The notes under the pieces are model-generated. The model did no database searches, was not told the DNA's origin, and worked only from the letters and a program-made list of their open reading frames with translations. Positions 1-45,350 of a DNA stretch of 45,350 nucleotides are shown here, in pieces. Within the stretch, counting starts at the first letter, position 1; each line of letters opens with the position of its first letter. The position numbers were made by a program, and so were the translations under genes. Source of the stretch: an uncultured Eubacteriales bacterium (GTDB lineage: Bacteria > Bacillota_I > Bacilli_A > RF39 > UBA660); assembly GCA_900320735.1 (NCBI GenBank), contig ONTJ01000030.1, forward strand, positions 1 to 45,350. Direction: 5' to 3'.

Positions 1-25
1 ACCAATTGGTTCGAGTTTTTAATTG
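1..25 (+). terminator. 3' half of an intrinsic terminator cut by the window start
   Basis: The window opens with ACCAATTGGTTCGAGTTTTT. This matches the 3' arm and T-tract of the terminator after the tRNA pair at 17661-17687, including the following AATTG. ACCAATTGGT is the top of a palindrome whose 5' arm would lie upstream of the window. The unseen upstream gene is inferred to end here. Confidence 0.5.
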
Positions 26-118
26 TCCTAGCCAGCTCTGAATTTTTACTCCTATCGCTAAAATTTATTTTAAAATAATATATTTTTTTGTTATAAAATG
101 CGAAAAGAAGGTGTAATT

Positions 119-817
119 ATGAAAGTTAAAAATAAAGAAATGTATCATATACATAGAAATGGTGTATATGACGATATATGGCAAGTAGGTAATGAAGTTA
201 TAGTAGATGAAGATTTTATAACACTATTCAATTCAGATAGAGATATTCCTTCAGGCGTAAGATGTAAAGATGGCTCAATATGTTCATTAGATAAGTTCAT
301 AGAGAAGGTTATTAAGGGGCTTGATACAGATGAAAAAATATTAGATTTAAAAAATTTATCTGATGAAGATTTTTTAAAAAAAGGAAAATATTTATATTAT
401 GTTTTAGAAGATAGTATGGCAAAAATTAGAAATTTATCATTAAAAAATAGGGAAGAAGCTTTAGAAGCGGTAAGAAAAGAAAAATATCCCAAATTACCTA
501 GCAGATATCATTGCATATGGGTGTGCAATGAAGAAAATTTAGATTTTTGGCTTAGTAAATTAAGAAAAGATTCTATAATATATAAGTTAGAATTAAATGG
601 TGAGTTATTTAAATCAAGTGATTCATTTTTGCCAGAAGATGGTGAGAAGAAAGAAAATCAAAAAATAGAAGCAGATAAATATTGGAATCCAAAATTTACG
701 GATGATGATCAAGAAAGAACTGCAGAATATCTATTCCAAGGAAAAGTAAAAATATTAGAAAAATTAAAATGGGAAAAAACAGCCGACAAAAATATTGATA
801 TGAAACTTAAACCTTAG
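119..817 (+). CDS. Uncharacterised protein, possibly DUF2441/ADP-ribosyltransferase-like
   Basis: This 232-residue soluble protein has no signal peptide or membrane segment. I start it at ATG 119 because AAGAAGGTG lies just upstream. The in-frame ATG at 98 overlaps a TATAAA -10 element and has no ribosome binding site. The middle region (SRYHCIWVC, then NLDFWLSKL) and the closing EYLFQGKVKILEKL resemble the DUF2441 family, small proteins of uncertain function sometimes placed near ADP-ribosyltransferase folds. That match is from memory and weak. The gene stands alone between two terminators, and its own terminator stem covers its last codons. Confidence 0.6.
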   Translation: MKVKNKEMYHIHRNGVYDDIWQVGNEVIVDEDFITLFNSDRDIPSGVRCKDGSICSLDKFIEKVIKGLDTDEKILDLKNLSDEDFLKKGKYLYYVLEDSMAKIRNLSLKNREEALEAVRKEKYPKLPSRYHCIWVCNEENLDFWLSKLRKDSIIYKLELNGELFKSSDSFLPEDGEKKENQKIEADKYWNPKFTDDDQERTAEYLFQGKVKILEKLKWEKTADKNIDMKLKP

Positions 818-830
818 GTTTAAGTTTTTA
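803..830 (+). terminator. Intrinsic terminator overlapping a stop codon
   Basis: There is a perfect 11-bp stem (803-813 with 817-827) around the loop TTA, followed by a T-rich tract. The TAG stop at 815-817 lies at the loop edge, so the hairpin is built from the final codons of the gene it ends. Confidence 0.9.
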
Positions 831-876
831 TTTTATAAAATAAAAAAATATGGTAAAATTATTATAGGAGGCTAAC

Positions 877-1269
877 ATGAAAGAAATACAAGATTTTTTG
901 AAAAAATGTGGGGTTTATTATTTGGCTACAATAGATGGGGATAGTCCTAGAGTAAGACCTTTTGGAACGATAGAAATATTTGAAAATCATTTATATATAC
1001 AAACTGGAAAGAGTAAGGATGTTTTTAGGCAAATCGAAAAAAATAACAAGGTAGAACTTTGTGCATTTAATGATGGGAAATGGATAAGAGTATCAGGTAA
1101 TCTTATAGTAGATGATAGAATAGAAGCAAAAAAGAATATGCTTGATAAAAATCCTGATTTAAGATATATGTATGATGAGAATGATGATAATACATCAGTA
1201 TTATATTTTGAATCAGGTAGAGCGGTTATATCATCATTTACTGAGGAACCAAAAATCATAGATTTCTAA
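877..1269 (+). CDS. Pyridoxamine 5'-phosphate oxidase-family flavin-binding protein
   Basis: This 130-residue protein has the split-barrel flavin-binding fold typical of small pyridoxamine-phosphate-oxidase-like proteins. The N-terminal strand pattern YYLATIDGDSPRVRPFG is the hallmark, followed by LYIQTGKSKDVFRQI and VELCAFNDGKWIRVSG. Relatives are NimA/NimC-like flavoproteins that bind FMN or a deazaflavin and reduce small molecules; the substrate cannot be read from sequence. TAGGAGG at 865-871 is an ideal ribosome binding site, with an extended -10 (TGGTAAAAT) upstream. It appears monocistronic. Confidence 0.85.
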   Translation: MKEIQDFLKKCGVYYLATIDGDSPRVRPFGTIEIFENHLYIQTGKSKDVFRQIEKNNKVELCAFNDGKWIRVSGNLIVDDRIEAKKNMLDKNPDLRYMYDENDDNTSVLYFESGRAVISSFTEEPKIIDF

Positions 1270-1281
1270 TTATAAAAAATC

Positions 1282-1310
1282 TTGATTTATGTTATCTAAT
1301 GTGGTAGTAT
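1282..1310 (+). promoter_or_regulatory. Sigma-A-type promoter for the gene at 1342
   Basis: TTGATT (1282-1287) is followed, after 17 bases, by TAGTAT (1305-1310). TGG just before the -10 makes it an extended -10 promoter. It sits 31 bases before the start codon. Confidence 0.7.
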
Positions 1311-1341
1311 AGCACTTGTGTGATGAAAGAGGAATATTTTT

Positions 1342-1899
1342 ATGAATAATAATGAAATTAATAATAGCGGTTTTTATGAGATTGATTTTTATGATTTGTC
1401 AGAGGATAAAAAAGATTTATTAAAATCAATTCCATCTAATTTAGATAGTAAGTTATTTTATAATGCACTTAGTTTATACAATGATTATGAATATCCTATT
1501 TTTGAAATGGGTTATATACAGTGTATATCAAAAGACAATTATCGAATGTTGATGCCAATTGCTTTATCAACAAAAATTGGCCACACTAATAATTTTTCTT
1601 CTACTTTTCCTGTTGATATGTTTAATAGAAAATATAAAAAATATAAAAAAGTTGGTTCACAAAATTATACAAAACTTTTGCTTAAATTAGATGAAAAATT
1701 TGAGCATAGTTATGTTTATTTTACAGATGATGGACACGTATTTATTAAAGAAAATGATGTAAATATTATAAAAAATATGAATATATCGGAATTATGTGCA
1801 CATTTTGCTTATCAAGTTGAACGCGCTAATCAAAATTGTGAGAGTATACGAAAAGCATATTCGTATATGATGAAACCAAATTATAGAAATGAAAAATAA
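1342..1899 (+). CDS. Hypothetical protein
   Basis: I do not recognise this 185-residue protein. It is soluble, rich in Asn, Tyr and Lys, and has no signal peptide or membrane segment. It mixes short hydrophobic strands (YPIFEMGYIQCI, YVYFTDDGHVFI) with a helical C-terminus, suggesting a small alpha/beta domain. GAAAGAGGA lies about 11 bases before the ATG. Its own promoter (1282-1310) and terminator (1901-1930) make it a single-gene unit. Confidence 0.6.
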   Translation: MNNNEINNSGFYEIDFYDLSEDKKDLLKSIPSNLDSKLFYNALSLYNDYEYPIFEMGYIQCISKDNYRMLMPIALSTKIGHTNNFSSTFPVDMFNRKYKKYKKVGSQNYTKLLLKLDEKFEHSYVYFTDDGHVFIKENDVNIIKNMNISELCAHFAYQVERANQNCESIRKAYSYMMKPNYRNEK

Positions 1900-1900
1900 A

Positions 1901-1930
1901 AAATTGAACTTTACAGTTCGATTTTTTATT
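1901..1930 (+). terminator. Intrinsic terminator
   Basis: Stem AAATTGAACT (1901-1910) pairs with AGTTCGATTT (1915-1924), with one G-U pair and the loop TTAC, followed by a T-rich tract. Confidence 0.85.
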
Positions 1931-2043
1931 TCTATAAATAGTATACATAAATGCAAATATGCTTTATAATATAAGTATAAGTTTATAAAACATTGATAAA
2001 TTTTCAACTTTGTTGTATATTTTAAATATAGGGAGGCAGTAAT

Positions 2044-2289
2044 ATGTTATCTAAAGGATTAATTTTACCAATTATTGTATGCGCTATTTTAGTTATATTG
2101 TTTATAATACTTGTGGTAAGTTTATTGAAAAAACCAAGTGAAAAAGAGGAAGAAATAAGTATATTGGATATTAATGAGGAAGGTGTACCGAATTCATCAG
2201 AAGATACAACTTTTTCTTACGGATATGAAAAAGAGGAAACTATAGTAATGAAAAAAGTAGAAGATGATTCTCAGGATAAAGGAGAATAA
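2044..2289 (+). CDS. Small single-pass membrane protein with acidic tail
   Basis: This 81-residue protein has one hydrophobic segment (about residues 5-29), then two lysines and a strongly acidic tail. The likely topology is a short outside end and a cytoplasmic tail, but the charge evidence is modest. I do not recognise a family. GGGAGG at 2031-2036 is a good ribosome binding site. The next gene starts one base after its stop, so the two are probably co-transcribed and part of the same envelope cluster. Confidence 0.7.
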   Translation: MLSKGLILPIIVCAILVILFIILVVSLLKKPSEKEEEISILDINEEGVPNSSEDTTFSYGYEKEETIVMKKVEDDSQDKGE

Positions 2290-2290
2290 A

Positions 2291-2686
2291 ATGGATAATA
2301 TAGAAGAAAAATATTTTTTGACAAGAGGTAAGGCACTTTTATTTCTTTTAATATTATTAATTGTATTTTCGATATTCATGCTTATAAATATTAAAGGTGA
2401 CAGTAATAATGAAAAATATAAAGCATTTGAATCAGAATTAAAAGCTGCTGGAGAAAATTATGCAATTATTAATAATATTAGTATAGAACAAGGTGAGGAA
2501 TACAGAATAGGATTAAGTAAACTTACAGAGATGAATTTAGTTTATAATGATTTAAAAAATGTATGTAGTGGATATGTTATTATGACCAATGAAAAGAATA
2601 TTGAAACAGATGAATACAAAATAATATATAGACCATATATAAAATGTAGTACTAAATATGTGACATCAAATTATAGTGAATATTAA
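2291..2686 (+). CDS. Membrane-anchored pilin-like-domain protein
   Basis: I start this protein at ATG 2291 (131 residues), which has AAAGGAGA just upstream; the in-frame ATG at 2264 lies inside the previous gene. A short charged N-terminus precedes one membrane anchor (about residues 16-34). The outer domain has the pattern L..A..NY....I........I.L..L...NLV....CSGYV....Y...YIKC....T..Y, also present in the next gene (about residues 38-128). That pattern resembles the globular C-terminal part of Gram-positive pseudopilins, but the G-[FY]-T-L-x-E prepilin signal is missing. Two Cys residues could form a disulfide. Confidence 0.65.
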   Translation: MDNIEEKYFLTRGKALLFLLILLIVFSIFMLINIKGDSNNEKYKAFESELKAAGENYAIINNISIEQGEEYRIGLSKLTEMNLVYNDLKNVCSGYVIMTNEKNIETDEYKIIYRPYIKCSTKYVTSNYSEY

Positions 2687-2712
2687 AATAGATAATATAT
2701 CTATTTTTTTTT
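2685..2712 (+). terminator. Intrinsic terminator
   Basis: AAAATAGATA (2685-2694) pairs with TATCTATTTT (2698-2707) across a 3-base loop, followed by T's. The TAA stop of the pilin-like gene lies at the base of the stem. Confidence 0.8.
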
Positions 2713-2744
2713 AAATATGTTATAATTTATATATGGAGGCTAAT

Positions 2745-4034
2745 ATGGAAGAAACAAAATGGTTAACAAAAACTAAAATAATAATATTAATTTCGCTTTT
2801 ATTAATAATAGGCACAATAATTATAATCATAATGGTACATAGAAATAATTTAAGAAAAGAATATATAAAGTATGAAAATCAACTAGAATATGCTGCTTCT
2901 AATTATTTATTAAAAGAAAAAATTACTTTAAAAGAAAATGAATGGCGTGAAATTAATGTTTCTGAATTATTAAAACAAAAATTAATAACTAATGATAGAT
3001 CATCTGATTGTAGTGGATATGTCATAGCAAATTCACTTGGTGATAAGAATTCATCAAAAGAGGAAAGTAGTAATATAGAATATAAGGCATACATAAAATG
3101 TAATAAAATATATGTTACTAAAGGATATGGTACAAAACCATCAGATGGCAAATTAAATACTCAAATAACTCAAACTGAAAATGATACTGAGAAACCTGAA
3201 ATAACTTTATTTGGTGATAGGATTATGAGTCTATTTGTAGGTGATAAGTATGAAGAGTTAGGTGCTGTTTCAATTGATAATATAGATGGTGACATAACTA
3301 AACAAATAAAGATAAGTGGTAGTGTTGATACAAATAAAGCTGGTAGTTATACTATTACATATACATCAATAGATTCATCAAAGAATAAAGCTATTGAAAC
3401 AAGAGAAGTTATAGTAAAAGAAAAAGCTATTGAGGAGGTAAAACCAAATCAACCTGATGTTAAAACACCAACACCACAACAACCAGTACCTAATGTTCAA
3501 ACAAGAGATACTACTAAACCTATTATAAGTTTTAGAAATAAATATGATGCGAAAGTATGTATTGGTGATAGGATAAATATCAATGAATATATGCAAAGCG
3601 CACTTGATAATGTAGATGGGGATATATCATCAAAAATAAGAGTAACAGGTGATACTCTTACAGTAATGAGAGAAGGAACTTACAATTTAGTATACACAGT
3701 AACTGATTCAGCTGGTAATACTGCGCAAGCATCTAGAAGGTACTATGGCGTAAACTGTGAAACACCAAAAACAACAGTAATAGTATCAGTACGTTCGATA
3801 TATGTAACACCTAATGCTGTTACAATAAATGTTGGTTCAACACAAAAATTAACAGTATCTATAAGTCCAAGTGATGCTACTGATAAAACAGTTACATTTT
3901 CATCAAGTAATCAAAAAGTTGCTACAGTAAATTCAAATGGTGTAGTAACTGGTAAATCAAAAGGTACTGCTCAAATAAGAGTAACATCTGTAGATGGTAA
4001 GGCTGTTGGTACTTGTGAAGTCACTGTTCAATAA
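2745..4034 (+). CDS. Cell-surface protein: membrane anchor, pilin-like domain, two DUF5011-type Ig-like domains and a BIG2 domain
   Basis: I start this protein at ATG 2745 (429 residues): GGAGGC at 2735-2740 fits it, and that motif overlaps the in-frame ATG at 2733. Order of parts: one membrane anchor (about 9-30), a domain like the previous gene product (about 38-128), an Ig-like domain (about 147-227), a Pro/Thr/Gln linker (about 228-253), a second Ig-like domain (about 254-333) and a BIG2 domain (about 346-429). Both Ig-like domains have the DTxKP opening and the DN.DGDI core of DUF5011. The BIG2 domain shows TVTFSSSNQKVATVNSNGVV. It is probably exposed outside the membrane and adhesive or structural; the ligand is unknown. 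There is no LPXTG motif. Confidence 0.85.
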   Translation: MEETKWLTKTKIIILISLLLIIGTIIIIIMVHRNNLRKEYIKYENQLEYAASNYLLKEKITLKENEWREINVSELLKQKLITNDRSSDCSGYVIANSLGDKNSSKEESSNIEYKAYIKCNKIYVTKGYGTKPSDGKLNTQITQTENDTEKPEITLFGDRIMSLFVGDKYEELGAVSIDNIDGDITKQIKISGSVDTNKAGSYTITYTSIDSSKNKAIETREVIVKEKAIEEVKPNQPDVKTPTPQQPVPNVQTRDTTKPIISFRNKYDAKVCIGDRININEYMQSALDNVDGDISSKIRVTGDTLTVMREGTYNLVYTVTDSAGNTAQASRRYYGVNCETPKTTVIVSVRSIYVTPNAVTINVGSTQKLTVSISPSDATDKTVTFSSSNQKVATVNSNGVVTGKSKGTAQIRVTSVDGKAVGTCEVTVQ

Positions 4035-4057
4035 AAGGCTATAAGCCTTTTTTTTTC
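4033..4057 (+). terminator. Intrinsic terminator
   Basis: AAAAGGCT (4033-4040) and AGCCTTTT (4044-4051) form an 8-bp stem around ATA, followed by more T's. The stem begins within the stop codon of the surface protein gene. Confidence 0.9.
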
Positions 4058-4067
4058 TTACTTATTG

Positions 4068-4076
4068 TGATATAAT
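4068..4076 (+). promoter_or_regulatory. Extended -10 promoter for the pgk operon
   Basis: TGATATAAT is a perfect extended -10 element 20 bases before the pgk start. The expected -35 position falls in the terminator T-tract and is poor, so promoter strength would rest on the extended -10. Confidence 0.6.
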
Positions 4077-4095
4077 CTTTTCTAGAGGGTAGTAT

Positions 4096-5244
4096 ATGAA
4101 AAGAGTTAACGAGATAGATTTAAATAATAAAAAAGTATTAATCAGATGTGATTTTAATGTACCTATTAAAGATGGTGTTATTTTAGATGATACAAGAATA
4201 GTAAAGAGTCTAGAAACTATAAAATATGTATTAAAATATGCGAGTAATGTAATAATTATTTCTCATTTAGGAAGAATAAAAACATATGAAGATAAGATGA
4301 AAAATTCATTAGGGATAGTATGTGAAAGACTATCAAATTTACTTTCAGAAAAAGTTAAGTTTTGCACATATGAAGAAGATATAAATAGTTGTATAAATAA
4401 TAATAAAATTATTATGCTTGAAAATACTAGATTTTTTGATTTGGATAATAATAAAGAAAGTGGTGCAGATGATGAATTAACAAAATTTTATGCTTCTCTA
4501 GCCGATATTTATGTATTTGATGCTTTTGGTGTTAGTCACAGAGAGGCTGCTTCTACAATGGTATCAAAATATTTACCGAGTGCGGCTGGTTTTTTAGTAT
4601 GTAATGAGATAGATAAATTAAGCTATTTATTTAATCCGGATAGACCATTTACTATAATATTTGGAGGAAGTAAAGTATCAGATAAAATAGGCATAATATC
4701 AAAATTAATTGATAAATCAGATAGTATTATAGTAGTTGGTGCTATGGCCTATACATTTTTAAAAGCAAAAGGTATTGATGTAGGAAATTCACTTGTTGAA
4801 GATGAATATGTTCCATATTGTTTAGATTTAATACGTAAGTATGGAGATAAAATAATTCTTCCAATAGATATATACGAAGCAGATAATATAAATTCTACTG
4901 ATAAAACATTAGTAGACATAAACAATATAACTAAAATGGGTTTAGACATAGGACCTAAAACAGTAGATTTAATAAAAGATAATATAATAAAAAATAAATG
5001 TATATTTGTAAATGGACCAGCAGGTGTATATGAAAATAGTACTTTTGAATATGGTACAAAAGAATTGTTTAAAATTTTAGAAAATATTGATGCAAAAGTT
5101 ATTGTAGGTGGTGGTGATTCTGTCTCTGCAGCACTTAAATATTCATCTGAAAATAAATTTTATCATATTTCTACTGGTGGTGGAGCAGCTTTAGAATTTT
5201 TAGAAGGCAGGGATTTACCTGCGATTAAGAATATAGGAGAATAA
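4096..5244 (+). CDS. pgk: Phosphoglycerate kinase
   Basis: The protein is 382 residues, slightly shorter than the usual 390-400. It transfers phosphate between 1,3-bisphosphoglycerate and ADP in glycolysis. Visible family motifs are IRCDFNVP near the start (RVDFNVP in most members), SHLGR, LENTRF, FGGSKVSDKIG, NGPAGVYE (usually GPMGVFE) and the nucleotide-binding GGGDS near the end. The key motifs are intact, so activity is expected, although several family positions differ slightly. GAGGG precedes the ATG. It leads a tightly packed operon with a flippase-like protein, a glycosyltransferase and a TIM-like protein; no gap gene is present in the window. Confidence 0.95.
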   Translation: MKRVNEIDLNNKKVLIRCDFNVPIKDGVILDDTRIVKSLETIKYVLKYASNVIIISHLGRIKTYEDKMKNSLGIVCERLSNLLSEKVKFCTYEEDINSCINNNKIIMLENTRFFDLDNNKESGADDELTKFYASLADIYVFDAFGVSHREAASTMVSKYLPSAAGFLVCNEIDKLSYLFNPDRPFTIIFGGSKVSDKIGIISKLIDKSDSIIVVGAMAYTFLKAKGIDVGNSLVEDEYVPYCLDLIRKYGDKIILPIDIYEADNINSTDKTLVDINNITKMGLDIGPKTVDLIKDNIIKNKCIFVNGPAGVYENSTFEYGTKELFKILENIDAKVIVGGGDSVSAALKYSSENKFYHISTGGGAALEFLEGRDLPAIKNIGE

Positions 5245-5245
5245 T

Positions 5246-6250
5246 ATGAAAAAGTATAAGATAAATATATTAATTTTGGTGTGTGTCTCTTTATTAATTA
5301 TGTTTCTAGTAATGAAAGATGATTTTAATGATATTATGTATAACATATTAAATGCGGATATATCATATTTATTATTAGGTCTTTTATTTATGTTTTTTAA
5401 TGTATTTTTTCAAAGTTTATCTATGCACTTATATTTAAAAGAAATAGATAAAAATTATAAATTTTATAATACCTTTATTCTTATGGTTTCAGCTCAATTT
5501 TTTAATGCAATTACTCCATTTTCTTCTGGTGGTCAACCATTTCAAATGTATTTATTGAATAGACAGGGAATAGGTGTTAGTAAGTCTGCTAGTGCGCTTT
5601 TACAAAATTTTTTATCATATCAATTATCCCTTATATTATTGGGGACAATAGCAATAATAACTAATAAATATTTAAATATAATTCCCAATACATCGCTACT
5701 TAAAAATATTGTTGTAATTGGATTTTTAGTTAATGTATTTGTATTATTAACATTAATATTCTTATCAAAAGCTAAAAAGTTAAATACTAAAGTATTTAAT
5801 AAAATATTTAATTTTATATTTAGCTTTAAATTTATAAAAAATAGAGAAAATTTAAAGGAAAAGGCAAGCAAGAAAATCGATGAATTCTATGAGAGCTCTG
5901 AATATTATAAAAGTAATAAGTTTATATTAATAAAGTCAATGTTTTTTAATATATTAAGTTTGCTATGTTTATATGTAGTCCCATTATTCATTTTTTATAG
6001 TGTGGGTCAAGAAAATATTAATATAATTTCTTCTATAATATGTTCTAGTTATGTATATTTTATTGGCTCGTTTGTACCAATACCTGGTGGAACAGGTGGG
6101 CTTGAGTATGCATTTATCGAATTCTTTAGAAATTTCGCCGGGAAGACAATTATATCAACTTGCATGTTATTATGGAGATTTATAACTTACTATTTTTCAA
6201 TGCTTCTAGGAGCAATATCATTATTATTTATAAAAAAGAAGGTAGATTAG
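5246..6250 (+). CDS. Flippase-like (UPF0104/LPG synthase membrane-region) integral membrane protein
   Basis: This 334-residue polytopic membrane protein has about eight hydrophobic segments. It carries the two signature loops of the UPF0104/MprF-membrane-domain family, NAITPFSSGGQPFQM and PIPGGTGGLEYAF. Family members move lipids or lipid-linked sugars across the membrane, or are fused to enzymes that modify lipids. It starts one base after pgk and the next ATG follows its stop immediately. With the glycosyltransferase next door, a role in handling a glycolipid is a reasonable inference. A paralogue lies at 19978-21012. Confidence 0.9.
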   Translation: MKKYKINILILVCVSLLIMFLVMKDDFNDIMYNILNADISYLLLGLLFMFFNVFFQSLSMHLYLKEIDKNYKFYNTFILMVSAQFFNAITPFSSGGQPFQMYLLNRQGIGVSKSASALLQNFLSYQLSLILLGTIAIITNKYLNIIPNTSLLKNIVVIGFLVNVFVLLTLIFLSKAKKLNTKVFNKIFNFIFSFKFIKNRENLKEKASKKIDEFYESSEYYKSNKFILIKSMFFNILSLLCLYVVPLFIFYSVGQENINIISSIICSSYVYFIGSFVPIPGGTGGLEYAFIEFFRNFAGKTIISTCMLLWRFITYYFSMLLGAISLLFIKKKVD

Positions 6251-7498
6251 ATGAGAATAGGTATTTTTACAGAGAGTTATCCTCCTTTAGTTAATGGAGT
6301 ATCTACAAGTATATTAATGCTTCAGCATGCTCTAGAGAAAGAAGGACATGATGTATATATAGTTACAGTAGGTAATGATAAACTAAAATATTCAATTGAA
6401 AACGATGGTAAAATACTTAGATTACCTTCAATTAATATTGCGCATTTATACGATTATAAGATTACTAGTGTATATCCTATTAAGGCAATTAATATAATTA
6501 AAAAGATGAATTTAGATGTAATACATACAAATGTAGAATTTACAATTGGTATGTTTGCTAGAGTAGTTTCAGTTAAGCTTGGCATACCGCTTGTTCATAC
6601 ATATCATACTAAATGGGAAGATTATACACACTATATAACCAAAAATAATAAAGTACTTGATAAGATAAGTAAAGAAGCAGTTAAATATTTATCTGTATTT
6701 TTTGGAGACACTACTACCACAGAGTTAATTGTACCAACAGAAAAAATATATAATTTATTTAAGGATAAATATAAAGTAAAAAAGAATATTCATATAGTTC
6801 CAACCGGAATAGAAACAAATAAATTTTATAAAGAAAATTTTTCTTCTAAGGATATCTCTAAATTAAAAAAAGAATTAAACATAAAAAAGAAAGATTTCGT
6901 TATTCTAACTGTCTCTAGAATAGCTCAAGAAAAAAGTATAGATAGATTAATGAATAACCAAAAAAAATTATTAGAAAAATATCCTGATTTTAAATTATTA
7001 ATTGTAGGTGACGGGCCTGATTTAGATAAATTAAAGGAGCTAGCTAAAAAATTAAAAATAGATGATAAAACAATATTTACAGGTAAGATTCCATTAAAGG
7101 ATATACCTATATATTATCAATTGGGTGATATTTTTGTAACTGCATCAACCACTGAAACGCAGGGCTTAACAGTTTTAGAGGCAATGAGTGCATCTCTTCC
7201 AGTTGTTGCAGTAGATGATGAAAGTTTCCGTAATAGTGTAATTGATGATCTTAATGGATTTAAGTTTAACAGTGATGAAGAATATATAAAAGAAGTAAGT
7301 AACATATATGAAGATAAAAAATTATATAATAGGCTTTCAAATGAAGCGAGAATCTTATCCGATAATTTTTCATCAGATTTCTTTGGTAAAAGAGTTTTAA
7401 AAGTATATGAGACTGCAATTAAAAATTATAGTGAGCATAATAAAAAGATAATTAATAAAATTAAAAAATTCTTTTCAAAAAGGAAATATAAAATATGA
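6251..7498 (+). CDS. GT4-family glycosyltransferase, probably glycolipid synthesis
   Basis: This 415-residue GT-B fold enzyme opens with RIGIFTESYPPLVNGVS, typical of GT4 enzymes that glucosylate diacylglycerol. Further marks are HTYHTKWEDY (about 116-125), VPTGIE (about 183-188), VSRIAQEKS, IVGDGP and the nucleotide-sugar EX7E motif at about E302 and E310 (TETQGLTVLEAM). It probably uses a UDP-sugar at the inner membrane face to make a diacylglycerol glycolipid; the acceptor is inferred. The ATG directly follows the flippase stop, and its TGA overlaps the next ATG. The Lys/Arg-rich C-terminus could help membrane association. Confidence 0.9.
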   Translation: MRIGIFTESYPPLVNGVSTSILMLQHALEKEGHDVYIVTVGNDKLKYSIENDGKILRLPSINIAHLYDYKITSVYPIKAINIIKKMNLDVIHTNVEFTIGMFARVVSVKLGIPLVHTYHTKWEDYTHYITKNNKVLDKISKEAVKYLSVFFGDTTTTELIVPTEKIYNLFKDKYKVKKNIHIVPTGIETNKFYKENFSSKDISKLKKELNIKKKDFVILTVSRIAQEKSIDRLMNNQKKLLEKYPDFKLLIVGDGPDLDKLKELAKKLKIDDKTIFTGKIPLKDIPIYYQLGDIFVTASTTETQGLTVLEAMSASLPVVAVDDESFRNSVIDDLNGFKFNSDEEYIKEVSNIYEDKKLYNRLSNEARILSDNFSSDFFGKRVLKVYETAIKNYSEHNKKIINKIKKFFSKRKYKI

Positions 7499-8109
7499 AA
7501 TATGTAGTTGCAAATTTAAAAAACTCATTAAATGATTCTAATATAGAAGAATATGTTAATAATATTAGGGACGTAAGATATGATAATTTAGTAATATGTC
7601 CTTCAAAAAAATATATTAGTTTTTTTAATGGTGATAATTATGAATTAGGTCTCCAAGATTATAGTGATGAGTATGCACAGTATATTATTATTAATCACTA
7701 TCAACAAAAGGATGATATTAATACTGTTAAAGAAAAAATAGAACTTTCTAAAAATAGAAAGTTAAAAATAATTTTATGCATAGGAAGTAATAATATAGAA
7801 GATGTAGATTCTATTAAAAAACAAATAGATGAGTATATTGATTATAATTATGATGGTATATTAATAGCATTTGAACCTTTTAATATGATTGGTAATAATG
7901 AAAATATTGATGTATCAATTGTGAATGATATGGTTAATAAAATAAGAAAATATACTAAAAACAAATATCCTATTTTGTATGGTGGAAATGTAAATGAACA
8001 CAACATTGAAAGAATTTTGAATATATGTGACGGGGTCTTAGTAGGCAGGTTAAGTTACGATTCTATTCGATTTACAAAAACATTAAATAAACTAATAAAA
8101 AATATTTAA
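7495..8109 (+). CDS. Divergent, shortened triosephosphate isomerase-like protein
   Basis: The protein is 204 residues against about 250 for standard triosephosphate isomerase, which interconverts dihydroxyacetone phosphate and glyceraldehyde 3-phosphate. The barrel order can be followed: ANLKN (7-10), LGLQD (51-55), IIINHYQQ (64-71), ILCIG (93-97), IAFEP (124-128), ILYGGNV (160-166), GVLVG (180-184). Lys9, His68 and Glu127 match the catalytic Lys, His and Glu. However GHSERR has become NHYQQK, so the conserved Glu after the His is Gln, the GAQN loop is degenerate, and loop 6 reads PFNMIGNN. The missing length falls in the dimer loop 3 and outer helices. It overlaps the previous gene by ATGA. 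It may be a minimal TIM or a repurposed barrel. Confidence 0.75.
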   Translation: MKYVVANLKNSLNDSNIEEYVNNIRDVRYDNLVICPSKKYISFFNGDNYELGLQDYSDEYAQYIIINHYQQKDDINTVKEKIELSKNRKLKIILCIGSNNIEDVDSIKKQIDEYIDYNYDGILIAFEPFNMIGNNENIDVSIVNDMVNKIRKYTKNKYPILYGGNVNEHNIERILNICDGVLVGRLSYDSIRFTKTLNKLIKNI

Positions 8110-8119
8110 TGCGATAAAA

Positions 8120-8137
8120 TTCGACAAAAAACGACAA
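8120..8137 (+). promoter_or_regulatory. Two phased Spo0A boxes upstream of spo0A
   Basis: TTCGACAA (8120-8127) is the exact complement of the Spo0A box TTGTCGAA. A second CGACAA core lies at 8132-8137 in the same orientation. The cores are 10 bases apart, one helical turn, as expected for Spo0A binding in tandem. They sit about 85 bases before the spo0A start, which suggests autoregulation. Confidence 0.75.
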
Positions 8138-8208
8138 AAGAAGATAATATAATCTCTAGTGTTATGCTAAAAATAGGTGTATAATTTTGTACTGTGGTGT
8201 AGGAGAGG

Positions 8209-8988
8209 ATGAAAGAAAAAATGAAAACACAAAAGATACTAGTAGTAGATGATAACATAAGCTTAATTAACATGATAAGGCAGTACTCTAGTAGTAGCAA
8301 CAAAATGCAGGTAGTGTGTGAGGCACATGATGGGGTTGAGGGCGTAGAAGTGTTTTTAAAAAATAAAGATAATATAGATGTAGTTTTATTAGATTTAGTT
8401 ATGCCAAACAAAGATGGTCTATATTTTTTAGATGAAATAAAAAAGAAAAATATAAAAACTAATATAATAGTTATAACATCATTTAATTCAGATGAAGTAC
8501 TTAAAAAAGTTGCAAATTATGATGTAAAATATTTTTTACTTAAACCTTTTGATTTGAAAGATTTAGAAAAAAGAATTTTAGAAATAACTTGTGAAAACAA
8601 TTTAAATAAATTGGTAACTGCTAAAGAGCAAAATTTAAAAATATCAGTGACAAAATTACTTCATGAATTGGGTGTACCATCACATATAAAAGGATATCAA
8701 TATATAAGAGAAGGAATATTAATATTATATAATAATCCTGAAATTGTTGGTGGTATAACTAAAGAATTATATCCAGAAATAGCATCTAAATATGATACTT
8801 CAGTTTCGAGAGTAGAAAGAGCAATAAGACATGCGATTGAAGTAAGTTGGAATAGAGGAAATCTAGATCTTATGGAAGAAATATTTGGACATAGTGTAGA
8901 CTATGATAAAGCAAAACCTACAAATAGCGAATTTATAGTAACAGTTGCGGATAAACTAAAACTGGAACACAATGTATTAAGATTTTAA
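8209..8988 (+). CDS. spo0A: Sporulation master response regulator Spo0A
   Basis: This 259-residue protein has an N-terminal receiver domain and the very distinctive Spo0A C-terminal DNA-binding domain. The receiver has the acidic pair Asp14/Asp15, phosphoacceptor Asp62 in LLDLVMP, Thr90 and Lys112. The C-terminal half keeps the family signature: [43 protein letters not shown] and KPTNSEFI. Phosphorylated Spo0A commits cells to sporulation by binding Spo0A boxes, which occur upstream of this gene and of spoIIAA. AGGAG sits close to ATG 8209; ATG 8221 is an alternative start. TATAAT elements occur at 8148 and 8180 but neither has a good -35. The gene is monocistronic. Confidence 0.97.
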
Positions 8989-9003
8989 TATCTTAATTTT
9001 TTT
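8977..9003 (+). terminator. Intrinsic terminator of spo0A
   Basis: TTAAGAT (8977-8983) pairs with ATCTTAA (8990-8996), then a T-tract. The TAA stop of spo0A lies in the loop. Confidence 0.85.
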
Positions 9004-9094
9004 ATTTGATACTTTTTTGTCATTACTTAGAAAAAAGACTTTATTATTAATTTATTTTTTGCTATAATAATATATGATTAAAGTAGGTGCAAAT

Positions 9095-9781
9095 ATGAAT
9101 ATAAAAAAGATATTATTAGTTCTTGTATGCCTATTTATATTTTCAGGGTGTAGTGTAGAAAATGTTAGTAATAATGACATATCAAAAAATGTTAATTTAA
9201 TATTTAACCGAAAGAAAAAAAATGTAAATACAAATGCAATAGGATATCAATTTTATTTACCAGGATATATGACTATTAAAAATACAAGTGAATTTAATAA
9301 AGAAATATATTATAATGGTGATACTTATTATCTATATGCTGATGTAGTGAGTTATTATAATAAAACATATAAAAAATATAAGATAAATAAAAAATCTTAT
9401 ATATCGAAAAGTTTAAATTATAATAATAAAAAAGGTTATTTAGAAGTAAATAAAGTTAAAGGTAAATATTATATTCAAATGATGTTCAATTATGCTAAAA
9501 TTGAGGGATACACATCAAAAGATAAATTAGTAGATGTAATTAGTAGTTTTTCTTATATATTATCGAGTGTTAGATATAACGATAATGTTATATCTACATT
9601 AATTGGTGATAAAAAGTATGATTTAAGTGATAATGAAGTGTATAATATATTTGATACTAAAAACAAAAATGATAGTAATTTTTTAGATTATATTAATGAA
9701 TATGATAATTACGATAATACTGATGAACTAAATAATCTAATTGAGAAAGAAGAAATCGTATCCGATGAAAAGGAGGATTAA
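9095..9781 (+). CDS. Predicted lipoprotein of unknown function
   Basis: I start this at ATG 9095 (228 residues), with AGGTG at 9085-9089; the in-frame ATG at 9074 falls at the expected transcription start of a TATAAT at 9063-9068. A lipoprotein signal (MNIKKILLVLVCLFIFSGC) would place Cys at about residue 19 as the lipidated residue. The mature part is Tyr/Asn/Lys-rich, with a beta-rich central region and an acidic C-terminal tail. I do not recognise a family. Its stop is two bases before the next gene, and the run of four genes to 11253 looks like one operon. Confidence 0.75.
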   Translation: MNIKKILLVLVCLFIFSGCSVENVSNNDISKNVNLIFNRKKKNVNTNAIGYQFYLPGYMTIKNTSEFNKEIYYNGDTYYLYADVVSYYNKTYKKYKINKKSYISKSLNYNNKKGYLEVNKVKGKYYIQMMFNYAKIEGYTSKDKLVDVISSFSYILSSVRYNDNVISTLIGDKKYDLSDNEVYNIFDTKNKNDSNFLDYINEYDNYDNTDELNNLIEKEEIVSDEKED

Positions 9782-9783
9782 AA

Positions 9784-10572
9784 ATGAGCCTATTAAATAA
9801 AGTGAAAAATTTCTTTTATGAAGAAGAAATAGAAGACGAATATGATAAAGAAGAAACTTACGTAGAACCAAAAGAAAAGAAAAAAGTAAAAGAAACTAAT
9901 GAAATAAATAGTAAAGAAATATCTGAAAGAGAACTATTTAAAGCTGAACGAACTTTTAATTTTCCTATGGATATCGGTGATGAATCTGATTTTGAAACTG
10001 TAAAACCAAAAGAAGAAAAAATAATTAAAAAAATAGAAGAACCAGTTTATACACATAGGCAAACAGTTACTAGAGATTCTGCATATACTGGCATTAGAAG
10101 TTACGCAAAAACAAAGGAAGAAGAAAAGAATATTAAAAAATTTAAGCCAACTCCAGTTATATCTCCTATATATGGTATTTTGGATAAGAATTATAAAAAA
10201 GAAGATATAATGATGGATTCAGTAGATGATTATAATAATAAAAAGGTTGATTACGATACAGTAAGAAAAAAAGCCTATGGAAATATATATAATACTGATC
10301 AAGAGTTAAAAAAAGACATATTTTATAATTTAGATGAAAAAGAAGATAAAGAAGAAGACGATGAAGTAAAGATTATTTATAATGATGTGACTTTTGATGA
10401 GGAAGATGAAGACGTAACAATAGGTGAAAAAATAGAAAAATATGAAAATGAATTAGATAATGATGATTTAGAAGATAATGATATACTATCTAAAACTGGT
10501 GAACAAGATTTATTTAATCTAATTGATAATATGTATAATTCCGACGATGAAGAAGATGAGGAGGAAGAATAA
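9784..10572 (+). CDS. Highly charged acidic protein with a conserved-looking ISPIYGIL motif
   Basis: This 262-residue cytoplasmic protein is mostly low-complexity Glu/Asp/Lys, with a run of acidic residues at the end. The centre (about residues 119-140) has an ordered-looking patch, FKPTPVISPIYGILDKNYKK, which I think recurs in proteins of related Bacilli; this is memory, not a search. The rest is probably disordered. Its position before DUF948-like and YtxH genes suggests an envelope-associated role. AAAGGAGG overlaps the preceding stop region and gives a strong start. Confidence 0.7.
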   Translation: MSLLNKVKNFFYEEEIEDEYDKEETYVEPKEKKKVKETNEINSKEISERELFKAERTFNFPMDIGDESDFETVKPKEEKIIKKIEEPVYTHRQTVTRDSAYTGIRSYAKTKEEEKNIKKFKPTPVISPIYGILDKNYKKEDIMMDSVDDYNNKKVDYDTVRKKAYGNIYNTDQELKKDIFYNLDEKEDKEEDDEVKIIYNDVTFDEEDEDVTIGEKIEKYENELDNDDLEDNDILSKTGEQDLFNLIDNMYNSDDEEDEEEE

Positions 10573-10574
10573 AA

Positions 10575-10865
10575 ATGAATTTAAATGAATTTTTACCTAT
10601 AATATTATATATACTATTAATAGTACTTATTATATTGCTAATAATATTAATTTTTAGATTGATCAACACATTGAAAAAAATAGATTTAATTGTAGATGAT
10701 GTTAATAATAAGGTAAAATCATTGGATGGGGTATTTAATTTGGTAGATGGTGTATCTAGTAAGATGAATCTAATAAGTGATAGATTTTTAGGTTTTATAT
10801 TAAGTATAACAAATAGATTGTTTAAAGATAAAAAAACAAAAAAGGAGGAAGTAGAAGATGAGTAA
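10575..10865 (+). CDS. DUF948-like small membrane protein
   Basis: This 96-residue protein has an N-terminal membrane segment (about residues 8-30) followed by an amphipathic helix with V/I heptads (LIVDDVNNKVKSLDGVFNLV). That architecture and its place directly before a YtxH gene match DUF948 proteins such as B. subtilis YtxG, part of a general-stress operon. The exact function is unknown. It starts two bases after the previous stop and overlaps the next gene by 8 bases. Confidence 0.7.
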   Translation: MNLNEFLPIILYILLIVLIILLIILIFRLINTLKKIDLIVDDVNNKVKSLDGVFNLVDGVSSKMNLISDRFLGFILSITNRLFKDKKTKKEEVEDE

Positions 10866-11253
10866 AAAGGGAACAGGAAAATTCATATTAGGTGCTGGTA
10901 TAGGTGCCGGATTAGCGCTTTTATTCGCACCAAAAAAGGGTAGTGAACTAAGAGAAGATTTAAAGGAAAGATTAAATGAATTAATAAATAAAGCTAAAGA
11001 AATAGATGCTTCTGAAGTAAAAGCTAATTTAGAGAAAAAAATAGATGAAATTAAATCTGAATTAGAAGACCTAGATAAAGAAAAAGTAAAAAAAATAGCT
11101 GAAAAGAAATCTAAAGAATTAAAAAAGAAATGTGAAGAATTAGTTTCATATGCCAAGGAAAAAGGAACACCTGTATTAGAAAAAGCTGCAAGAGGTGTAA
11201 AAACACAAACTGCTAATGTATGCAGAGAAATACTTGCTAAATTAGAAGATTAA
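10858..11253 (+). CDS. YtxH-domain protein
   Basis: This 131-residue protein starts with the YtxH signature: a glycine-rich short hydrophobic stretch (FILGAGIGAGLALLFAPKKGSELR) and then a long Lys/Glu-rich helical coil. YtxH proteins are small envelope-associated stress proteins in Bacillota; the molecular role is not established. A strong AAAGGAGG lies inside the end of the upstream gene. It is the last gene before a weak hairpin terminator. Confidence 0.88.
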   Translation: MSKKGTGKFILGAGIGAGLALLFAPKKGSELREDLKERLNELINKAKEIDASEVKANLEKKIDEIKSELEDLDKEKVKKIAEKKSKELKKKCEELVSYAKEKGTPVLEKAARGVKTQTANVCREILAKLED

Positions 11254-11267
11254 TTTCTTCTTTTTTT
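11244..11267 (+). terminator. Weak intrinsic terminator
   Basis: AGAAGA (11244-11249) and TCTTCT (11256-11261) form a short stem whose loop contains the TAA stop, followed by seven T's. Confidence 0.6.
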
Positions 11268-11324
11268 ATATTTTAATTGACTAAAGTAAAATAATAAAAT
11301 ATAATATATTTGAAAGTTAATTTT

Positions 11325-11522
11325 GACGGATATACTAGTAATTAATGTAATAGTTATTAGAGATTAAGTGGTTGGTGAAAACTTAAATATTATATTAATG
11401 AATTACAATATTTTGAGTTAACATGCATATCTGCATTATAGATAAAAGAGCATAGAATATCTATGAAGTAAGGTGGTACCGCTTATAATGAGTCCTTACG
11501 TTCATGGGTATTTTCTTTTTTT
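11325..11522 (+). promoter_or_regulatory. T-box leader, probably tyrosine-specific, upstream of deoC-tyrS
   Basis: The T-box sequence AAGGTGGTACCGC is at 11470-11482. GTAAGG (11468-11473) can pair with CCTTAC (11494-11499), and ATGAA with TTCAT beside it, giving a terminator hairpin before the T-tract at 11511-11522. The alternative antiterminator uses the T-box. The upstream part carries GGTTGGTGAAAAC and a likely specifier TAC (11404-11406), which matches tRNA-Tyr and the tyrS gene two genes down. Uncharged tRNA binding would allow read-through. Confidence 0.9.
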
Positions 11523-11536
11523 TAGGAGGATTGAGG

Positions 11537-12181
11537 ATGAATTTAAATGAGTATATTGATCATACAAATTTAAAACAAACATCTACTTATGATGATATTA
11601 AAAAATTATGTTGTGAAGCTAAAAAGTATAATTTTAAAAGTGTATGTGTAAATCCATATTATGTTAAATATGCGAGGAGGTTATTGAAAGATAGCAATGT
11701 TAAGGTCTGCACTGTTATTGGATTTCCAAATGGATATTCTTGTTTAGAAACTAAAGTGTTTGAGGCTAATAATGCGATTGAAAATGGCGCAGATGAAATA
11801 GATATGGTTATAAATATAAATGCACTTAAGAATAAAGATTATAATTATGTAAAAAAAGAAATTTCGATGATACGAGAAATTGCTATAAACAATATATTGA
11901 AAGTTATAATTGAAACATGTTTTTTAGATGAAGATGAAATAAAAAAGATGACTGAAATATGTAATGAAACTAGTGTAGATTTTATTAAAACGTCTACTGG
12001 TTTTGGTTCTAGGGGTGTGTCTTTGGAAGATCTTGATATAATAAATAAGTATAAAAATGAAGCACTTCAAATAAAAGCAAGTGGAGGAATAAAAAATAAA
12101 GAATATACATTAAAATTAATAGAAAAAGGTGCAACTAGAATTGGAACAAGCAGTGGTATATCGATAATGGAGGGAGAATAA
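11537..12181 (+). CDS. deoC: Deoxyribose-phosphate aldolase
   Basis: This 214-residue TIM-barrel class I aldolase splits 2-deoxyribose 5-phosphate into glyceraldehyde 3-phosphate and acetaldehyde in deoxynucleoside breakdown. Motifs are DHTNLK (8-13), VCVNP, VIGFPNG, EIDMVINI with Asp89, KVIIET, the Schiff-base Lys151 in KTSTGF, and Lys180 in KASGGI. I choose ATG 11537 because AGGAGG at 11524-11529 fits it; the in-frame ATG at 11504 lies inside the T-box terminator. It is unusual that this catabolic gene sits between a tyrosine T-box and tyrS. Confidence 0.95.
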   Translation: MNLNEYIDHTNLKQTSTYDDIKKLCCEAKKYNFKSVCVNPYYVKYARRLLKDSNVKVCTVIGFPNGYSCLETKVFEANNAIENGADEIDMVININALKNKDYNYVKKEISMIREIAINNILKVIIETCFLDEDEIKKMTEICNETSVDFIKTSTGFGSRGVSLEDLDIINKYKNEALQIKASGGIKNKEYTLKLIEKGATRIGTSSGISIMEGE

Positions 12182-12183
12182 AT

Positions 12184-13416
12184 ATGAAATTTTATGATGA
12201 ATTAAAATGGCGTGGACTTATTAAGGATGAAGCAGGTGATAATTTAGAGGAGATAATCAATAAATGTAATGCTACATTTTATTGGGGTACTGATCCAACA
12301 GCAGATTCGCTTCATATAGGTCATTATTCGTCTTTGGTAACAGCTAAAAGACTTGCAAAAGCAGGTTTTAAACCAATACTTTTAGTAGGTGGTGCAACTG
12401 GTATGATAGGCGATCCAAGGCCTACTGCAGAAAGAGAAATAATCGATAAGGATACAATTTTTAGAAATGTGGAATCAATAAAAAAACAAGTTACTAATAT
12501 ATTTGATGGTAATGTAGAAGTAGTTAATAATTATGATTGGACAAAAGATATGAATATACTTGATTTTTTACGAGACACAGGTAAATATATAAATGTTAAT
12601 TATATGCTTGCAAAGGACATAATAAATAGAAGATTGGAAACAGGTATTACATTTGCAGAATTTACTTATACGCTTCTTCAAGGATATGATTTTATGCATT
12701 TGTATGAAACAAAAAATTGTATTATGCAAGTTGAAGGTTCTGATCAATGGGGTAATATAACTACAGGAATAGACTTAATAAATAAAAAATTAGGTAAAAA
12801 AGCATATGCATTTACAATGCCATTAATACTTGATTCGAGTGGTAAAAAGTTTGGTAAAACTGAAGGAAATGCCCTATGGTTGGATAAGAATAAAACTTCA
12901 TCATATGAATTATATCAATATCTGATAAATTCTTCTGATGAGAAAGTAGAAGAATATTTAAAAGTATTTACATTTCTTTCGAAAGAAGAAATAGAAGATA
13001 TTATGAAAAAACATTTGGAAAAACCTGAAGATAGACTTGCACAAAAAACACTTGCAAAAGAATTTATTTGTGATCTTCATGGAATAGAAGAATATGAAAA
13101 GGCACTTAAGATAACAGAAGCTCTATTTAGTGGTAATATTAAGGAATTAAGTGAAGAGGAACTTATTGATGCAATGCATGGAATTGAACCAGTTAAGGTA
13201 AGTGAAGAATTAAATATAGTAGATTTTTTAGTAAATACAGGTATATTATCAAGTAAAAGAGAAGCAAGAGAATTTGTAACAAATGGTTCTATTAGTGTAA
13301 ATGGTGATAGAGTAAATGATCTTGATTTTGTTGCATCTAAAGAAAAAGCAATGTATAATAAATATATAGTAGTACGAAGAGGTAAAAAGAAATACTACTT
13401 AGTTATATTTGAATAA
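12184..13416 (+). CDS. tyrS: Tyrosyl-tRNA synthetase
   Basis: This 410-residue class I synthetase joins tyrosine to tRNA-Tyr. It has the HIGH-type motif in LHIGHYSS, the tyrosine-site region around YWGTDPTADS, the family stretch QVEGSDQWGNITTG, the KMSKS-type loop KKFGKTEGNALWL and a C-terminal S4 RNA-binding domain with REAREFVTNGSISVNG. Length and order are typical for bacterial TyrRS. It starts two bases after deoC and shares its T-box leader. Confidence 0.97.
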   Translation: MKFYDELKWRGLIKDEAGDNLEEIINKCNATFYWGTDPTADSLHIGHYSSLVTAKRLAKAGFKPILLVGGATGMIGDPRPTAEREIIDKDTIFRNVESIKKQVTNIFDGNVEVVNNYDWTKDMNILDFLRDTGKYINVNYMLAKDIINRRLETGITFAEFTYTLLQGYDFMHLYETKNCIMQVEGSDQWGNITTGIDLINKKLGKKAYAFTMPLILDSSGKKFGKTEGNALWLDKNKTSSYELYQYLINSSDEKVEEYLKVFTFLSKEEIEDIMKKHLEKPEDRLAQKTLAKEFICDLHGIEEYEKALKITEALFSGNIKELSEEELIDAMHGIEPVKVSEELNIVDFLVNTGILSSKREAREFVTNGSISVNGDRVNDLDFVASKEKAMYNKYIVVRRGKKKYYLVIFE

Positions 13417-13426
13417 GGAGGGCAAA

Positions 13427-13780
13427 ATGACAAAGTTATTTTCAAAAGAAAAAGATATATTTTTAAAAATAGTTAATTCTATTTTAGTTATATGGCTAAT
13501 TGTAGCAATTGTAATAACATTCGCTGTAGGTATCAATATAATTAATAAAAAACACGTATTAAGTTATAATGAATATAAAACTGTAGAATGTGATTTAGAT
13601 AAGATTCCTGTTGAAGATATGGATTCTGAGACTAGTAAGAATTGTTATCAAAGCTATATCTATGAAAAGAAAGACATAGAAGATATGAATAAAGCAAATG
13701 TCAATAATATTTTAATTTCTATATCTAATGTTATTATAGTTTCTATATTTATACATTTATTAAATAAAAAAACTAAGTAG
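13427..13780 (+). CDS. Small two-pass membrane protein
   Basis: I start this at ATG 13427 (117 residues), supported by AAGGAGGG just upstream; earlier in-frame codons overlap tyrS. There are two hydrophobic segments, at about residues 15-38 and 95-111, flanking a roughly 55-residue polar loop with two Cys residues (EC and NC) that is probably outside the membrane. I recognise no family. It follows tyrS closely and probably shares its transcript. Confidence 0.65.
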   Translation: MTKLFSKEKDIFLKIVNSILVIWLIVAIVITFAVGINIINKKHVLSYNEYKTVECDLDKIPVEDMDSETSKNCYQSYIYEKKDIEDMNKANVNNILISISNVIIVSIFIHLLNKKTK

Positions 13781-13814
13781 TTTACAAAGTATTATTGATA
13801 TGTTAAAATACATT

Positions 13815-14007
13815 TAAGAAGCAATGAAGAAGAAGAGTATTATATAAGTTATTATAAGAGAGTCTATGTCTGGTGCAAATAGATATAATGAGTATAAGAA
13901 AGAAACTTTGGAGTTTAACCGTAGGTAGGCGTTAACTATAAAAGAGCATAGAAGTCTATGAAGTAAGGTGGTACCGCTGTAATCAGTCCTTACATTATAG
14001 GCTTTTT
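13815..14007 (+). promoter_or_regulatory. T-box leader upstream of gltX, probably glutamate-specific
   Basis: The T-box AAGGTGGTACCGC is at 13965-13977. GTAAGG (13963-13968) pairs with CCTTAC (13988-13993), extended by CTAT/ATAG, to form a terminator before seven T's. The Stem I apex reads CTGGTGCAAAT. The specifier region has two GAA triplets (13898-13900 and 13902-13904); either fits tRNA-Glu, so the exact codon is unsure. From the AAAAGAGCATAGA segment onward it is nearly the same as the tyrosine T-box. Confidence 0.88.
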
Positions 14008-14029
14008 TTATCTAAAAAGGAGGATTAAT

Positions 14030-15676
14030 ATGACTAATAAAGAATATGCAGATATACTACTTCCAGGTGTTAAACATACATGGGAAGAATATGAAAAAAT
14101 GTATCCAGAAAGAGATTTACCAGAAGGTGCAATAGTAACAAGATATGCGCCAAGTCCAACTGGATTTGTGCATATAGGTGCACTTTTAGTATCTTTTTTA
14201 TCTTCCAAATTTGCAAAGCAAACAGGTGGAGTAAATTATCTACGAATAGAGGATACTGACCAGGAAAGAAGTATAGAAAATGGTGTATCTTCGATTATAG
14301 AAAGTCTAAAGTCATTTGGTATAGAATTCGATGAAGGAGCTATTTCTGAAACAGAAGAAAAAGGAAATTATGGTCCTTATATTCAAAGCAAAAGGGAGGA
14401 TATCTATAAAGCTTATGCTAAAAAATTAATTGAAGAAGACAAGGCATATGCATCATTTGCATCAAAAGAAGAACTTGATGAAATAAGAAAAGAACAAGAA
14501 ATTTCAAAACAAAGACTGGGCTATTACGGTAGATGGGCAAAGGATAGATTTATATCGCATGAAGAGGCAATAAAAAGAATAGAAAATGGTGAAAAATATA
14601 TTATACGTATTAAGTCACCTGGTGACTTTTATAATAAAATAAAAATTAACGATCTAATAAAGGGTAGTATGGAGATGCCTGAAAATGATATAGATGAGGT
14701 TATTATAAAAAGCGACGGGATACCTACATATCATTTTGCTCATGCAATAGATGATCATTTAATGAGGACTACTCATGTAATAAGAGGAGATGAATGGCTA
14801 TCATCACTCCCAAAACATATACAATTATTTCAAATGTTAGGATTTAAAGCTCCTAAATATGCTCATATTGCACCGCTTACAAAAAATGATAATGGCCAAA
14901 TTAGAAAATTATCAAAGAGAAAAGATCCAGAAGCTGCAGTATCATTCTTTACAGAGGAGGGTGTACCTAAAGAAGCTATTATGTTATATCTTGCAACTGT
15001 AGCCAATTCAAATTTTGAAGCATGGCTTGATGCTAATCCAAATGGTGATATAGATAATTTTAAATTTGAATTTAAAAAGTGTTCTGCTTCAGCAGGTTCA
15101 TTATTTGATTTACCTAAATTATATAATATTTCAAAAAATTATATAAGTAGGCTAACTAAAGATGATGTATATGATGGAATATTAAAATACACTGAAAAAT
15201 ATGATAAAGATTTTTATGAGATAATTTCTAAATGTCCAGAATATACTAAAGATATATTGAATATTGAGAGAGAGCAAAAGAAACCAAGAAAAGATTATGC
15301 TAAATATTCAGATGTAAAAAATGGAATATGGTATATGTATGATGAATTATTTGAAGCAAAAGATTATGAATGGCAAAATATAACTGATAAAGAAGAAATA
15401 AAAAATATCTTAAATACATATATTAATGATTACTATAATGAAAATGATGATAAGGATACATGGTTTAGCAAAATTCAAGATTTATCTAACAAATTAGGTT
15501 ATGCTGGTAATATGAAAGATTATAGAGAAAATCCAGATAACTATAAAGGAAATGTTGCAGATGTTTCAACAGTAATAAGAGTAGCTTTAACTACTAAAAG
15601 TCAAACACCAGATTTATATGAACTTTTAAGATTACTTGGTTGGAAAAAAATAAATGAAAGATTTAATTTGGTGTAA
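14030..15676 (+). CDS. gltX: Glutamyl-tRNA synthetase
   Basis: This class I synthetase charges tRNA-Glu. The HIGH region is RYAPSPTGFVHIGAL and the KMSKS loop reads KLSKRKD; RIEDTDQER and RGDEWLSSLPKH are also present. At 548 residues it is longer than the usual 465-490, with about 38 residues before the catalytic motif and extra length in the C-terminal half, where the anticodon-binding region has diverged. AAAGGAGG gives a clear start. It is controlled by the T-box just upstream and ends in a strong terminator. Confidence 0.95.
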   Translation: MTNKEYADILLPGVKHTWEEYEKMYPERDLPEGAIVTRYAPSPTGFVHIGALLVSFLSSKFAKQTGGVNYLRIEDTDQERSIENGVSSIIESLKSFGIEFDEGAISETEEKGNYGPYIQSKREDIYKAYAKKLIEEDKAYASFASKEELDEIRKEQEISKQRLGYYGRWAKDRFISHEEAIKRIENGEKYIIRIKSPGDFYNKIKINDLIKGSMEMPENDIDEVIIKSDGIPTYHFAHAIDDHLMRTTHVIRGDEWLSSLPKHIQLFQMLGFKAPKYAHIAPLTKNDNGQIRKLSKRKDPEAAVSFFTEEGVPKEAIMLYLATVANSNFEAWLDANPNGDIDNFKFEFKKCSASAGSLFDLPKLYNISKNYISRLTKDDVYDGILKYTEKYDKDFYEIISKCPEYTKDILNIEREQKKPRKDYAKYSDVKNGIWYMYDELFEAKDYEWQNITDKEEIKNILNTYINDYYNENDDKDTWFSKIQDLSNKLGYAGNMKDYRENPDNYKGNVADVSTVIRVALTTKSQTPDLYELLRLLGWKKINERFNLV

Positions 15677-15700
15677 GATGGACAAAAGTCCATCTTTTTT
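15676..15700 (+). terminator. Intrinsic terminator of gltX
   Basis: AGATGGAC (15676-15683) pairs with GTCCATCT (15688-15695) around AAAA, followed by T's. The stem starts at the last base of the gltX stop codon. Confidence 0.95.
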
Positions 15701-15724
15701 ATATAATGTTTATAGGGGATATGT

Positions 15725-16405
15725 ATGAATAGAAAATTATTAATTAGTGATTATGATAATACTTTAAAATGTGATAATTTTGAACTGTTTAAAGAAAATA
15801 TACAATCAATATATAATTTTATTAAAAATGGTAATTATTTCAATATATCAACTGCTAGGGGATATGATTCTATTAAACAAGAAATTGATACATATAATAT
15901 ATCATGTAACTTTATAACATGTAATAATGGGTCTGTAATATATGATTCATCTGGGAATCTATTATATGCTAATTACATTGATAAGGCTGATTTAGATTAT
16001 ATTAAGAATGTTCTTTATGATTATGAACTTCATTATTTAGATGATAGGGGCAATGATGTTAGTATATTAAATAATATCATTGATGTTTCGATTTTATCAC
16101 TATTTGGTATAAATAATGACATAAAAGAAAGATTAAATCAATTCCAAATTGATAAGAGAAATTTATATATATATTTGATAAAAAATAAATGTACAAAATT
16201 AGATGGTGCAAAGTATATACAAAAATTATTGAAAATATCCAAAAATAATATATATTCAATTGGTGATAGTATTGATGAAAAAGAAATGCTAATTAATTAT
16301 AATGGTTATAGGGTTCCTACAGCTTATCCATGTCTCTATGATGAAAATATAAAACAAATATCAAGTGTTAAGGAATTAATATATAAAATCGATAAAAAAA
16401 GTTGA
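15725..16405 (+). CDS. HAD-superfamily (Cof-type) phosphatase
   Basis: This 226-residue protein has the HAD phosphatase motifs: SDYDNTL near the start (Asp9 as nucleophile, Asp11), STARG as motif II, a conserved Lys in the cap/core junction (CTKLDGAKYI) and GDSIDEKEM as motif IV. The type II cap suggests a Cof-like sugar-phosphate or flavin phosphatase; the substrate cannot be told. It has GGGGAT upstream of the ATG. It is somewhat shorter than the usual 260-280 residues, with a reduced cap. Confidence 0.85.
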   Translation: MNRKLLISDYDNTLKCDNFELFKENIQSIYNFIKNGNYFNISTARGYDSIKQEIDTYNISCNFITCNNGSVIYDSSGNLLYANYIDKADLDYIKNVLYDYELHYLDDRGNDVSILNNIIDVSILSLFGINNDIKERLNQFQIDKRNLYIYLIKNKCTKLDGAKYIQKLLKISKNNIYSIGDSIDEKEMLINYNGYRVPTAYPCLYDENIKQISSVKELIYKIDKKS

Positions 16406-16431
16406 TTTGTGTTTTAAAAAAATGTTATACT
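16402..16431 (+). promoter_or_regulatory. Extended -10 promoter for the Nudix gene
   Basis: TTGATT (16402-16407), an 18-base spacer and TATACT (16426-16431) preceded by TGT. It lies 21 bases before the start codon. Confidence 0.65.
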
Positions 16432-16451
16432 AACTATATAAGGAGAATATC

Positions 16452-16976
16452 ATGAAAGAAATAATATTAAATAAATCAAAATTAAAAGATGATGAAATAA
16501 CTGAAGTATTAGATAAAGCTAGGATAATTTTAAGAAATGATGATGGTCAGTTTATATTAAGTCATTTTGAAAGAGTTTATTTTTTACCAGGTGGAAAAAT
16601 AGAACTTGATGAAACACCAGTTGAAGCTGTTAAAAGAGAATTAAAAGAAGAGACTAATATAAATATATTACTTGATGATATAGAACCATTTGTACTTGTT
16701 AAAAATTATTTAAGAGATTATAAATCTAAAGATGGTACTATAGTAAATAGACTTGTAAATACATATTATTTTACAGGTTTTACATCTAAAGAAGATATAG
16801 AATATTTTAATCTAACAATACCTGAAAAAAAAGATGATTTAAGATCGTTTTATATCGATATGGAAGAAGCGATAGAACTTCTAAAAGAATATAATAAAGA
16901 AAATCCAAAGGCAACGTACTTAGCCCTTGAAACACTAAAGGTATTAGAAGAATATCAAAATATGAATATGGAGTAG
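16452..16976 (+). CDS. Nudix hydrolase
   Basis: This 174-residue protein has a Nudix box at about residues 48-69 (GKIELDE, then RELKEET), with the G-x5-E-x7-R-E-x2-E-E spacing correct; the last usual Gly is Thr. Nudix enzymes hydrolyse nucleoside diphosphates linked to another group; the substrate here is unknown. AGGAGA precedes the start. It is followed after 7 bases by a PH-domain protein, so the pair are probably co-transcribed. Confidence 0.9.
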   Translation: MKEIILNKSKLKDDEITEVLDKARIILRNDDGQFILSHFERVYFLPGGKIELDETPVEAVKRELKEETNINILLDDIEPFVLVKNYLRDYKSKDGTIVNRLVNTYYFTGFTSKEDIEYFNLTIPEKKDDLRSFYIDMEEAIELLKEYNKENPKATYLALETLKVLEEYQNMNME

Positions 16977-16983
16977 TGATATC

Positions 16984-17433
16984 ATGTATGAAGAATTATA
17001 TAAAAGGGTAAATAGCTTTTTAAAAAAATATCCATTTACGATAGCATTTAGAGTAGGTCAACATCTAAAAGTATTAGATAAACATTTAAATTTAGGTGAA
17101 GAAGTAATTTATATTTTTCCAGCTCAAAAAAATTATAATGTATTCGATATATTCTCAACTTGTGTAATAGCGTTTACTAATAAAAGAATAATAATTGCAC
17201 AAAAGAAAGTTATTCCTGGGTATAGGCTTATATCTATTACACCAGATTTATTCAATGACTTTCAAGTGTATAAGGGAATTATATTTGGAAAATTACATAT
17301 TGATACAGTAAAAGAAGTAGTTCAATTGTCTGATTTAGATCCAAGAAGTTTAAGAGAAATTGAAACTAACTTATCAGATTACTTATTAAGAGAAAAGCCA
17401 AAAATAATGAAGACACAAAAAGGAACAAGGTAA
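16984..17433 (+). CDS. Bacterial PH-domain protein
   Basis: This 149-residue protein has the bacterial pleckstrin-homology-like pattern: LNLGEEVIYIFPAQKN, then FSTCVIAFTNKRIIIAQKK and later YKGIIFGKLHIDTV, where FTNKRIII is the typical strand. Such domains are found in small cytoplasmic or membrane-peripheral proteins of uncertain role. There is no membrane segment. A weak hairpin follows, then the tRNA genes. Confidence 0.75.
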   Translation: MYEELYKRVNSFLKKYPFTIAFRVGQHLKVLDKHLNLGEEVIYIFPAQKNYNVFDIFSTCVIAFTNKRIIIAQKKVIPGYRLISITPDLFNDFQVYKGIIFGKLHIDTVKEVVQLSDLDPRSLREIETNLSDYLLREKPKIMKTQKGTR

Positions 17434-17447
17434 TAAACTTGTTTTTT
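17424..17447 (+). terminator. Weak intrinsic terminator
   Basis: AACAAG (17424-17429) and CTTGTT (17438-17443) form a short stem with the TAA stop in the loop, followed by T's. Confidence 0.6.
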
Positions 17448-17459
17448 TTAAATATAATA

Positions 17460-17488
17460 TTGTAAAAGTATATTTTTTTTGTTATAAT
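17460..17488 (+). promoter_or_regulatory. Promoter of the tRNA-Cys/tRNA-Gly unit
   Basis: TTGTAA (17460-17465), 17 bases, TATAAT (17483-17488), 12 bases before tRNA-Cys. Confidence 0.75.
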
Positions 17489-17500
17489 TAACTTGCACAT

Positions 17501-17574
17501 GGGTCTATAGCCAAGTGGTAAGGCACGGGACTGCAACTCCCTGATCGTTGGTTCAAATCCGACTAGGCCCTCCA
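17501..17574 (+). tRNA. tRNA-Cys (anticodon GCA)
   Basis: GGGTCTA (17501-17507) pairs with TAGGCCC (17564-17570) with one G-U pair. Anticodon GCA is at 17533-17535 in loop CTGCAAC. The T-loop is GTTCAAATC and CCA is encoded at the end. The outermost anticodon-stem pair (17526 with 17542) is a C-U mismatch, while the other four pair well. Confidence 0.95.
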
Positions 17575-17575
17575 T

Positions 17576-17650
17576 GCAGATGTAGTACAACGGTTAGTAC
17601 GAGGCCTTGCCAAGGCTTAGACGGCGGTTCGATTCCGCTCATCTGCTCCA
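17576..17650 (+). tRNA. tRNA-Gly (anticodon GCC)
   Basis: GCAGATG (17576-17582) pairs perfectly with CATCTGC (17640-17646). Anticodon GCC is at 17609-17611 in loop TTGCCAA. The T-loop is GTTCGATTC and CCA is encoded. It starts one base after tRNA-Cys, so both come from one transcript. Confidence 0.96.
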
Positions 17651-17660
17651 TATTGATATT

Positions 17661-17688
17661 AAACTCGAACTTTAGGTTCGAGTTTTTA
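17661..17688 (+). terminator. Intrinsic terminator of the tRNA unit
   Basis: A 10-bp perfect stem, AAACTCGAAC (17661-17670) with GTTCGAGTTT (17676-17685), followed by T's. Its 3' half matches the sequence at the window start. Confidence 0.95.
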
Positions 17689-17765
17689 ATTGTTTTAACT
17701 GAAACAAAAATTTTATTTTAGGATTATTATATTTTTGATATAATTATATTATGGTGATAATGAAA

Positions 17766-18272
17766 ATGAAAAAGAAGAAATATATTTTTATCTTGACATT
17801 GATAATATTAATATTATTATATAGATTTATAATGATGAACAAAGATTATCATAAATTGGATTACTTATATGATAATTTATTAAAAGAAAATCAAGTATAT
17901 AATAAATACATATATAATGAATATAAAGATCATGTAACAATAACGTTTTATGAAGGGAGAGAAGAGGTCGTAGTTATACCAGAATATATAAATGGCAAGA
18001 AAGTTTATAGCATAGATGATTCTGCATTTTATGGTAATGACAAAATAAAAAAAGTCATAATACCAAAGTATGTTATTAGAATAGGGCATCAGGCATTTAT
18101 TGGTAGTAATAATTTGAAAGAGGTTGTCTTGTCAGATAATATAATTGATATAGGTGATTTTGCATTTGATGTATGTCCTAAATTGGAAAAGATAATTGTT
18201 AAGAAAAATTCAAAATCGGATAAATCATTGGAGTATACTAAATTTTATAAATATGTTTTTTATTCAAATTGA
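17766..18272 (+). CDS. BspA-type leucine-rich-repeat protein with membrane anchor
   Basis: I choose ATG 17766 (168 residues): GGTGAT at 17753-17758 is well spaced for it, while ATG 17751 lies at the expected transcription start of a TATAAT at 17739-17744. A lysine-rich N-terminus and one hydrophobic segment act as a membrane anchor or uncleaved signal. The outer domain has BspA-like (LRR_5) repeats: VVIPEYINGKKVYSIDDSAF, KKVIIPKYVIRIGHQAF and KEVVLSDNIIDIGDFAF. These short repeats form surface-exposed binding solenoids; with only about three repeats this is a small member. Confidence 0.85.
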   Translation: MKKKKYIFILTLIILILLYRFIMMNKDYHKLDYLYDNLLKENQVYNKYIYNEYKDHVTITFYEGREEVVVIPEYINGKKVYSIDDSAFYGNDKIKKVIIPKYVIRIGHQAFIGSNNLKEVVLSDNIIDIGDFAFDVCPKLEKIIVKKNSKSDKSLEYTKFYKYVFYSN

Positions 18273-18293
18273 TTGTGTATTACTATATTAAAT

Positions 18294-18322
18294 TTGACTT
18301 ATAACTAAAATATTGTTACAAT
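18294..18322 (+). promoter_or_regulatory. Sigma-A-type promoter for the HExxH protein
   Basis: TTGACT (18294-18299), 17 bases, TACAAT (18317-18322), 30 bases before the GTG start. Confidence 0.75.
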
Positions 18323-18351
18323 ATGTGCTAATAAAAAAGGGGTGGTATACT

Positions 18352-19236
18352 GTGGAAAATTTCAACTATATATTAAATGATGAGTCTAATAATGACAAGT
18401 TACTTGTTAAAGAAATGAGTATATATATTAAACACCATAAAAATAAAAAATTGCCGATAAATAGAAATTTTGTTAAAGATATAATTAATATTGTACTAGA
18501 AAATAGTGAGATTGATTATAATATGGTGAAGTTTATTGATGAAAAAGATGAGATAGCTTATTGGGATAATTATAATAAGTCACTTTTCTTTAATATAACT
18601 GAGATATTAAAGGAAGCTAAAAGAACGAAAAGTGAGATTTTGAATTCTAATATTGGGGATAATAATATTTTTATGTATTATGATATATTAGTGACTATAA
18701 TTCACGAACTTACTCATGCAAGACAGGAGTACGTCAGAAATATTGAAAAAAATAATATATACAATACTGGTTATGCATTAATAGATAAAAATTATGATGA
18801 GTATGTCGAACATCATGATGAAATTTTGGTAGAGCGCTATGCAAATTTAAGGGGACACTTATTGGCATATCAAGTGTTAACATATGTTTATCCATATAAG
18901 CAAATTAAAGATTTTAGGAATCTTATTTGTGGATACTTACTTTATGGATATAAGGTAAATACAAATGGTAATATTGTTTTTGCGGGAGAAGAGTATACAT
19001 TATATAATGATTGTGAAATAATATCTGCAATTGATGGTTATAATGAAATTATGGAAAAAAATTTATTGCCCAAGGTTACTATTGATTTGATAAATGACAT
19101 GTCTTTATATGATAGATTATATTTAGGTCTTTCTATAAGTACATATGAATATCATGAATTAAGGTTTTTATGTGAAGATATGGCATCTGGAATAAAAAAT
19201 GATAATGACGTTAAAAAATTAGTTAATGAAATATGA
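18352..19236 (+). CDS. Putative zinc metallopeptidase (HExxH)
   Basis: I start this at GTG 18352 (294 residues) because AAGGGGTGG lies about 7 bases upstream; upstream in-frame codons overlap the promoter. The zinc-binding motif HELTH is at 118-122 (IIHELTHARQ). EILVERYANLRGH about 35 residues later may supply the third ligand (about E157 or E161), a gluzincin-like layout. There is no signal peptide, so it is probably cytoplasmic. I do not recognise the family beyond that, and the substrate is unknown. The second half has hydrophobic and Tyr-rich helices. Confidence 0.7.
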   Translation: MENFNYILNDESNNDKLLVKEMSIYIKHHKNKKLPINRNFVKDIINIVLENSEIDYNMVKFIDEKDEIAYWDNYNKSLFFNITEILKEAKRTKSEILNSNIGDNNIFMYYDILVTIIHELTHARQEYVRNIEKNNIYNTGYALIDKNYDEYVEHHDEILVERYANLRGHLLAYQVLTYVYPYKQIKDFRNLICGYLLYGYKVNTNGNIVFAGEEYTLYNDCEIISAIDGYNEIMEKNLLPKVTIDLINDMSLYDRLYLGLSISTYEYHELRFLCEDMASGIKNDNDVKKLVNEI

Positions 19237-19240
19237 CTAT

Positions 19241-19275
19241 AAAAAGAATTATTGTCAAAATAATTCTTTTTATAT
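19241..19275 (+). terminator. Intrinsic terminator
   Basis: A perfect 13-bp stem, 19241-19253 with 19259-19271, followed by a T-rich stretch. Confidence 0.85.
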
Positions 19276-19330
19276 TTTAAAAAATATAAATATATGGTAT
19301 ACTTGTTTTGTATTTATAATAGGTGGTCAA

Positions 19331-19960
19331 ATGAAAGAAGTAAAAAAGAGTGATTTAAATAATAATAAACTAAGTAGGTGGGAGAAATTTTGCTTTTTTA
19401 GTATGATTGTTATTTTGGCCGGAATTATAGGCTGGATATATGAATTTGTTTTTTACTACTTTAATGGAAATATGACACAATTTTATATGCAAGGTGGTAA
19501 TTTTTTACCTTGGATAAATATATATGCTATAGGTGCTATTATGATTGTTCTTTTAACATACAAGATAAAAAAATATCCATTATTAGTGTTTTTTGTTTCC
19601 TTTATTTCTACAGGTATACTTGAATATTTCTCAGGCCTTTTGATATATAAAATATTTGATGGCGCAAGATATTGGAATTATAATACAGAAATATTAAATT
19701 TTGGTAATATAGATGGTTTTGTGTGTCTACGAAGTGTATTGTCATTTGGATTATCAGCATTACTGCTTATGTATATAATTTTGCCTTTTTGTATAAATTT
19801 AATCAAAAAAGCAAATAAGAAAAAAATATTGATTATATGTATTGTGCTTTTGAGCATTATACTTATAGATGAATTATATAATTTAGTGATATGTAAAATA
19901 TTTGATTTGCCAAGTGCAATTGATTTTTATAGATCACTTGGTTTTCAATATGTTAAATAA
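19331..19960 (+). CDS. Multi-pass membrane protein, ABC-transporter-permease-like (DUF1113 type)
   Basis: I start this at ATG 19331 (209 residues), with AGGTGG just upstream; the longer in-frame reading runs through a terminator and promoter. It has five or so membrane segments and the pattern of the putative ABC transporter permease family (PF06541): a first helix ending GWIYEFVFYYFNG, then GNFLPWINIYAIGA and GILEYFSGLLIYKIFDGARYWNY. Despite the family name, no partner ATPase is adjacent and transport is unproven. A flippase-like gene follows after 17 bases. Confidence 0.8.
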   Translation: MKEVKKSDLNNNKLSRWEKFCFFSMIVILAGIIGWIYEFVFYYFNGNMTQFYMQGGNFLPWINIYAIGAIMIVLLTYKIKKYPLLVFFVSFISTGILEYFSGLLIYKIFDGARYWNYNTEILNFGNIDGFVCLRSVLSFGLSALLLMYIILPFCINLIKKANKKKILIICIVLLSIILIDELYNLVICKIFDLPSAIDFYRSLGFQYVK

Positions 19961-19977
19961 AGTATAGGAGTGAATTT

Positions 19978-21012
19978 ATGAAAAACAAAAAAAGAATACT
20001 ATCAACAGTTATATTTATCTTACTTATATTGCTTGCATATGCGTTTGTATTCAAAGGATATTCTATTTCTAAATTCATAGAGACATTAAAAAATTGTAAG
20101 CCTATATATCTATCATTAGCAGTTTTATGTGTCTGCTTATGGGTGTTTTTTGAAGCACTATTTTTTAAGGTTATATATAAAAAATTAGGATATAAAATTA
20201 GTCTTTTTAATGCAATAGGTTATGTATTTACTGAAACATATTTTAGTGCAATTACACCTAGTAGTACAGGTGGTCAACCGGTTCAAATGATTGAAATGAG
20301 TAAAGATGAAATACCATATAGGACTAGTAGTATTGTTGTTTTAGTTAATACAATGTTTTATAAATTGTCACTACTTCTCATAATAATTATAGGATTTATG
20401 ATTTATCATAATGAGATAGCTACTTTTAGCCCATTATTCAGAGCAATGTCTATATATGGTTTTATAATTACAACTATAATAGTTTGTTTCTTTTTGCTAT
20501 TAATATTTTCTGAAAAAACTATTAATAAAATATTAAAATTTTTGGTTAGTATAATAACTAGGGTAAAAAAAACGGATGAGAATATAGAAAAAGAAGATAG
20601 AATTAATAATGTTTTATGTGATTATAAAGAAGCTGCAAAATATATACGAAACAATCCAAAAGTATTACTTAATACATTTTTAATTATCTTTATGCAAAGA
20701 TTAAGTATGCTTATGGTAAATTATTTTGTGTATAAGTCATTTAATATAAATGATATTTCAGCATTATATGCAATTACTATAAATGCCTTCTTAATGATAT
20801 CAGTTGATTTCATGCCTTTACCTGGAGGAGTTTTAATTAGTGAGGCATTATTATTAGAAGTTAATAAAAAATTACATATTTTAAGTATGTCAAAGGGTAT
20901 AACTCTTGTATTTAGAAATATAAGTTTTTATTTTTTAGTAATTGTGTCATTAATAGGCTATTTGATATTCCATTTTGGAAAGCGAAAAAAAGCAATTAAA
21001 ATTCATGAATAA
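19978..21012 (+). CDS. Second flippase-like (UPF0104) membrane protein
   Basis: This 344-residue protein has about eight hydrophobic segments and the same two signature loops as the protein at 5246-6250: SAITPSSTGGQPVQMIEM and MPLPGGVLISEALLL. The second loop lacks the GTGG of the first paralogue, so the substrate may differ. Family members are linked to lipid or glycolipid flipping. AGGAGTG precedes the ATG. Its terminator uses the last codons. Confidence 0.88.
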   Translation: MKNKKRILSTVIFILLILLAYAFVFKGYSISKFIETLKNCKPIYLSLAVLCVCLWVFFEALFFKVIYKKLGYKISLFNAIGYVFTETYFSAITPSSTGGQPVQMIEMSKDEIPYRTSSIVVLVNTMFYKLSLLLIIIIGFMIYHNEIATFSPLFRAMSIYGFIITTIIVCFFLLLIFSEKTINKILKFLVSIITRVKKTDENIEKEDRINNVLCDYKEAAKYIRNNPKVLLNTFLIIFMQRLSMLMVNYFVYKSFNINDISALYAITINAFLMISVDFMPLPGGVLISEALLLEVNKKLHILSMSKGITLVFRNISFYFLVIVSLIGYLIFHFGKRKKAIKIHE

Positions 21013-21026
21013 TGAATTTTTTTTAT
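20998..21026 (+). terminator. Intrinsic terminator overlapping a stop codon
   Basis: AAAATTCAT (20998-21006) and ATGAATTTT (21012-21020) pair around GAATA. The TAA stop (21010-21012) is inside the hairpin. Confidence 0.85.
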
Positions 21027-21046
21027 TTTATAAAATATAATTAATT

Positions 21047-21574
21047 ATGAAAAAAGTAAAAATATTAATTATAATAATTTTGTTTATAATATCTTCTGCT
21101 GTACATTTTGTATATAATTTTTTTCCAGGATTTATTACCAGTATATTTTTTCCTGTTAATGAAAGTATTTTTGAACATATGAAAATCATATATACTAGTA
21201 TTATGTTGTCGAGTATTATTGAATATTTTATATATAAATATAAAAATATAAGAGTAAATAATTTTATATTGAGTATTCCAATAGTAAGTATAATTGGGAT
21301 AGTTGTATATTTAATTATATATTTAACAATAGATAAATTTATTAGCCATAATTTATTTATTTCAATTCTACTTTTATATTTGGTATTTATATTTTGTGAA
21401 TATATTAGTTATAAAATATTGAATTATCCTAAAATAAATAATTCAAATAAAATAGGACTCATATTAATAATATTAAGTTATTTTATATTTTGGTATTTTA
21501 CTTATTATCCGGAAAAAAACTATATATTTTTAGATACTACAACAAATTCATATTCATTAAAAAAACTATACTAA
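21047..21574 (+). CDS. DUF6512-like membrane protein
   Basis: This 175-residue protein has five hydrophobic segments. The motif PVNESIFEHMK near residues 36-46 resembles the conserved NESxWEHxK loop of DUF6512 proteins; function is unknown. I see no ribosome binding site. A TATAAT at 21036-21041 would start transcription almost on the ATG at 21047, so it may be leaderless. It converges on the - strand lipoprotein gene with a shared terminator. Confidence 0.7.
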   Translation: MKKVKILIIIILFIISSAVHFVYNFFPGFITSIFFPVNESIFEHMKIIYTSIMLSSIIEYFIYKYKNIRVNNFILSIPIVSIIGIVVYLIIYLTIDKFISHNLFISILLLYLVFIFCEYISYKILNYPKINNSNKIGLILIILSYFIFWYFTYYPEKNYIFLDTTTNSYSLKKLY

Positions 21575-21590
21575 TTTAGTATAGTTTTAT
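21561..21590. terminator. Bidirectional terminator between convergent genes
   Basis: AAAACTATACT (21562-21572) pairs with AGTATAGTTTT (21578-21588). A- and T-tracts on each side serve both strands, and both stop codons fall in or beside the hairpin. Confidence 0.9.
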
Positions 21591-22051
21591 TTACAAGTTG
21601 CGCCTAAAGATTCATATATCTTTTTAGCACCATCTAGTGTAATTTTATTGCTTTTATTAACATAACTTTTCATTGAAGCATTATCTCTTACAAATTTAGA
21701 TAAGTCCATTTTGTTATAATCAATTGTAACTTCAGATGTAACTTTATCATCTTCTTTTTTTACATTGAAAGTATAACCACCATATGCTTTACCAGCTTTA
21801 GTATATTGAGATTTTAATATGTTTTCAAAGTATGAAAGTATTGTATTATTCTTACTAGTTACAACTTCTTTAGTTTTAACGCTATCAACAATTCCATTAG
21901 TTGAATATATATTATATACTGATTCAAGTTTATAACCGCTCGCACTTTGATCACTATCAAGTGTACACTTAGTTGTTAATTTCTTACTACCACAACCTGA
22001 TAATAATAATATACTTATCGAAATAAATATAATTTTAGCTAATCTTTTCAT
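21587..22051 (-). CDS. Predicted lipoprotein, DUF1307/YehR-like
   Basis: The 154-residue product has a lipoprotein signal (MKRLAKIIFISISILLLSGC) with the lipidated Cys at residue 20. The mature part has two further Cys, one near each end. The pattern GGYTFNVKKEDDKVTSEVTI followed by DYNKMDLSKF resembles YehR/DUF1307 lipoproteins, whose role is unknown. AAGGAGA precedes the start on the - strand. It is divergent from spoIIAA, with 135 bases between them that hold a Spo0A box. Confidence 0.75.
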   Translation of the reverse strand: MKRLAKIIFISISILLLSGCGSKKLTTKCTLDSDQSASGYKLESVYNIYSTNGIVDSVKTKEVVTSKNNTILSYFENILKSQYTKAGKAYGGYTFNVKKEDDKVTSEVTIDYNKMDLSKFVRDNASMKSYVNKSNKITLDGAKKIYESLGATCK

Positions 22052-22085
22052 GTTATTCTCCTTTCATATAAATTATACTCCAAAA

Positions 22086-22093
22086 TTGTCGAA
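22086..22093 (+). promoter_or_regulatory. Spo0A box upstream of spoIIAA
   Basis: TTGTCGAA is an exact Spo0A box, 93 bases before the spoIIAA start in the divergent intergenic region. In B. subtilis the spoIIA operon is activated by phosphorylated Spo0A with sigma-H; I could not find a clear sigma-H promoter here. Confidence 0.65.
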
Positions 22094-22186
22094 AATAAAA
22101 GTGCTGATTAAAAAATATGACATGTTTTGTCTAATGTATTTTATTTAAAAATAATTGTGATTTAATATAAGATTAGGAGGCATAAT

Positions 22187-22501
22187 ATGATAGATTATAA
22201 TATTGAATTTACAAAAGGAGTATTATTTATTAGACTTTTTGGCACTCTAAGTAAACTTAATTGCAATGATATCGAATTTGATTTGGTTGAGATTATAAAA
22301 GATGGTGGAATTAAATACCTAGTTTTTAATATTGAAGATTTAAAAATCGATGGGGATGTTTCTTTATTTCATGACTGCTGTGAAATTGTAAAGGAAAATG
22401 GTGGAAGAATGCTTTTATGTACTAATAAAGATAATTATATAGATGATTTTGAATTAATTGATGATGAATTATCTGCATTTAAGGTGTTTAGCGTATGTTA
22501 G
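22187..22501 (+). CDS. spoIIAA: Anti-sigma-factor antagonist SpoIIAA-like STAS protein
   Basis: This 104-residue STAS-domain protein lies directly before a sigma-F-like gene and upstream of spoVA genes, as in the classic spoIIA-spoVA order. In B. subtilis, SpoIIAA binds the anti-sigma factor SpoIIAB and frees sigma-F; its Ser in DSSG is the phosphorylation switch. Here the matching region is NIEDLKIDGDVSLF (48-61): the core strand NIEDL is kept but DSSG is not, and an Asp lies where one alignment puts the Ser. GGR at 72-74 matches the later GGE. It overlaps the next gene by 7 bases. Identity rests on context plus fold pattern. Confidence 0.8.
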   Translation: MIDYNIEFTKGVLFIRLFGTLSKLNCNDIEFDLVEIIKDGGIKYLVFNIEDLKIDGDVSLFHDCCEIVKENGGRMLLCTNKDNYIDDFELIDDELSAFKVFSVC

Positions 22502-23118
22502 AAATTTCAAATGAAATGTATAATTTACTTTTAAAAAAAGTAAATTTCATCGCTTCAAAATACAGTGGTCATTATAATAAAGAAGATTTAATTCAAGCAG
22601 GTATGCTTGGAGTAGTTAAGGCAAGAGATAAATTTGATGAAAAATTGGGTGTTAAATTTTCTACTTTTTGTGAACTTTATATAAAAGGGGAAATATTAGA
22701 TTTTATTAGAAAAGATAAAAATATAAGAGTAAGCAGAGATTTTATAAAATTAAAAAAGAAGGTAGATTATGTTAATGAGAATAGTAAGAATAAATTATCT
22801 ATAGACCAATTATCTACTATTTTGAATGAAGATCAAAGCAAGATACTTGAGGTTCTTACTTTTGATCAAAATGTAAGTAGTATAGATGAAAAAGGATTGT
22901 CTATAGCAGAAAAAGAAAAGATTGATTTAATTGATTATATTTCTTTGAAAGATGCATTTAACGAATTAGACGATGAAGAGAAGAGATTAATTGAAGAAAG
23001 ATATTACTATGGTAAAACTCAAAGTGAGATTGCAAAAAATATGAATATATCACAAGTTAAGGTATATAGGTTAGAAAGAAAAATATTAGATAAATTGGGT
23101 AATAAATTAGCGTCATAG
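22495..23118 (+). CDS. sigF: Forespore-type sigma factor, SigF-like
   Basis: This 207-residue sigma-70-family protein is shorter than B. subtilis SigF (255). Region 2 is clear at about 31-82: EDLIQAGMLGVVKARDKFD, then VKFSTF, IKGEILDFIRKD and RVSRD. Region 4 is at about 156-203: ELDDEEKRLIEERYYYGKTQ, then SEIAKNMNISQVKVYRLERK. These match SigF/SigG rather than the housekeeping factor. The linker and region 3 are reduced. Translation is coupled to spoIIAA by overlap. No anti-sigma gene lies between them. It is followed by a terminator, which separates it from spoVAC. Confidence 0.9.
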   Translation: MLEISNEMYNLLLKKVNFIASKYSGHYNKEDLIQAGMLGVVKARDKFDEKLGVKFSTFCELYIKGEILDFIRKDKNIRVSRDFIKLKKKVDYVNENSKNKLSIDQLSTILNEDQSKILEVLTFDQNVSSIDEKGLSIAEKEKIDLIDYISLKDAFNELDDEEKRLIEERYYYGKTQSEIAKNMNISQVKVYRLERKILDKLGNKLAS

Positions 23119-23130
23119 CTAATTTTTTTT
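23104..23130 (+). terminator. Intrinsic terminator of the spoIIA-like operon
   Basis: AAATTAGC (23104-23111) pairs with GCTAATTT (23118-23125), followed by T's; the TAG stop of sigF overlaps the loop. It suggests the spoVA genes downstream have their own promoter. Confidence 0.88.
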
Positions 23131-23175
23131 GTATAAAAAAATAATTCATGTAAATAATAAGAAAAGGTGATATAT

Positions 23176-23616
23176 ATGGAAAAAAGTAAATATGATGAAT
23201 TAATAAAAAAACATTCCCCTAAAGAAAATAAATTTAAAAATATGATAATTTCATTTATAGTAGGAGGATTAGTAGGGTTAATAGGCCAATGCCTTATAAC
23301 TTTTTATTCTAGTTTTAATGGTATCAGTAAAGATGAAGCAGCTAGCTTGATGATGGTGACAATAATATTTTTATCTTGTTTATTTACATCACTTGGTTTT
23401 TTTGATAATTGGGTATCAAAGTCGGGTGCAGGATTATTTGTTCCAATATCTGGGTTTGCACATGCTACCACATCTGCAGCACTTGAATATAAAAAAGAAG
23501 GTTATGTATTTGGAATTGGGTCAAATATATTTAAATTATCAGGCAGTGTAATACTATATGGTGTAATATCTGCATATGTATTTGGAATAATTAGGTTTGT
23601 GTTTTTTGGAGGGTAG
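23176..23616 (+). CDS. spoVAC: Stage V sporulation protein AC
   Basis: I start this at ATG 23176 (146 residues) with AAAGGTGAT upstream; the in-frame GTG at 23167 is part of that site. It is a membrane protein with SpoVAC features: a short polar N-terminus with HSPKENKFKN, then SFIVGGLVGLIGQCLI, FDNWVSKSGAGLFVPISGFA and AALEYKKEGYVFGIGSNIFKLSG. SpoVAC forms part of the spore inner-membrane channel that moves dipicolinic acid into the forespore and out at germination. It heads the spoVAC-AD-AE unit. Confidence 0.95.
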   Translation: MEKSKYDELIKKHSPKENKFKNMIISFIVGGLVGLIGQCLITFYSSFNGISKDEAASLMMVTIIFLSCLFTSLGFFDNWVSKSGAGLFVPISGFAHATTSAALEYKKEGYVFGIGSNIFKLSGSVILYGVISAYVFGIIRFVFFGG

Positions 23617-23619
23617 ATT

Positions 23620-24600
23620 ATGAATATAAAATTTAATAATGTATATGTTGAAGATGTTTCAACAGTAGCGGGACCTTTTGTTAAAAATGGACCATTTAAA
23701 TATGATAGTATATTTGAAGATTTTTATGATGGAGAAGATACATATGAAAAATGTGAAATAAAAGAACTTATTAAATCAATAAATATATTACTTAATAAAA
23801 CTAATAAGAAACAAGAAGATATATCGTTTGGTATATCTAGTGATTTAATGAATCAAATCACTATATCAAATTATGCATATTCAAAATTTGATATTCCATT
23901 TATGGGAATATACAATGCATGTGCATCACTTTGTGAAGAAATATTAATTGCAAGTAGTATGCTTGATAGAAGTAAAGATAAATGCGCGATATGTAGTATA
24001 TCATCACATAATATGACATCAGAAAGACAATATAGAAATCCTACTGAATATGGTTCACCAAAACCAAAAACTACAACTTTTACTACAACAGGTGCTGCAG
24101 CAATTATGCTTACTAATAAAAAAACAAATATAAAAGTACAAAGTGCAACTGTTGGTAAAGTAATTGATATGGGAATTAAAGATGTATTTGATATGGGAAG
24201 TGTAATGACTCCATCTGCTGCTTATACTTTAAATAAACATCTAAAAGATACCAATACAAAAGTAGAAGATTATGATCTTATTTTAACTGGAGATTTAGGA
24301 AAATATGGTAAAAAATTATTTATAGATTATGTGAAAGAAGAATATAAAATTAATTTAGGTGATAATTATGATGATTCAGCAACAATGATATATGATTACA
24401 GTAATAATGTGTATGCCGGTGGATCAGGTCCATCATGTCTTGCACTTGTAACTTATTCACACATAATACCAAAATTAAAAAACAAAGAGATAAAAAAAGT
24501 ATTATTAATTGCAACAGGTGCACTAATGAGTACTACTACAGTAAATCAAAAAATGAGTATACCAAGTGTATCGCATGCAATAGTTTTGGAGGCGATCTAA
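23620..24600 (+). CDS. spoVAD: Stage V sporulation protein AD
   Basis: This 326-residue protein (338 in B. subtilis) has a thiolase-like fold and in Bacillus binds dipicolinic acid. Family marks include STVAGPFVKNGPF, a central YNACASLCEEILIAS, SSHNMTSERQYRNPTEYG, TTTGAAAIM, DMGSVMTPSAAYTL and a late GGSGPSCLALV. It works with SpoVAC and SpoVAE in spore dipicolinate transport. GGAGGGTAG precedes the ATG, three bases after spoVAC. Its stop shares one base with the spoVAE start. Confidence 0.96.
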   Translation: MNIKFNNVYVEDVSTVAGPFVKNGPFKYDSIFEDFYDGEDTYEKCEIKELIKSINILLNKTNKKQEDISFGISSDLMNQITISNYAYSKFDIPFMGIYNACASLCEEILIASSMLDRSKDKCAICSISSHNMTSERQYRNPTEYGSPKPKTTTFTTTGAAAIMLTNKKTNIKVQSATVGKVIDMGIKDVFDMGSVMTPSAAYTLNKHLKDTNTKVEDYDLILTGDLGKYGKKLFIDYVKEEYKINLGDNYDDSATMIYDYSNNVYAGGSGPSCLALVTYSHIIPKLKNKEIKKVLLIATGALMSTTTVNQKMSIPSVSHAIVLEAI

Positions 24601-24950
24601 TGACATACTTATATGCATTCTTATTTGCGGGAATCGTATGCCTAATAGGGCAGATAATATTAGATAATACAAAATTAATGCCTGGTCATATCACTAGTTT
24701 ATTTGTAGTGATAGGTGCAGCGTTAGATATATTTTCAATATATGATTTTTTTGTAGAAAAGGCAGGTGCAGGTGCAATGGTATGCATTACTAGTTTTGGA
24801 CATTTACTAATACATGGAGCCCTTGCAAAAGCTAAATCAGCAGGTTTATTAGGATTATTTACAGGAATGTTTTCACTAACTGCAGCTGGTATAACTGCAA
24901 CTATAATATTCGCATTTATACTTACAATTATCTTCAAACCAAAAAACTAA
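24600..24950 (+). CDS. spoVAE: Stage V sporulation protein AE (SpoVAEb type)
   Basis: The 116-residue membrane protein starts at ATG 24600, which overlaps the spoVAD TAA by one base; GGAGGCGAT sits just upstream. Longer in-frame reading would lie inside spoVAD. Features of the SpoVAE/SpoVAC-related family are FLFAGIVCLIGQIIL, LMPGHITSLFVVIGA, YDFFVEKAGAGAMVCITSFG and HLLIHGALAKAKSAGLLG. It is the membrane partner of SpoVAC and SpoVAD in spore dipicolinate movement. The unit has no spoVAA, spoVAB or spoVAF in this window. Confidence 0.95.
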   Translation: MTYLYAFLFAGIVCLIGQIILDNTKLMPGHITSLFVVIGAALDIFSIYDFFVEKAGAGAMVCITSFGHLLIHGALAKAKSAGLLGLFTGMFSLTAAGITATIIFAFILTIIFKPKN

Positions 24951-24957
24951 AAACATA

Positions 24958-24986
24958 TTGACAAATTAAAATTATTAAGATATTAT
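24958..24986 (+). promoter_or_regulatory. Strong promoter for the first fibre protein gene
   Basis: TTGACA (24958-24963), 17 bases, TATTAT (24981-24986): a near-consensus vegetative promoter directly after the spoVA genes. Confidence 0.85.
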
Positions 24987-25025
24987 TAAGGTGTAATATA
25001 TGATAGGGAAGGAGAAGTATTTTAG

Positions 25026-25673
25026 ATGAATAGCGAAAAAGGTAAAAATATTTTATTAGGTGTATTGATAGTAGGTTTAGTAGCAATGACAGTTGCATAT
25101 GCAGCACTTTCTACAACATTAACTATTAATGGTTCGGTAACAGTACCAACAACTACATGGGATATACATTTTGCAAATGTTTCAGATGCAACTGGTACTA
25201 CAAATACACTTGGAGGAACTAATGAAGGTAGAGTAGTAGCTCTAGGAACTTTAGATAGTAACTCAAATAATACTACAGGAGTAACTTTCTCAGGATTAGA
25301 AATTTCACTAGCAAAACCTGGTGACTGGGCTCAAGTAAATTTTGATATCGTTAATGCAGGTACAATTGATGCTAAATTAGGAAGTTTTACAAAAACTATC
25401 CAAAAACAAGGTTTACAAACTGAAAGTAGTGAAGATACATATGATGGCATAACTTATACAGTTACTTGTGGTGCATCTAGAGATAGTGGTGTTAAACCTG
25501 TAGCATTAGCATCTGCACAAGAGTTAGTTAAATCAACTGGAACATTACAATGTAAATTATATGTTCATTATGACGAATTAACTAATAACCATGAAGCAGG
25601 TTCTGATCAAACATTAAACTCATCAGCAAAAATATTCAATCTAGCAGCTCAATGGCAATATATTCAAAAATAA
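25026..25673 (+). CDS. TasA/camelysin-like fibre protein with SipW-type signal peptide
   Basis: This 215-residue secreted protein has a signal segment (about residues 8-26) ending VAYA/ALSTTL, typical of SipW-processed proteins. The mature domain shows TWDIHFANVS, a conserved AKPGDWAQVNFDIVNAGTIDAKLGSF (about 96-121), and a C-terminus ending in QWQYIQK. These resemble TasA/CalY fibre proteins of Bacillota. Two Cys could form a disulfide. Two paralogues and a SipW-like peptidase follow, which strongly supports the call. AGGAGAAG is the ribosome binding site. It has its own promoter and terminator, so it may be the main subunit. Confidence 0.85.
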   Translation: MNSEKGKNILLGVLIVGLVAMTVAYAALSTTLTINGSVTVPTTTWDIHFANVSDATGTTNTLGGTNEGRVVALGTLDSNSNNTTGVTFSGLEISLAKPGDWAQVNFDIVNAGTIDAKLGSFTKTIQKQGLQTESSEDTYDGITYTVTCGASRDSGVKPVALASAQELVKSTGTLQCKLYVHYDELTNNHEAGSDQTLNSSAKIFNLAAQWQYIQK

Positions 25674-25677
25674 TACG

Positions 25678-25701
25678 ACACAGTGTAAACTGTGTTTTTT
25701 A
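25678..25701 (+). terminator. Intrinsic terminator
   Basis: ACACAGT (25678-25684) pairs with ACTGTGT (25689-25695) around GTAA, followed by T's. Confidence 0.93.
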
Positions 25702-25705
25702 TTCG

Positions 25706-25734
25706 TTGACTTTTTTGTTTATTTAATGTATATT
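25706..25734 (+). promoter_or_regulatory. Promoter for the second fibre protein gene
   Basis: TTGACT (25706-25711), 17 bases, TATATT (25729-25734), 25 bases before the ATG. Confidence 0.8.
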
Positions 25735-25759
25735 TGATATGAGATAGAAGGTGTGATAA

Positions 25760-26320
25760 ATGTCCAGTAATAAAAAAAATATATTTTTAGTAATACTTAT
25801 TATAGGCGTTTTATCGATGAGTATAGCATTTGCTGCGCTGTCTTCAAGACTTTCAATAAGTGGTAGTGTTGGAGTCTCTGAAACAACATGGGATATTCGT
25901 TTTCAAAATTTTTCATCATCATCTACACCACAGACTACTACACTTGGAGAAACCAATACTGGTGTTCTTAAATCAGTAACAACTAATGCTACTAAAATTA
26001 CAAATTTGAAAGTTGATTTAAAGAAACCTGGAGATATAGTAATATATACATTTGATATTAAAAATAATGGCTCAATTGATGCTAGACTATCAACATTTAC
26101 TCAGTCTATGACATGTGAAGTTGATAATTTGTGTGGGTATGCAGATTATTTGGTTGAATGTCGTGATAGCAATAATAAAGTAGTTGCTCTAGGTGATACG
26201 CTATCTAAAAATTCATCATATAGTTGTAGTGTGACAATTAAATATAATGATAGCTATAATACACTTGATGATGATGTTAATGCATCTTTGACTGCAGATT
26301 TTCAATTTGTTCAAAAATAG
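25760..26320 (+). CDS. Second TasA/camelysin-like fibre protein
   Basis: The 186-residue paralogue of the upstream protein has a signal segment ending IAFA/ALSSRL. The shared pattern runs TWDIRFQNFS, LKKPGDIVIYTFDIKNNGSIDARLSTF and C-terminal DFQFVQK. It carries four Cys in the mature part (MTCEV, NLCG, VECRD, YSCSV), more than the first protein, so two disulfides are possible. AAGGTG precedes the ATG. It has its own promoter and terminator, so its level could be set separately. It could be a minor subunit or cap, as inferred by analogy. Confidence 0.85.
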   Translation: MSSNKKNIFLVILIIGVLSMSIAFAALSSRLSISGSVGVSETTWDIRFQNFSSSSTPQTTTLGETNTGVLKSVTTNATKITNLKVDLKKPGDIVIYTFDIKNNGSIDARLSTFTQSMTCEVDNLCGYADYLVECRDSNNKVVALGDTLSKNSSYSCSVTIKYNDSYNTLDDDVNASLTADFQFVQK

Positions 26321-26341
26321 GCATATATTATATGCCTTTTT
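26319..26341 (+). terminator. Intrinsic terminator
   Basis: AGGCATAT (26319-26326) pairs with ATATGCCT (26330-26337) around ATT, followed by T's. The TAG stop is at the base of the stem. Confidence 0.93.
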
Positions 26342-26398
26342 ATTGACTTTGTATGTTTGGTATGTTAAAATTTTATTGTATGATAGGGGCGTCATAAT

Positions 26399-26956
26399 AT
26401 GGATAGTGTAAAACGTGATTACAAGGATATTTTGATTGTAATATTACTAATAGGTATACTAGCGATGACTATTGTATATGCTAATTTTACAAGGCGTCTT
26501 GATATTGTTTCCGCTGGAGAACTTAGAGCATCTGACTGGAATGTGCATTTTGAAAATTTAGTTAAATCGGATTCATCAACTGCTAGAGTATCTTCCCCTG
26601 CAGTTATATTAGATGGTAAAACAGTTATAAGTGGTTTAAATATAACACTTGAAAAACCAGGCGATTATATTAAGTATACATTTGATATATATAATGCAGG
26701 CAAAATGGATGCTAGATTAGATGGTTTTACACATAATAATCCAGAATGTGTACCAAGTTCTTATATATGTGATAATTTAATATATACGATTGAGTATACC
26801 GATGAAAGCACAATAAAACTGGGTGATATTTTGAAACCAGGTCAGAGAAGAAATGTAACACTTATTATCAAATTAAGTGAAAAAATTGATAGTATGCCTT
26901 TAGAAAAAGTAAGTATTTCAGATTTTAGTACGACATTCTATTATGTTCAAAAATAA
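26399..26956 (+). CDS. Third TasA/camelysin-like fibre protein
   Basis: The 185-residue third paralogue has a signal segment ending IVYA/NFTRRL, so the usual ALS after the cleavage site is replaced. Shared features are DWNVHFENL, LEKPGDYIKYTFDIYNAGKMDARLDGF and the end FYYVQK. Two Cys lie at NPEC and YICD. Unlike the other two it has no terminator after it; the signal peptidase gene starts 15 bases downstream. It may be a dedicated partner or initiator, like TapA in the B. subtilis operon; that analogy is inference. Confidence 0.83.
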   Translation: MDSVKRDYKDILIVILLIGILAMTIVYANFTRRLDIVSAGELRASDWNVHFENLVKSDSSTARVSSPAVILDGKTVISGLNITLEKPGDYIKYTFDIYNAGKMDARLDGFTHNNPECVPSSYICDNLIYTIEYTDESTIKLGDILKPGQRRNVTLIIKLSEKIDSMPLEKVSISDFSTTFYYVQK

Positions 26957-26971
26957 AAGAGGGAGATATGA

Positions 26972-28102
26972 ATGAAAACTAGCGTAAAAAAGTGTTTATG
27001 CATTGAAATATTTTTAGGACTTGTTTCAATAATTAATTTCATGTTTCCTAAATTATTCGATCATGAACTACATATTTTGTTTTTATTAGCAGCACTAGGT
27101 GCAATATTTATATTATTCGGTATAGATATTAAAAGGGATGCTAACGATAGAAAAATAATGAAAAATATACTTATCTATTTATTAGTATATTATTTAGTTA
27201 TATATTTATTTGGATTATATATTGGTTTTGCAAAAACAATATATAGTTTTACATTTACGAATTTTACTAAAAATATAATGCCGACATTTGTGACAATAGT
27301 ATTAATGGAATTTATAAGACATGAACTAATTAGTAAATCAAATAAAAATAAATTAGTTTTAGTTACTTCATGTATATTGTTTATAATATTTGAAATGAGT
27401 AAGAATTTTCCTGCTTATAATTTTGGAGTAAAAGATGAAATTTATAAATATGTTGGTTTAATAATAATTGCAAGTATAACAAAAAATATATTTATGACAA
27501 TAATGCATAGTAGGACTGATGTATATCCTGCAATTATGTATAGAACGATAGTTGAAGAATTAATATATGTGTGTGTTATTTTTCCGAATATTGGTCCTTA
27601 TCTTGAATCAATTGCATTAATAATATTACCAGTATTACTTTCAATAATGGTTATGGCTACTACAAAAAATCAGATTTTAAATAAGCCAAAAGACAAAAGG
27701 AAGGGTAATAAACTATATTTTGTAGTTGTTGTTATATTATTAATATTAGTTGGTCTAAACTCAGGATTTTTTAAATATCAAATAATGGTAATAGGTTCAA
27801 ATTCAATGCTTCCTTATATGGAAAAAGGTGATGTTGTATTAATAGATAAATTAAATGAGGATGCAAGATCATCATTAAACGAAGGTGATATATTAGCATT
27901 TAAATATGATAATAAGGTTATAACCCATAGAATTACTAAAAAGGTAATTAAGAATGAAAAAGCTTATTACACAACAAAGGGTGATAATAATAATCAAGAA
28001 GATAATACAGTAATTGCAGAAGCAAGTGTCGTAGGGAAGGTTTTAACAAGATTTAAATATTTAGGACTACCAAGTGTTTGGTTAAATGAATTATTTAATT
28101 AG
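26972..28102 (+). CDS. SipW-like ER-type signal peptidase I with a large N-terminal membrane module
   Basis: This protein is 376 residues. The last ~120 form an S26B (ER-type) signal peptidase: Ser278 in GSNSMLP, His319 in ITHRI in place of the usual bacterial Lys, and a GDN motif at 337-339 (TTKGDNN). In B. subtilis SipW, such an enzyme processes TasA and TapA. The first ~260 residues hold about seven extra membrane segments, whereas SipW itself is about 190 residues with two. The extra part contains a conserved-looking RTIVEELIYV but no domain I can name. GAGGGAG precedes the ATG. It follows the third fibre gene and precedes a DUF5305-like gene. Confidence 0.9.
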   Translation: MKTSVKKCLCIEIFLGLVSIINFMFPKLFDHELHILFLLAALGAIFILFGIDIKRDANDRKIMKNILIYLLVYYLVIYLFGLYIGFAKTIYSFTFTNFTKNIMPTFVTIVLMEFIRHELISKSNKNKLVLVTSCILFIIFEMSKNFPAYNFGVKDEIYKYVGLIIIASITKNIFMTIMHSRTDVYPAIMYRTIVEELIYVCVIFPNIGPYLESIALIILPVLLSIMVMATTKNQILNKPKDKRKGNKLYFVVVVILLILVGLNSGFFKYQIMVIGSNSMLPYMEKGDVVLIDKLNEDARSSLNEGDILAFKYDNKVITHRITKKVIKNEKAYYTTKGDNNNQEDNTVIAEASVVGKVLTRFKYLGLPSVWLNELFN

Positions 28103-28114
28103 GAGATGAGAAAA

Positions 28115-29119
28115 ATGAAAAAGAATAAGTTAGAGATTATATTAATTTTCGGGATGATTTTATGTGGAATGATCAGTTTATACTTTTATAATGAATCAAA
28201 GGCAATAATAACTACTGACGAGATTAATTATCATGAAAATGGTGGAGTAAATTATAAAGTATATCTAAGTGATAAAAAATATTATAATAGGGAATATTTA
28301 GATGAGGGTATGCAATATATATCTAGTATTATTGATAATATTGAACTTAAGTATAGATATAATGTTAAATATAATTCAAATGATACTTTTGATGTAACAA
28401 CAAGGGTTTTAGCGGATGTTAAAATTGTAGATACTGATAATAATGATAAAGTAATATATTCAAAACAAGAATCTATTAAAGAAGAGAAAACAAGTGGTAA
28501 GGATATAGTTATTGATGATACTATAAAAGTAGATTATAAAAAATATAATGCACTTACTAATTCATTTAAAACAAGTTATGGTATAAATGCTAAATGTAGA
28601 TTAGTAGTTTATTATTATATTCAATATCAAAATAATGGTGGTAACATTCGACAAAATAAAGTTATGACTGTAGAGGTTCCATTATCACAACAAATGATTT
28701 CTATTGTTAAGAGTAATGATATGAATAATAGTTTAACTTATACACTTCAAACTAATGAAGGTTCTATAAATGTATTAATGCTAGTTTTATCATTTATATT
28801 CTTAGCAATAACTTTAATATTATTAGCAACTTTATTTAAAACATTTATTAAAAAGAAAAGTTTAGAAAGTAAATATGATAGATATATAAATAAAATACTT
28901 AGACAATATGATTCTTATATAACTGAATCTAGTGATACTAGTGTAGATGTAAATAAGAATGTAATAAAAGTAAATAGTTTTAAGGAATTACTAGATGTTA
29001 GAAATAATGTAGAAAAAGCTATTGTATACATTAAGTTAGACGAAAATACAAGTAAATTTGTACTTATAGATAATGAAATTTATGAGTATGTAGTAATGAG
29101 AAGTGAAATGGATAAATAA
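28115..29119 (+). CDS. DUF5305-like membrane protein of the fibre operon
   Basis: I prefer ATG 28115 (334 residues) since AGGAG at 28101-28105 touches the upstream in-frame ATG at 28106. It has one membrane segment near the N-terminus (about 6-24), a roughly 180-residue beta-rich outer domain, a second segment (about 220-242) and a ~90-residue cytoplasmic tail. This layout, with NYKVYL near the start and VYYYIQYQ in the middle, fits DUF5305, which I recall next to signal peptidases and TasA-like genes in archaea and Bacillota. A role in assembling or anchoring the fibres is inference. Confidence 0.7.
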   Translation: MKKNKLEIILIFGMILCGMISLYFYNESKAIITTDEINYHENGGVNYKVYLSDKKYYNREYLDEGMQYISSIIDNIELKYRYNVKYNSNDTFDVTTRVLADVKIVDTDNNDKVIYSKQESIKEEKTSGKDIVIDDTIKVDYKKYNALTNSFKTSYGINAKCRLVVYYYIQYQNNGGNIRQNKVMTVEVPLSQQMISIVKSNDMNNSLTYTLQTNEGSINVLMLVLSFIFLAITLILLATLFKTFIKKKSLESKYDRYINKILRQYDSYITESSDTSVDVNKNVIKVNSFKELLDVRNNVEKAIVYIKLDENTSKFVLIDNEIYEYVVMRSEMDK

Positions 29120-29127
29120 TCCATTTT
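29106..29127 (+). terminator. Intrinsic terminator of the fibre operon
   Basis: AAATGGAT (29106-29113) pairs with ATCCATTT (29119-29126); the TAA stop is in the loop. T's follow. Confidence 0.9.
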
Positions 29128-29180
29128 TTTCTTTTAAAAAACATAAAAATATATTATAATTAAAATAGAAGGTGATATAA

Positions 29181-29627
29181 ATGAAAAAAGGTTATACTTT
29201 AGTAGAACTTTTAGCAGTTATAGTTGTATTATCAATTATATTATCAATTGTGTCAATCAACGTACTTAAATACTATAATAGTAGGAGACAAAATGACTAT
29301 AATAATATAGTTTCTATTACAATAGAAAATGCTAAAGTATTAGTCAATACTAATACTAAAATATCTAATTTAGTAAATGATAATTTACAAAAAAAAGAAG
29401 AAAATGGTGAAACAAATATTTTTTGTAATTTAAGTTATGGCGAATTAGTAAAAGCTAAACTCATGGATAAAGATACTAAAAATCCTCTAAACAATAAAAT
29501 AATTGATTCTAAGTCATATATAAAAATTACAGTTGATTCTGATTATAATTATGGTTATGAGTTTATATATGTAGATGATGAGGATGCAGCATATTCGGAT
29601 AGTGACGATTGTCTATATGTGGAATAA
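29181..29627 (+). CDS. Class III pseudopilin
   Basis: This 148-residue protein begins KKG/YTLVELLAVIVVLSII, a prepilin signal with Gly before the cut and Glu at mature position 5. The hydrophobic helix is followed by a compact polar domain with two Cys, LSYGELVKAKLMDKDTKNP and an acidic C-terminus. Such proteins need a prepilin peptidase and an assembly ATPase; neither is in this window. AAGGTGAT precedes the ATG. It is a single-gene unit between terminators. Confidence 0.9.
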   Translation: MKKGYTLVELLAVIVVLSIILSIVSINVLKYYNSRRQNDYNNIVSITIENAKVLVNTNTKISNLVNDNLQKKEENGETNIFCNLSYGELVKAKLMDKDTKNPLNNKIIDSKSYIKITVDSDYNYGYEFIYVDDEDAAYSDSDDCLYVE

Positions 29628-29630
29628 ATT

Positions 29631-29663
29631 AAAGACAAATACTTTTAATTTTTGTCTTTTTTT
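29631..29663 (+). terminator. Intrinsic terminator
   Basis: AAAGACAAA (29631-29639) pairs with TTTGTCTTT (29651-29659), followed by T's. Confidence 0.85.
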
Positions 29664-29715
29664 GTTATAATTGTAATTGCTGATTTCTTTAGTAAAAAAA
29701 TGAAAGGAGAAAAAA

Positions 29716-31362
29716 ATGAGTAAAATTAAAATTTTTGCACTTGGCGGGCTTAATGAAAATGGCAAAAATATGTATGTTGTTGATGTTGATAATGATTTGT
29801 TTATATTTGATGCTGGTCTTAAGTATGCAAGTGATAAAATGCTTGGAGTTGATTATATAATTCCTGACTTTAAATTTTTGAGTGATAACATAAAAAGAAT
29901 AAAGGGTATATTTTTAACTCATGGGCACGAAAAATATATGGGTGCGGTATGTGATATAGTAAGGAATATACCTGATATTAATGTATATGCTACTAAATTT
30001 ACTTGTGATTTATTAAAACGAGATTTTATTGATAGTGATATTAAATTTGATAATTTACATTTGATAACTGCACATAAAAAAATTACATTTGGTAAAAATA
30101 GTGTATTTCCAGTTAGTTTAACACACTCAGTCCCTGATACAGTAGGTTATGTATTAAACACAGAAGATGGTGCGATTATGTATACTGGTAATTTTGTATT
30201 TGATTCATCTATGACAGGGGCATATAAAACTGATATAGGTAAGCTTGCATATATAGGAAAACAAGGCGTATTATGTCTTTTGAGTGAATCAGAATATGCA
30301 CAAAAGACAGGATATACAGCACCTTATAATAGAGTTGCCAATGATGTAAGAGATGTTCTTCTACATAATGATGGTAGAGTAATAGTTACATTATTTACAA
30401 ACCATATATCGAGACTTCAAGAATTATTTACAGAAGTATCTAAAACACATAGAAAAATAGTAGTAATGGGTAAAAAATTACAAAATATAGTAAATTATGT
30501 TATTGATGAAGGGTATGTCACTTTTGATAAATCTAGAATAGGTAATTTAACTAATATAGAGGATAGAGATTCGGTAATTTTGATTTCCAATGAAAATGAA
30601 AGACCATTCATGAATTTAGAGCGAATTGTAAATGGTTATGATAAATATGTTAAGATTAATGAAAATGATACAATATTTTATCTAGAACCTGTTCAAGTAG
30701 GTATGGAAAAAATATCAGCTAAATTGTCAGATGATATAAGTAAATTAGGTGCCAATGTAGTAATGCTTTCATCAAGTAATCATCTACTTAATCATGCATC
30801 AAGTGAAGATTTAATGCTTATGTTAAATTTAATGAATCCTAAATATTATTTTCCAGTAATTGGAGAATATAGGCATATGCTTGAAAATGCTAATATTGCA
30901 TCGTCAATTGGGATTAGCAAGGAAAATATAATTCTTAAATTAAATGGAGAAGCTGCTATATTTGAAAATGGTAATTTAACTGAAGAAAAAGAAATGATTC
31001 CTGTAAATGAGCTTTTAATAGATGGTAATTCTACTACTGATATAGGTGAGCTTGTACTTAAGGATAGAGAACTTTTAAGTGAAAATGGTATTGTTATTAT
31101 TTGTGCTACTTTAGATAAAAAAACTAAAGAAATATTAGCGGGCCCAGAAGTTTTAACAAGAGGGTTTATATATGTTAAAGAAAGTACTCAAATAATAGAA
31201 AAAATGAAGGAAATATCACTTGGGGTAATAAATAGCAATATAAGTAATAATTATGTTGAATTTAATAAAATTAAAAATGGTATAAGAGAAGAATTAGGAA
31301 AATATTTATATGCCGAGACAGAATGTAAGCCTATGATAATTACTGTGGTAACTGAGATATAA
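29716..31362 (+). CDS. RNase J-family protein with degraded active site (J2-like)
   Basis: The protein is full length (548 residues; RNase J is about 555) with the metallo-beta-lactamase, beta-CASP and C-terminal parts in order. RNase J proteins degrade and process RNA from the 5' end. Here the metal-binding HxHxDH motif reads HGHEKY (69-74), so the Asp and last His are lost. The later TGDFKFD reads TGNFVFD (Asn158). His136 in THSVPD and the late HASSEDL motif remain. Activity is probably lost or very low. B. subtilis RNase J2 is also weak and acts as a partner of J1, so this is probably the non-catalytic subunit. AAAGGAG gives the start. Confidence 0.9.
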   Translation: MSKIKIFALGGLNENGKNMYVVDVDNDLFIFDAGLKYASDKMLGVDYIIPDFKFLSDNIKRIKGIFLTHGHEKYMGAVCDIVRNIPDINVYATKFTCDLLKRDFIDSDIKFDNLHLITAHKKITFGKNSVFPVSLTHSVPDTVGYVLNTEDGAIMYTGNFVFDSSMTGAYKTDIGKLAYIGKQGVLCLLSESEYAQKTGYTAPYNRVANDVRDVLLHNDGRVIVTLFTNHISRLQELFTEVSKTHRKIVVMGKKLQNIVNYVIDEGYVTFDKSRIGNLTNIEDRDSVILISNENERPFMNLERIVNGYDKYVKINENDTIFYLEPVQVGMEKISAKLSDDISKLGANVVMLSSSNHLLNHASSEDLMLMLNLMNPKYYFPVIGEYRHMLENANIASSIGISKENIILKLNGEAAIFENGNLTEEKEMIPVNELLIDGNSTTDIGELVLKDRELLSENGIVIICATLDKKTKEILAGPEVLTRGFIYVKESTQIIEKMKEISLGVINSNISNNYVEFNKIKNGIREELGKYLYAETECKPMIITVVTEI

Positions 31363-31388
31363 AATCTGAATACTATTCAGATTTTTTT
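31361..31388 (+). terminator. Intrinsic terminator
   Basis: AAAATCTGAAT (31361-31371) pairs with ATTCAGATTTT (31375-31385). The stem begins within the stop codon of the RNase J-like gene. Confidence 0.92.
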
Positions 31389-31459
31389 AAATGCTAAAAT
31401 ACTTTTATTTTATAACATATAATGGTATAATTATATTAGTGTAAGTAGGTGAAGAGTAT

Positions 31460-32191
31460 ATGCATAATTTTATTATTAATGATTTTGAGGGACCATTAGA
31501 TTTACTTTTACACCTAATAAAAACATCAAAGATGGATATATATGATATTTCTATTGAAGAAATAACTAAACAATATCTAGAATTTATTAAGAGAATGAAA
31601 GAAATGAATTTAGATATTGCAAGTGAATATTTAGTAATGGCATCCGAACTTATAGAAATGAAATCAAGATTACTTCTTCCAACTTCTAAAAATGAAGAAG
31701 ATGATGACTATGAAGAAGATCCAAAAGAAAAATTGATAAATAGACTACTTGAATATAAAAAATATAAAGATATGGTAGATACGTTCAAAGTATTAGAAGA
31801 AGAAAGAAAAGAAATCTTTACTAAAGAACCAATAAATTTAAGTGAATATAAAGAAAATAAAGTTAGTAATGATGGAGAAATAACTTTAGAAGATTTAATA
31901 AATGCTTTAAATGGATTTCTAAAAAGAAAAGAAGAGGAAAAACCAAGGGAAACAAAAATAACAAAAAGAGAATTATCTGTGACACAAAGAACTACTCAAA
32001 TAAGAGATATATTAATTAAAAAGAAAAAAGTATCTTTCTTTGATTTGTTTGAAATCCGAACTAAAGAATATGTTGTAGTAACATTCCTATCTATACTTGA
32101 AATGGCAAAACATGGAGAAATAACTATAACACAAGATGATAATTTTAATAATATTGTAATATCTAGGGAGGAAGGTATTAAAAATGAATAA
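31460..32191 (+). CDS. scpA: Segregation and condensation protein A
   Basis: This 243-residue kleisin is a subunit of the SMC-ScpAB complex that compacts and separates chromosomes. The N-terminal signature is clear: FEGPLDLLLHLIKTSKMDIYDISI, then EITKQYLEFI and SEYLVMASELIEMKSRLLLP. A variable acidic middle is followed by the winged-helix C-terminus (SFFDLFEIRTKEYVVVTFLSILEMA). It overlaps scpB by 8 bases, as in many Bacillota. Confidence 0.97.
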   Translation: MHNFIINDFEGPLDLLLHLIKTSKMDIYDISIEEITKQYLEFIKRMKEMNLDIASEYLVMASELIEMKSRLLLPTSKNEEDDDYEEDPKEKLINRLLEYKKYKDMVDTFKVLEEERKEIFTKEPINLSEYKENKVSNDGEITLEDLINALNGFLKRKEEEKPRETKITKRELSVTQRTTQIRDILIKKKKVSFFDLFEIRTKEYVVVTFLSILEMAKHGEITITQDDNFNNIVISREEGIKNE

Positions 32192-32741
32192 TGTATTAGA
32201 GGCACTTTTATTTGCAGTAGGAGAAGAAGGATTATCATTACTGGAACTTTCAGATATATTGGATGAAGATGAAGAAAAAATAAAAATTGAACTTAAAAAG
32301 TTAAGCGAAACATATAAAGATAGGGGTATACAACTTAAAGTACTTGGTAATAAATATAAACTAGCTACTAAGGAAGAATATAAAGAATATATATCAAAAC
32401 TTACGGACGTTGTAAGTAATAATTTAAGTAAATCTGCACTTGAGACACTTGCAATTATTGCATATAATGAACCAGTTACTAGGATGAGAATTGATGAAAT
32501 TAGGGGAGTTAATTCCTCTCAAATGATTCGAAATTTAATATCTAAAGGTTTTATTGAGGATGCTGGAAAAAGTGATTTGCCTGGCAAACCAATGCTTTAT
32601 AAAACAACAAATCAATTTTTAGATTATTTTAATTTATCTAGTAAGAATGATCTTCCACAAATTAATGAAAATATAGAAGTCTTAGATGAAAATGAAGATT
32701 TATTTTTAACTAGATATAAAGAGGAAGGAAAAGAATTATGA
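32184..32741 (+). CDS. scpB: Segregation and condensation protein B
   Basis: This 185-residue protein has two winged-helix domains. Signatures are VLEALLFAVGEEGLSLLEL at the start and SKSALETLAIIAYNEPVTRMRIDEIRGVNS in the middle, then LPGKPMLYKTTNQFLDYFNL. It dimerises and binds ScpA within the SMC condensin. AGGGAGG lies inside the end of scpA. The next gene starts with an ATGA overlap. Confidence 0.97.
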   Translation: MNNVLEALLFAVGEEGLSLLELSDILDEDEEKIKIELKKLSETYKDRGIQLKVLGNKYKLATKEEYKEYISKLTDVVSNNLSKSALETLAIIAYNEPVTRMRIDEIRGVNSSQMIRNLISKGFIEDAGKSDLPGKPMLYKTTNQFLDYFNLSSKNDLPQINENIEVLDENEDLFLTRYKEEGKEL

Positions 32742-33394
32742 TAGGTATAGCAGTTGCGGCTAAAGCAGAATTTAATACATTACTTAAAATATATAGTATT
32801 GATGAATCTAATTTAGAAAGATATCCATATGGAGAGTTTTATAGAACAGTATTTATGAATAAAGATGTAGTTTTTTTTAGAACAGGTATTAGAAAAGTAA
32901 ATGCTGCAGCGGCTGCTCAATATATGATTGATAGATTCTCACTTGATAAAATAATTGTACTTGGAACCTGTGTAGCAGTTAATGATTCATATGATTATTT
33001 AGATGTCATGTTACCAGAAAAAGTATTAGATTATGATTCAATTATAAGAGATTTAACTGTTGATTTACCGGAAGAAATATTTATAGACGTACCTAAAGTT
33101 GATATTAAACTTCCATATGTTGAAGGAATTTTAGGTACATCAGATAAGTCACTAGTTTTATGGAAAGACTTAACTTACTTAGCAAGTAACGCAATAGATG
33201 CATCTGATATGGAGACACATGCAATATGTAAAATTGCTATAAAAAATAATATTGATTTTTTTGTTATAAAAGGTATATCAGATAGACCGATGAAAGATAG
33301 TACAGGGTTTGATGAACAGATAGATGTATACGAAGAAAATACACCTATAGTTATGAAAAAAATAATAGAAGATTATTTGCCAGAGGTTTTATAA
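32738..33394 (+). CDS. Nucleoside phosphorylase-superfamily protein, MTA/SAH nucleosidase-like
   Basis: This 218-residue protein has the purine nucleoside phosphorylase fold. It opens MIGIAVAAKAEFNTLL, has RTGIRKVNAAAAAQYMI, and carries SDMETHAICKIA and IKGISD, matching the nucleosidase Met-Glu and catalytic Asp motifs. MtnN hydrolyses methylthioadenosine and S-adenosylhomocysteine. The early catalytic loop (AAKAEF instead of the usual MEEE type) and the GTC rather than GSAG motif differ, so the substrate is uncertain. It is coupled to scpB by an ATGA overlap. Confidence 0.8.
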   Translation: MIGIAVAAKAEFNTLLKIYSIDESNLERYPYGEFYRTVFMNKDVVFFRTGIRKVNAAAAAQYMIDRFSLDKIIVLGTCVAVNDSYDYLDVMLPEKVLDYDSIIRDLTVDLPEEIFIDVPKVDIKLPYVEGILGTSDKSLVLWKDLTYLASNAIDASDMETHAICKIAIKNNIDFFVIKGISDRPMKDSTGFDEQIDVYEENTPIVMKKIIEDYLPEVL

Positions 33395-33395
33395 T

Positions 33396-33899
33396 ATGAA
33401 GAAGATAGTTTTAATAATTTTGTTTGCAATTACAATATTTTCACTAAGTGCATGTTCTGATGAAAAAAATGTAAAAGTTGAAAAAACAAAAGAAAAAGTT
33501 AATGTAGAAAAAGAAAAAGATATATATATAAAATCAGTAAAAGAATTAAAAAAAGTTAAGGAAAGTAGTGAGGATATTCCTTTTACAATAGAAGTGTTGT
33601 GTGAGAAAATATCTAATGAAGTTCGTTATCAAGTTATAATTGATAATCCATCTAATGAACTTAGAGACATTAGCGCAGTTGCAATTCATGACAAACAAAC
33701 TGATGATATATTTCCATCTGTTGGCATATTTGATAAAAAAGTAGATTTAATTCCAAGTGAAACTCCATCTGGTGTTATATTGGTTGGTTATATACCATAC
33801 GAAGGTGAAATTGAAGATTTTGAAATGGAAGTGAAAGTATTAATATCATATAAAATTGATGATATTCAATATAAATCCTATTATGTGACAAAAAAATAA
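33396..33899 (+). CDS. Predicted lipoprotein of unknown function
   Basis: The 167-residue protein has a lipoprotein signal with lipobox LSAC (Cys20), then a Lys/Glu/Val-rich linker (KVEKTKEKVNVEKEK) and a beta-rich domain (about 60-165) reminiscent of immunoglobulin-like folds (VRYQVIIDNPSNELRDISAVAI). I do not recognise the family. The ATG is one base after the nucleosidase stop. It precedes cse60 by 34 bases with no terminator between, so it may be part of the same transcript. Confidence 0.75.
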   Translation: MKKIVLIILFAITIFSLSACSDEKNVKVEKTKEKVNVEKEKDIYIKSVKELKKVKESSEDIPFTIEVLCEKISNEVRYQVIIDNPSNELRDISAVAIHDKQTDDIFPSVGIFDKKVDLIPSETPSGVILVGYIPYEGEIEDFEMEVKVLISYKIDDIQYKSYYVTKK

Positions 33900-33933
33900 C
33901 ATTTAATATGTTATTTTTATTATGGTGATATAG

Positions 33934-34101
33934 ATGAAAGTAAGAATATTTGATGAATCACATGAGTCTGACTTAGAGGAAAGAATAAATGAATTCTTAA
34001 GTGAACATAAAGATATAATTGATATAAAATATCAAGTGAGTATAACTATGTTTTCTGAAGAACAAATTTATTGTTTTTCAGCACTTATTATGTATAAATA
34101 A
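33934..34101 (+). CDS. cse60: Sporulation protein Cse60
   Basis: This 55-residue protein contains KVRIFDESHESDLEERINEF at its start, then IIDIKYQVSI and EEQIYCFSALIMYK at its end. This closely fits Cse60, a roughly 60-residue protein that in B. subtilis is made under the mother-cell factor sigma-E; its molecular role is unknown. GGTGAT lies just before ATG 33934. A terminator begins within its stop codon. It adds to the sporulation genes in this window. Confidence 0.85.
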   Translation: MKVRIFDESHESDLEERINEFLSEHKDIIDIKYQVSITMFSEEQIYCFSALIMYK

Positions 34102-34124
34102 AAAACACTTATAAGTGTTTTTAC
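34100..34124. terminator. Bidirectional terminator
   Basis: AAAAACACTT (34101-34110) pairs with AAGTGTTTTT (34113-34122). A's and T's on each side can serve cse60 and the - strand gene; both stop codons touch it. Confidence 0.85.
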
Positions 34125-34402
34125 ATAATGTTCATAGAGTTTTGATATGAAGAATAATCAGTAGAATATGTTTGATAATCAGTTGCTTGAGGATATATAT
34201 TATTTTGAAGTTTGCTTATATTATTTTCTAAATTGGATATTCGCTTTTCTAAATTAGATATTCTCATTTCAAGTTGATTATTATTTGGGGCAAATCCCAT
34301 ATTTGGCATCATCGGTATATTTGGATAACCCATGTTCATCATACTATAACTTTCAAATCCAGGTCTTTGATCTTCGTATACAATAGTTTTGTCGTAATTC
34401 AT
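34121..34402 (-). CDS. Small coiled-coil protein of unknown function
   Basis: The 93-residue product has a Met/Asn/Pro-rich N-terminal half (GYPNIPMMPNMG), a coiled coil at about 43-66 with regular ISNLE heptads (MRISNLEKRISNLENNISKL) and a Tyr/Ser/Gln-rich tail. The heptads suggest a short trimer or dimer. The composition resembles small spore coat or surface proteins, but that is only a guess. TAAGGAGG before the ATG on the - strand is a near-perfect ribosome binding site. It faces cse60 through a shared terminator. Confidence 0.75.
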   Translation of the reverse strand: MNYDKTIVYEDQRPGFESYSMMNMGYPNIPMMPNMGFAPNNNQLEMRISNLEKRISNLENNISKLQNNIYPQATDYQTYSTDYSSYQNSMNIM

Positions 34403-34454
34403 AATTACCTCCTTAATCTTTCATTTTATTTTATGCACAATAGTTTATTTTGTT

Positions 34455-34470
34455 ACTAGTAAATACTAGT
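34455..34470. repeat. Palindrome in a divergent intergenic region
   Basis: ACTAGTA (34455-34461) and TACTAGT (34464-34470) form a near-perfect 16-base palindrome between divergent genes. No + strand gene needs a terminator here, so an operator is more likely. Confidence 0.5.
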
Positions 34471-34512
34471 TTTTATTACACATTCATAGTATAATTAATA
34501 AAGGTGATATTT

Positions 34513-35142
34513 ATGAGACTTAAAAATGTAAAAGGCGCAGATATAGCTATTAAAAATAGTGAGTACGTTATTAAAAATCCAGAAGAATATAGAGGAAAAT
34601 GGAATAAAGTTTTTAATAACCTTAATCCTATTCATATTGAAATAGGTATGGGTAAAGGTGATTTTATAATAGGTATGGCTAAAAAGTATCCTTCAATAAA
34701 CTTTATCGGTATTGAAATGTATGATAGCGTAATAGTTAAAGCTGTAAATAAATTGGAAGATGAAGAAATAAGTAATTTGAGATTAATAAGGATGGATGCA
34801 AGATTAATTGAAGATGTCTTTGAACAAGAGATTGATCTTATATATTTAAATTTTTCAGATCCTTGGCCTAAAAATAGAAATGCCAAAAGAAGACTTACAC
34901 ATGAGAGATTTTTAACTAGATATGATGGCATATTTAAAGAAAATAAGGTCATATTCATGAAGACTGATAATATAGATTTATTTGCATTCTCTATTGAATC
35001 ACTTAGTAATTTTGGTTATAAACTAAGAAATGTAACATTAGATTTGCATAATAGTGATTTTGAAGATAATGTAATGACTGAATATGAAAAGAAATTTTCA
35101 TCTAGAGGAGTAAAAATAAATAGATTAGAAGCTTATAAATGA
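34513..35142 (+). CDS. trmB: tRNA (guanine-N7)-methyltransferase
   Basis: I start this at ATG 34513 (209 residues), preceded by AAAGGTGAT; the in-frame GTG at 34504 is inside that site. It uses S-adenosylmethionine to methylate G46 of tRNAs. Clear motifs are HIEIGMGKGDFI and FIGIEMY (cofactor binding), and NFSDPWPKNRNAKRRLTHERF, the TrmB signature. The C-terminal YEKKF matches the family end. It is divergent from the coiled-coil gene. Confidence 0.96.
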   Translation: MRLKNVKGADIAIKNSEYVIKNPEEYRGKWNKVFNNLNPIHIEIGMGKGDFIIGMAKKYPSINFIGIEMYDSVIVKAVNKLEDEEISNLRLIRMDARLIEDVFEQEIDLIYLNFSDPWPKNRNAKRRLTHERFLTRYDGIFKENKVIFMKTDNIDLFAFSIESLSNFGYKLRNVTLDLHNSDFEDNVMTEYEKKFSSRGVKINRLEAYK

Positions 35143-35197
35143 TATTGATAAAATGGATATTATATGTTAAAATTAATATAGAATAAGGAGTGGTTTT

Positions 35198-35620
35198 ATG
35201 AAAAAAATTGTAAAATTATTATCAACGGTTATATTTGTTTTTATACTTGCTGGATGTAAAAATATTGAAAAACTTTCGTACACAAAGTTTAATGAATATT
35301 TTTCAAATAAGGATGGCTATACTATAATTGATCAAACTGATAAATATGATATTGATGTTAGAAAATTTATAGAAGCAGGAGATGGAGATGTCCAATATTT
35401 CTATATAGAATTTGATAATGAAACTAGTGCAGATAAATATTTAAAAACTGAATATAAGAATTATAAAATAAAAGATTATAAAAAATATTCTTATATAAAA
35501 GATACAAAGAATGGATACATGAAATTATATAAAATTAATAATGTTATAGTATATGCAAAAACAAGTGATAAAAAATATACAGCAATTCTCAATAAAACAT
35601 TGAAGAAATTAGGATACTAA
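35198..35620 (+). CDS. Predicted lipoprotein of unknown function
   Basis: The 140-residue product has a lipoprotein signal with lipobox LAGC (Cys20). The mature part is Lys/Tyr-rich with an alpha/beta pattern (YFYIEFDNETSADKYLKTEY) and no family I recognise. AAGGAGTG precedes the ATG. It is a single-gene unit with its own terminator. Confidence 0.75.
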   Translation: MKKIVKLLSTVIFVFILAGCKNIEKLSYTKFNEYFSNKDGYTIIDQTDKYDIDVRKFIEAGDGDVQYFYIEFDNETSADKYLKTEYKNYKIKDYKKYSYIKDTKNGYMKLYKINNVIVYAKTSDKKYTAILNKTLKKLGY

Positions 35621-35634
35621 GTATCCTTTTTTTT
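35611..35634 (+). terminator. Intrinsic terminator with the stop codon as its loop
   Basis: AGGATAC (35611-35617) pairs with GTATCCT (35621-35627); the 3-base loop is exactly the TAA stop. T's follow. Confidence 0.93.
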
Positions 35635-35643
35635 ATGCTAGTA

Positions 35644-35672
35644 TTGATAGAAGATTTTTGTTGTGATATAAT
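35644..35672 (+). promoter_or_regulatory. Strong promoter for the sortase gene
   Basis: TTGATA (35644-35649), 17 bases, TATAAT (35667-35672) preceded by TGA, giving an extended -10. Confidence 0.85.
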
Positions 35673-35697
35673 TATATTAGAATAGAGAGGATTGCTT

Positions 35698-36288
35698 ATG
35701 AGAAGGTTATTAAATATACTTATTTTTGTCTTGATCTTTGTTTTATATTTTGTAACTTTTTTGATGATATACTCTGATTTTAGAGAAAGAAAACTTAATA
35801 GTTTAGAAGAAGAAGCAGTTGAATTATTTGAAAATAAAATAGATAAAAAAGTTGAACCTTCTACTTCAGATAAAACATATTCAATTAGCTATAATGGTTA
35901 TACAATACTTGGTGTTTTAACTATACCTAAAATAGGATTAAATACTGTTATATTAAAGGAACAAACATATTCTGCAATGAATATAGGCGCAATTAAAACA
36001 TATGGGGTTAATTTAAATGAAAAGGGTGGAAATGTAATATCAGGGCATAACTTTAGAGGACACGGCTCATTTTTTTACTATATTAAAAATTTAAAAAGTG
36101 GCGATATTATTTCGATTACGGATAATAGAGGGAGAACTATAGAATATAAAGTTTATGAAGTTTCAAGATATGTTAGTCCTGATGATACTAGTTATTATAC
36201 TAGATATGATGGGTACCATATTACACTAGTAACATGCGAAAATGGTGGCAAATCTAGAATAATAGTAAAGGCACGTTATGACGAATAA
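35698..36288 (+). CDS. Sortase
   Basis: I start this at ATG 35698 (196 residues), with GAGAGG well placed; the in-frame TTG at 35692 is less likely. A signal anchor (about 3-24) precedes the sortase barrel. The catalytic set is His117 (ISGHNFRG), Cys180 (TLVTCENG) and Arg187 (KSRIIV). The TLVTC pattern and small size fit class D-like or other housekeeping sortases, but class cannot be fixed. Sortases link surface proteins to the cell wall or to each other. I find no LPXTG-type substrate in this window. Confidence 0.92.
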   Translation: MRRLLNILIFVLIFVLYFVTFLMIYSDFRERKLNSLEEEAVELFENKIDKKVEPSTSDKTYSISYNGYTILGVLTIPKIGLNTVILKEQTYSAMNIGAIKTYGVNLNEKGGNVISGHNFRGHGSFFYYIKNLKSGDIISITDNRGRTIEYKVYEVSRYVSPDDTSYYTRYDGYHITLVTCENGGKSRIIVKARYDE

Positions 36289-36315
36289 ATCAATATAAAA
36301 TATATTGGTTTTTTA
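36288..36315 (+). terminator. Intrinsic terminator of the sortase gene
   Basis: AATCAATATA (36288-36297) pairs with TATATTGGTT (36301-36310) with one G-U pair; it begins at the last base of the stop codon, and T's follow. Confidence 0.85.
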
Positions 36316-36372
36316 CTTTAAATATTAACAAAAATATGGTATTATTATTGTATAAGAATAGGAGGAACAAAA

Positions 36373-38007
36373 ATGGATGATAGAAATAATATTTTCTTTG
36401 ATGATGAACTTGATTTTGAACCAGTTCCTTCTAGTGAGATAGTAAGTAGCGAAGTTAAAAATGAAAGTATAAAACATAAAATATTTATAGGTACTTCTAA
36501 AATATTACCTATAATTGCTTTTGTGTTTGTATCAATTTTAGGAGTTTATATATTTGTAAATAATGTTAAAGCCGATGTAATAAATCTCATTAAAATAGAA
36601 TCAAATCAGAAAGTTGGATATATTAACAATAGTGGTAGTGAAGTTGTTAAACCTAAATACTTATATGGTAGTGATTTTCATAGCGGATATGCGGTTGTGA
36701 AAAATTATAATAATCTATATGGTATTATAAATGGAAGAGGTAATAATGAAATTCAATTTGGTAATATATTTTCAGCTAATTTATATGGTAATAGATATAT
36801 AGTGTCAAAATTTACTGATAAGGGTTTGAAAATGGGATTACTTGATAGTCATTTAAATGAAGTTACAAGATTTAAGTATGATAATATTACTTATTCAAAA
36901 TCAGGTATATTTATGTATACAATTGATGATAAAATGGGAATTTTAAATAACGACGGAACTGAGATATATTCATATAAAGTTGATGAAGTGGATGACAAAA
37001 ATATATCAATAGAAATATCAACACTTACAAATAATGAAAAAAGTATGTATGCTAAAGTAAAGATTAATTCATCATCTACTATAATAAATTTACAAACAGG
37101 TAAAGAAGTATATAAATATACCCTAGATGATATAAGAGTTCTTGATAATAATGTGTTTTATATAAAAAAAGAAGATGAAAATAATAGATATTTCATAATA
37201 AAAGATGATAAGGTAGTGTACGAGACAAATTTATATAAAAGAATAAGAGTAGAGGATGTAAATTCTGATGTTGCAATTGGTATAAAAGAAGATGCAACTA
37301 TAGACTATATAAATTTGCTTACAAGAGAAAAAATTAATACAAATGATAATGTTAAATATACTTATTCTGATGGTATTGTGCTTGAAGAATCCTATGATTT
37401 TATAAGTAAAAAAAATGAATATACAGTAATTACTCCAAGTAAAGTTATAGGAAAATTTACTGACGTAGTACCTGTCGATGATACATATGTAAATGGTTAT
37501 ATGAAAATATATACAGATAATAAAAAATATAGTTTCATTGATAAAAGAGGTAATGTAATAACTGATAAAGAATTTGAATATGTTAGTGATTTTAATAAAA
37601 ATGGCTATGCAATTGTTTCAAATAATAATCAATATGGGGTTTTAGATTCTCAAGGTAGAGAAGTGTTAAATACAAAATATGATGAAATTATATTTTTAGA
37701 TGATACTTTATTTAGTAATTTAAATGATAAATTATTTATATACAAGGAAAATAACAAATATGGTATAATAAATGCAAATAAAAAAGTTGTAGTTAAAAAT
37801 ATATATGATAAATTTGATATTATAACTACAAAATATCCTATAATCAAAGCGATATATAATGAAGATAGTATATTAGTTAATTTAAAAACATATAGGGACT
37901 TATCAATAGATTCAACTGGTAATATTCAGATATATGATGAATATATAGTATCTGATGATAACTATTATAATTATGATGGAGAATTGATATATAGTATAGG
38001 AGGGTGA
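36373..38007 (+). CDS. WG-repeat membrane protein
   Basis: The 544-residue protein has a ~40-residue acidic cytoplasmic start, one membrane segment (about 42-62) and a long outer repeat domain. The repeats follow the WG/KWG pattern: KVGYINNSGSEVVKPKY, LYGIINGRGNNEIQ, KMGILNNDGTEIY, KYSFIDKRGNVITDKEF, QYGVLDSQGREVLNTKYDEI and KYGIINANKKVVVKNIYDKF, with YG in place of the usual WG. They probably form a beta-propeller-like surface domain. AGGAGG precedes the ATG. Its stop lies 2 bases before the pseudopilin start, within that gene's ribosome binding site. Confidence 0.85.
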   Translation: MDDRNNIFFDDELDFEPVPSSEIVSSEVKNESIKHKIFIGTSKILPIIAFVFVSILGVYIFVNNVKADVINLIKIESNQKVGYINNSGSEVVKPKYLYGSDFHSGYAVVKNYNNLYGIINGRGNNEIQFGNIFSANLYGNRYIVSKFTDKGLKMGLLDSHLNEVTRFKYDNITYSKSGIFMYTIDDKMGILNNDGTEIYSYKVDEVDDKNISIEISTLTNNEKSMYAKVKINSSSTIINLQTGKEVYKYTLDDIRVLDNNVFYIKKEDENNRYFIIKDDKVVYETNLYKRIRVEDVNSDVAIGIKEDATIDYINLLTREKINTNDNVKYTYSDGIVLEESYDFISKKNEYTVITPSKVIGKFTDVVPVDDTYVNGYMKIYTDNKKYSFIDKRGNVITDKEFEYVSDFNKNGYAIVSNNNQYGVLDSQGREVLNTKYDEIIFLDDTLFSNLNDKLFIYKENNKYGIINANKKVVVKNIYDKFDIITTKYPIIKAIYNEDSILVNLKTYRDLSIDSTGNIQIYDEYIVSDDNYYNYDGELIYSIGG

Positions 38008-38009
38008 CT

Positions 38010-38858
38010 ATGAAAAAAGGATTTACGTTAATAGAAATTTTATCGGTAATAGTAATACTTGCGGTTATAAGTATAATCGCCTATCCTAAGATAATTGATG
38101 TGATATCAATAAGCAAAGTAAGTGCATATAACAGTGCTAAAGGTAATATAATTGAAAGTGCAAAATTAAAATATTTAGCAGATGTTAATAGCGCTAAAGT
38201 AATAGAATATACTGTAGATGATTTAATAAGTAGTGGTTATTTAGATAAGAATACAAAAAATCCAATTACTATGAAAAATTATGAAGATACTAAAGTGTTA
38301 GTAACTGCACATGATAATGATGTGTCATTTAATTACGTTGATGGTAAAACTTTATATGACGTTGTAAGTGAGCAAGATGATTCAAGCGGATTATATAAAT
38401 ATGATGATGAATATGTATTTAAAGGATCAAATCCAAGAAATTATGTCTCATTTGATGGACAAATATATAGAATACTAAAAACAGATGAATATCATAGTAT
38501 ATATTTATTAAAAGATGAGGAAATTACTCACATAAAAAAAGATGGTTTAAACAGTTATATTAATTCATATTATAATGATAACTATCTTGAAAAAGTAAAA
38601 AATAATCTTATTTCATTTAGTTTATTATCATATAGTGATTACTTAAATTCATTTATTAATGATGAAACATATATTATCAATAATAGTAGTATTTGGGTAG
38701 AATATTCAGATAGTTTTAAATATTTATCATATTTAACAAATGAGTTAACTGATTTAGATAATTATGGTAATGTGAGATTTGTATTAAAACTAAAAAATTA
38801 TTTAACTGTATTGAGTGGAGATGGTTCTCAGCTTAATCCATATGTAGTAAATGAATAA
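38010..38858 (+). CDS. Class III pseudopilin with enlarged C-terminal domain
   Basis: I choose ATG 38010 (282 residues); the GTG at 38004 is part of the ribosome binding site (GGAGGG 37999-38004). The start MKKG/FTLIEILSVIVILAVI is a textbook prepilin motif with Glu at mature position 5. After the helix comes VDDLISSGYLDKNTKNP, shared with other Gram-positive pilins, then an extra ~150-residue domain (about 130-280) with IYRILKTDEYHSIYLLKDEE, and the end SGDGSQLNPYVV. That last motif and domain are common in outer domains of surface proteins. It is coupled to the WG-repeat gene, so the two may act together. Confidence 0.88.
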   Translation: MKKGFTLIEILSVIVILAVISIIAYPKIIDVISISKVSAYNSAKGNIIESAKLKYLADVNSAKVIEYTVDDLISSGYLDKNTKNPITMKNYEDTKVLVTAHDNDVSFNYVDGKTLYDVVSEQDDSSGLYKYDDEYVFKGSNPRNYVSFDGQIYRILKTDEYHSIYLLKDEEITHIKKDGLNSYINSYYNDNYLEKVKNNLISFSLLSYSDYLNSFINDETYIINNSSIWVEYSDSFKYLSYLTNELTDLDNYGNVRFVLKLKNYLTVLSGDGSQLNPYVVNE

Positions 38859-38880
38859 GAGCAATTTTATTCATTTTTTT
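38849..38880 (+). terminator. Intrinsic terminator overlapping a stop codon
   Basis: AAATGAATAA (38849-38858) pairs with TTATTCATTT (38867-38876); the TAA stop is part of the stem. Confidence 0.85.
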
Positions 38881-38897
38881 ATAGGTAAGAGGTAATT

Positions 38898-39596
38898 ATG
38901 ATAGACAAGATATATAGTGATTATGATGAATATTCTGATTTTTATGAAATTTTTAATAAATATAGAAACTATAATAGAGAACTTAGATTTATTCTAAATT
39001 TAACAAAAGATAAAAAATGGATTTTGGATTTGGGATGCGGCAGCGGGATTCATATGAATGTGTTAAAGCAATTAGGATATAGAGTATATGGAATAGATAA
39101 TAGTGATAAAATGGTTTTACTTGCTAAAAGTAAGGTTAAAAATAATGTATATAAAATGGACATATTAGATTTCAAAATAGATGAAAAATTTGATGCAATT
39201 ATATCGATGCATTCTGTATTTAATCATTTACAAAGTTACGAGGAATTTGAAATAGCACTTTCAAATGCACTGAGTCACTTAAATAGCAGAGGAATAATGA
39301 TAATTGATTTAGATAATAGAAGAAGTAATGATGATGTTTATGATGTCGTAGATGGTAATAAAAGACATCTAGAATGTTTTTACAGTAACAAATATAATAT
39401 TCAAATTAGAACCACTACTTTCACTATAGGACTTAAGGATTTTATATTTGAACATGAATATTTTATATATAATATTGAAAAAATAAAGACAATTTTAGAA
39501 AAATATGATATAACATATACATTCTTAACAAATTATTCTATGCAAAGAGCGAAAAAGGATTCAAATAGGATTCATATAGTTATAAAGAAGGTATAG
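38898..39596 (+). CDS. Class I SAM-dependent methyltransferase
   Basis: This 232-residue protein has the Rossmann cofactor-binding motif WILDLGCGSGIHMNVL at about 43-58, followed by VYGIDNSDKMV and FDAIISMHSVFNHL. It fits the small, free-standing methyltransferase group; the methyl acceptor is unknown. AAGAGGTAA precedes the ATG. The next gene begins one base after its stop. Confidence 0.88.
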   Translation: MIDKIYSDYDEYSDFYEIFNKYRNYNRELRFILNLTKDKKWILDLGCGSGIHMNVLKQLGYRVYGIDNSDKMVLLAKSKVKNNVYKMDILDFKIDEKFDAIISMHSVFNHLQSYEEFEIALSNALSHLNSRGIMIIDLDNRRSNDDVYDVVDGNKRHLECFYSNKYNIQIRTTTFTIGLKDFIFEHEYFIYNIEKIKTILEKYDITYTFLTNYSMQRAKKDSNRIHIVIKKV

Positions 39597-39597
39597 T

Positions 39598-40431
39598 ATG
39601 AAAGAAATATTGGTAGAAGAAAATGCATTTTTATATGAATATTTACGTAGTAAACTAGTAGATTTATCTAAGAATAATATAAAAAAATTACTTCATGACA
39701 ATTATATTTATGTAAATAATAAATGTATTACAAAATATAATTATAAAATAAATAAAGGTGATATTATAAAGATTAAGTCTACAAATAAACTTGATATAAT
39801 ATATGAAGATAAATATATAATTGTAGTAAACAAACCATATAATCTGCTTACAGTAAGTACTGATGGAGAAAAAAATAATACTCTATATAATATGGTAAGT
39901 AGTTATGTGAAAAAAACAAATAAAAATAATAAGATATTTGTAATTCATAGATTAGATAAAGATACATCAGGAATTGTGATGTTTGCCAAAACCCAAGCTA
40001 TAAAAAATATGTATCAAAATAACTGGAATGATATAGTAAAAAAGCGTTGTTACTATGCTATTGTAGATGGTATTTTAACTAAAAATGAAGGCACTATAAA
40101 AAGTTATTTAACTGAAAAAAATATGATTGTATATTCTACTAAAGATAAAAAAATAGGTAAGTTAGCAATTACTGACTATAATGTTATAAAGAGTAATAAT
40201 AATTTTTCGTTACTTAATATAAACATAAAAACAGGAAGAAAAAATCAAATAAGAGTACATATGAAAGAAAATAATACACCAATTTTAGGTGATAGAAAAT
40301 ATGGAAGAAAAGATAAAAGTAAAAGAATGTTTTTACATGCATATAAACTTGAACTATTAAATCCAATTACTAAAAAAAATATGGCATTTGAAACAAATAT
40401 GCCTGAGGAATTTAATAAAATAATTAAGTAA
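39598..40431 (+). CDS. RluA-family pseudouridine synthase with S4 domain
   Basis: This 277-residue RNA-modifying enzyme converts uridine to pseudouridine in rRNA or tRNA. An N-terminal S4-like RNA-binding domain (LRSKLVDLSKNNIKKLLHDN, then GDIIKI) leads into the catalytic domain with YIIVVNKPYNLL, IHRLDKDTSGIVMFAK containing the catalytic Asp, and TGRKNQIRVHM. This is the RluD-like layout; the exact target site cannot be read. A second RluA protein lies at 42202-42873. Confidence 0.92.
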   Translation: MKEILVEENAFLYEYLRSKLVDLSKNNIKKLLHDNYIYVNNKCITKYNYKINKGDIIKIKSTNKLDIIYEDKYIIVVNKPYNLLTVSTDGEKNNTLYNMVSSYVKKTNKNNKIFVIHRLDKDTSGIVMFAKTQAIKNMYQNNWNDIVKKRCYYAIVDGILTKNEGTIKSYLTEKNMIVYSTKDKKIGKLAITDYNVIKSNNNFSLLNINIKTGRKNQIRVHMKENNTPILGDRKYGRKDKSKRMFLHAYKLELLNPITKKNMAFETNMPEEFNKIIK

Positions 40432-40434
40432 TTG

Positions 40435-40463
40435 TTGATATAAATATTGATTATTAGTATAAT
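40435..40463 (+). promoter_or_regulatory. Strong promoter for the gene pair at 40484
   Basis: TTGATA (40435-40440), 17 bases, TATAAT (40458-40463), 21 bases before the ATG. Confidence 0.85.
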
Positions 40464-40483
40464 ACTTTTAGCGAGGCAGTAGT

Positions 40484-40891
40484 ATGGATAAAAAAGAATA
40501 TATTGAATTTTTAAAAGAAATAAAAAGTGAATATGAGAATGAAAAAGATGAAATTGGTTTAAAAATAAAGCAAAATAGTAAAGAAAGTTCAAAGTATACA
40601 AAATGTAATATTATTTTATTAACTTTAATGCTTTTTGAAAATTTTATATCTTCAATTGAACAAGAAAATATTTCTATTAAGTATCTTTGGGATATAATAA
40701 TTCTTCAAGAACTTATATTTGTAATTATCAATATTTCAAAACATGAAAAATTATTTAGTAATACAGATATATTAGAAGAAAAATTAGTTAATTATGAAAA
40801 ACAAATTAATACAATGGAAAATGTTTTAGAATTTTTTAATACAACAGATGAGAATGAAATAAAGAAATTTTTAAAATATAAAATTAATTAG
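40484..40891 (+). CDS. Hypothetical membrane protein, first of a related pair
   Basis: The 135-residue protein has a Lys/Glu-rich helical start, one or two hydrophobic segments in the middle (about 43-57 and 68-85), then a helical end. Its closing FFNTTDENEIKKFLKYKIN resembles the end of the next gene product (FINSVSENELSKYLKYKND), so the pair probably arose by duplication. No family is recognised. The ribosome binding site (GCGAGG) is modest. It shares the promoter with its neighbour, 7 bases away. Confidence 0.65.
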   Translation: MDKKEYIEFLKEIKSEYENEKDEIGLKIKQNSKESSKYTKCNIILLTLMLFENFISSIEQENISIKYLWDIIILQELIFVIINISKHEKLFSNTDILEEKLVNYEKQINTMENVLEFFNTTDENEIKKFLKYKIN

Positions 40892-40898
40892 GTGATAT

Positions 40899-41288
40899 AT
40901 GAAGAATGAATATAAGAAAGCACTTATGAGTATTCGAAACAATAATCTTGATTTAAATGATAGAAGTAGGGTTAAAATAGAATCAATAAATGAAAAATCT
41001 ATGAACCAACAAATACAATATTTAAATAAGAAAACATTTAATTTAATTTCAAGTAAAAATAGGTTTAAGAGTGATATAGGTTATTTTATTGCATATAACT
41101 TGTTAAAAAAGAAGACATATAAAGAATTATACAAGATAGTACTTGAAAATTTAATTGAAATATCTAGACTTCAAAGAAATATTCGATATAATAATGAAGA
41201 AAATGAAAAAATAATGAATGCCGTAAATTTTATTAATAGTGTTTCCGAAAACGAATTAAGTAAATACTTAAAATACAAAAATGATTAA
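40899..41288 (+). CDS. Hypothetical helical protein, second of the pair
   Basis: This 129-residue, highly charged, largely helical protein has no membrane segment. Its end, FINSVSENELSKYLKYKND, echoes the upstream protein, while the central membrane part of that protein is missing here. I do not recognise a family. AGGTGATAT precedes the ATG, and a terminator follows immediately, so the two genes form one small operon. Confidence 0.65.
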   Translation: MKNEYKKALMSIRNNNLDLNDRSRVKIESINEKSMNQQIQYLNKKTFNLISSKNRFKSDIGYFIAYNLLKKKTYKELYKIVLENLIEISRLQRNIRYNNEENEKIMNAVNFINSVSENELSKYLKYKND

Positions 41289-41316
41289 AAGATATTTAAA
41301 TGAATATCTTTTTTTG
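41287..41316 (+). terminator. Intrinsic terminator
   Basis: AAAAGATATT (41287-41296) pairs with AATATCTTTT (41303-41312) around TAAATG, followed by T's. The stem begins within the stop codon of the preceding gene. Confidence 0.92.
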
Positions 41317-41342
41317 TTATAATTAAAGGAGGAAGTGATATT

Positions 41343-42209
41343 ATGTTACTAGCTGATAATTGGAAAGATTATAAGATTCTTGATATGAAAAATGGTATGA
41401 AACTCGAAAATTGGAATAATATACTTTTATCAAGGCCTGATCCACAAATAATATGGGATAGCAATCATAGTGATTTATGGAATAATGTTAATGCAACATA
41501 TCATAGAAGTAAAACTGGTGGAGGTTCATGGGAATATAATAAAAAAACTAAAGAAAGATGGACAGTAAAATATAAAGATTTAACTTTCAATATAAAATTA
41601 ATGGGTTTTAAACATACGGGACTTTTTCCAGAACAAGCTGTTAATTGGGATTATATGATTGATAAAATACAAAAATCTAATCGAAAAATAAAAGTACTTA
41701 ATTTATTCGCATATACAGGTGGTGCAACATGTGCATGTGCTTATGCAGGAGCAGACGTAGTACATGTTGATTCATCACGTGGTATGGTGGATTGGGCAAA
41801 AGAAAATATTAAAAGTTCTAATTTGGAAGATAGATATGTAAGATTTATAGTAGATGATGTAATAAAATTTGTTCAAAGAGAAATAAGAAGAGAAAATAAA
41901 TATGATGCGATTATTATGGATCCTCCATCATTTGGTAGAGGTGCAAATAAAGAAGTATGGAATATTGAGGATAGTTTATATAAATTAGTTGATTTATGTA
42001 CAGAAGTATTGAGTGATGATCCATTATTTTTCTTGATAAACTCATATACTACAGGACTTTCTCCTAAGACACTTGAAAATATATTATTTCTTACCGTAAA
42101 TAAGAAAAATAAGGGGATTATATCTTCTGGTGAAATTGGGTTACCTATGGAAAATAGTAACCTTGTACTTCCTTGCGGCATATATGGAAGATGGGAAAAA
42201 GATGAATAA
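41343..42209 (+). CDS. Class I SAM-dependent methyltransferase, RlmI-like
   Basis: This 288-residue enzyme has the cofactor loop KVLNLFAYTGGATCACAYAG (about 118-137), the acidic VVHVDSSRGMVDWAKEN and the catalytic-region motif IIMDPPSFGRG. These match the PF10672-type methyltransferases related to RlmI, which modify rRNA bases. The N-terminal PUA-like RNA-binding domain of RlmI is absent; the first ~100 residues include SRPDPQIIW and GFKHTGLFPEQ. AAAGGAGG precedes the ATG. It overlaps the next RluA-type gene by 8 bases, pointing to a shared RNA-modification role. Confidence 0.88.
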   Translation: MLLADNWKDYKILDMKNGMKLENWNNILLSRPDPQIIWDSNHSDLWNNVNATYHRSKTGGGSWEYNKKTKERWTVKYKDLTFNIKLMGFKHTGLFPEQAVNWDYMIDKIQKSNRKIKVLNLFAYTGGATCACAYAGADVVHVDSSRGMVDWAKENIKSSNLEDRYVRFIVDDVIKFVQREIRRENKYDAIIMDPPSFGRGANKEVWNIEDSLYKLVDLCTEVLSDDPLFFLINSYTTGLSPKTLENILFLTVNKKNKGIISSGEIGLPMENSNLVLPCGIYGRWEKDE

Positions 42210-42873
42210 TTTAAATGTAATATATGAAGATAATCATATAATTGTAGTAGAAAAACCATATAATGTTCCTGTACAAGAAGATTCAAGTAGCAATATTGAT
42301 ATGATAACAATCATAAAGGAATATTTAAAGAAAAAATATGATAAAAAAGGTAATGTTTATCTGGGACTTGTTCATAGATTAGATAGACCTGTTTCAGGAT
42401 TAATGGTGTTCGCTAAAACATCTAAAGCAGCATCTAGACTAAGTGATTCAATTAGAAAAAATGATTTTCATAAAGAATATTTAGCGGTAGTCCATGGTAA
42501 AGTGAAAAATGAAGATAGACTAGTAGACTATATATCTAAAAATGAGAAGACTTTTTCTTCATATATAGATAATAAAAATGGTAAGGAAAGTATACTAGAA
42601 TATAAGTTATTGTACTACGATAATAAGGAAGATGTGTCACTAATAAAGGTCAATTTAATAACAGGTAGGCATCATCAAATAAGACTTCAAATGAGTAATA
42701 TCAATCATCCTTTATATGGAGATCAAAGATATGGTTTTCAAGATAAAAAACAAATAATGCTTTTTGCATATAAGATAAGATTTAATCATCCAGTAAAGAA
42801 AGAAAAAATTGAATTTAGATTATTACCTAAGTGGGAAATAATTGAAAATTACAAAAATAAGGAGAACTTATGA
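42202..42873 (+). CDS. RluA-family pseudouridine synthase without S4 domain
   Basis: I start this at ATG 42202 (223 residues), since MNNLNVIYEDNHIIVVEKP is the normal start of S4-less RluA proteins; ATG 42184 is an alternative. The catalytic motif is HRLDRPVSGLMVFAKT with the Asp nucleophile, followed by KEYLAVVHG and ITGRHHQIRLQM. It modifies uridine in an RNA; the target is unknown. It overlaps the methyltransferase upstream and the HAD gene downstream (ATGA type). Confidence 0.92.
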   Translation: MNNLNVIYEDNHIIVVEKPYNVPVQEDSSSNIDMITIIKEYLKKKYDKKGNVYLGLVHRLDRPVSGLMVFAKTSKAASRLSDSIRKNDFHKEYLAVVHGKVKNEDRLVDYISKNEKTFSSYIDNKNGKESILEYKLLYYDNKEDVSLIKVNLITGRHHQIRLQMSNINHPLYGDQRYGFQDKKQIMLFAYKIRFNHPVKKEKIEFRLLPKWEIIENYKNKENL

Positions 42874-43370
42874 AAAATTTATATATAGATTTTGATGGAG
42901 TAATACTTGATACTATAACTCCAATATATAATTTAGCAAAAAAGTTAAATTTAGATGTTAAGACTCAAACTAAAGAAGTAGGACTTCTATATTCAAAAAT
43001 AGATTGGGAAACATTGATAGAAGAAAGCACTGACTTAAATGATAGTATAAATGCAATAAAAAAATTAGATGCATCTAAGAAATTTAATATTTCAATACTA
43101 ACACATATAAATTCATTAAAAGAAGCAAAGGCTAAGATAGAATTTATAAATAGTTTATTTGAAGATTTAACTATTATTCCAGTGCCTAAAACTGTTCCGA
43201 AAACAATGATGACTAAAACAAAGGATGCCATACTAGTTGATGATTACTCTGGTAATTTAAGATTATGGAAAGAAGCAGGCGGTATACCTGTAAAATTTAC
43301 AAAAGAGAGAGAAGAATGTGAATTTATTAATATTATTTCTCTAGAAGAATTATTGGAGATATTTAAGTAA
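42870..43370 (+). CDS. HAD-like hydrolase, 5'-nucleotidase type
   Basis: This 166-residue protein has a HAD motif I near the start (YIDFDGVILDT, Asp8 and Asp10), THINS in motif II position and AILVDDYSGNLRLWKEAGG as motif IV. The small size and pattern suggest a 5'(3')-deoxyribonucleotidase-like enzyme, but substrate is unproven. It overlaps the RluA gene by ATGA and the next gene starts one base after its stop. Confidence 0.8.
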   Translation: MKNLYIDFDGVILDTITPIYNLAKKLNLDVKTQTKEVGLLYSKIDWETLIEESTDLNDSINAIKKLDASKKFNISILTHINSLKEAKAKIEFINSLFEDLTIIPVPKTVPKTMMTKTKDAILVDDYSGNLRLWKEAGGIPVKFTKEREECEFINIISLEELLEIFK

Positions 43371-43371
43371 A

Positions 43372-43935
43372 ATGAATATAAAAAAAATAGTTGTAGGACC
43401 TCTTTTAGAAAATTGTTATTTTTTAGTTAAAAACAATGATTTAATCATAATTGATCCTGGTGATGAATTTAAAAAAATAGATAAGATAATTACAAATAAT
43501 CAATTTAATCTATGTGCAATATTGATAACCCATGCACATTTTGATCATGTTGGTGCACTAAATGATCTTGTTTACAAATACAAAGTTCCAGTTTATTATA
43601 ACAATATAAATAAGGAAATAGATTATACAAGATTAATAGATGTTATTGAAGGTGACTATAGCGTAAATGATTTTAATTTTAAAGTGATATATACTAAGGG
43701 ACATAGAAACGATTTGGTTACATATTATTTTTATGATGACAACGTGATGTTTACAGGAGATTTTTTATTTAAAAATAACATAGGGAGATGTGACTTGGAA
43801 TATTCAGATATATTGGATATGCGAAAATCAATTGATAAAATAAAAAAATATGATGATAATATAAGAATATACCCGGGACATGGTGATGAAACTGTTTTAG
43901 GAAAAGAGAAAGAAAATAATTTTTATTTTAATTAA
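43372..43935 (+). CDS. MBL-fold metallohydrolase, glyoxalase-II-like
   Basis: This 187-residue protein has the metallo-beta-lactamase fold with a full metal site: HAHFDH (HxHxDH), a later His in KGHRND, Asp in TGDFLF, and His in YPGHGDE. These match YqgX/glyoxalase-II-like hydrolases. The usual GHTPGS loop reads GHRNDLV, so the substrate may differ from a glutathione thioester. It is the last gene of the run from 41343. Confidence 0.92.
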   Translation: MNIKKIVVGPLLENCYFLVKNNDLIIIDPGDEFKKIDKIITNNQFNLCAILITHAHFDHVGALNDLVYKYKVPVYYNNINKEIDYTRLIDVIEGDYSVNDFNFKVIYTKGHRNDLVTYYFYDDNVMFTGDFLFKNNIGRCDLEYSDILDMRKSIDKIKKYDDNIRIYPGHGDETVLGKEKENNFYFN

Positions 43936-43986
43936 TATTTTTGTTATTAATTACATATAATTAAGTGTAATTAAGGAGGCAAAATT

Positions 43987-44247
43987 ATGGAAACAATCAA
44001 AGTTTCATCTAAATCAAATCCTAATTCAGTAGCAGGAGCTCTTGCTAATGTATTTAGGGAAAAAACTGTTGTAGAAATGCAAGCAATAGGTGCAGGAGCA
44101 ATTAACCAGGCTATAAAGGCCATAGCGATTGCAAGAGGCTTTGTGGCACCTACTGGTAAAAATTTAATATGCATTCCAGCTTTCGCGGATATACTAATTG
44201 ATTCAGAAGAGAGAACAGCAATAAAATTAATTGTTGAGGCAAAGTAA
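43987..44247 (+). CDS. spoVS: Stage V sporulation protein S
   Basis: This 86-residue protein matches SpoVS over its full length: LKVSSKSNPNSVAGALANV-like start (here IKVSSKSNPNSVAGALANVF), EMQAIGAGAINQAIKAIAIA, RGFVAPTGKNLICIPAF and the closing SEERTAIKLIVEAK. SpoVS affects spore formation in B. subtilis and is widely conserved, including in some non-sporulators; its fold is Alba-like. AAGGAGG precedes the ATG. It is monocistronic. Confidence 0.97.
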   Translation: METIKVSSKSNPNSVAGALANVFREKTVVEMQAIGAGAINQAIKAIAIARGFVAPTGKNLICIPAFADILIDSEERTAIKLIVEAK

Positions 44248-44271
44248 CACTTATAAAAAAGTGTTTTTTTT
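44246..44271 (+). terminator. Intrinsic terminator of spoVS
   Basis: AACACTT (44246-44252) pairs with AAGTGTT (44259-44265), followed by T's; it begins within the stop codon of spoVS. Confidence 0.9.
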
Positions 44272-44331
44272 CTTGAAAATGTTTTTTGTGTATGCTATCA
44301 TATACATTAATGATTAAAGTGAGGAAATAAT

Positions 44332-44880
44332 ATGAATGAAACAGATTTGAAAAATTTAAAAAAAGAATATCATAGTTTGTTGAAAATAAAAGAGGAAAAT
44401 TTAAAATTAGCAGAAAGAAAAAAACAATTAGAAGAAACAATTGAAGTAAAAGAATATTTGAATTTATTAAAAATATTTAATGATTATGAAGATTATTCAT
44501 TTCATAAAGTGGAAGAATTGTCTGATAATGAAATATTGCTTAAAGCCATTTCAAATGCTAAGATAACAAATGTAGCTAAAATATATGTATACTTAAGAAC
44601 AAAAAATATACTTAGTTATATAGTAAATTATAATTCTAAAGATGCATATTCATCTACTTATATATCTTTGGAAGATCATTGTACCGTTTCAAAAAAAATT
44701 AATGAGAGAAAAAATTTTGAGAGAAACAATATAGTTATATTTGCTCCTAAAAATAAAGAAACATATAGTTTCTTGCAAAAAATAAAAGAAGAATATTTTA
44801 AAATAGCTATTGAAGAGGGAAATGCTAGTGCAAAAAAATATGCACTTGAAATGAGTGAAAAATATAAAAATAAAGATTAA
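44332..44880 (+). CDS. Hypothetical protein with N-terminal coiled coil
   Basis: The 182-residue cytoplasmic protein has a helical Lys/Glu/Leu-rich start (about 4-40), probably a coiled coil, then a mixed domain (about 60-150) with IYVYLRTKNILSYIVNY and a helical end. I do not recognise a family. GTGAGGAAAT precedes the ATG. It lies alone between spoVS and the ribosomal operon, with its own terminator. Confidence 0.6.
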   Translation: MNETDLKNLKKEYHSLLKIKEENLKLAERKKQLEETIEVKEYLNLLKIFNDYEDYSFHKVEELSDNEILLKAISNAKITNVAKIYVYLRTKNILSYIVNYNSKDAYSSTYISLEDHCTVSKKINERKNFERNNIVIFAPKNKETYSFLQKIKEEYFKIAIEEGNASAKKYALEMSEKYKNKD

Positions 44881-44886
44881 TTTAAG

Positions 44887-44913
44887 TGAACTTGTAAAAA
44901 GTTCATTTTTTTT
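44887..44913 (+). terminator. Intrinsic terminator
   Basis: TGAACTT (44887-44893) pairs with AAGTTCA (44899-44905), followed by T's. Confidence 0.9.
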
Positions 44914-44933
44914 ATAAAAATGCTCAAAAACAC

Positions 44934-44962
44934 TTGATTTTATGTAAAAAGGGGGTTATAAT
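44934..44962 (+). promoter_or_regulatory. Promoter of the ribosomal protein operon
   Basis: TTGATT (44934-44939), 17 bases, TATAAT (44957-44962): a near-consensus promoter about 140 bases before rpsJ. Confidence 0.85.
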
Positions 44963-44968
44963 TGAAAC

Positions 44969-45104
44969 TGTGTGTGACTGGCATAGATGTGTGAGATTGC
45001 TGACACACCAGGTTAAGTTGTTATTATATAATAATGAAACTGTGTATCAGGTAACTTATACGGAGCAAGTCTATACAAGATATAGGCGAAAGGAGGATAT
45101 AACA
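44969..45104 (+). promoter_or_regulatory. Long structured 5' leader of the S10 operon, probably an L4-type autoregulatory leader
   Basis: About 136 bases lie between the predicted transcription start and rpsJ. GTGTG (44989-44993) can pair with CACAC (45004-45008). A 14-base palindrome of A/T lies at 45021-45034. GAAACTGTGT occurs twice in this stretch (44964 and 45035). Bacillota S10 operons are known to have a leader controlled by ribosomal protein L4; matching this one to that class is inference. Confidence 0.6.
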
Positions 45105-45350
45105 ATGACTAACAAAATTCAAATCAACTTAAAAGCTTATGATCCTAAAACAATTGATCAAGCTGCTAGTAAGATTGTAGAAACTGTTAAAAGAACAGGT
45201 GGCGAAGTAAGTGGACCAGTACCACTACCAACTAAAATTGAAAAAGTTACAATCTTAAGAGCTGTTCACAAATACAAAGATTCACGTGAACAATTTGAAA
45301 TGAGAACACATAAAAGACTAATTGTTATCAATAATCCTAGTAAAGACACA
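45105..45350 (+). CDS. rpsJ: 30S ribosomal protein S10, cut by the window end
   Basis: The first 82 codons are present (S10 is about 102 residues). S10 is part of the small ribosomal subunit head and also NusE in antitermination. Family marks are [35 protein letters not shown] and [27 protein letters not shown] precedes the ATG. It is usually the first gene of the S10 ribosomal protein operon, which would continue beyond the window. Confidence 0.97.

Follow-up and report, generated by a model that had tools for sequence, protein, structure and literature searches.

Organization of the spoIIA locus

The window, the whole 45,350-nucleotide stretch of DNA analyzed here, is one contig (C8) of a genome assembly of 797 kb in 37 contigs that is 72% complete (to be referred to as genome G000). 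It carries an operon in which a gene for a SpoIIAA-like protein is followed directly by sigF and then by spoVA genes. The features are as follows, all on the forward (+) strand.

8209–8988, +: spo0A, also on contig C8, whose product is expected to activate the operon (TIGR02875, 266 bits, cut-off 200; PF08769, E 1.2e-41)
22087–22093, +: distal Spo0A box, TGTCGAA (from the sequence)
22128–22134, +: proximal Spo0A-like box, TGTCTAA, conserved in the genus (from alignments)
22160–22167, +: -10-like element ATTTAATA of the conserved operon promoter (its position matches the conserved TAWATT block)
22187–22501, +: spoIIAA-like open reading frame, a single-domain STAS protein of 104 aa that lacks the DSSG motif (PF01740, E 9.8e-5; TIGR02886, E 2e-4, below cut-off)
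22349–22363, +: DGDVS loop, codons 55–59, in the place of DSSG in SpoIIAA and two residues shorter than in relatives (from alignments)
22495–23118, +: sigF, a SigF/SigG-family sporulation sigma factor of 207 aa that lacks the N-terminal extension before region 2 (TIGR02980, E 1e-34; TIGR02885, E 3.2e-34; both below cut-off)
23176–23616, +: spoVAC (TIGR02838, E 3.7e-48)
23620–24600, +: spoVAD (PF07451, E 6.2e-107)
24600–24950, +: spoVAE (TIGR02839, E 6.5e-38, over part of a longer open reading frame)

The spoIIAA and sigF genes overlap by 7 bases (22495–22501), and no gene lies between them. The gene order, the overlap, and the lack of spoIIAB between the two genes had been described in a first-pass annotation of this DNA, with coordinates that proved exact. 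Genome G000 keeps spoIIR and SigF/SigG-family genes.

Directly after spoVAE, three related tandem proteins are encoded (25026–26956), which begin with a hydrophobic stretch and have a 'WDIHF/WDVHF' region in common. They are followed by an open reading frame (26972–28102) whose C-terminal part is signal-peptidase-like. No NCBIfam model matches the first of the three.

The relatives of the window among named genomes are uncultured Bacilli, Erysipelotrichaceae, Mollicutes and Tenericutes MAGs, and Candidatus Coprosoma intestinipullorum, which has been assigned to the GTDB order RF39 (PMC8035907). From this placement, and from a gene content that matches the one described in PMC10868615, we infer that the family of the window (to be referred to as family f1) belongs to RF39. 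It is a large family of uncultured gut bacteria, whose sporulation is predicted from their genes.

The STAS protein is SpoIIAA by descent

The STAS protein of the window is SpoIIAA by descent, even with a score of 21.3 bits against the curated SpoIIAA model TIGR02886, whose cut-off is 114.75. A profile built from 24 STAS proteins of family f1 finds Bacillus SpoIIAA in the Protein Data Bank (1tid, 1auz, 1th8) with E values of 4.7e-21 to 5.4e-21. The match is colinear over the full length, and TM1442 and RsbS rank behind. The AlphaFold2 model of the window protein has a pLDDT of 90.5 and a pTM of 0.82, and the closest folds found with Foldseek and VIA-align are SpoIIAA chains (for 1thn_B, Z 15.3 and rmsd 1.9 over 103 residues). 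The gene is located directly 5' of sigF, in the window as in 76 of 90 f1 loci (75 by script, and L096 by eye), often overlapping it, and in one further locus it is 1.5 kb away. What the protein lacks is the phosphorylatable Ser of the loop, and a cognate SpoIIAB kinase/anti-sigma factor and SpoIIE phosphatase were not found in the genome (see below).

The downstream gene, next to spoVA, encodes a sigma factor of the SigB/F/G type. It matches the SigF model TIGR02885 (E 3.2e-34) ahead of SigG (E 9.4e-28), both below cut-off. Regulation by SpoIIAB, which is expected of SigF, is missing, with no SpoIIAB found in family f1.

The phosphorylation loop

The SpoIIAA-SpoIIAB-SpoIIE switch is the textbook mechanism for activation of the first forespore sigma factor. 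In the window protein the loop reads D55-G56-D57-V58-S59, with no DSSG motif. SpoIIAA proteins encoded next to SpoIIAB have a DS[ST]G loop in 41 of 41 cases, of which 27 of 27 are from the class, selected by a D-[ST]-[ST]-G pattern out of 31 SpoIIAB loci, and 14 of 14 are from the named relatives, selected by profile. In contrast, the phospho-position of the f1 proteins is Ser or Thr in only 5 of 75, and is otherwise most often Lys (21), Asn (9), Tyr (9), Glu (8) or Ala (7). The motif Asp (66 of 75) and Gly (60 of 75) are mostly kept. As Ser and Thr together account for 8.2% of the residues of f1 SpoIIAA, their frequency at the phospho-position is that of the background. Among the SpoIIAB-less proteins of named relatives, which partly overlap the 75 and were counted once, 1 of 17 has Ser. 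Fisher's test gives p = 3e-28 for the Ser/Thr contrast, a value that is indicative only, as the sets overlap.

In the window protein and the rest of its genus, the aligned loop is two residues shorter than in the relatives, whose loop aligns with that of SpoIIAA. The phosphorylatable Ser is either absent here or replaced by Gly56. A relocated phosphosite at Ser59 was considered and ruled out, since six other species of the genus have Thr, Met, Thr, Asp, Asn and Asn at this position. The first-pass annotation was right that DGDVS stands in the place of DSSG, and no Ser is retained at the site. Its further proposal, that the Ser has become Asp, depends on the placement of gaps. The family does not support it, because two loop residues are deleted and the position of Ser59 is varied.

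SpoIIAB and SpoIIE in the family and the class

A search of 247 genomes of the class with the SpoIIAB model TIGR01925 gives matches over the cut-off in 48 genomes from nine families, and in none from family f1. SpoIIE (TIGR02865, E<1e-25) is found in the same families as SpoIIAB, and this class-wide search likewise finds none in f1. The weaker f1 matches to SpoIIAB were rejected, as almost all are located in long frames of histidine-kinase size. Among the 117 f1 genomes there is no small HATPase_c_2 anti-sigma kinase. PF13581 (E 1e-6) is found in only three of them, each time within an open frame of 622–626 aa that is a fusion, and PF07228 in two, both among these three. In genome G000, at its 72% completeness, TIGR01925 yields only weak, histidine-kinase-like matches, and PF13581 matches only one 626-aa PP2C-ATPase fusion and one histidine kinase. 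The first-pass annotation had allowed for a SpoIIAB gene elsewhere; none came to light in these searches.

Outside the family, all 40 genomes of the class with a SpoIIAA match also have SpoIIAB. Within it, SigF/SigG-family genes are found in 105 of 117 genomes and spoIIR in 101 of 117, and most genomes have a separate gene of SigG length (about 262–273 aa).

The fusion of genome G000, on contig C23 (L045:72-3107), is a membrane protein of about 624–626 aa with a SpoIIE-type PP2C domain and an RsbW-like ATPase domain. Its neighbor is a STAS-APH kinase fusion with a Ser-Ser-Ala-Gly site. The two form a self-contained partner switch, present in 2 of 117 f1 genomes and perhaps horizontally acquired.

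Remodeling of SpoIIAA and changes in sigma-F

The f1 SigF proteins lie on one side of a branch that separates them from SigF proteins of SpoIIAB-bearing genomes (SH-aLRT 96), as would be expected if the switch was lost only once, on the family stem. SpoIIAA itself is absent from 13 of the 90 f1 loci, a pattern that requires about 12 changes on a quickly built tree in which many forks are weak. In these 13 loci sigF is kept, so sigF persists without SpoIIAA.

Where SpoIIAA is kept, its reading frame is intact over saturating divergence, and the dN/dS of the least diverged pairs lies well under 1 (for example, 0.19/0.99, with dS near saturation). The conserved positions have moved. Residues E21, H25, F55, both loop Ser residues, G62, G66 and R67 are nearly invariant next to SpoIIAB (H25 less so) and are lost in f1. 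On the other hand, E8, K11, G12, G42 and F110 are newly conserved, and F15, C81, E106 and A109 are more strongly conserved than before. These numbers follow the B. subtilis sequence and run one above the usual ones. The low dN/dS and the shifted conservation show that SpoIIAA is not plainly decaying. We read the pattern of conservation as a protein that may have lost its SpoIIAB face and gained another face for some partner.

The sigma factor has changed as well. In f1 sigma-F the stretch before region 2 is missing, and K84, Y90, Y92 and Q129 in regions 2–3 have become conserved. Glu149, which we take to be the counterpart of Glu156 in sigma-G, is found in 20 of 26 SpoIIAB-bearing sequences and in 20 of 90 from f1. 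Sigma-G becomes refractory to SpoIIAB when Glu156 is changed to Lys (PMC3174212). After correction for 51 columns, lineages with and without SpoIIAA differ in no sigma-F column.

Promoters of the operon and of its likely targets

The Spo0A box TGTCGAA is found upstream of 78 of 89 f1 operons, against a mean of 1.5 in shuffled sequences, and in 0 of 90 cases inside sigF. The boxes are often double, with GTATAA and TAWATT blocks at a fixed spacing downstream of them. Spo0A boxes are also located upstream of 15 of 27 SpoIIAB-bearing operons. Control of the operon by Spo0A is therefore ancestral, and taken alone it does not account for SpoIIAB becoming dispensable.

Upstream of spoIIR, a -35-like TG[AT]ATAA is present in 34 of 40 f1 sequences (7.6 expected), and TG[AT]ATA(A) is present upstream of sigG in 14 of 19 (3.6 expected). 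The full element, TG[AT]ATAA, about N16, and a CA[ACT]TAT-like block, resembles sigma-F/G promoters. As the pattern was first found by eye, its count is not an independent test. A regular expression for the sigma-F consensus of B. subtilis found no spoIIR promoters, and a motif sampler run on the leaders caught the Spo0A boxes and a leader hairpin rather than promoters.

This hairpin is found in leaders of spoIIR (L235–L274, L295–L333) and sigG (L275–L294). Its 3' arm covers the ribosome-binding site and its 5' arm is located between the -35 and -10 elements, which would allow it to form only in transcripts that read through. On spoIIR, f1 and some SpoIIAB-bearing families share it, with mean fold z values of about -3.4 and -2.4. 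A similar device is known for sigG of B. subtilis (PMC5942855). As an f1-specific substitute gate the spoIIR hairpin was rejected, given its presence in SpoIIAB-bearing families.

Comparison with known systems

The f1 operon is similar to spoIIA of B. subtilis (spoIIAA-spoIIAB-sigF) in the position of spoIIAA before sigF, the SpoIIAA-like STAS fold, the Spo0A boxes, spoIIR as a likely target, and the adjoining spoVA genes. It differs from that operon and SpoIIE in having no spoIIAB, no spoIIE, no phosphorylatable Ser, no canonical SpoIIAA surface, and no N-terminal extension on sigma-F. In other families of the class and in Clostridia (L001–L005, L046–L071, L152–L217), spoIIA operons encode SpoIIAA and SigF orthologous to those of f1, whereas their SpoIIAA adjoins SpoIIAB and has the DS[ST]G loop in all 41 cases. 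In a survey of sporulation genes, those of the switch are listed among the genes present in all spore-forming bacilli and clostridia (PMC3533761). SypA and RbaV, non-canonical STAS-only proteins, are active unphosphorylated, as f1 SpoIIAA would be; they retain the Ser and a cognate kinase or phosphatase, however, and f1 SpoIIAA has neither (PMC8256260).

For RF39, reduced presence or absence of spoIIAB and spoIIE has been reported, and sporulation with markedly different regulation predicted (PMC10868615, 2024). Those losses were published as gene presence and absence, and the passages on them do not address the SpoIIAA that is kept, the loss of its Ser, the shift in its conservation, or the promoter of the operon.

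Proposed regulation of sigma-F without SpoIIAB

The interpretation that we favor, and consider probable, is a single dismantling of the partner switch on the stem of family f1, with sigma-F activity now set mainly by Spo0A-driven synthesis and SpoIIAA serving another partner. Sigma-F would no longer be held by an anti-sigma kinase, and its activity would depend mainly on the amount made from the Spo0A-driven promoter. It would then turn on spoIIR and sigG from the sigma-F/G-type promoters, with no kinase anti-sigma gate. The retained SpoIIAA would be permanently unphosphorylated and bound to some other partner. Negative feedback on Spo0A is one candidate for its retained role. Such feedback by SpoIIAA has been reported in B. 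subtilis (Arabolaza 2003, as cited in PMC8256260), and would be a reason for retaining a SpoIIAA that cannot be phosphorylated. The restriction of sigma-F to the forespore is not accounted for by Spo0A-driven synthesis alone, and an unrelated anti-sigma protein could exist unseen.

A direct role of SpoIIAA on sigma-F is an unlikely alternative. Here SpoIIAA, one half of the old pair, would replace SpoIIAB as a phosphorylation-independent anti-sigma factor or chaperone. The tight coupling of the two genes, the constraint on a new set of residues in SpoIIAA, and the newly conserved K84, Y90, Y92 and Q129 of sigma-F speak for such a role. However, about 12 lineages have lost SpoIIAA and kept sigF, and none of the 51 sigma-F columns tracks the presence of SpoIIAA after correction. 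Moreover, no SpoIIAA is known to bind a sigma factor directly.

It is also rather unlikely that an unrelated anti-sigma protein has replaced SpoIIAB and is now bound by SpoIIAA. Forespore restriction requires some gate, and a SpoIIAA that is kept with a remodeled surface is expected if there is a new partner, but no conserved new gene is found in the operon. The sole recurrent upstream gene is present in 27 of 90 loci, and its longest product looks secreted and coiled-coil. A search for Gin/CsfB (PF10764) gave nothing convincing, although the control in B. subtilis failed as well.

The recurrent gene upstream of spoIIAA (for example, L104:2269-4155) encodes up to 628 aa with no Pfam match. The longest copy has an apparent signal peptide, a long coiled coil, and a C-terminal membrane segment. 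In the window the gene is absent upstream of spoIIAA.

That the operon is vestigial, with a family that no longer sporulates and a SpoIIAA in decay, appears improbable. The genomes are small, SpoIIAB and SpoIIE are lost, SpoIIAA is variable and repeatedly lost, and RF39 MAGs were given a 0% sporulation probability in one tool-based study (PMC12536801), in which all MAGs predicted to sporulate carry spoIIAB. Against decay stand the intact reading frames over saturating divergence, the low dN/dS (with dS near saturation), the newly conserved residues, and the retention of spoIIR, sigG and spoVA with conserved promoters; PMC10868615 also predicts sporulation in RF39.

A takeover of the SpoIIE and SpoIIAB roles in genome G000 by the PP2C-ATPase fusion of contig C23 is very improbable. 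It does combine a PP2C domain (PF07228, E 1.1e-47) with an RsbW-like one (PF13581), but both domains are found in only 2 of 117 f1 genomes, and the next gene encodes its own STAS partner with a Ser-Ser-Ala-Gly site. The window SpoIIAA has no Ser to be phosphorylated. The fusion was rejected as a substitute for its rarity and for having its own STAS partner. A SpoIIAA locked in a phosphomimetic state by a Ser-to-Asp change, as first proposed, is hardly credible even with Asp55 and Asp57 in the loop, since such a state has a purpose only when there is a SpoIIAB to stay clear of, two residues are missing from the loop, and the family has Lys, Asn, Tyr, Glu and Ala at the site.

The switch dismantled on the family stem remains our preferred reading. 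The earlier suggestion of a rewired or simplified forespore sigma control in this lineage stands in outline: the whole family lacks SpoIIAB, SpoIIE and the phosphorylatable Ser, and keeps sigF, spoIIR, spoVA and sigG. It does not stand as a peculiarity of this genome, nor with a phosphomimetic Asp. A more far-reaching proposal can be offered only tentatively, namely that the whole family may sporulate with no kinase-type anti-sigma factor on sigma-F, and that an unphosphorylated SpoIIAA with a new binding face may have been re-purposed to act on sigma-F or in the Spo0A feedback loop.

The absence of spoIIAB and spoIIE from RF39 has already been reported, whereas the remodeled SpoIIAA appears to be undescribed; no paper on SpoIIAA without SpoIIAB was found in the open-access literature. 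These observations are a warning for sporulation predictors that treat spoIIAB as seemingly universal (PMC12536801). They also raise the question of how sigma-F is restricted to one cell without SpoIIAB. With sigma-F, SpoIIR, SigG and SpoVA kept and the switch gone, either the switch is dispensable in this family or another gate exists.

Follow-up and report, generated by a model that had tools for sequence, protein, structure and literature searches.

In Bacillus subtilis, TasA forms fibers by a donor-strand mechanism in which roles are assigned to TapA and SipW (PMC9674648). In Clostridium perfringens, BsaA polymerizes and needs SipW for its secretion; the sipW-bsaABCRSD operon yields a SipW-dependent, sortase-independent pellicle fiber and encodes further secreted proteins (PMC7395162). 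Archaea possess bundling pili, represented by AbpA and AbpX. Here we analyzed a 45,350-nt stretch of DNA (the window) in which three fiber-like proteins, an ER-type signal peptidase fusion and a DUF5305 membrane protein are encoded side by side (Table 1). We conclude that this cluster probably specifies a sortase-independent surface fiber system of the TasA or archaeal bundling pilus kind, for whose components we propose roles in processing, scaffolding, platform and tip formation.

Like tapA-sipW-tasA, the cluster is predicted to combine a sandwich subunit, a signal cut before the donor strand, and a dedicated ER-type peptidase in the operon. In contrast to that system, the fiber genes precede the peptidase gene, DUF5305 is present instead of TapA, and the peptidase carries a CPBP-like N-terminal domain and does not reach the SipW equivalog NF046067 (66.7 vs 190 bits). 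The fiber 3 cleavage site, VYA/NFT, resembles the A/FF of TasA. The initial annotation had described such a resemblance with a different gene order and content, which agrees with our results, including the lack of a conserved TapA-like position. Compared to this cluster, sipW-bsaABCRSD contains a two-component system and, as described, a plain SipW.

Gene layout and transcription signals

Table 1. Features of the fiber gene cluster (positions within the window)
Feature	Position	Strand	Description	Basis
Promoter-like site, fiber 1	24958–24986	+	TTGACA-17-TATTAT	Consensus match only
Fiber protein 1 gene	25026–25673	+	215 aa	ORF call
Terminator 3′ of fiber 1	25677–25696	+		Terminator scan
Promoter-like site, fiber 2	25706–25734	+	TTGACT-17-TATATT	Consensus match only
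Fiber protein 2 gene	25760–26320	+	186 aa	167 bits vs fiber profile
Terminator 3′ of fiber 2	26319–26337	+		Terminator scan
Promoter-like site, fiber 3–peptidase–DUF5305 unit	26343–26371	+	TTGACT-17-TAAAAT	Consensus match only
Fiber protein 3 gene	26399–26956	+	185 aa	178 bits vs fiber profile
ER-type signal peptidase fusion gene	26972–28102	+	Two domains	
Peptidase N-terminal domain, residues 1–236	26972–27679	+	Eight helices	Predicted CPBP/Rce1/SpdC-like fold
ER-type (SipW/SEC11-like) signal peptidase domain, residues 237–376	27680–28102	+	Catalytic Ser278/His319	
DUF5305 membrane protein gene	28106–29119	+	337 aa	PF17231, 53.4 bits
Possible terminator, third unit	29106–29126	+	AAATGGAT-AAATA-ATCCATTT, T-rich next	Sequence reading; under the scan's GC criterion

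The five ORFs lie where the initial annotation had placed them, and its assignment of separate promoters and terminators to fiber genes 1 and 2 is borne out, the promoters by consensus match only. Across the whole region, promoter-like matches numbered 42 compared to a mean of 43.6 in shuffled sequence. Because there is no excess, the case for the three promoter-like sites comes from their position and quality only; by consensus, all three are of the housekeeping type. Terminator-like sites were above chance, with 4 found and 0.4 expected (both strands counted). The scan found no terminator in the 15-bp gap between the fiber 3 and peptidase genes, as anticipated from the earlier joining of fiber 3 to the peptidase; the fiber 3 gene is joined to both the peptidase and DUF5305 genes. 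Fiber 1 has the highest-quality promoter match of the three and is followed by a terminator, and on these sequence signals it is the likely major subunit.

Fiber subunits and their proposed assembly

The signals of fibers 1, 2 and 3 end in VAYA/ALS, AFA/ALS and VYA/NFT, their cores read AKPGDWAQVNFDIVNAGTIDAKLGSF, KKPGDIVIYTFDIKNNGSIDARLSTF and EKPGDYIKYTFDIYNAGKMDARLDGF, and their C-termini are YIQK, FVQK and YVQK, respectively. All three score 157–178 bits against a single profile, which was built from an alignment of these three proteins and 43 relatives (46 fibers) and therefore includes the proteins scored. Given these scores and the 40% identity between fibers 1 and 2, the shared features are not due to chance, and the three paralogs carry the signal ends, the core and the (Y/F)(I/V)QK end first ascribed to them. 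In fiber 1, the signal helix spans residues 4–27, with cleavage predicted after A26. The cleavage region was found in 187 of 206 fiber proteins, with the consensus A/ALSxxLxIxG and a hydrophobic N-terminal segment; among these 187, P2′ is L, F, Y or V in 155, position +6 is L in 143 and position +8 is I in 127. The broad alignment (A2) yielded no conserved stretches for a degenerate pattern.

The fiber paralogs derive from local duplication. A main fiber with an operon-linked partner had been proposed, but as a general rule this did not hold: in a tree of 59 fibers from 24 multi-fiber loci, the peptidase-proximal fibers form no clade (19 label changes vs 18.8 in shuffles), and a conserved TapA-like position beside the peptidase is not supported. 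In the closest species, three of the four fibers pair with the three paralogs of the cluster as positional counterparts, and from this one species it is possible that paralogs specialize within the genus. This pairing, together with the operon link to the peptidase, is what could mark fiber 3 as TapA-like, initiating or anchoring the polymers of fiber 1; given the tree and the single fiber gene of many loci, we consider such a role unlikely, although it fares better than the other alternatives below.

The AlphaFold monomer model of fiber 1 is of moderate confidence (pLDDT 75.6) and places a beta-sandwich at residues 47–214, with an N-terminal segment at about 27–46 that lies outside the sheet, residues 28–46 being unpaired, and is a candidate donor strand. 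In Foldseek, the best match to the fiber model was the TasA fiber (8aur, E = 6.9e-5), the only one below 1e-3; second was the archaeal bundling pilus AbpA (7ueg, E = 3.7e-3). VIA-align gave Z scores of 7.0 for the thread 7pnb, 6.5 for 7ueg, 6.0 for 8aur (137 aa) and approximately 6 for Fim pilins, with donor-strand pilins among the top rows; scores of 6–7 are such as a common beta-sandwich arrangement would give.

At the sequence level, the affinities differ. When solved sequences were searched with the 46-fiber profile, the sole significant relative was archaeal AbpX (E = 1.3e-5), and TasA did not appear up to an E value of 5. The camelysin/TasA family PF12389 scored 14.4 and 16.8 bits on fiber proteins, under its cut-off of 22.5, and at E = 0.001 it hit nothing in the entire genome; neither Pfam nor NCBIfam gave the fiber proteins a name over cut-off. 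The structural matches support the designation as a TasA-type fiber without deciding it; by sequence the support is weaker. Compared to AbpA/AbpX, the cluster belongs to a bacterial host and encodes subunits of about 190 aa that are divergent in sequence.

The free N-terminal segment of the fiber model fits donor-strand assembly. We propose that pre-fiber proteins would cross the membrane by Sec, that the dedicated peptidase would cut their signals directly before the N-terminal segment, and that the segment so exposed may act as a donor strand completing the sandwich of the next subunit, leading to polymerization. Larger proteins, including in this genome, have one N-terminal fiber domain followed by adhesin-like C-terminal modules that are lectin-, LRR- or glycine-rich; carrying the same signal, they may enter the fiber as adhesive tips or as minor subunits.

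Polymerization and processing are inferred from models and sequence, and with fold Z scores of only 6–7 and a weak M73 similarity, the three proteins might instead be non-polymerizing proteins, secreted or on the cell surface, that share a TasA-like sandwich, such as soluble ligand binders or camelysin-like proteins, served by what would simply be a dedicated signal peptidase. We find this improbable, as the best structural and sequence matches are fiber-forming subunits, donor-strand pilins likewise have a free, conserved hydrophobic stretch immediately behind the cleavage site, and a dedicated peptidase and tandem duplication suit fibers.

The fused peptidase and the DUF5305 protein

As initially annotated, the peptidase is an ER-type fusion enzyme: it scores 83 bits against TIGR02228 (cut-off 51.85), and its catalytic dyad is conserved at 99% for both S278 and H319 in an alignment of 120 rows, some of them near-duplicates. 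Its signal peptidase domain matches SEC11 (E = 1.8e-22) and 7p2q (VIA-align Z 12.4). Besides this enzyme, the genome yielded just one signal peptidase I gene.

The N-terminal ~235 residues are predicted to adopt a CPBP/Rce1 (CAAX protease-like) fold from which the conserved catalytic histidines are absent. The model of this domain aligned with SpdC (6u0o) at Z 12.8 over 221 aa, although helical bundles can reach such Z scores by chance in VIA-align, and with Rce1 (4cad) at Z 11.7 over 213 aa. In hhalign, the comparison with CPBP gave E = 2.4e-5 (probability 76%), whereas the best among six membrane controls gave 1.8e-4, a margin of only one order of magnitude; these controls were small membrane-family alignments used in place of single sequences, which were uninformative because single CPBP proteins failed too. 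A Pfam search of 40 peptidase members for CPBP (PF02517) at E = 0.01 returned no match. Compared to SpdC (of SagB-SpdC in Staphylococcus aureus) and Rce1, the domain is fused to a signal peptidase and does not conserve the CPBP catalytic motifs. Our literature search found no report of a CPBP-SipW fusion.

SpdC is an Abi protein that acts in surface protein display (PMC5854430). By analogy to SpdC and SagB in Staphylococcus, we infer that the CPBP-like domain, without the usual catalytic histidines, may serve as a scaffold in the membrane on which substrates or partners are brought together. Myxococcus surface proteins are sorted by CPBP enzymes (PMC11980579), and E113 and R116 are conserved across the 120 rows on helix 4, where an EExxxR motif would sit; the domain might be catalytically active, as an intramembrane protease or a sorting enzyme, making a second cut or anchoring fibers in the manner of myxosortase, so that one protein would perform both processing steps. 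However, the spacing is ExxR only, EExxxR, FxxxH and HxxxN not being conserved, the 120 rows contain a single, variable His column and no conserved catalytic histidine, and the fiber C-termini have no second conserved membrane segment, which leaves an active enzyme quite improbable.

The DUF5305 assignment holds, with PF17231 scoring above its cut-off of 29 bits and its profile covered from 1 to 217 of 217. Read from sequence, the protein has N- and C-terminal membrane helices, an outer domain between them and a conserved inner tail. No solved sequence relative was found for it, and our literature search found no mention of DUF5305. DUF5305 also adjoins an ER-type signal peptidase in a haloarchaeon (Halostagnicola larsenii; contig L165); the haloarchaeal peptidase of contig L165 has a C-terminal extension and no CPBP-like N-terminal domain. 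Judged by position and topology only, DUF5305 may act as a platform in the membrane or as the anchor for the fiber as it grows, a part that falls to TapA in B. subtilis.

Spread of the module and its genomic neighborhood

Fiber, peptidase and DUF5305 genes form a conserved module. Among 115 distinct peptidase loci, 94 have a fiber gene directly upstream and DUF5305 directly downstream, with median gaps of 61 bp (fiber–peptidase) and 10 bp (peptidase–DUF5305). The peptidase occurs in 49 of 117 family genomes, accompanied by DUF5305 in all 49 and by fibers in 46, and 54 of the 117 have none of the three (Fisher p for co-occurrence, 1e-19 to 3e-23). Co-occurrence, for which a search had been suggested at the outset, is present, with co-linearity, across the family, and the module is found in about half of these uncultured relatives.

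The module also occurs in MAGs labeled Saccharibacteria, a group that is not known to form spores. MnmG is absent from five Saccharibacteria- or Nomurabacteria-labeled genomes and present in Bacilli- or Clostridia-labeled and positive-control genomes, and the GC content of the Saccharibacteria loci is 0.41–0.43 compared to 0.25–0.28 for Bacilli loci. We set aside an artefact or binning error, as MnmG and GC fit the label without proving it.

Fibers in the form of spore appendages or a coat of the spore or sporulating cell are suggested by the position of the cluster directly downstream of sigF-spoVAC-spoVAD-spoVAE, by the placing, elsewhere in this genome, of another fiber-domain gene immediately upstream of spoIIGA-sigE, and by spoIIGA-sigE followed by the entire module in another species of the genus, but this is very improbable, since around most of the 115 loci the search found no gene for a sigma factor, SpoIIGA or SpoVA, the promoter-like sites are of the housekeeping type and Saccharibacteria-labeled genomes carry the module. 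With no general spo neighborhood across loci, we rejected a sporulation link as the main explanation.

Returning to a sortase-independent surface fiber system, the nature of the fused domain, the fiber-domain adhesins and the spread of the module go beyond the initial annotation. We tentatively suggest, while holding it to be somewhat short of probable, that the CPBP-like/signal peptidase fusion and DUF5305 define a separate class of transferable donor-strand fiber machine, with a scaffolded enzyme, a platform, shaft subunits and swappable adhesive tips, common to genome-reduced gut Bacilli and Saccharibacteria, and that bacterial and haloarchaeal SipW-dependent fibers share the DUF5305 platform. 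Whether TasA-like fibers outside Bacillus, where TapA is absent, have DUF5305 as their missing assembly or anchor component becomes testable. If our reading is true, it proposes a role for DUF5305 and ties a CPBP-type domain to signal-peptide processing within one polypeptide, and an uncultured gut family with genomes of 0.5–1.7 Mb would keep a surface fiber and adhesin system despite genome reduction.

Gene layout and surroundings

The initial annotation had described a TasA-type fibre system of three paralogues, a SipW-fusion peptidase and a DUF5305-like protein, and all five genes were present as it described them. Its proposal that fibres 1 and 2 have separate promoters and terminators agrees with promoter-like sites with 17-base spacing upstream of each and hairpin terminators downstream of both. 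A promoter-like site with the same spacing also precedes fibre 3, which, as proposed, is joined to the peptidase (gap, 15 bases). The DUF5305 gene follows the peptidase after 3 bases, and this third transcription unit may end at a hairpin that takes in the DUF5305 stop codon.

Features and their coordinates
Feature	Contig or locus	Position	Strand
SpoIIAA-like STAS gene and overlapping sigF	window	22187-23118	
Fibre 1	window	25026-25673	+
Fibre 2	window	25760-26320	+
Fibre 3	window	26399-26956	+
Peptidase	window	26972-28102	+
DUF5305 gene	window	28106-29119	+
Prepilin-type protein (PF07963)	window	29181-29627	
Sortase-domain protein	window	35692-36288	
Prepilin-type protein (PF07963)	window	38004-38858	
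Region with the fibre-domain gene 5′ of spoIIGA-sigE	L185 (G000 contig 17)	4689-6680	
DUF5305-MshEN fusion	L166	8837-10774	

The module (fibre, fused peptidase and DUF5305 gene) directly follows genes for an SpoIIAA-type STAS protein and a SigF-like sigma factor together with spoVAC, spoVAD and spoVAE. On its 3′ side are a prepilin-type protein, an RNase J-like protein, scpA and scpB, of which the last three were identified from sequence. Two proteins have prepilin-type N-termini, one of them directly after the module. A sortase-domain protein (80.5 bits) lies about 6.5 kb 3′ of the module. spoIIAB is absent between the STAS gene and sigF, and no SpoIIAB exceeded the model cut-off in any of eight genomes of the genus, where weak matches fell within long ORFs of 339-626 aa; SigF seems either to lack its anti-sigma factor or to have an unrecognisable one. 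A fibre-domain gene of the window genome lies directly 5′ of spoIIGA-sigE, and a second species of the genus (L032) has the entire module directly 3′ of that pair.

Fibre proteins and adhesin-like fibre-domain proteins

When a profile of 46 fibre relatives was searched against all solved sequences, the archaeal bundling pilin AbpX matched (E 1.3e-5), with no other convincing match. AlphaFold modelled fibre 1 (pLDDT 75.6) as a signal helix followed by a beta-sandwich, with residues 28-46 free. The likeness to TasA, checked on fibre 1, was supported: the TasA fibre was the model's best Foldseek match and the only one below 1e-3. VIA-align placed the Sulfolobus thread, Pyrobaculum bundling pilus, haloarchaeal pilus, TasA and chaperone-usher pilins at Z 6-7, with unrelated sandwiches interspersed among them.

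In TasA polymers, each subunit donates its N-terminal strand to the one that follows (PMC9674648). Of 206 fibre proteins, 187 had a readable cleavage site. Position P2′ is occupied by L, F, Y or V in 155 of them, and there is strong conservation of L at +6 and of I at +8, the pattern that a donor strand freed by cleavage should show. TasA likewise has a bulky P2′ residue, which makes it a poor substrate for E. coli LepB (PMC10269814), giving a reason for a dedicated peptidase.

In a tree built from the 59 fibres of 24 multi-fibre loci, sequences grouped mostly by locus or close species, and peptidase-proximal fibres were scattered. The window's paralogues pair with three of the four in the closest species and therefore predate that split.

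The fibre domain also occurs, nearly always N-terminally and behind the same kind of signal, in 41 larger proteins (some loci fetched twice), whose tails include glycine-rich, laminin-G-like lectin, DUF285/LRR and Listeria-Bacteroides repeat modules. Such a protein lies at most three genes downstream in 25/115 loci. The window genome (0.8 Mb, 72% complete; the window is its contig 8) has three more fibre-domain genes outside the module, encoding 382 aa, 1015 aa and, at a contig end, at least 240 aa. A search of this incomplete genome found no further peptidase of the fused kind; the peptidase therefore probably serves several fibre loci.

Fused peptidase and DUF5305 protein

From about residue 238, the peptidase is an ER-type signal peptidase. 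Its first 235 residues are present in every full-length relative and in the model form eight helices, which aligned with SpdC (Z 12.8 over 221 residues) and with Rce1 (Z 11.7 over 213 residues). Against a profile of 25 CPBP proteins from related genomes the domain scored E 2.4e-5, compared with 1.8e-4 for the best of six other membrane families used as a control, and E113 and R116 aligned with EExxxR. Known CPBP enzymes carry EE on TM4 and HxxxN on TM7 (PMC11980579). Across 120 rows, E113 (98%) and R116 (95%) are conserved and no histidine is. The domain is best read as CPBP-like, with the usual chemistry lost and a scaffold role in its place.

The DUF5305 match spans the entire Pfam profile, and the protein's best-conserved stretch is the tail beyond the second membrane helix; it likely serves as a platform or anchor in the membrane. 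A run of genes in another Bacilli genome places a secreted protein, a SipW-like peptidase and a second secreted protein before DUF5305 fused to MshEN (645 aa, MshEN on the inner side). The MshEN domain of MshE binds c-di-GMP, and the fusion therefore suggests fibre assembly under signal control. A signal peptidase adjoins DUF5305 in the haloarchaeon Halostagnicola larsenii and on a haloarchaeal-looking contig (L165). Some haloarchaeal DUF5305 genes lack an annotated peptidase as neighbour. L165 (G323 contig 49) encodes haloarchaeal proteins inside a genome sampled as class Bacilli whose MnmG is 58% identical to that of the window genome, and is probably contamination.

Spread of the module

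For the most part, relatives of the window genome in named collections are MAGs that carry an uncultured Bacilli label, largely from animal guts; some are labelled Erysipelotrichaceae, Tenericutes or Clostridia. Among 115 distinct peptidase loci, DUF5305 lies downstream of the peptidase in 107, and in 94 a fibre gene immediately precedes the peptidase and DUF5305 immediately follows it. The proposed co-occurrence search found the full-length peptidase in 49/117 family genomes, accompanied by DUF5305 in all 49 and by a fibre in 46; all three were absent from 54. These genomes come from 116 genera and are still related, and Fisher p-values of co-occurrence carry no kinship correction. Because the surrounding genes vary and only 4/8 genomes of the window's genus carry the peptidase (32-62% identity), the distribution is patchy, as for a module lost and transferred.

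Complete modules also occur in MAGs labelled Saccharibacteria or Nomurabacteria (L117, L119, L123, L124, L126 and L131). None of five such genomes tested had MnmG, which would fit CPR bacteria. The four Saccharibacteria-labelled loci have a GC of 0.41-0.43 and peptidases about 93-96% identical, and the module has likely been transferred between gut Bacilli and Saccharibacteria.

By every computed criterion short of polymerisation, the fibre system is real. It is a variant of the known TasA/bundling-pilus-like fibres that comes with a CPBP-like/signal-peptidase fusion and DUF5305.
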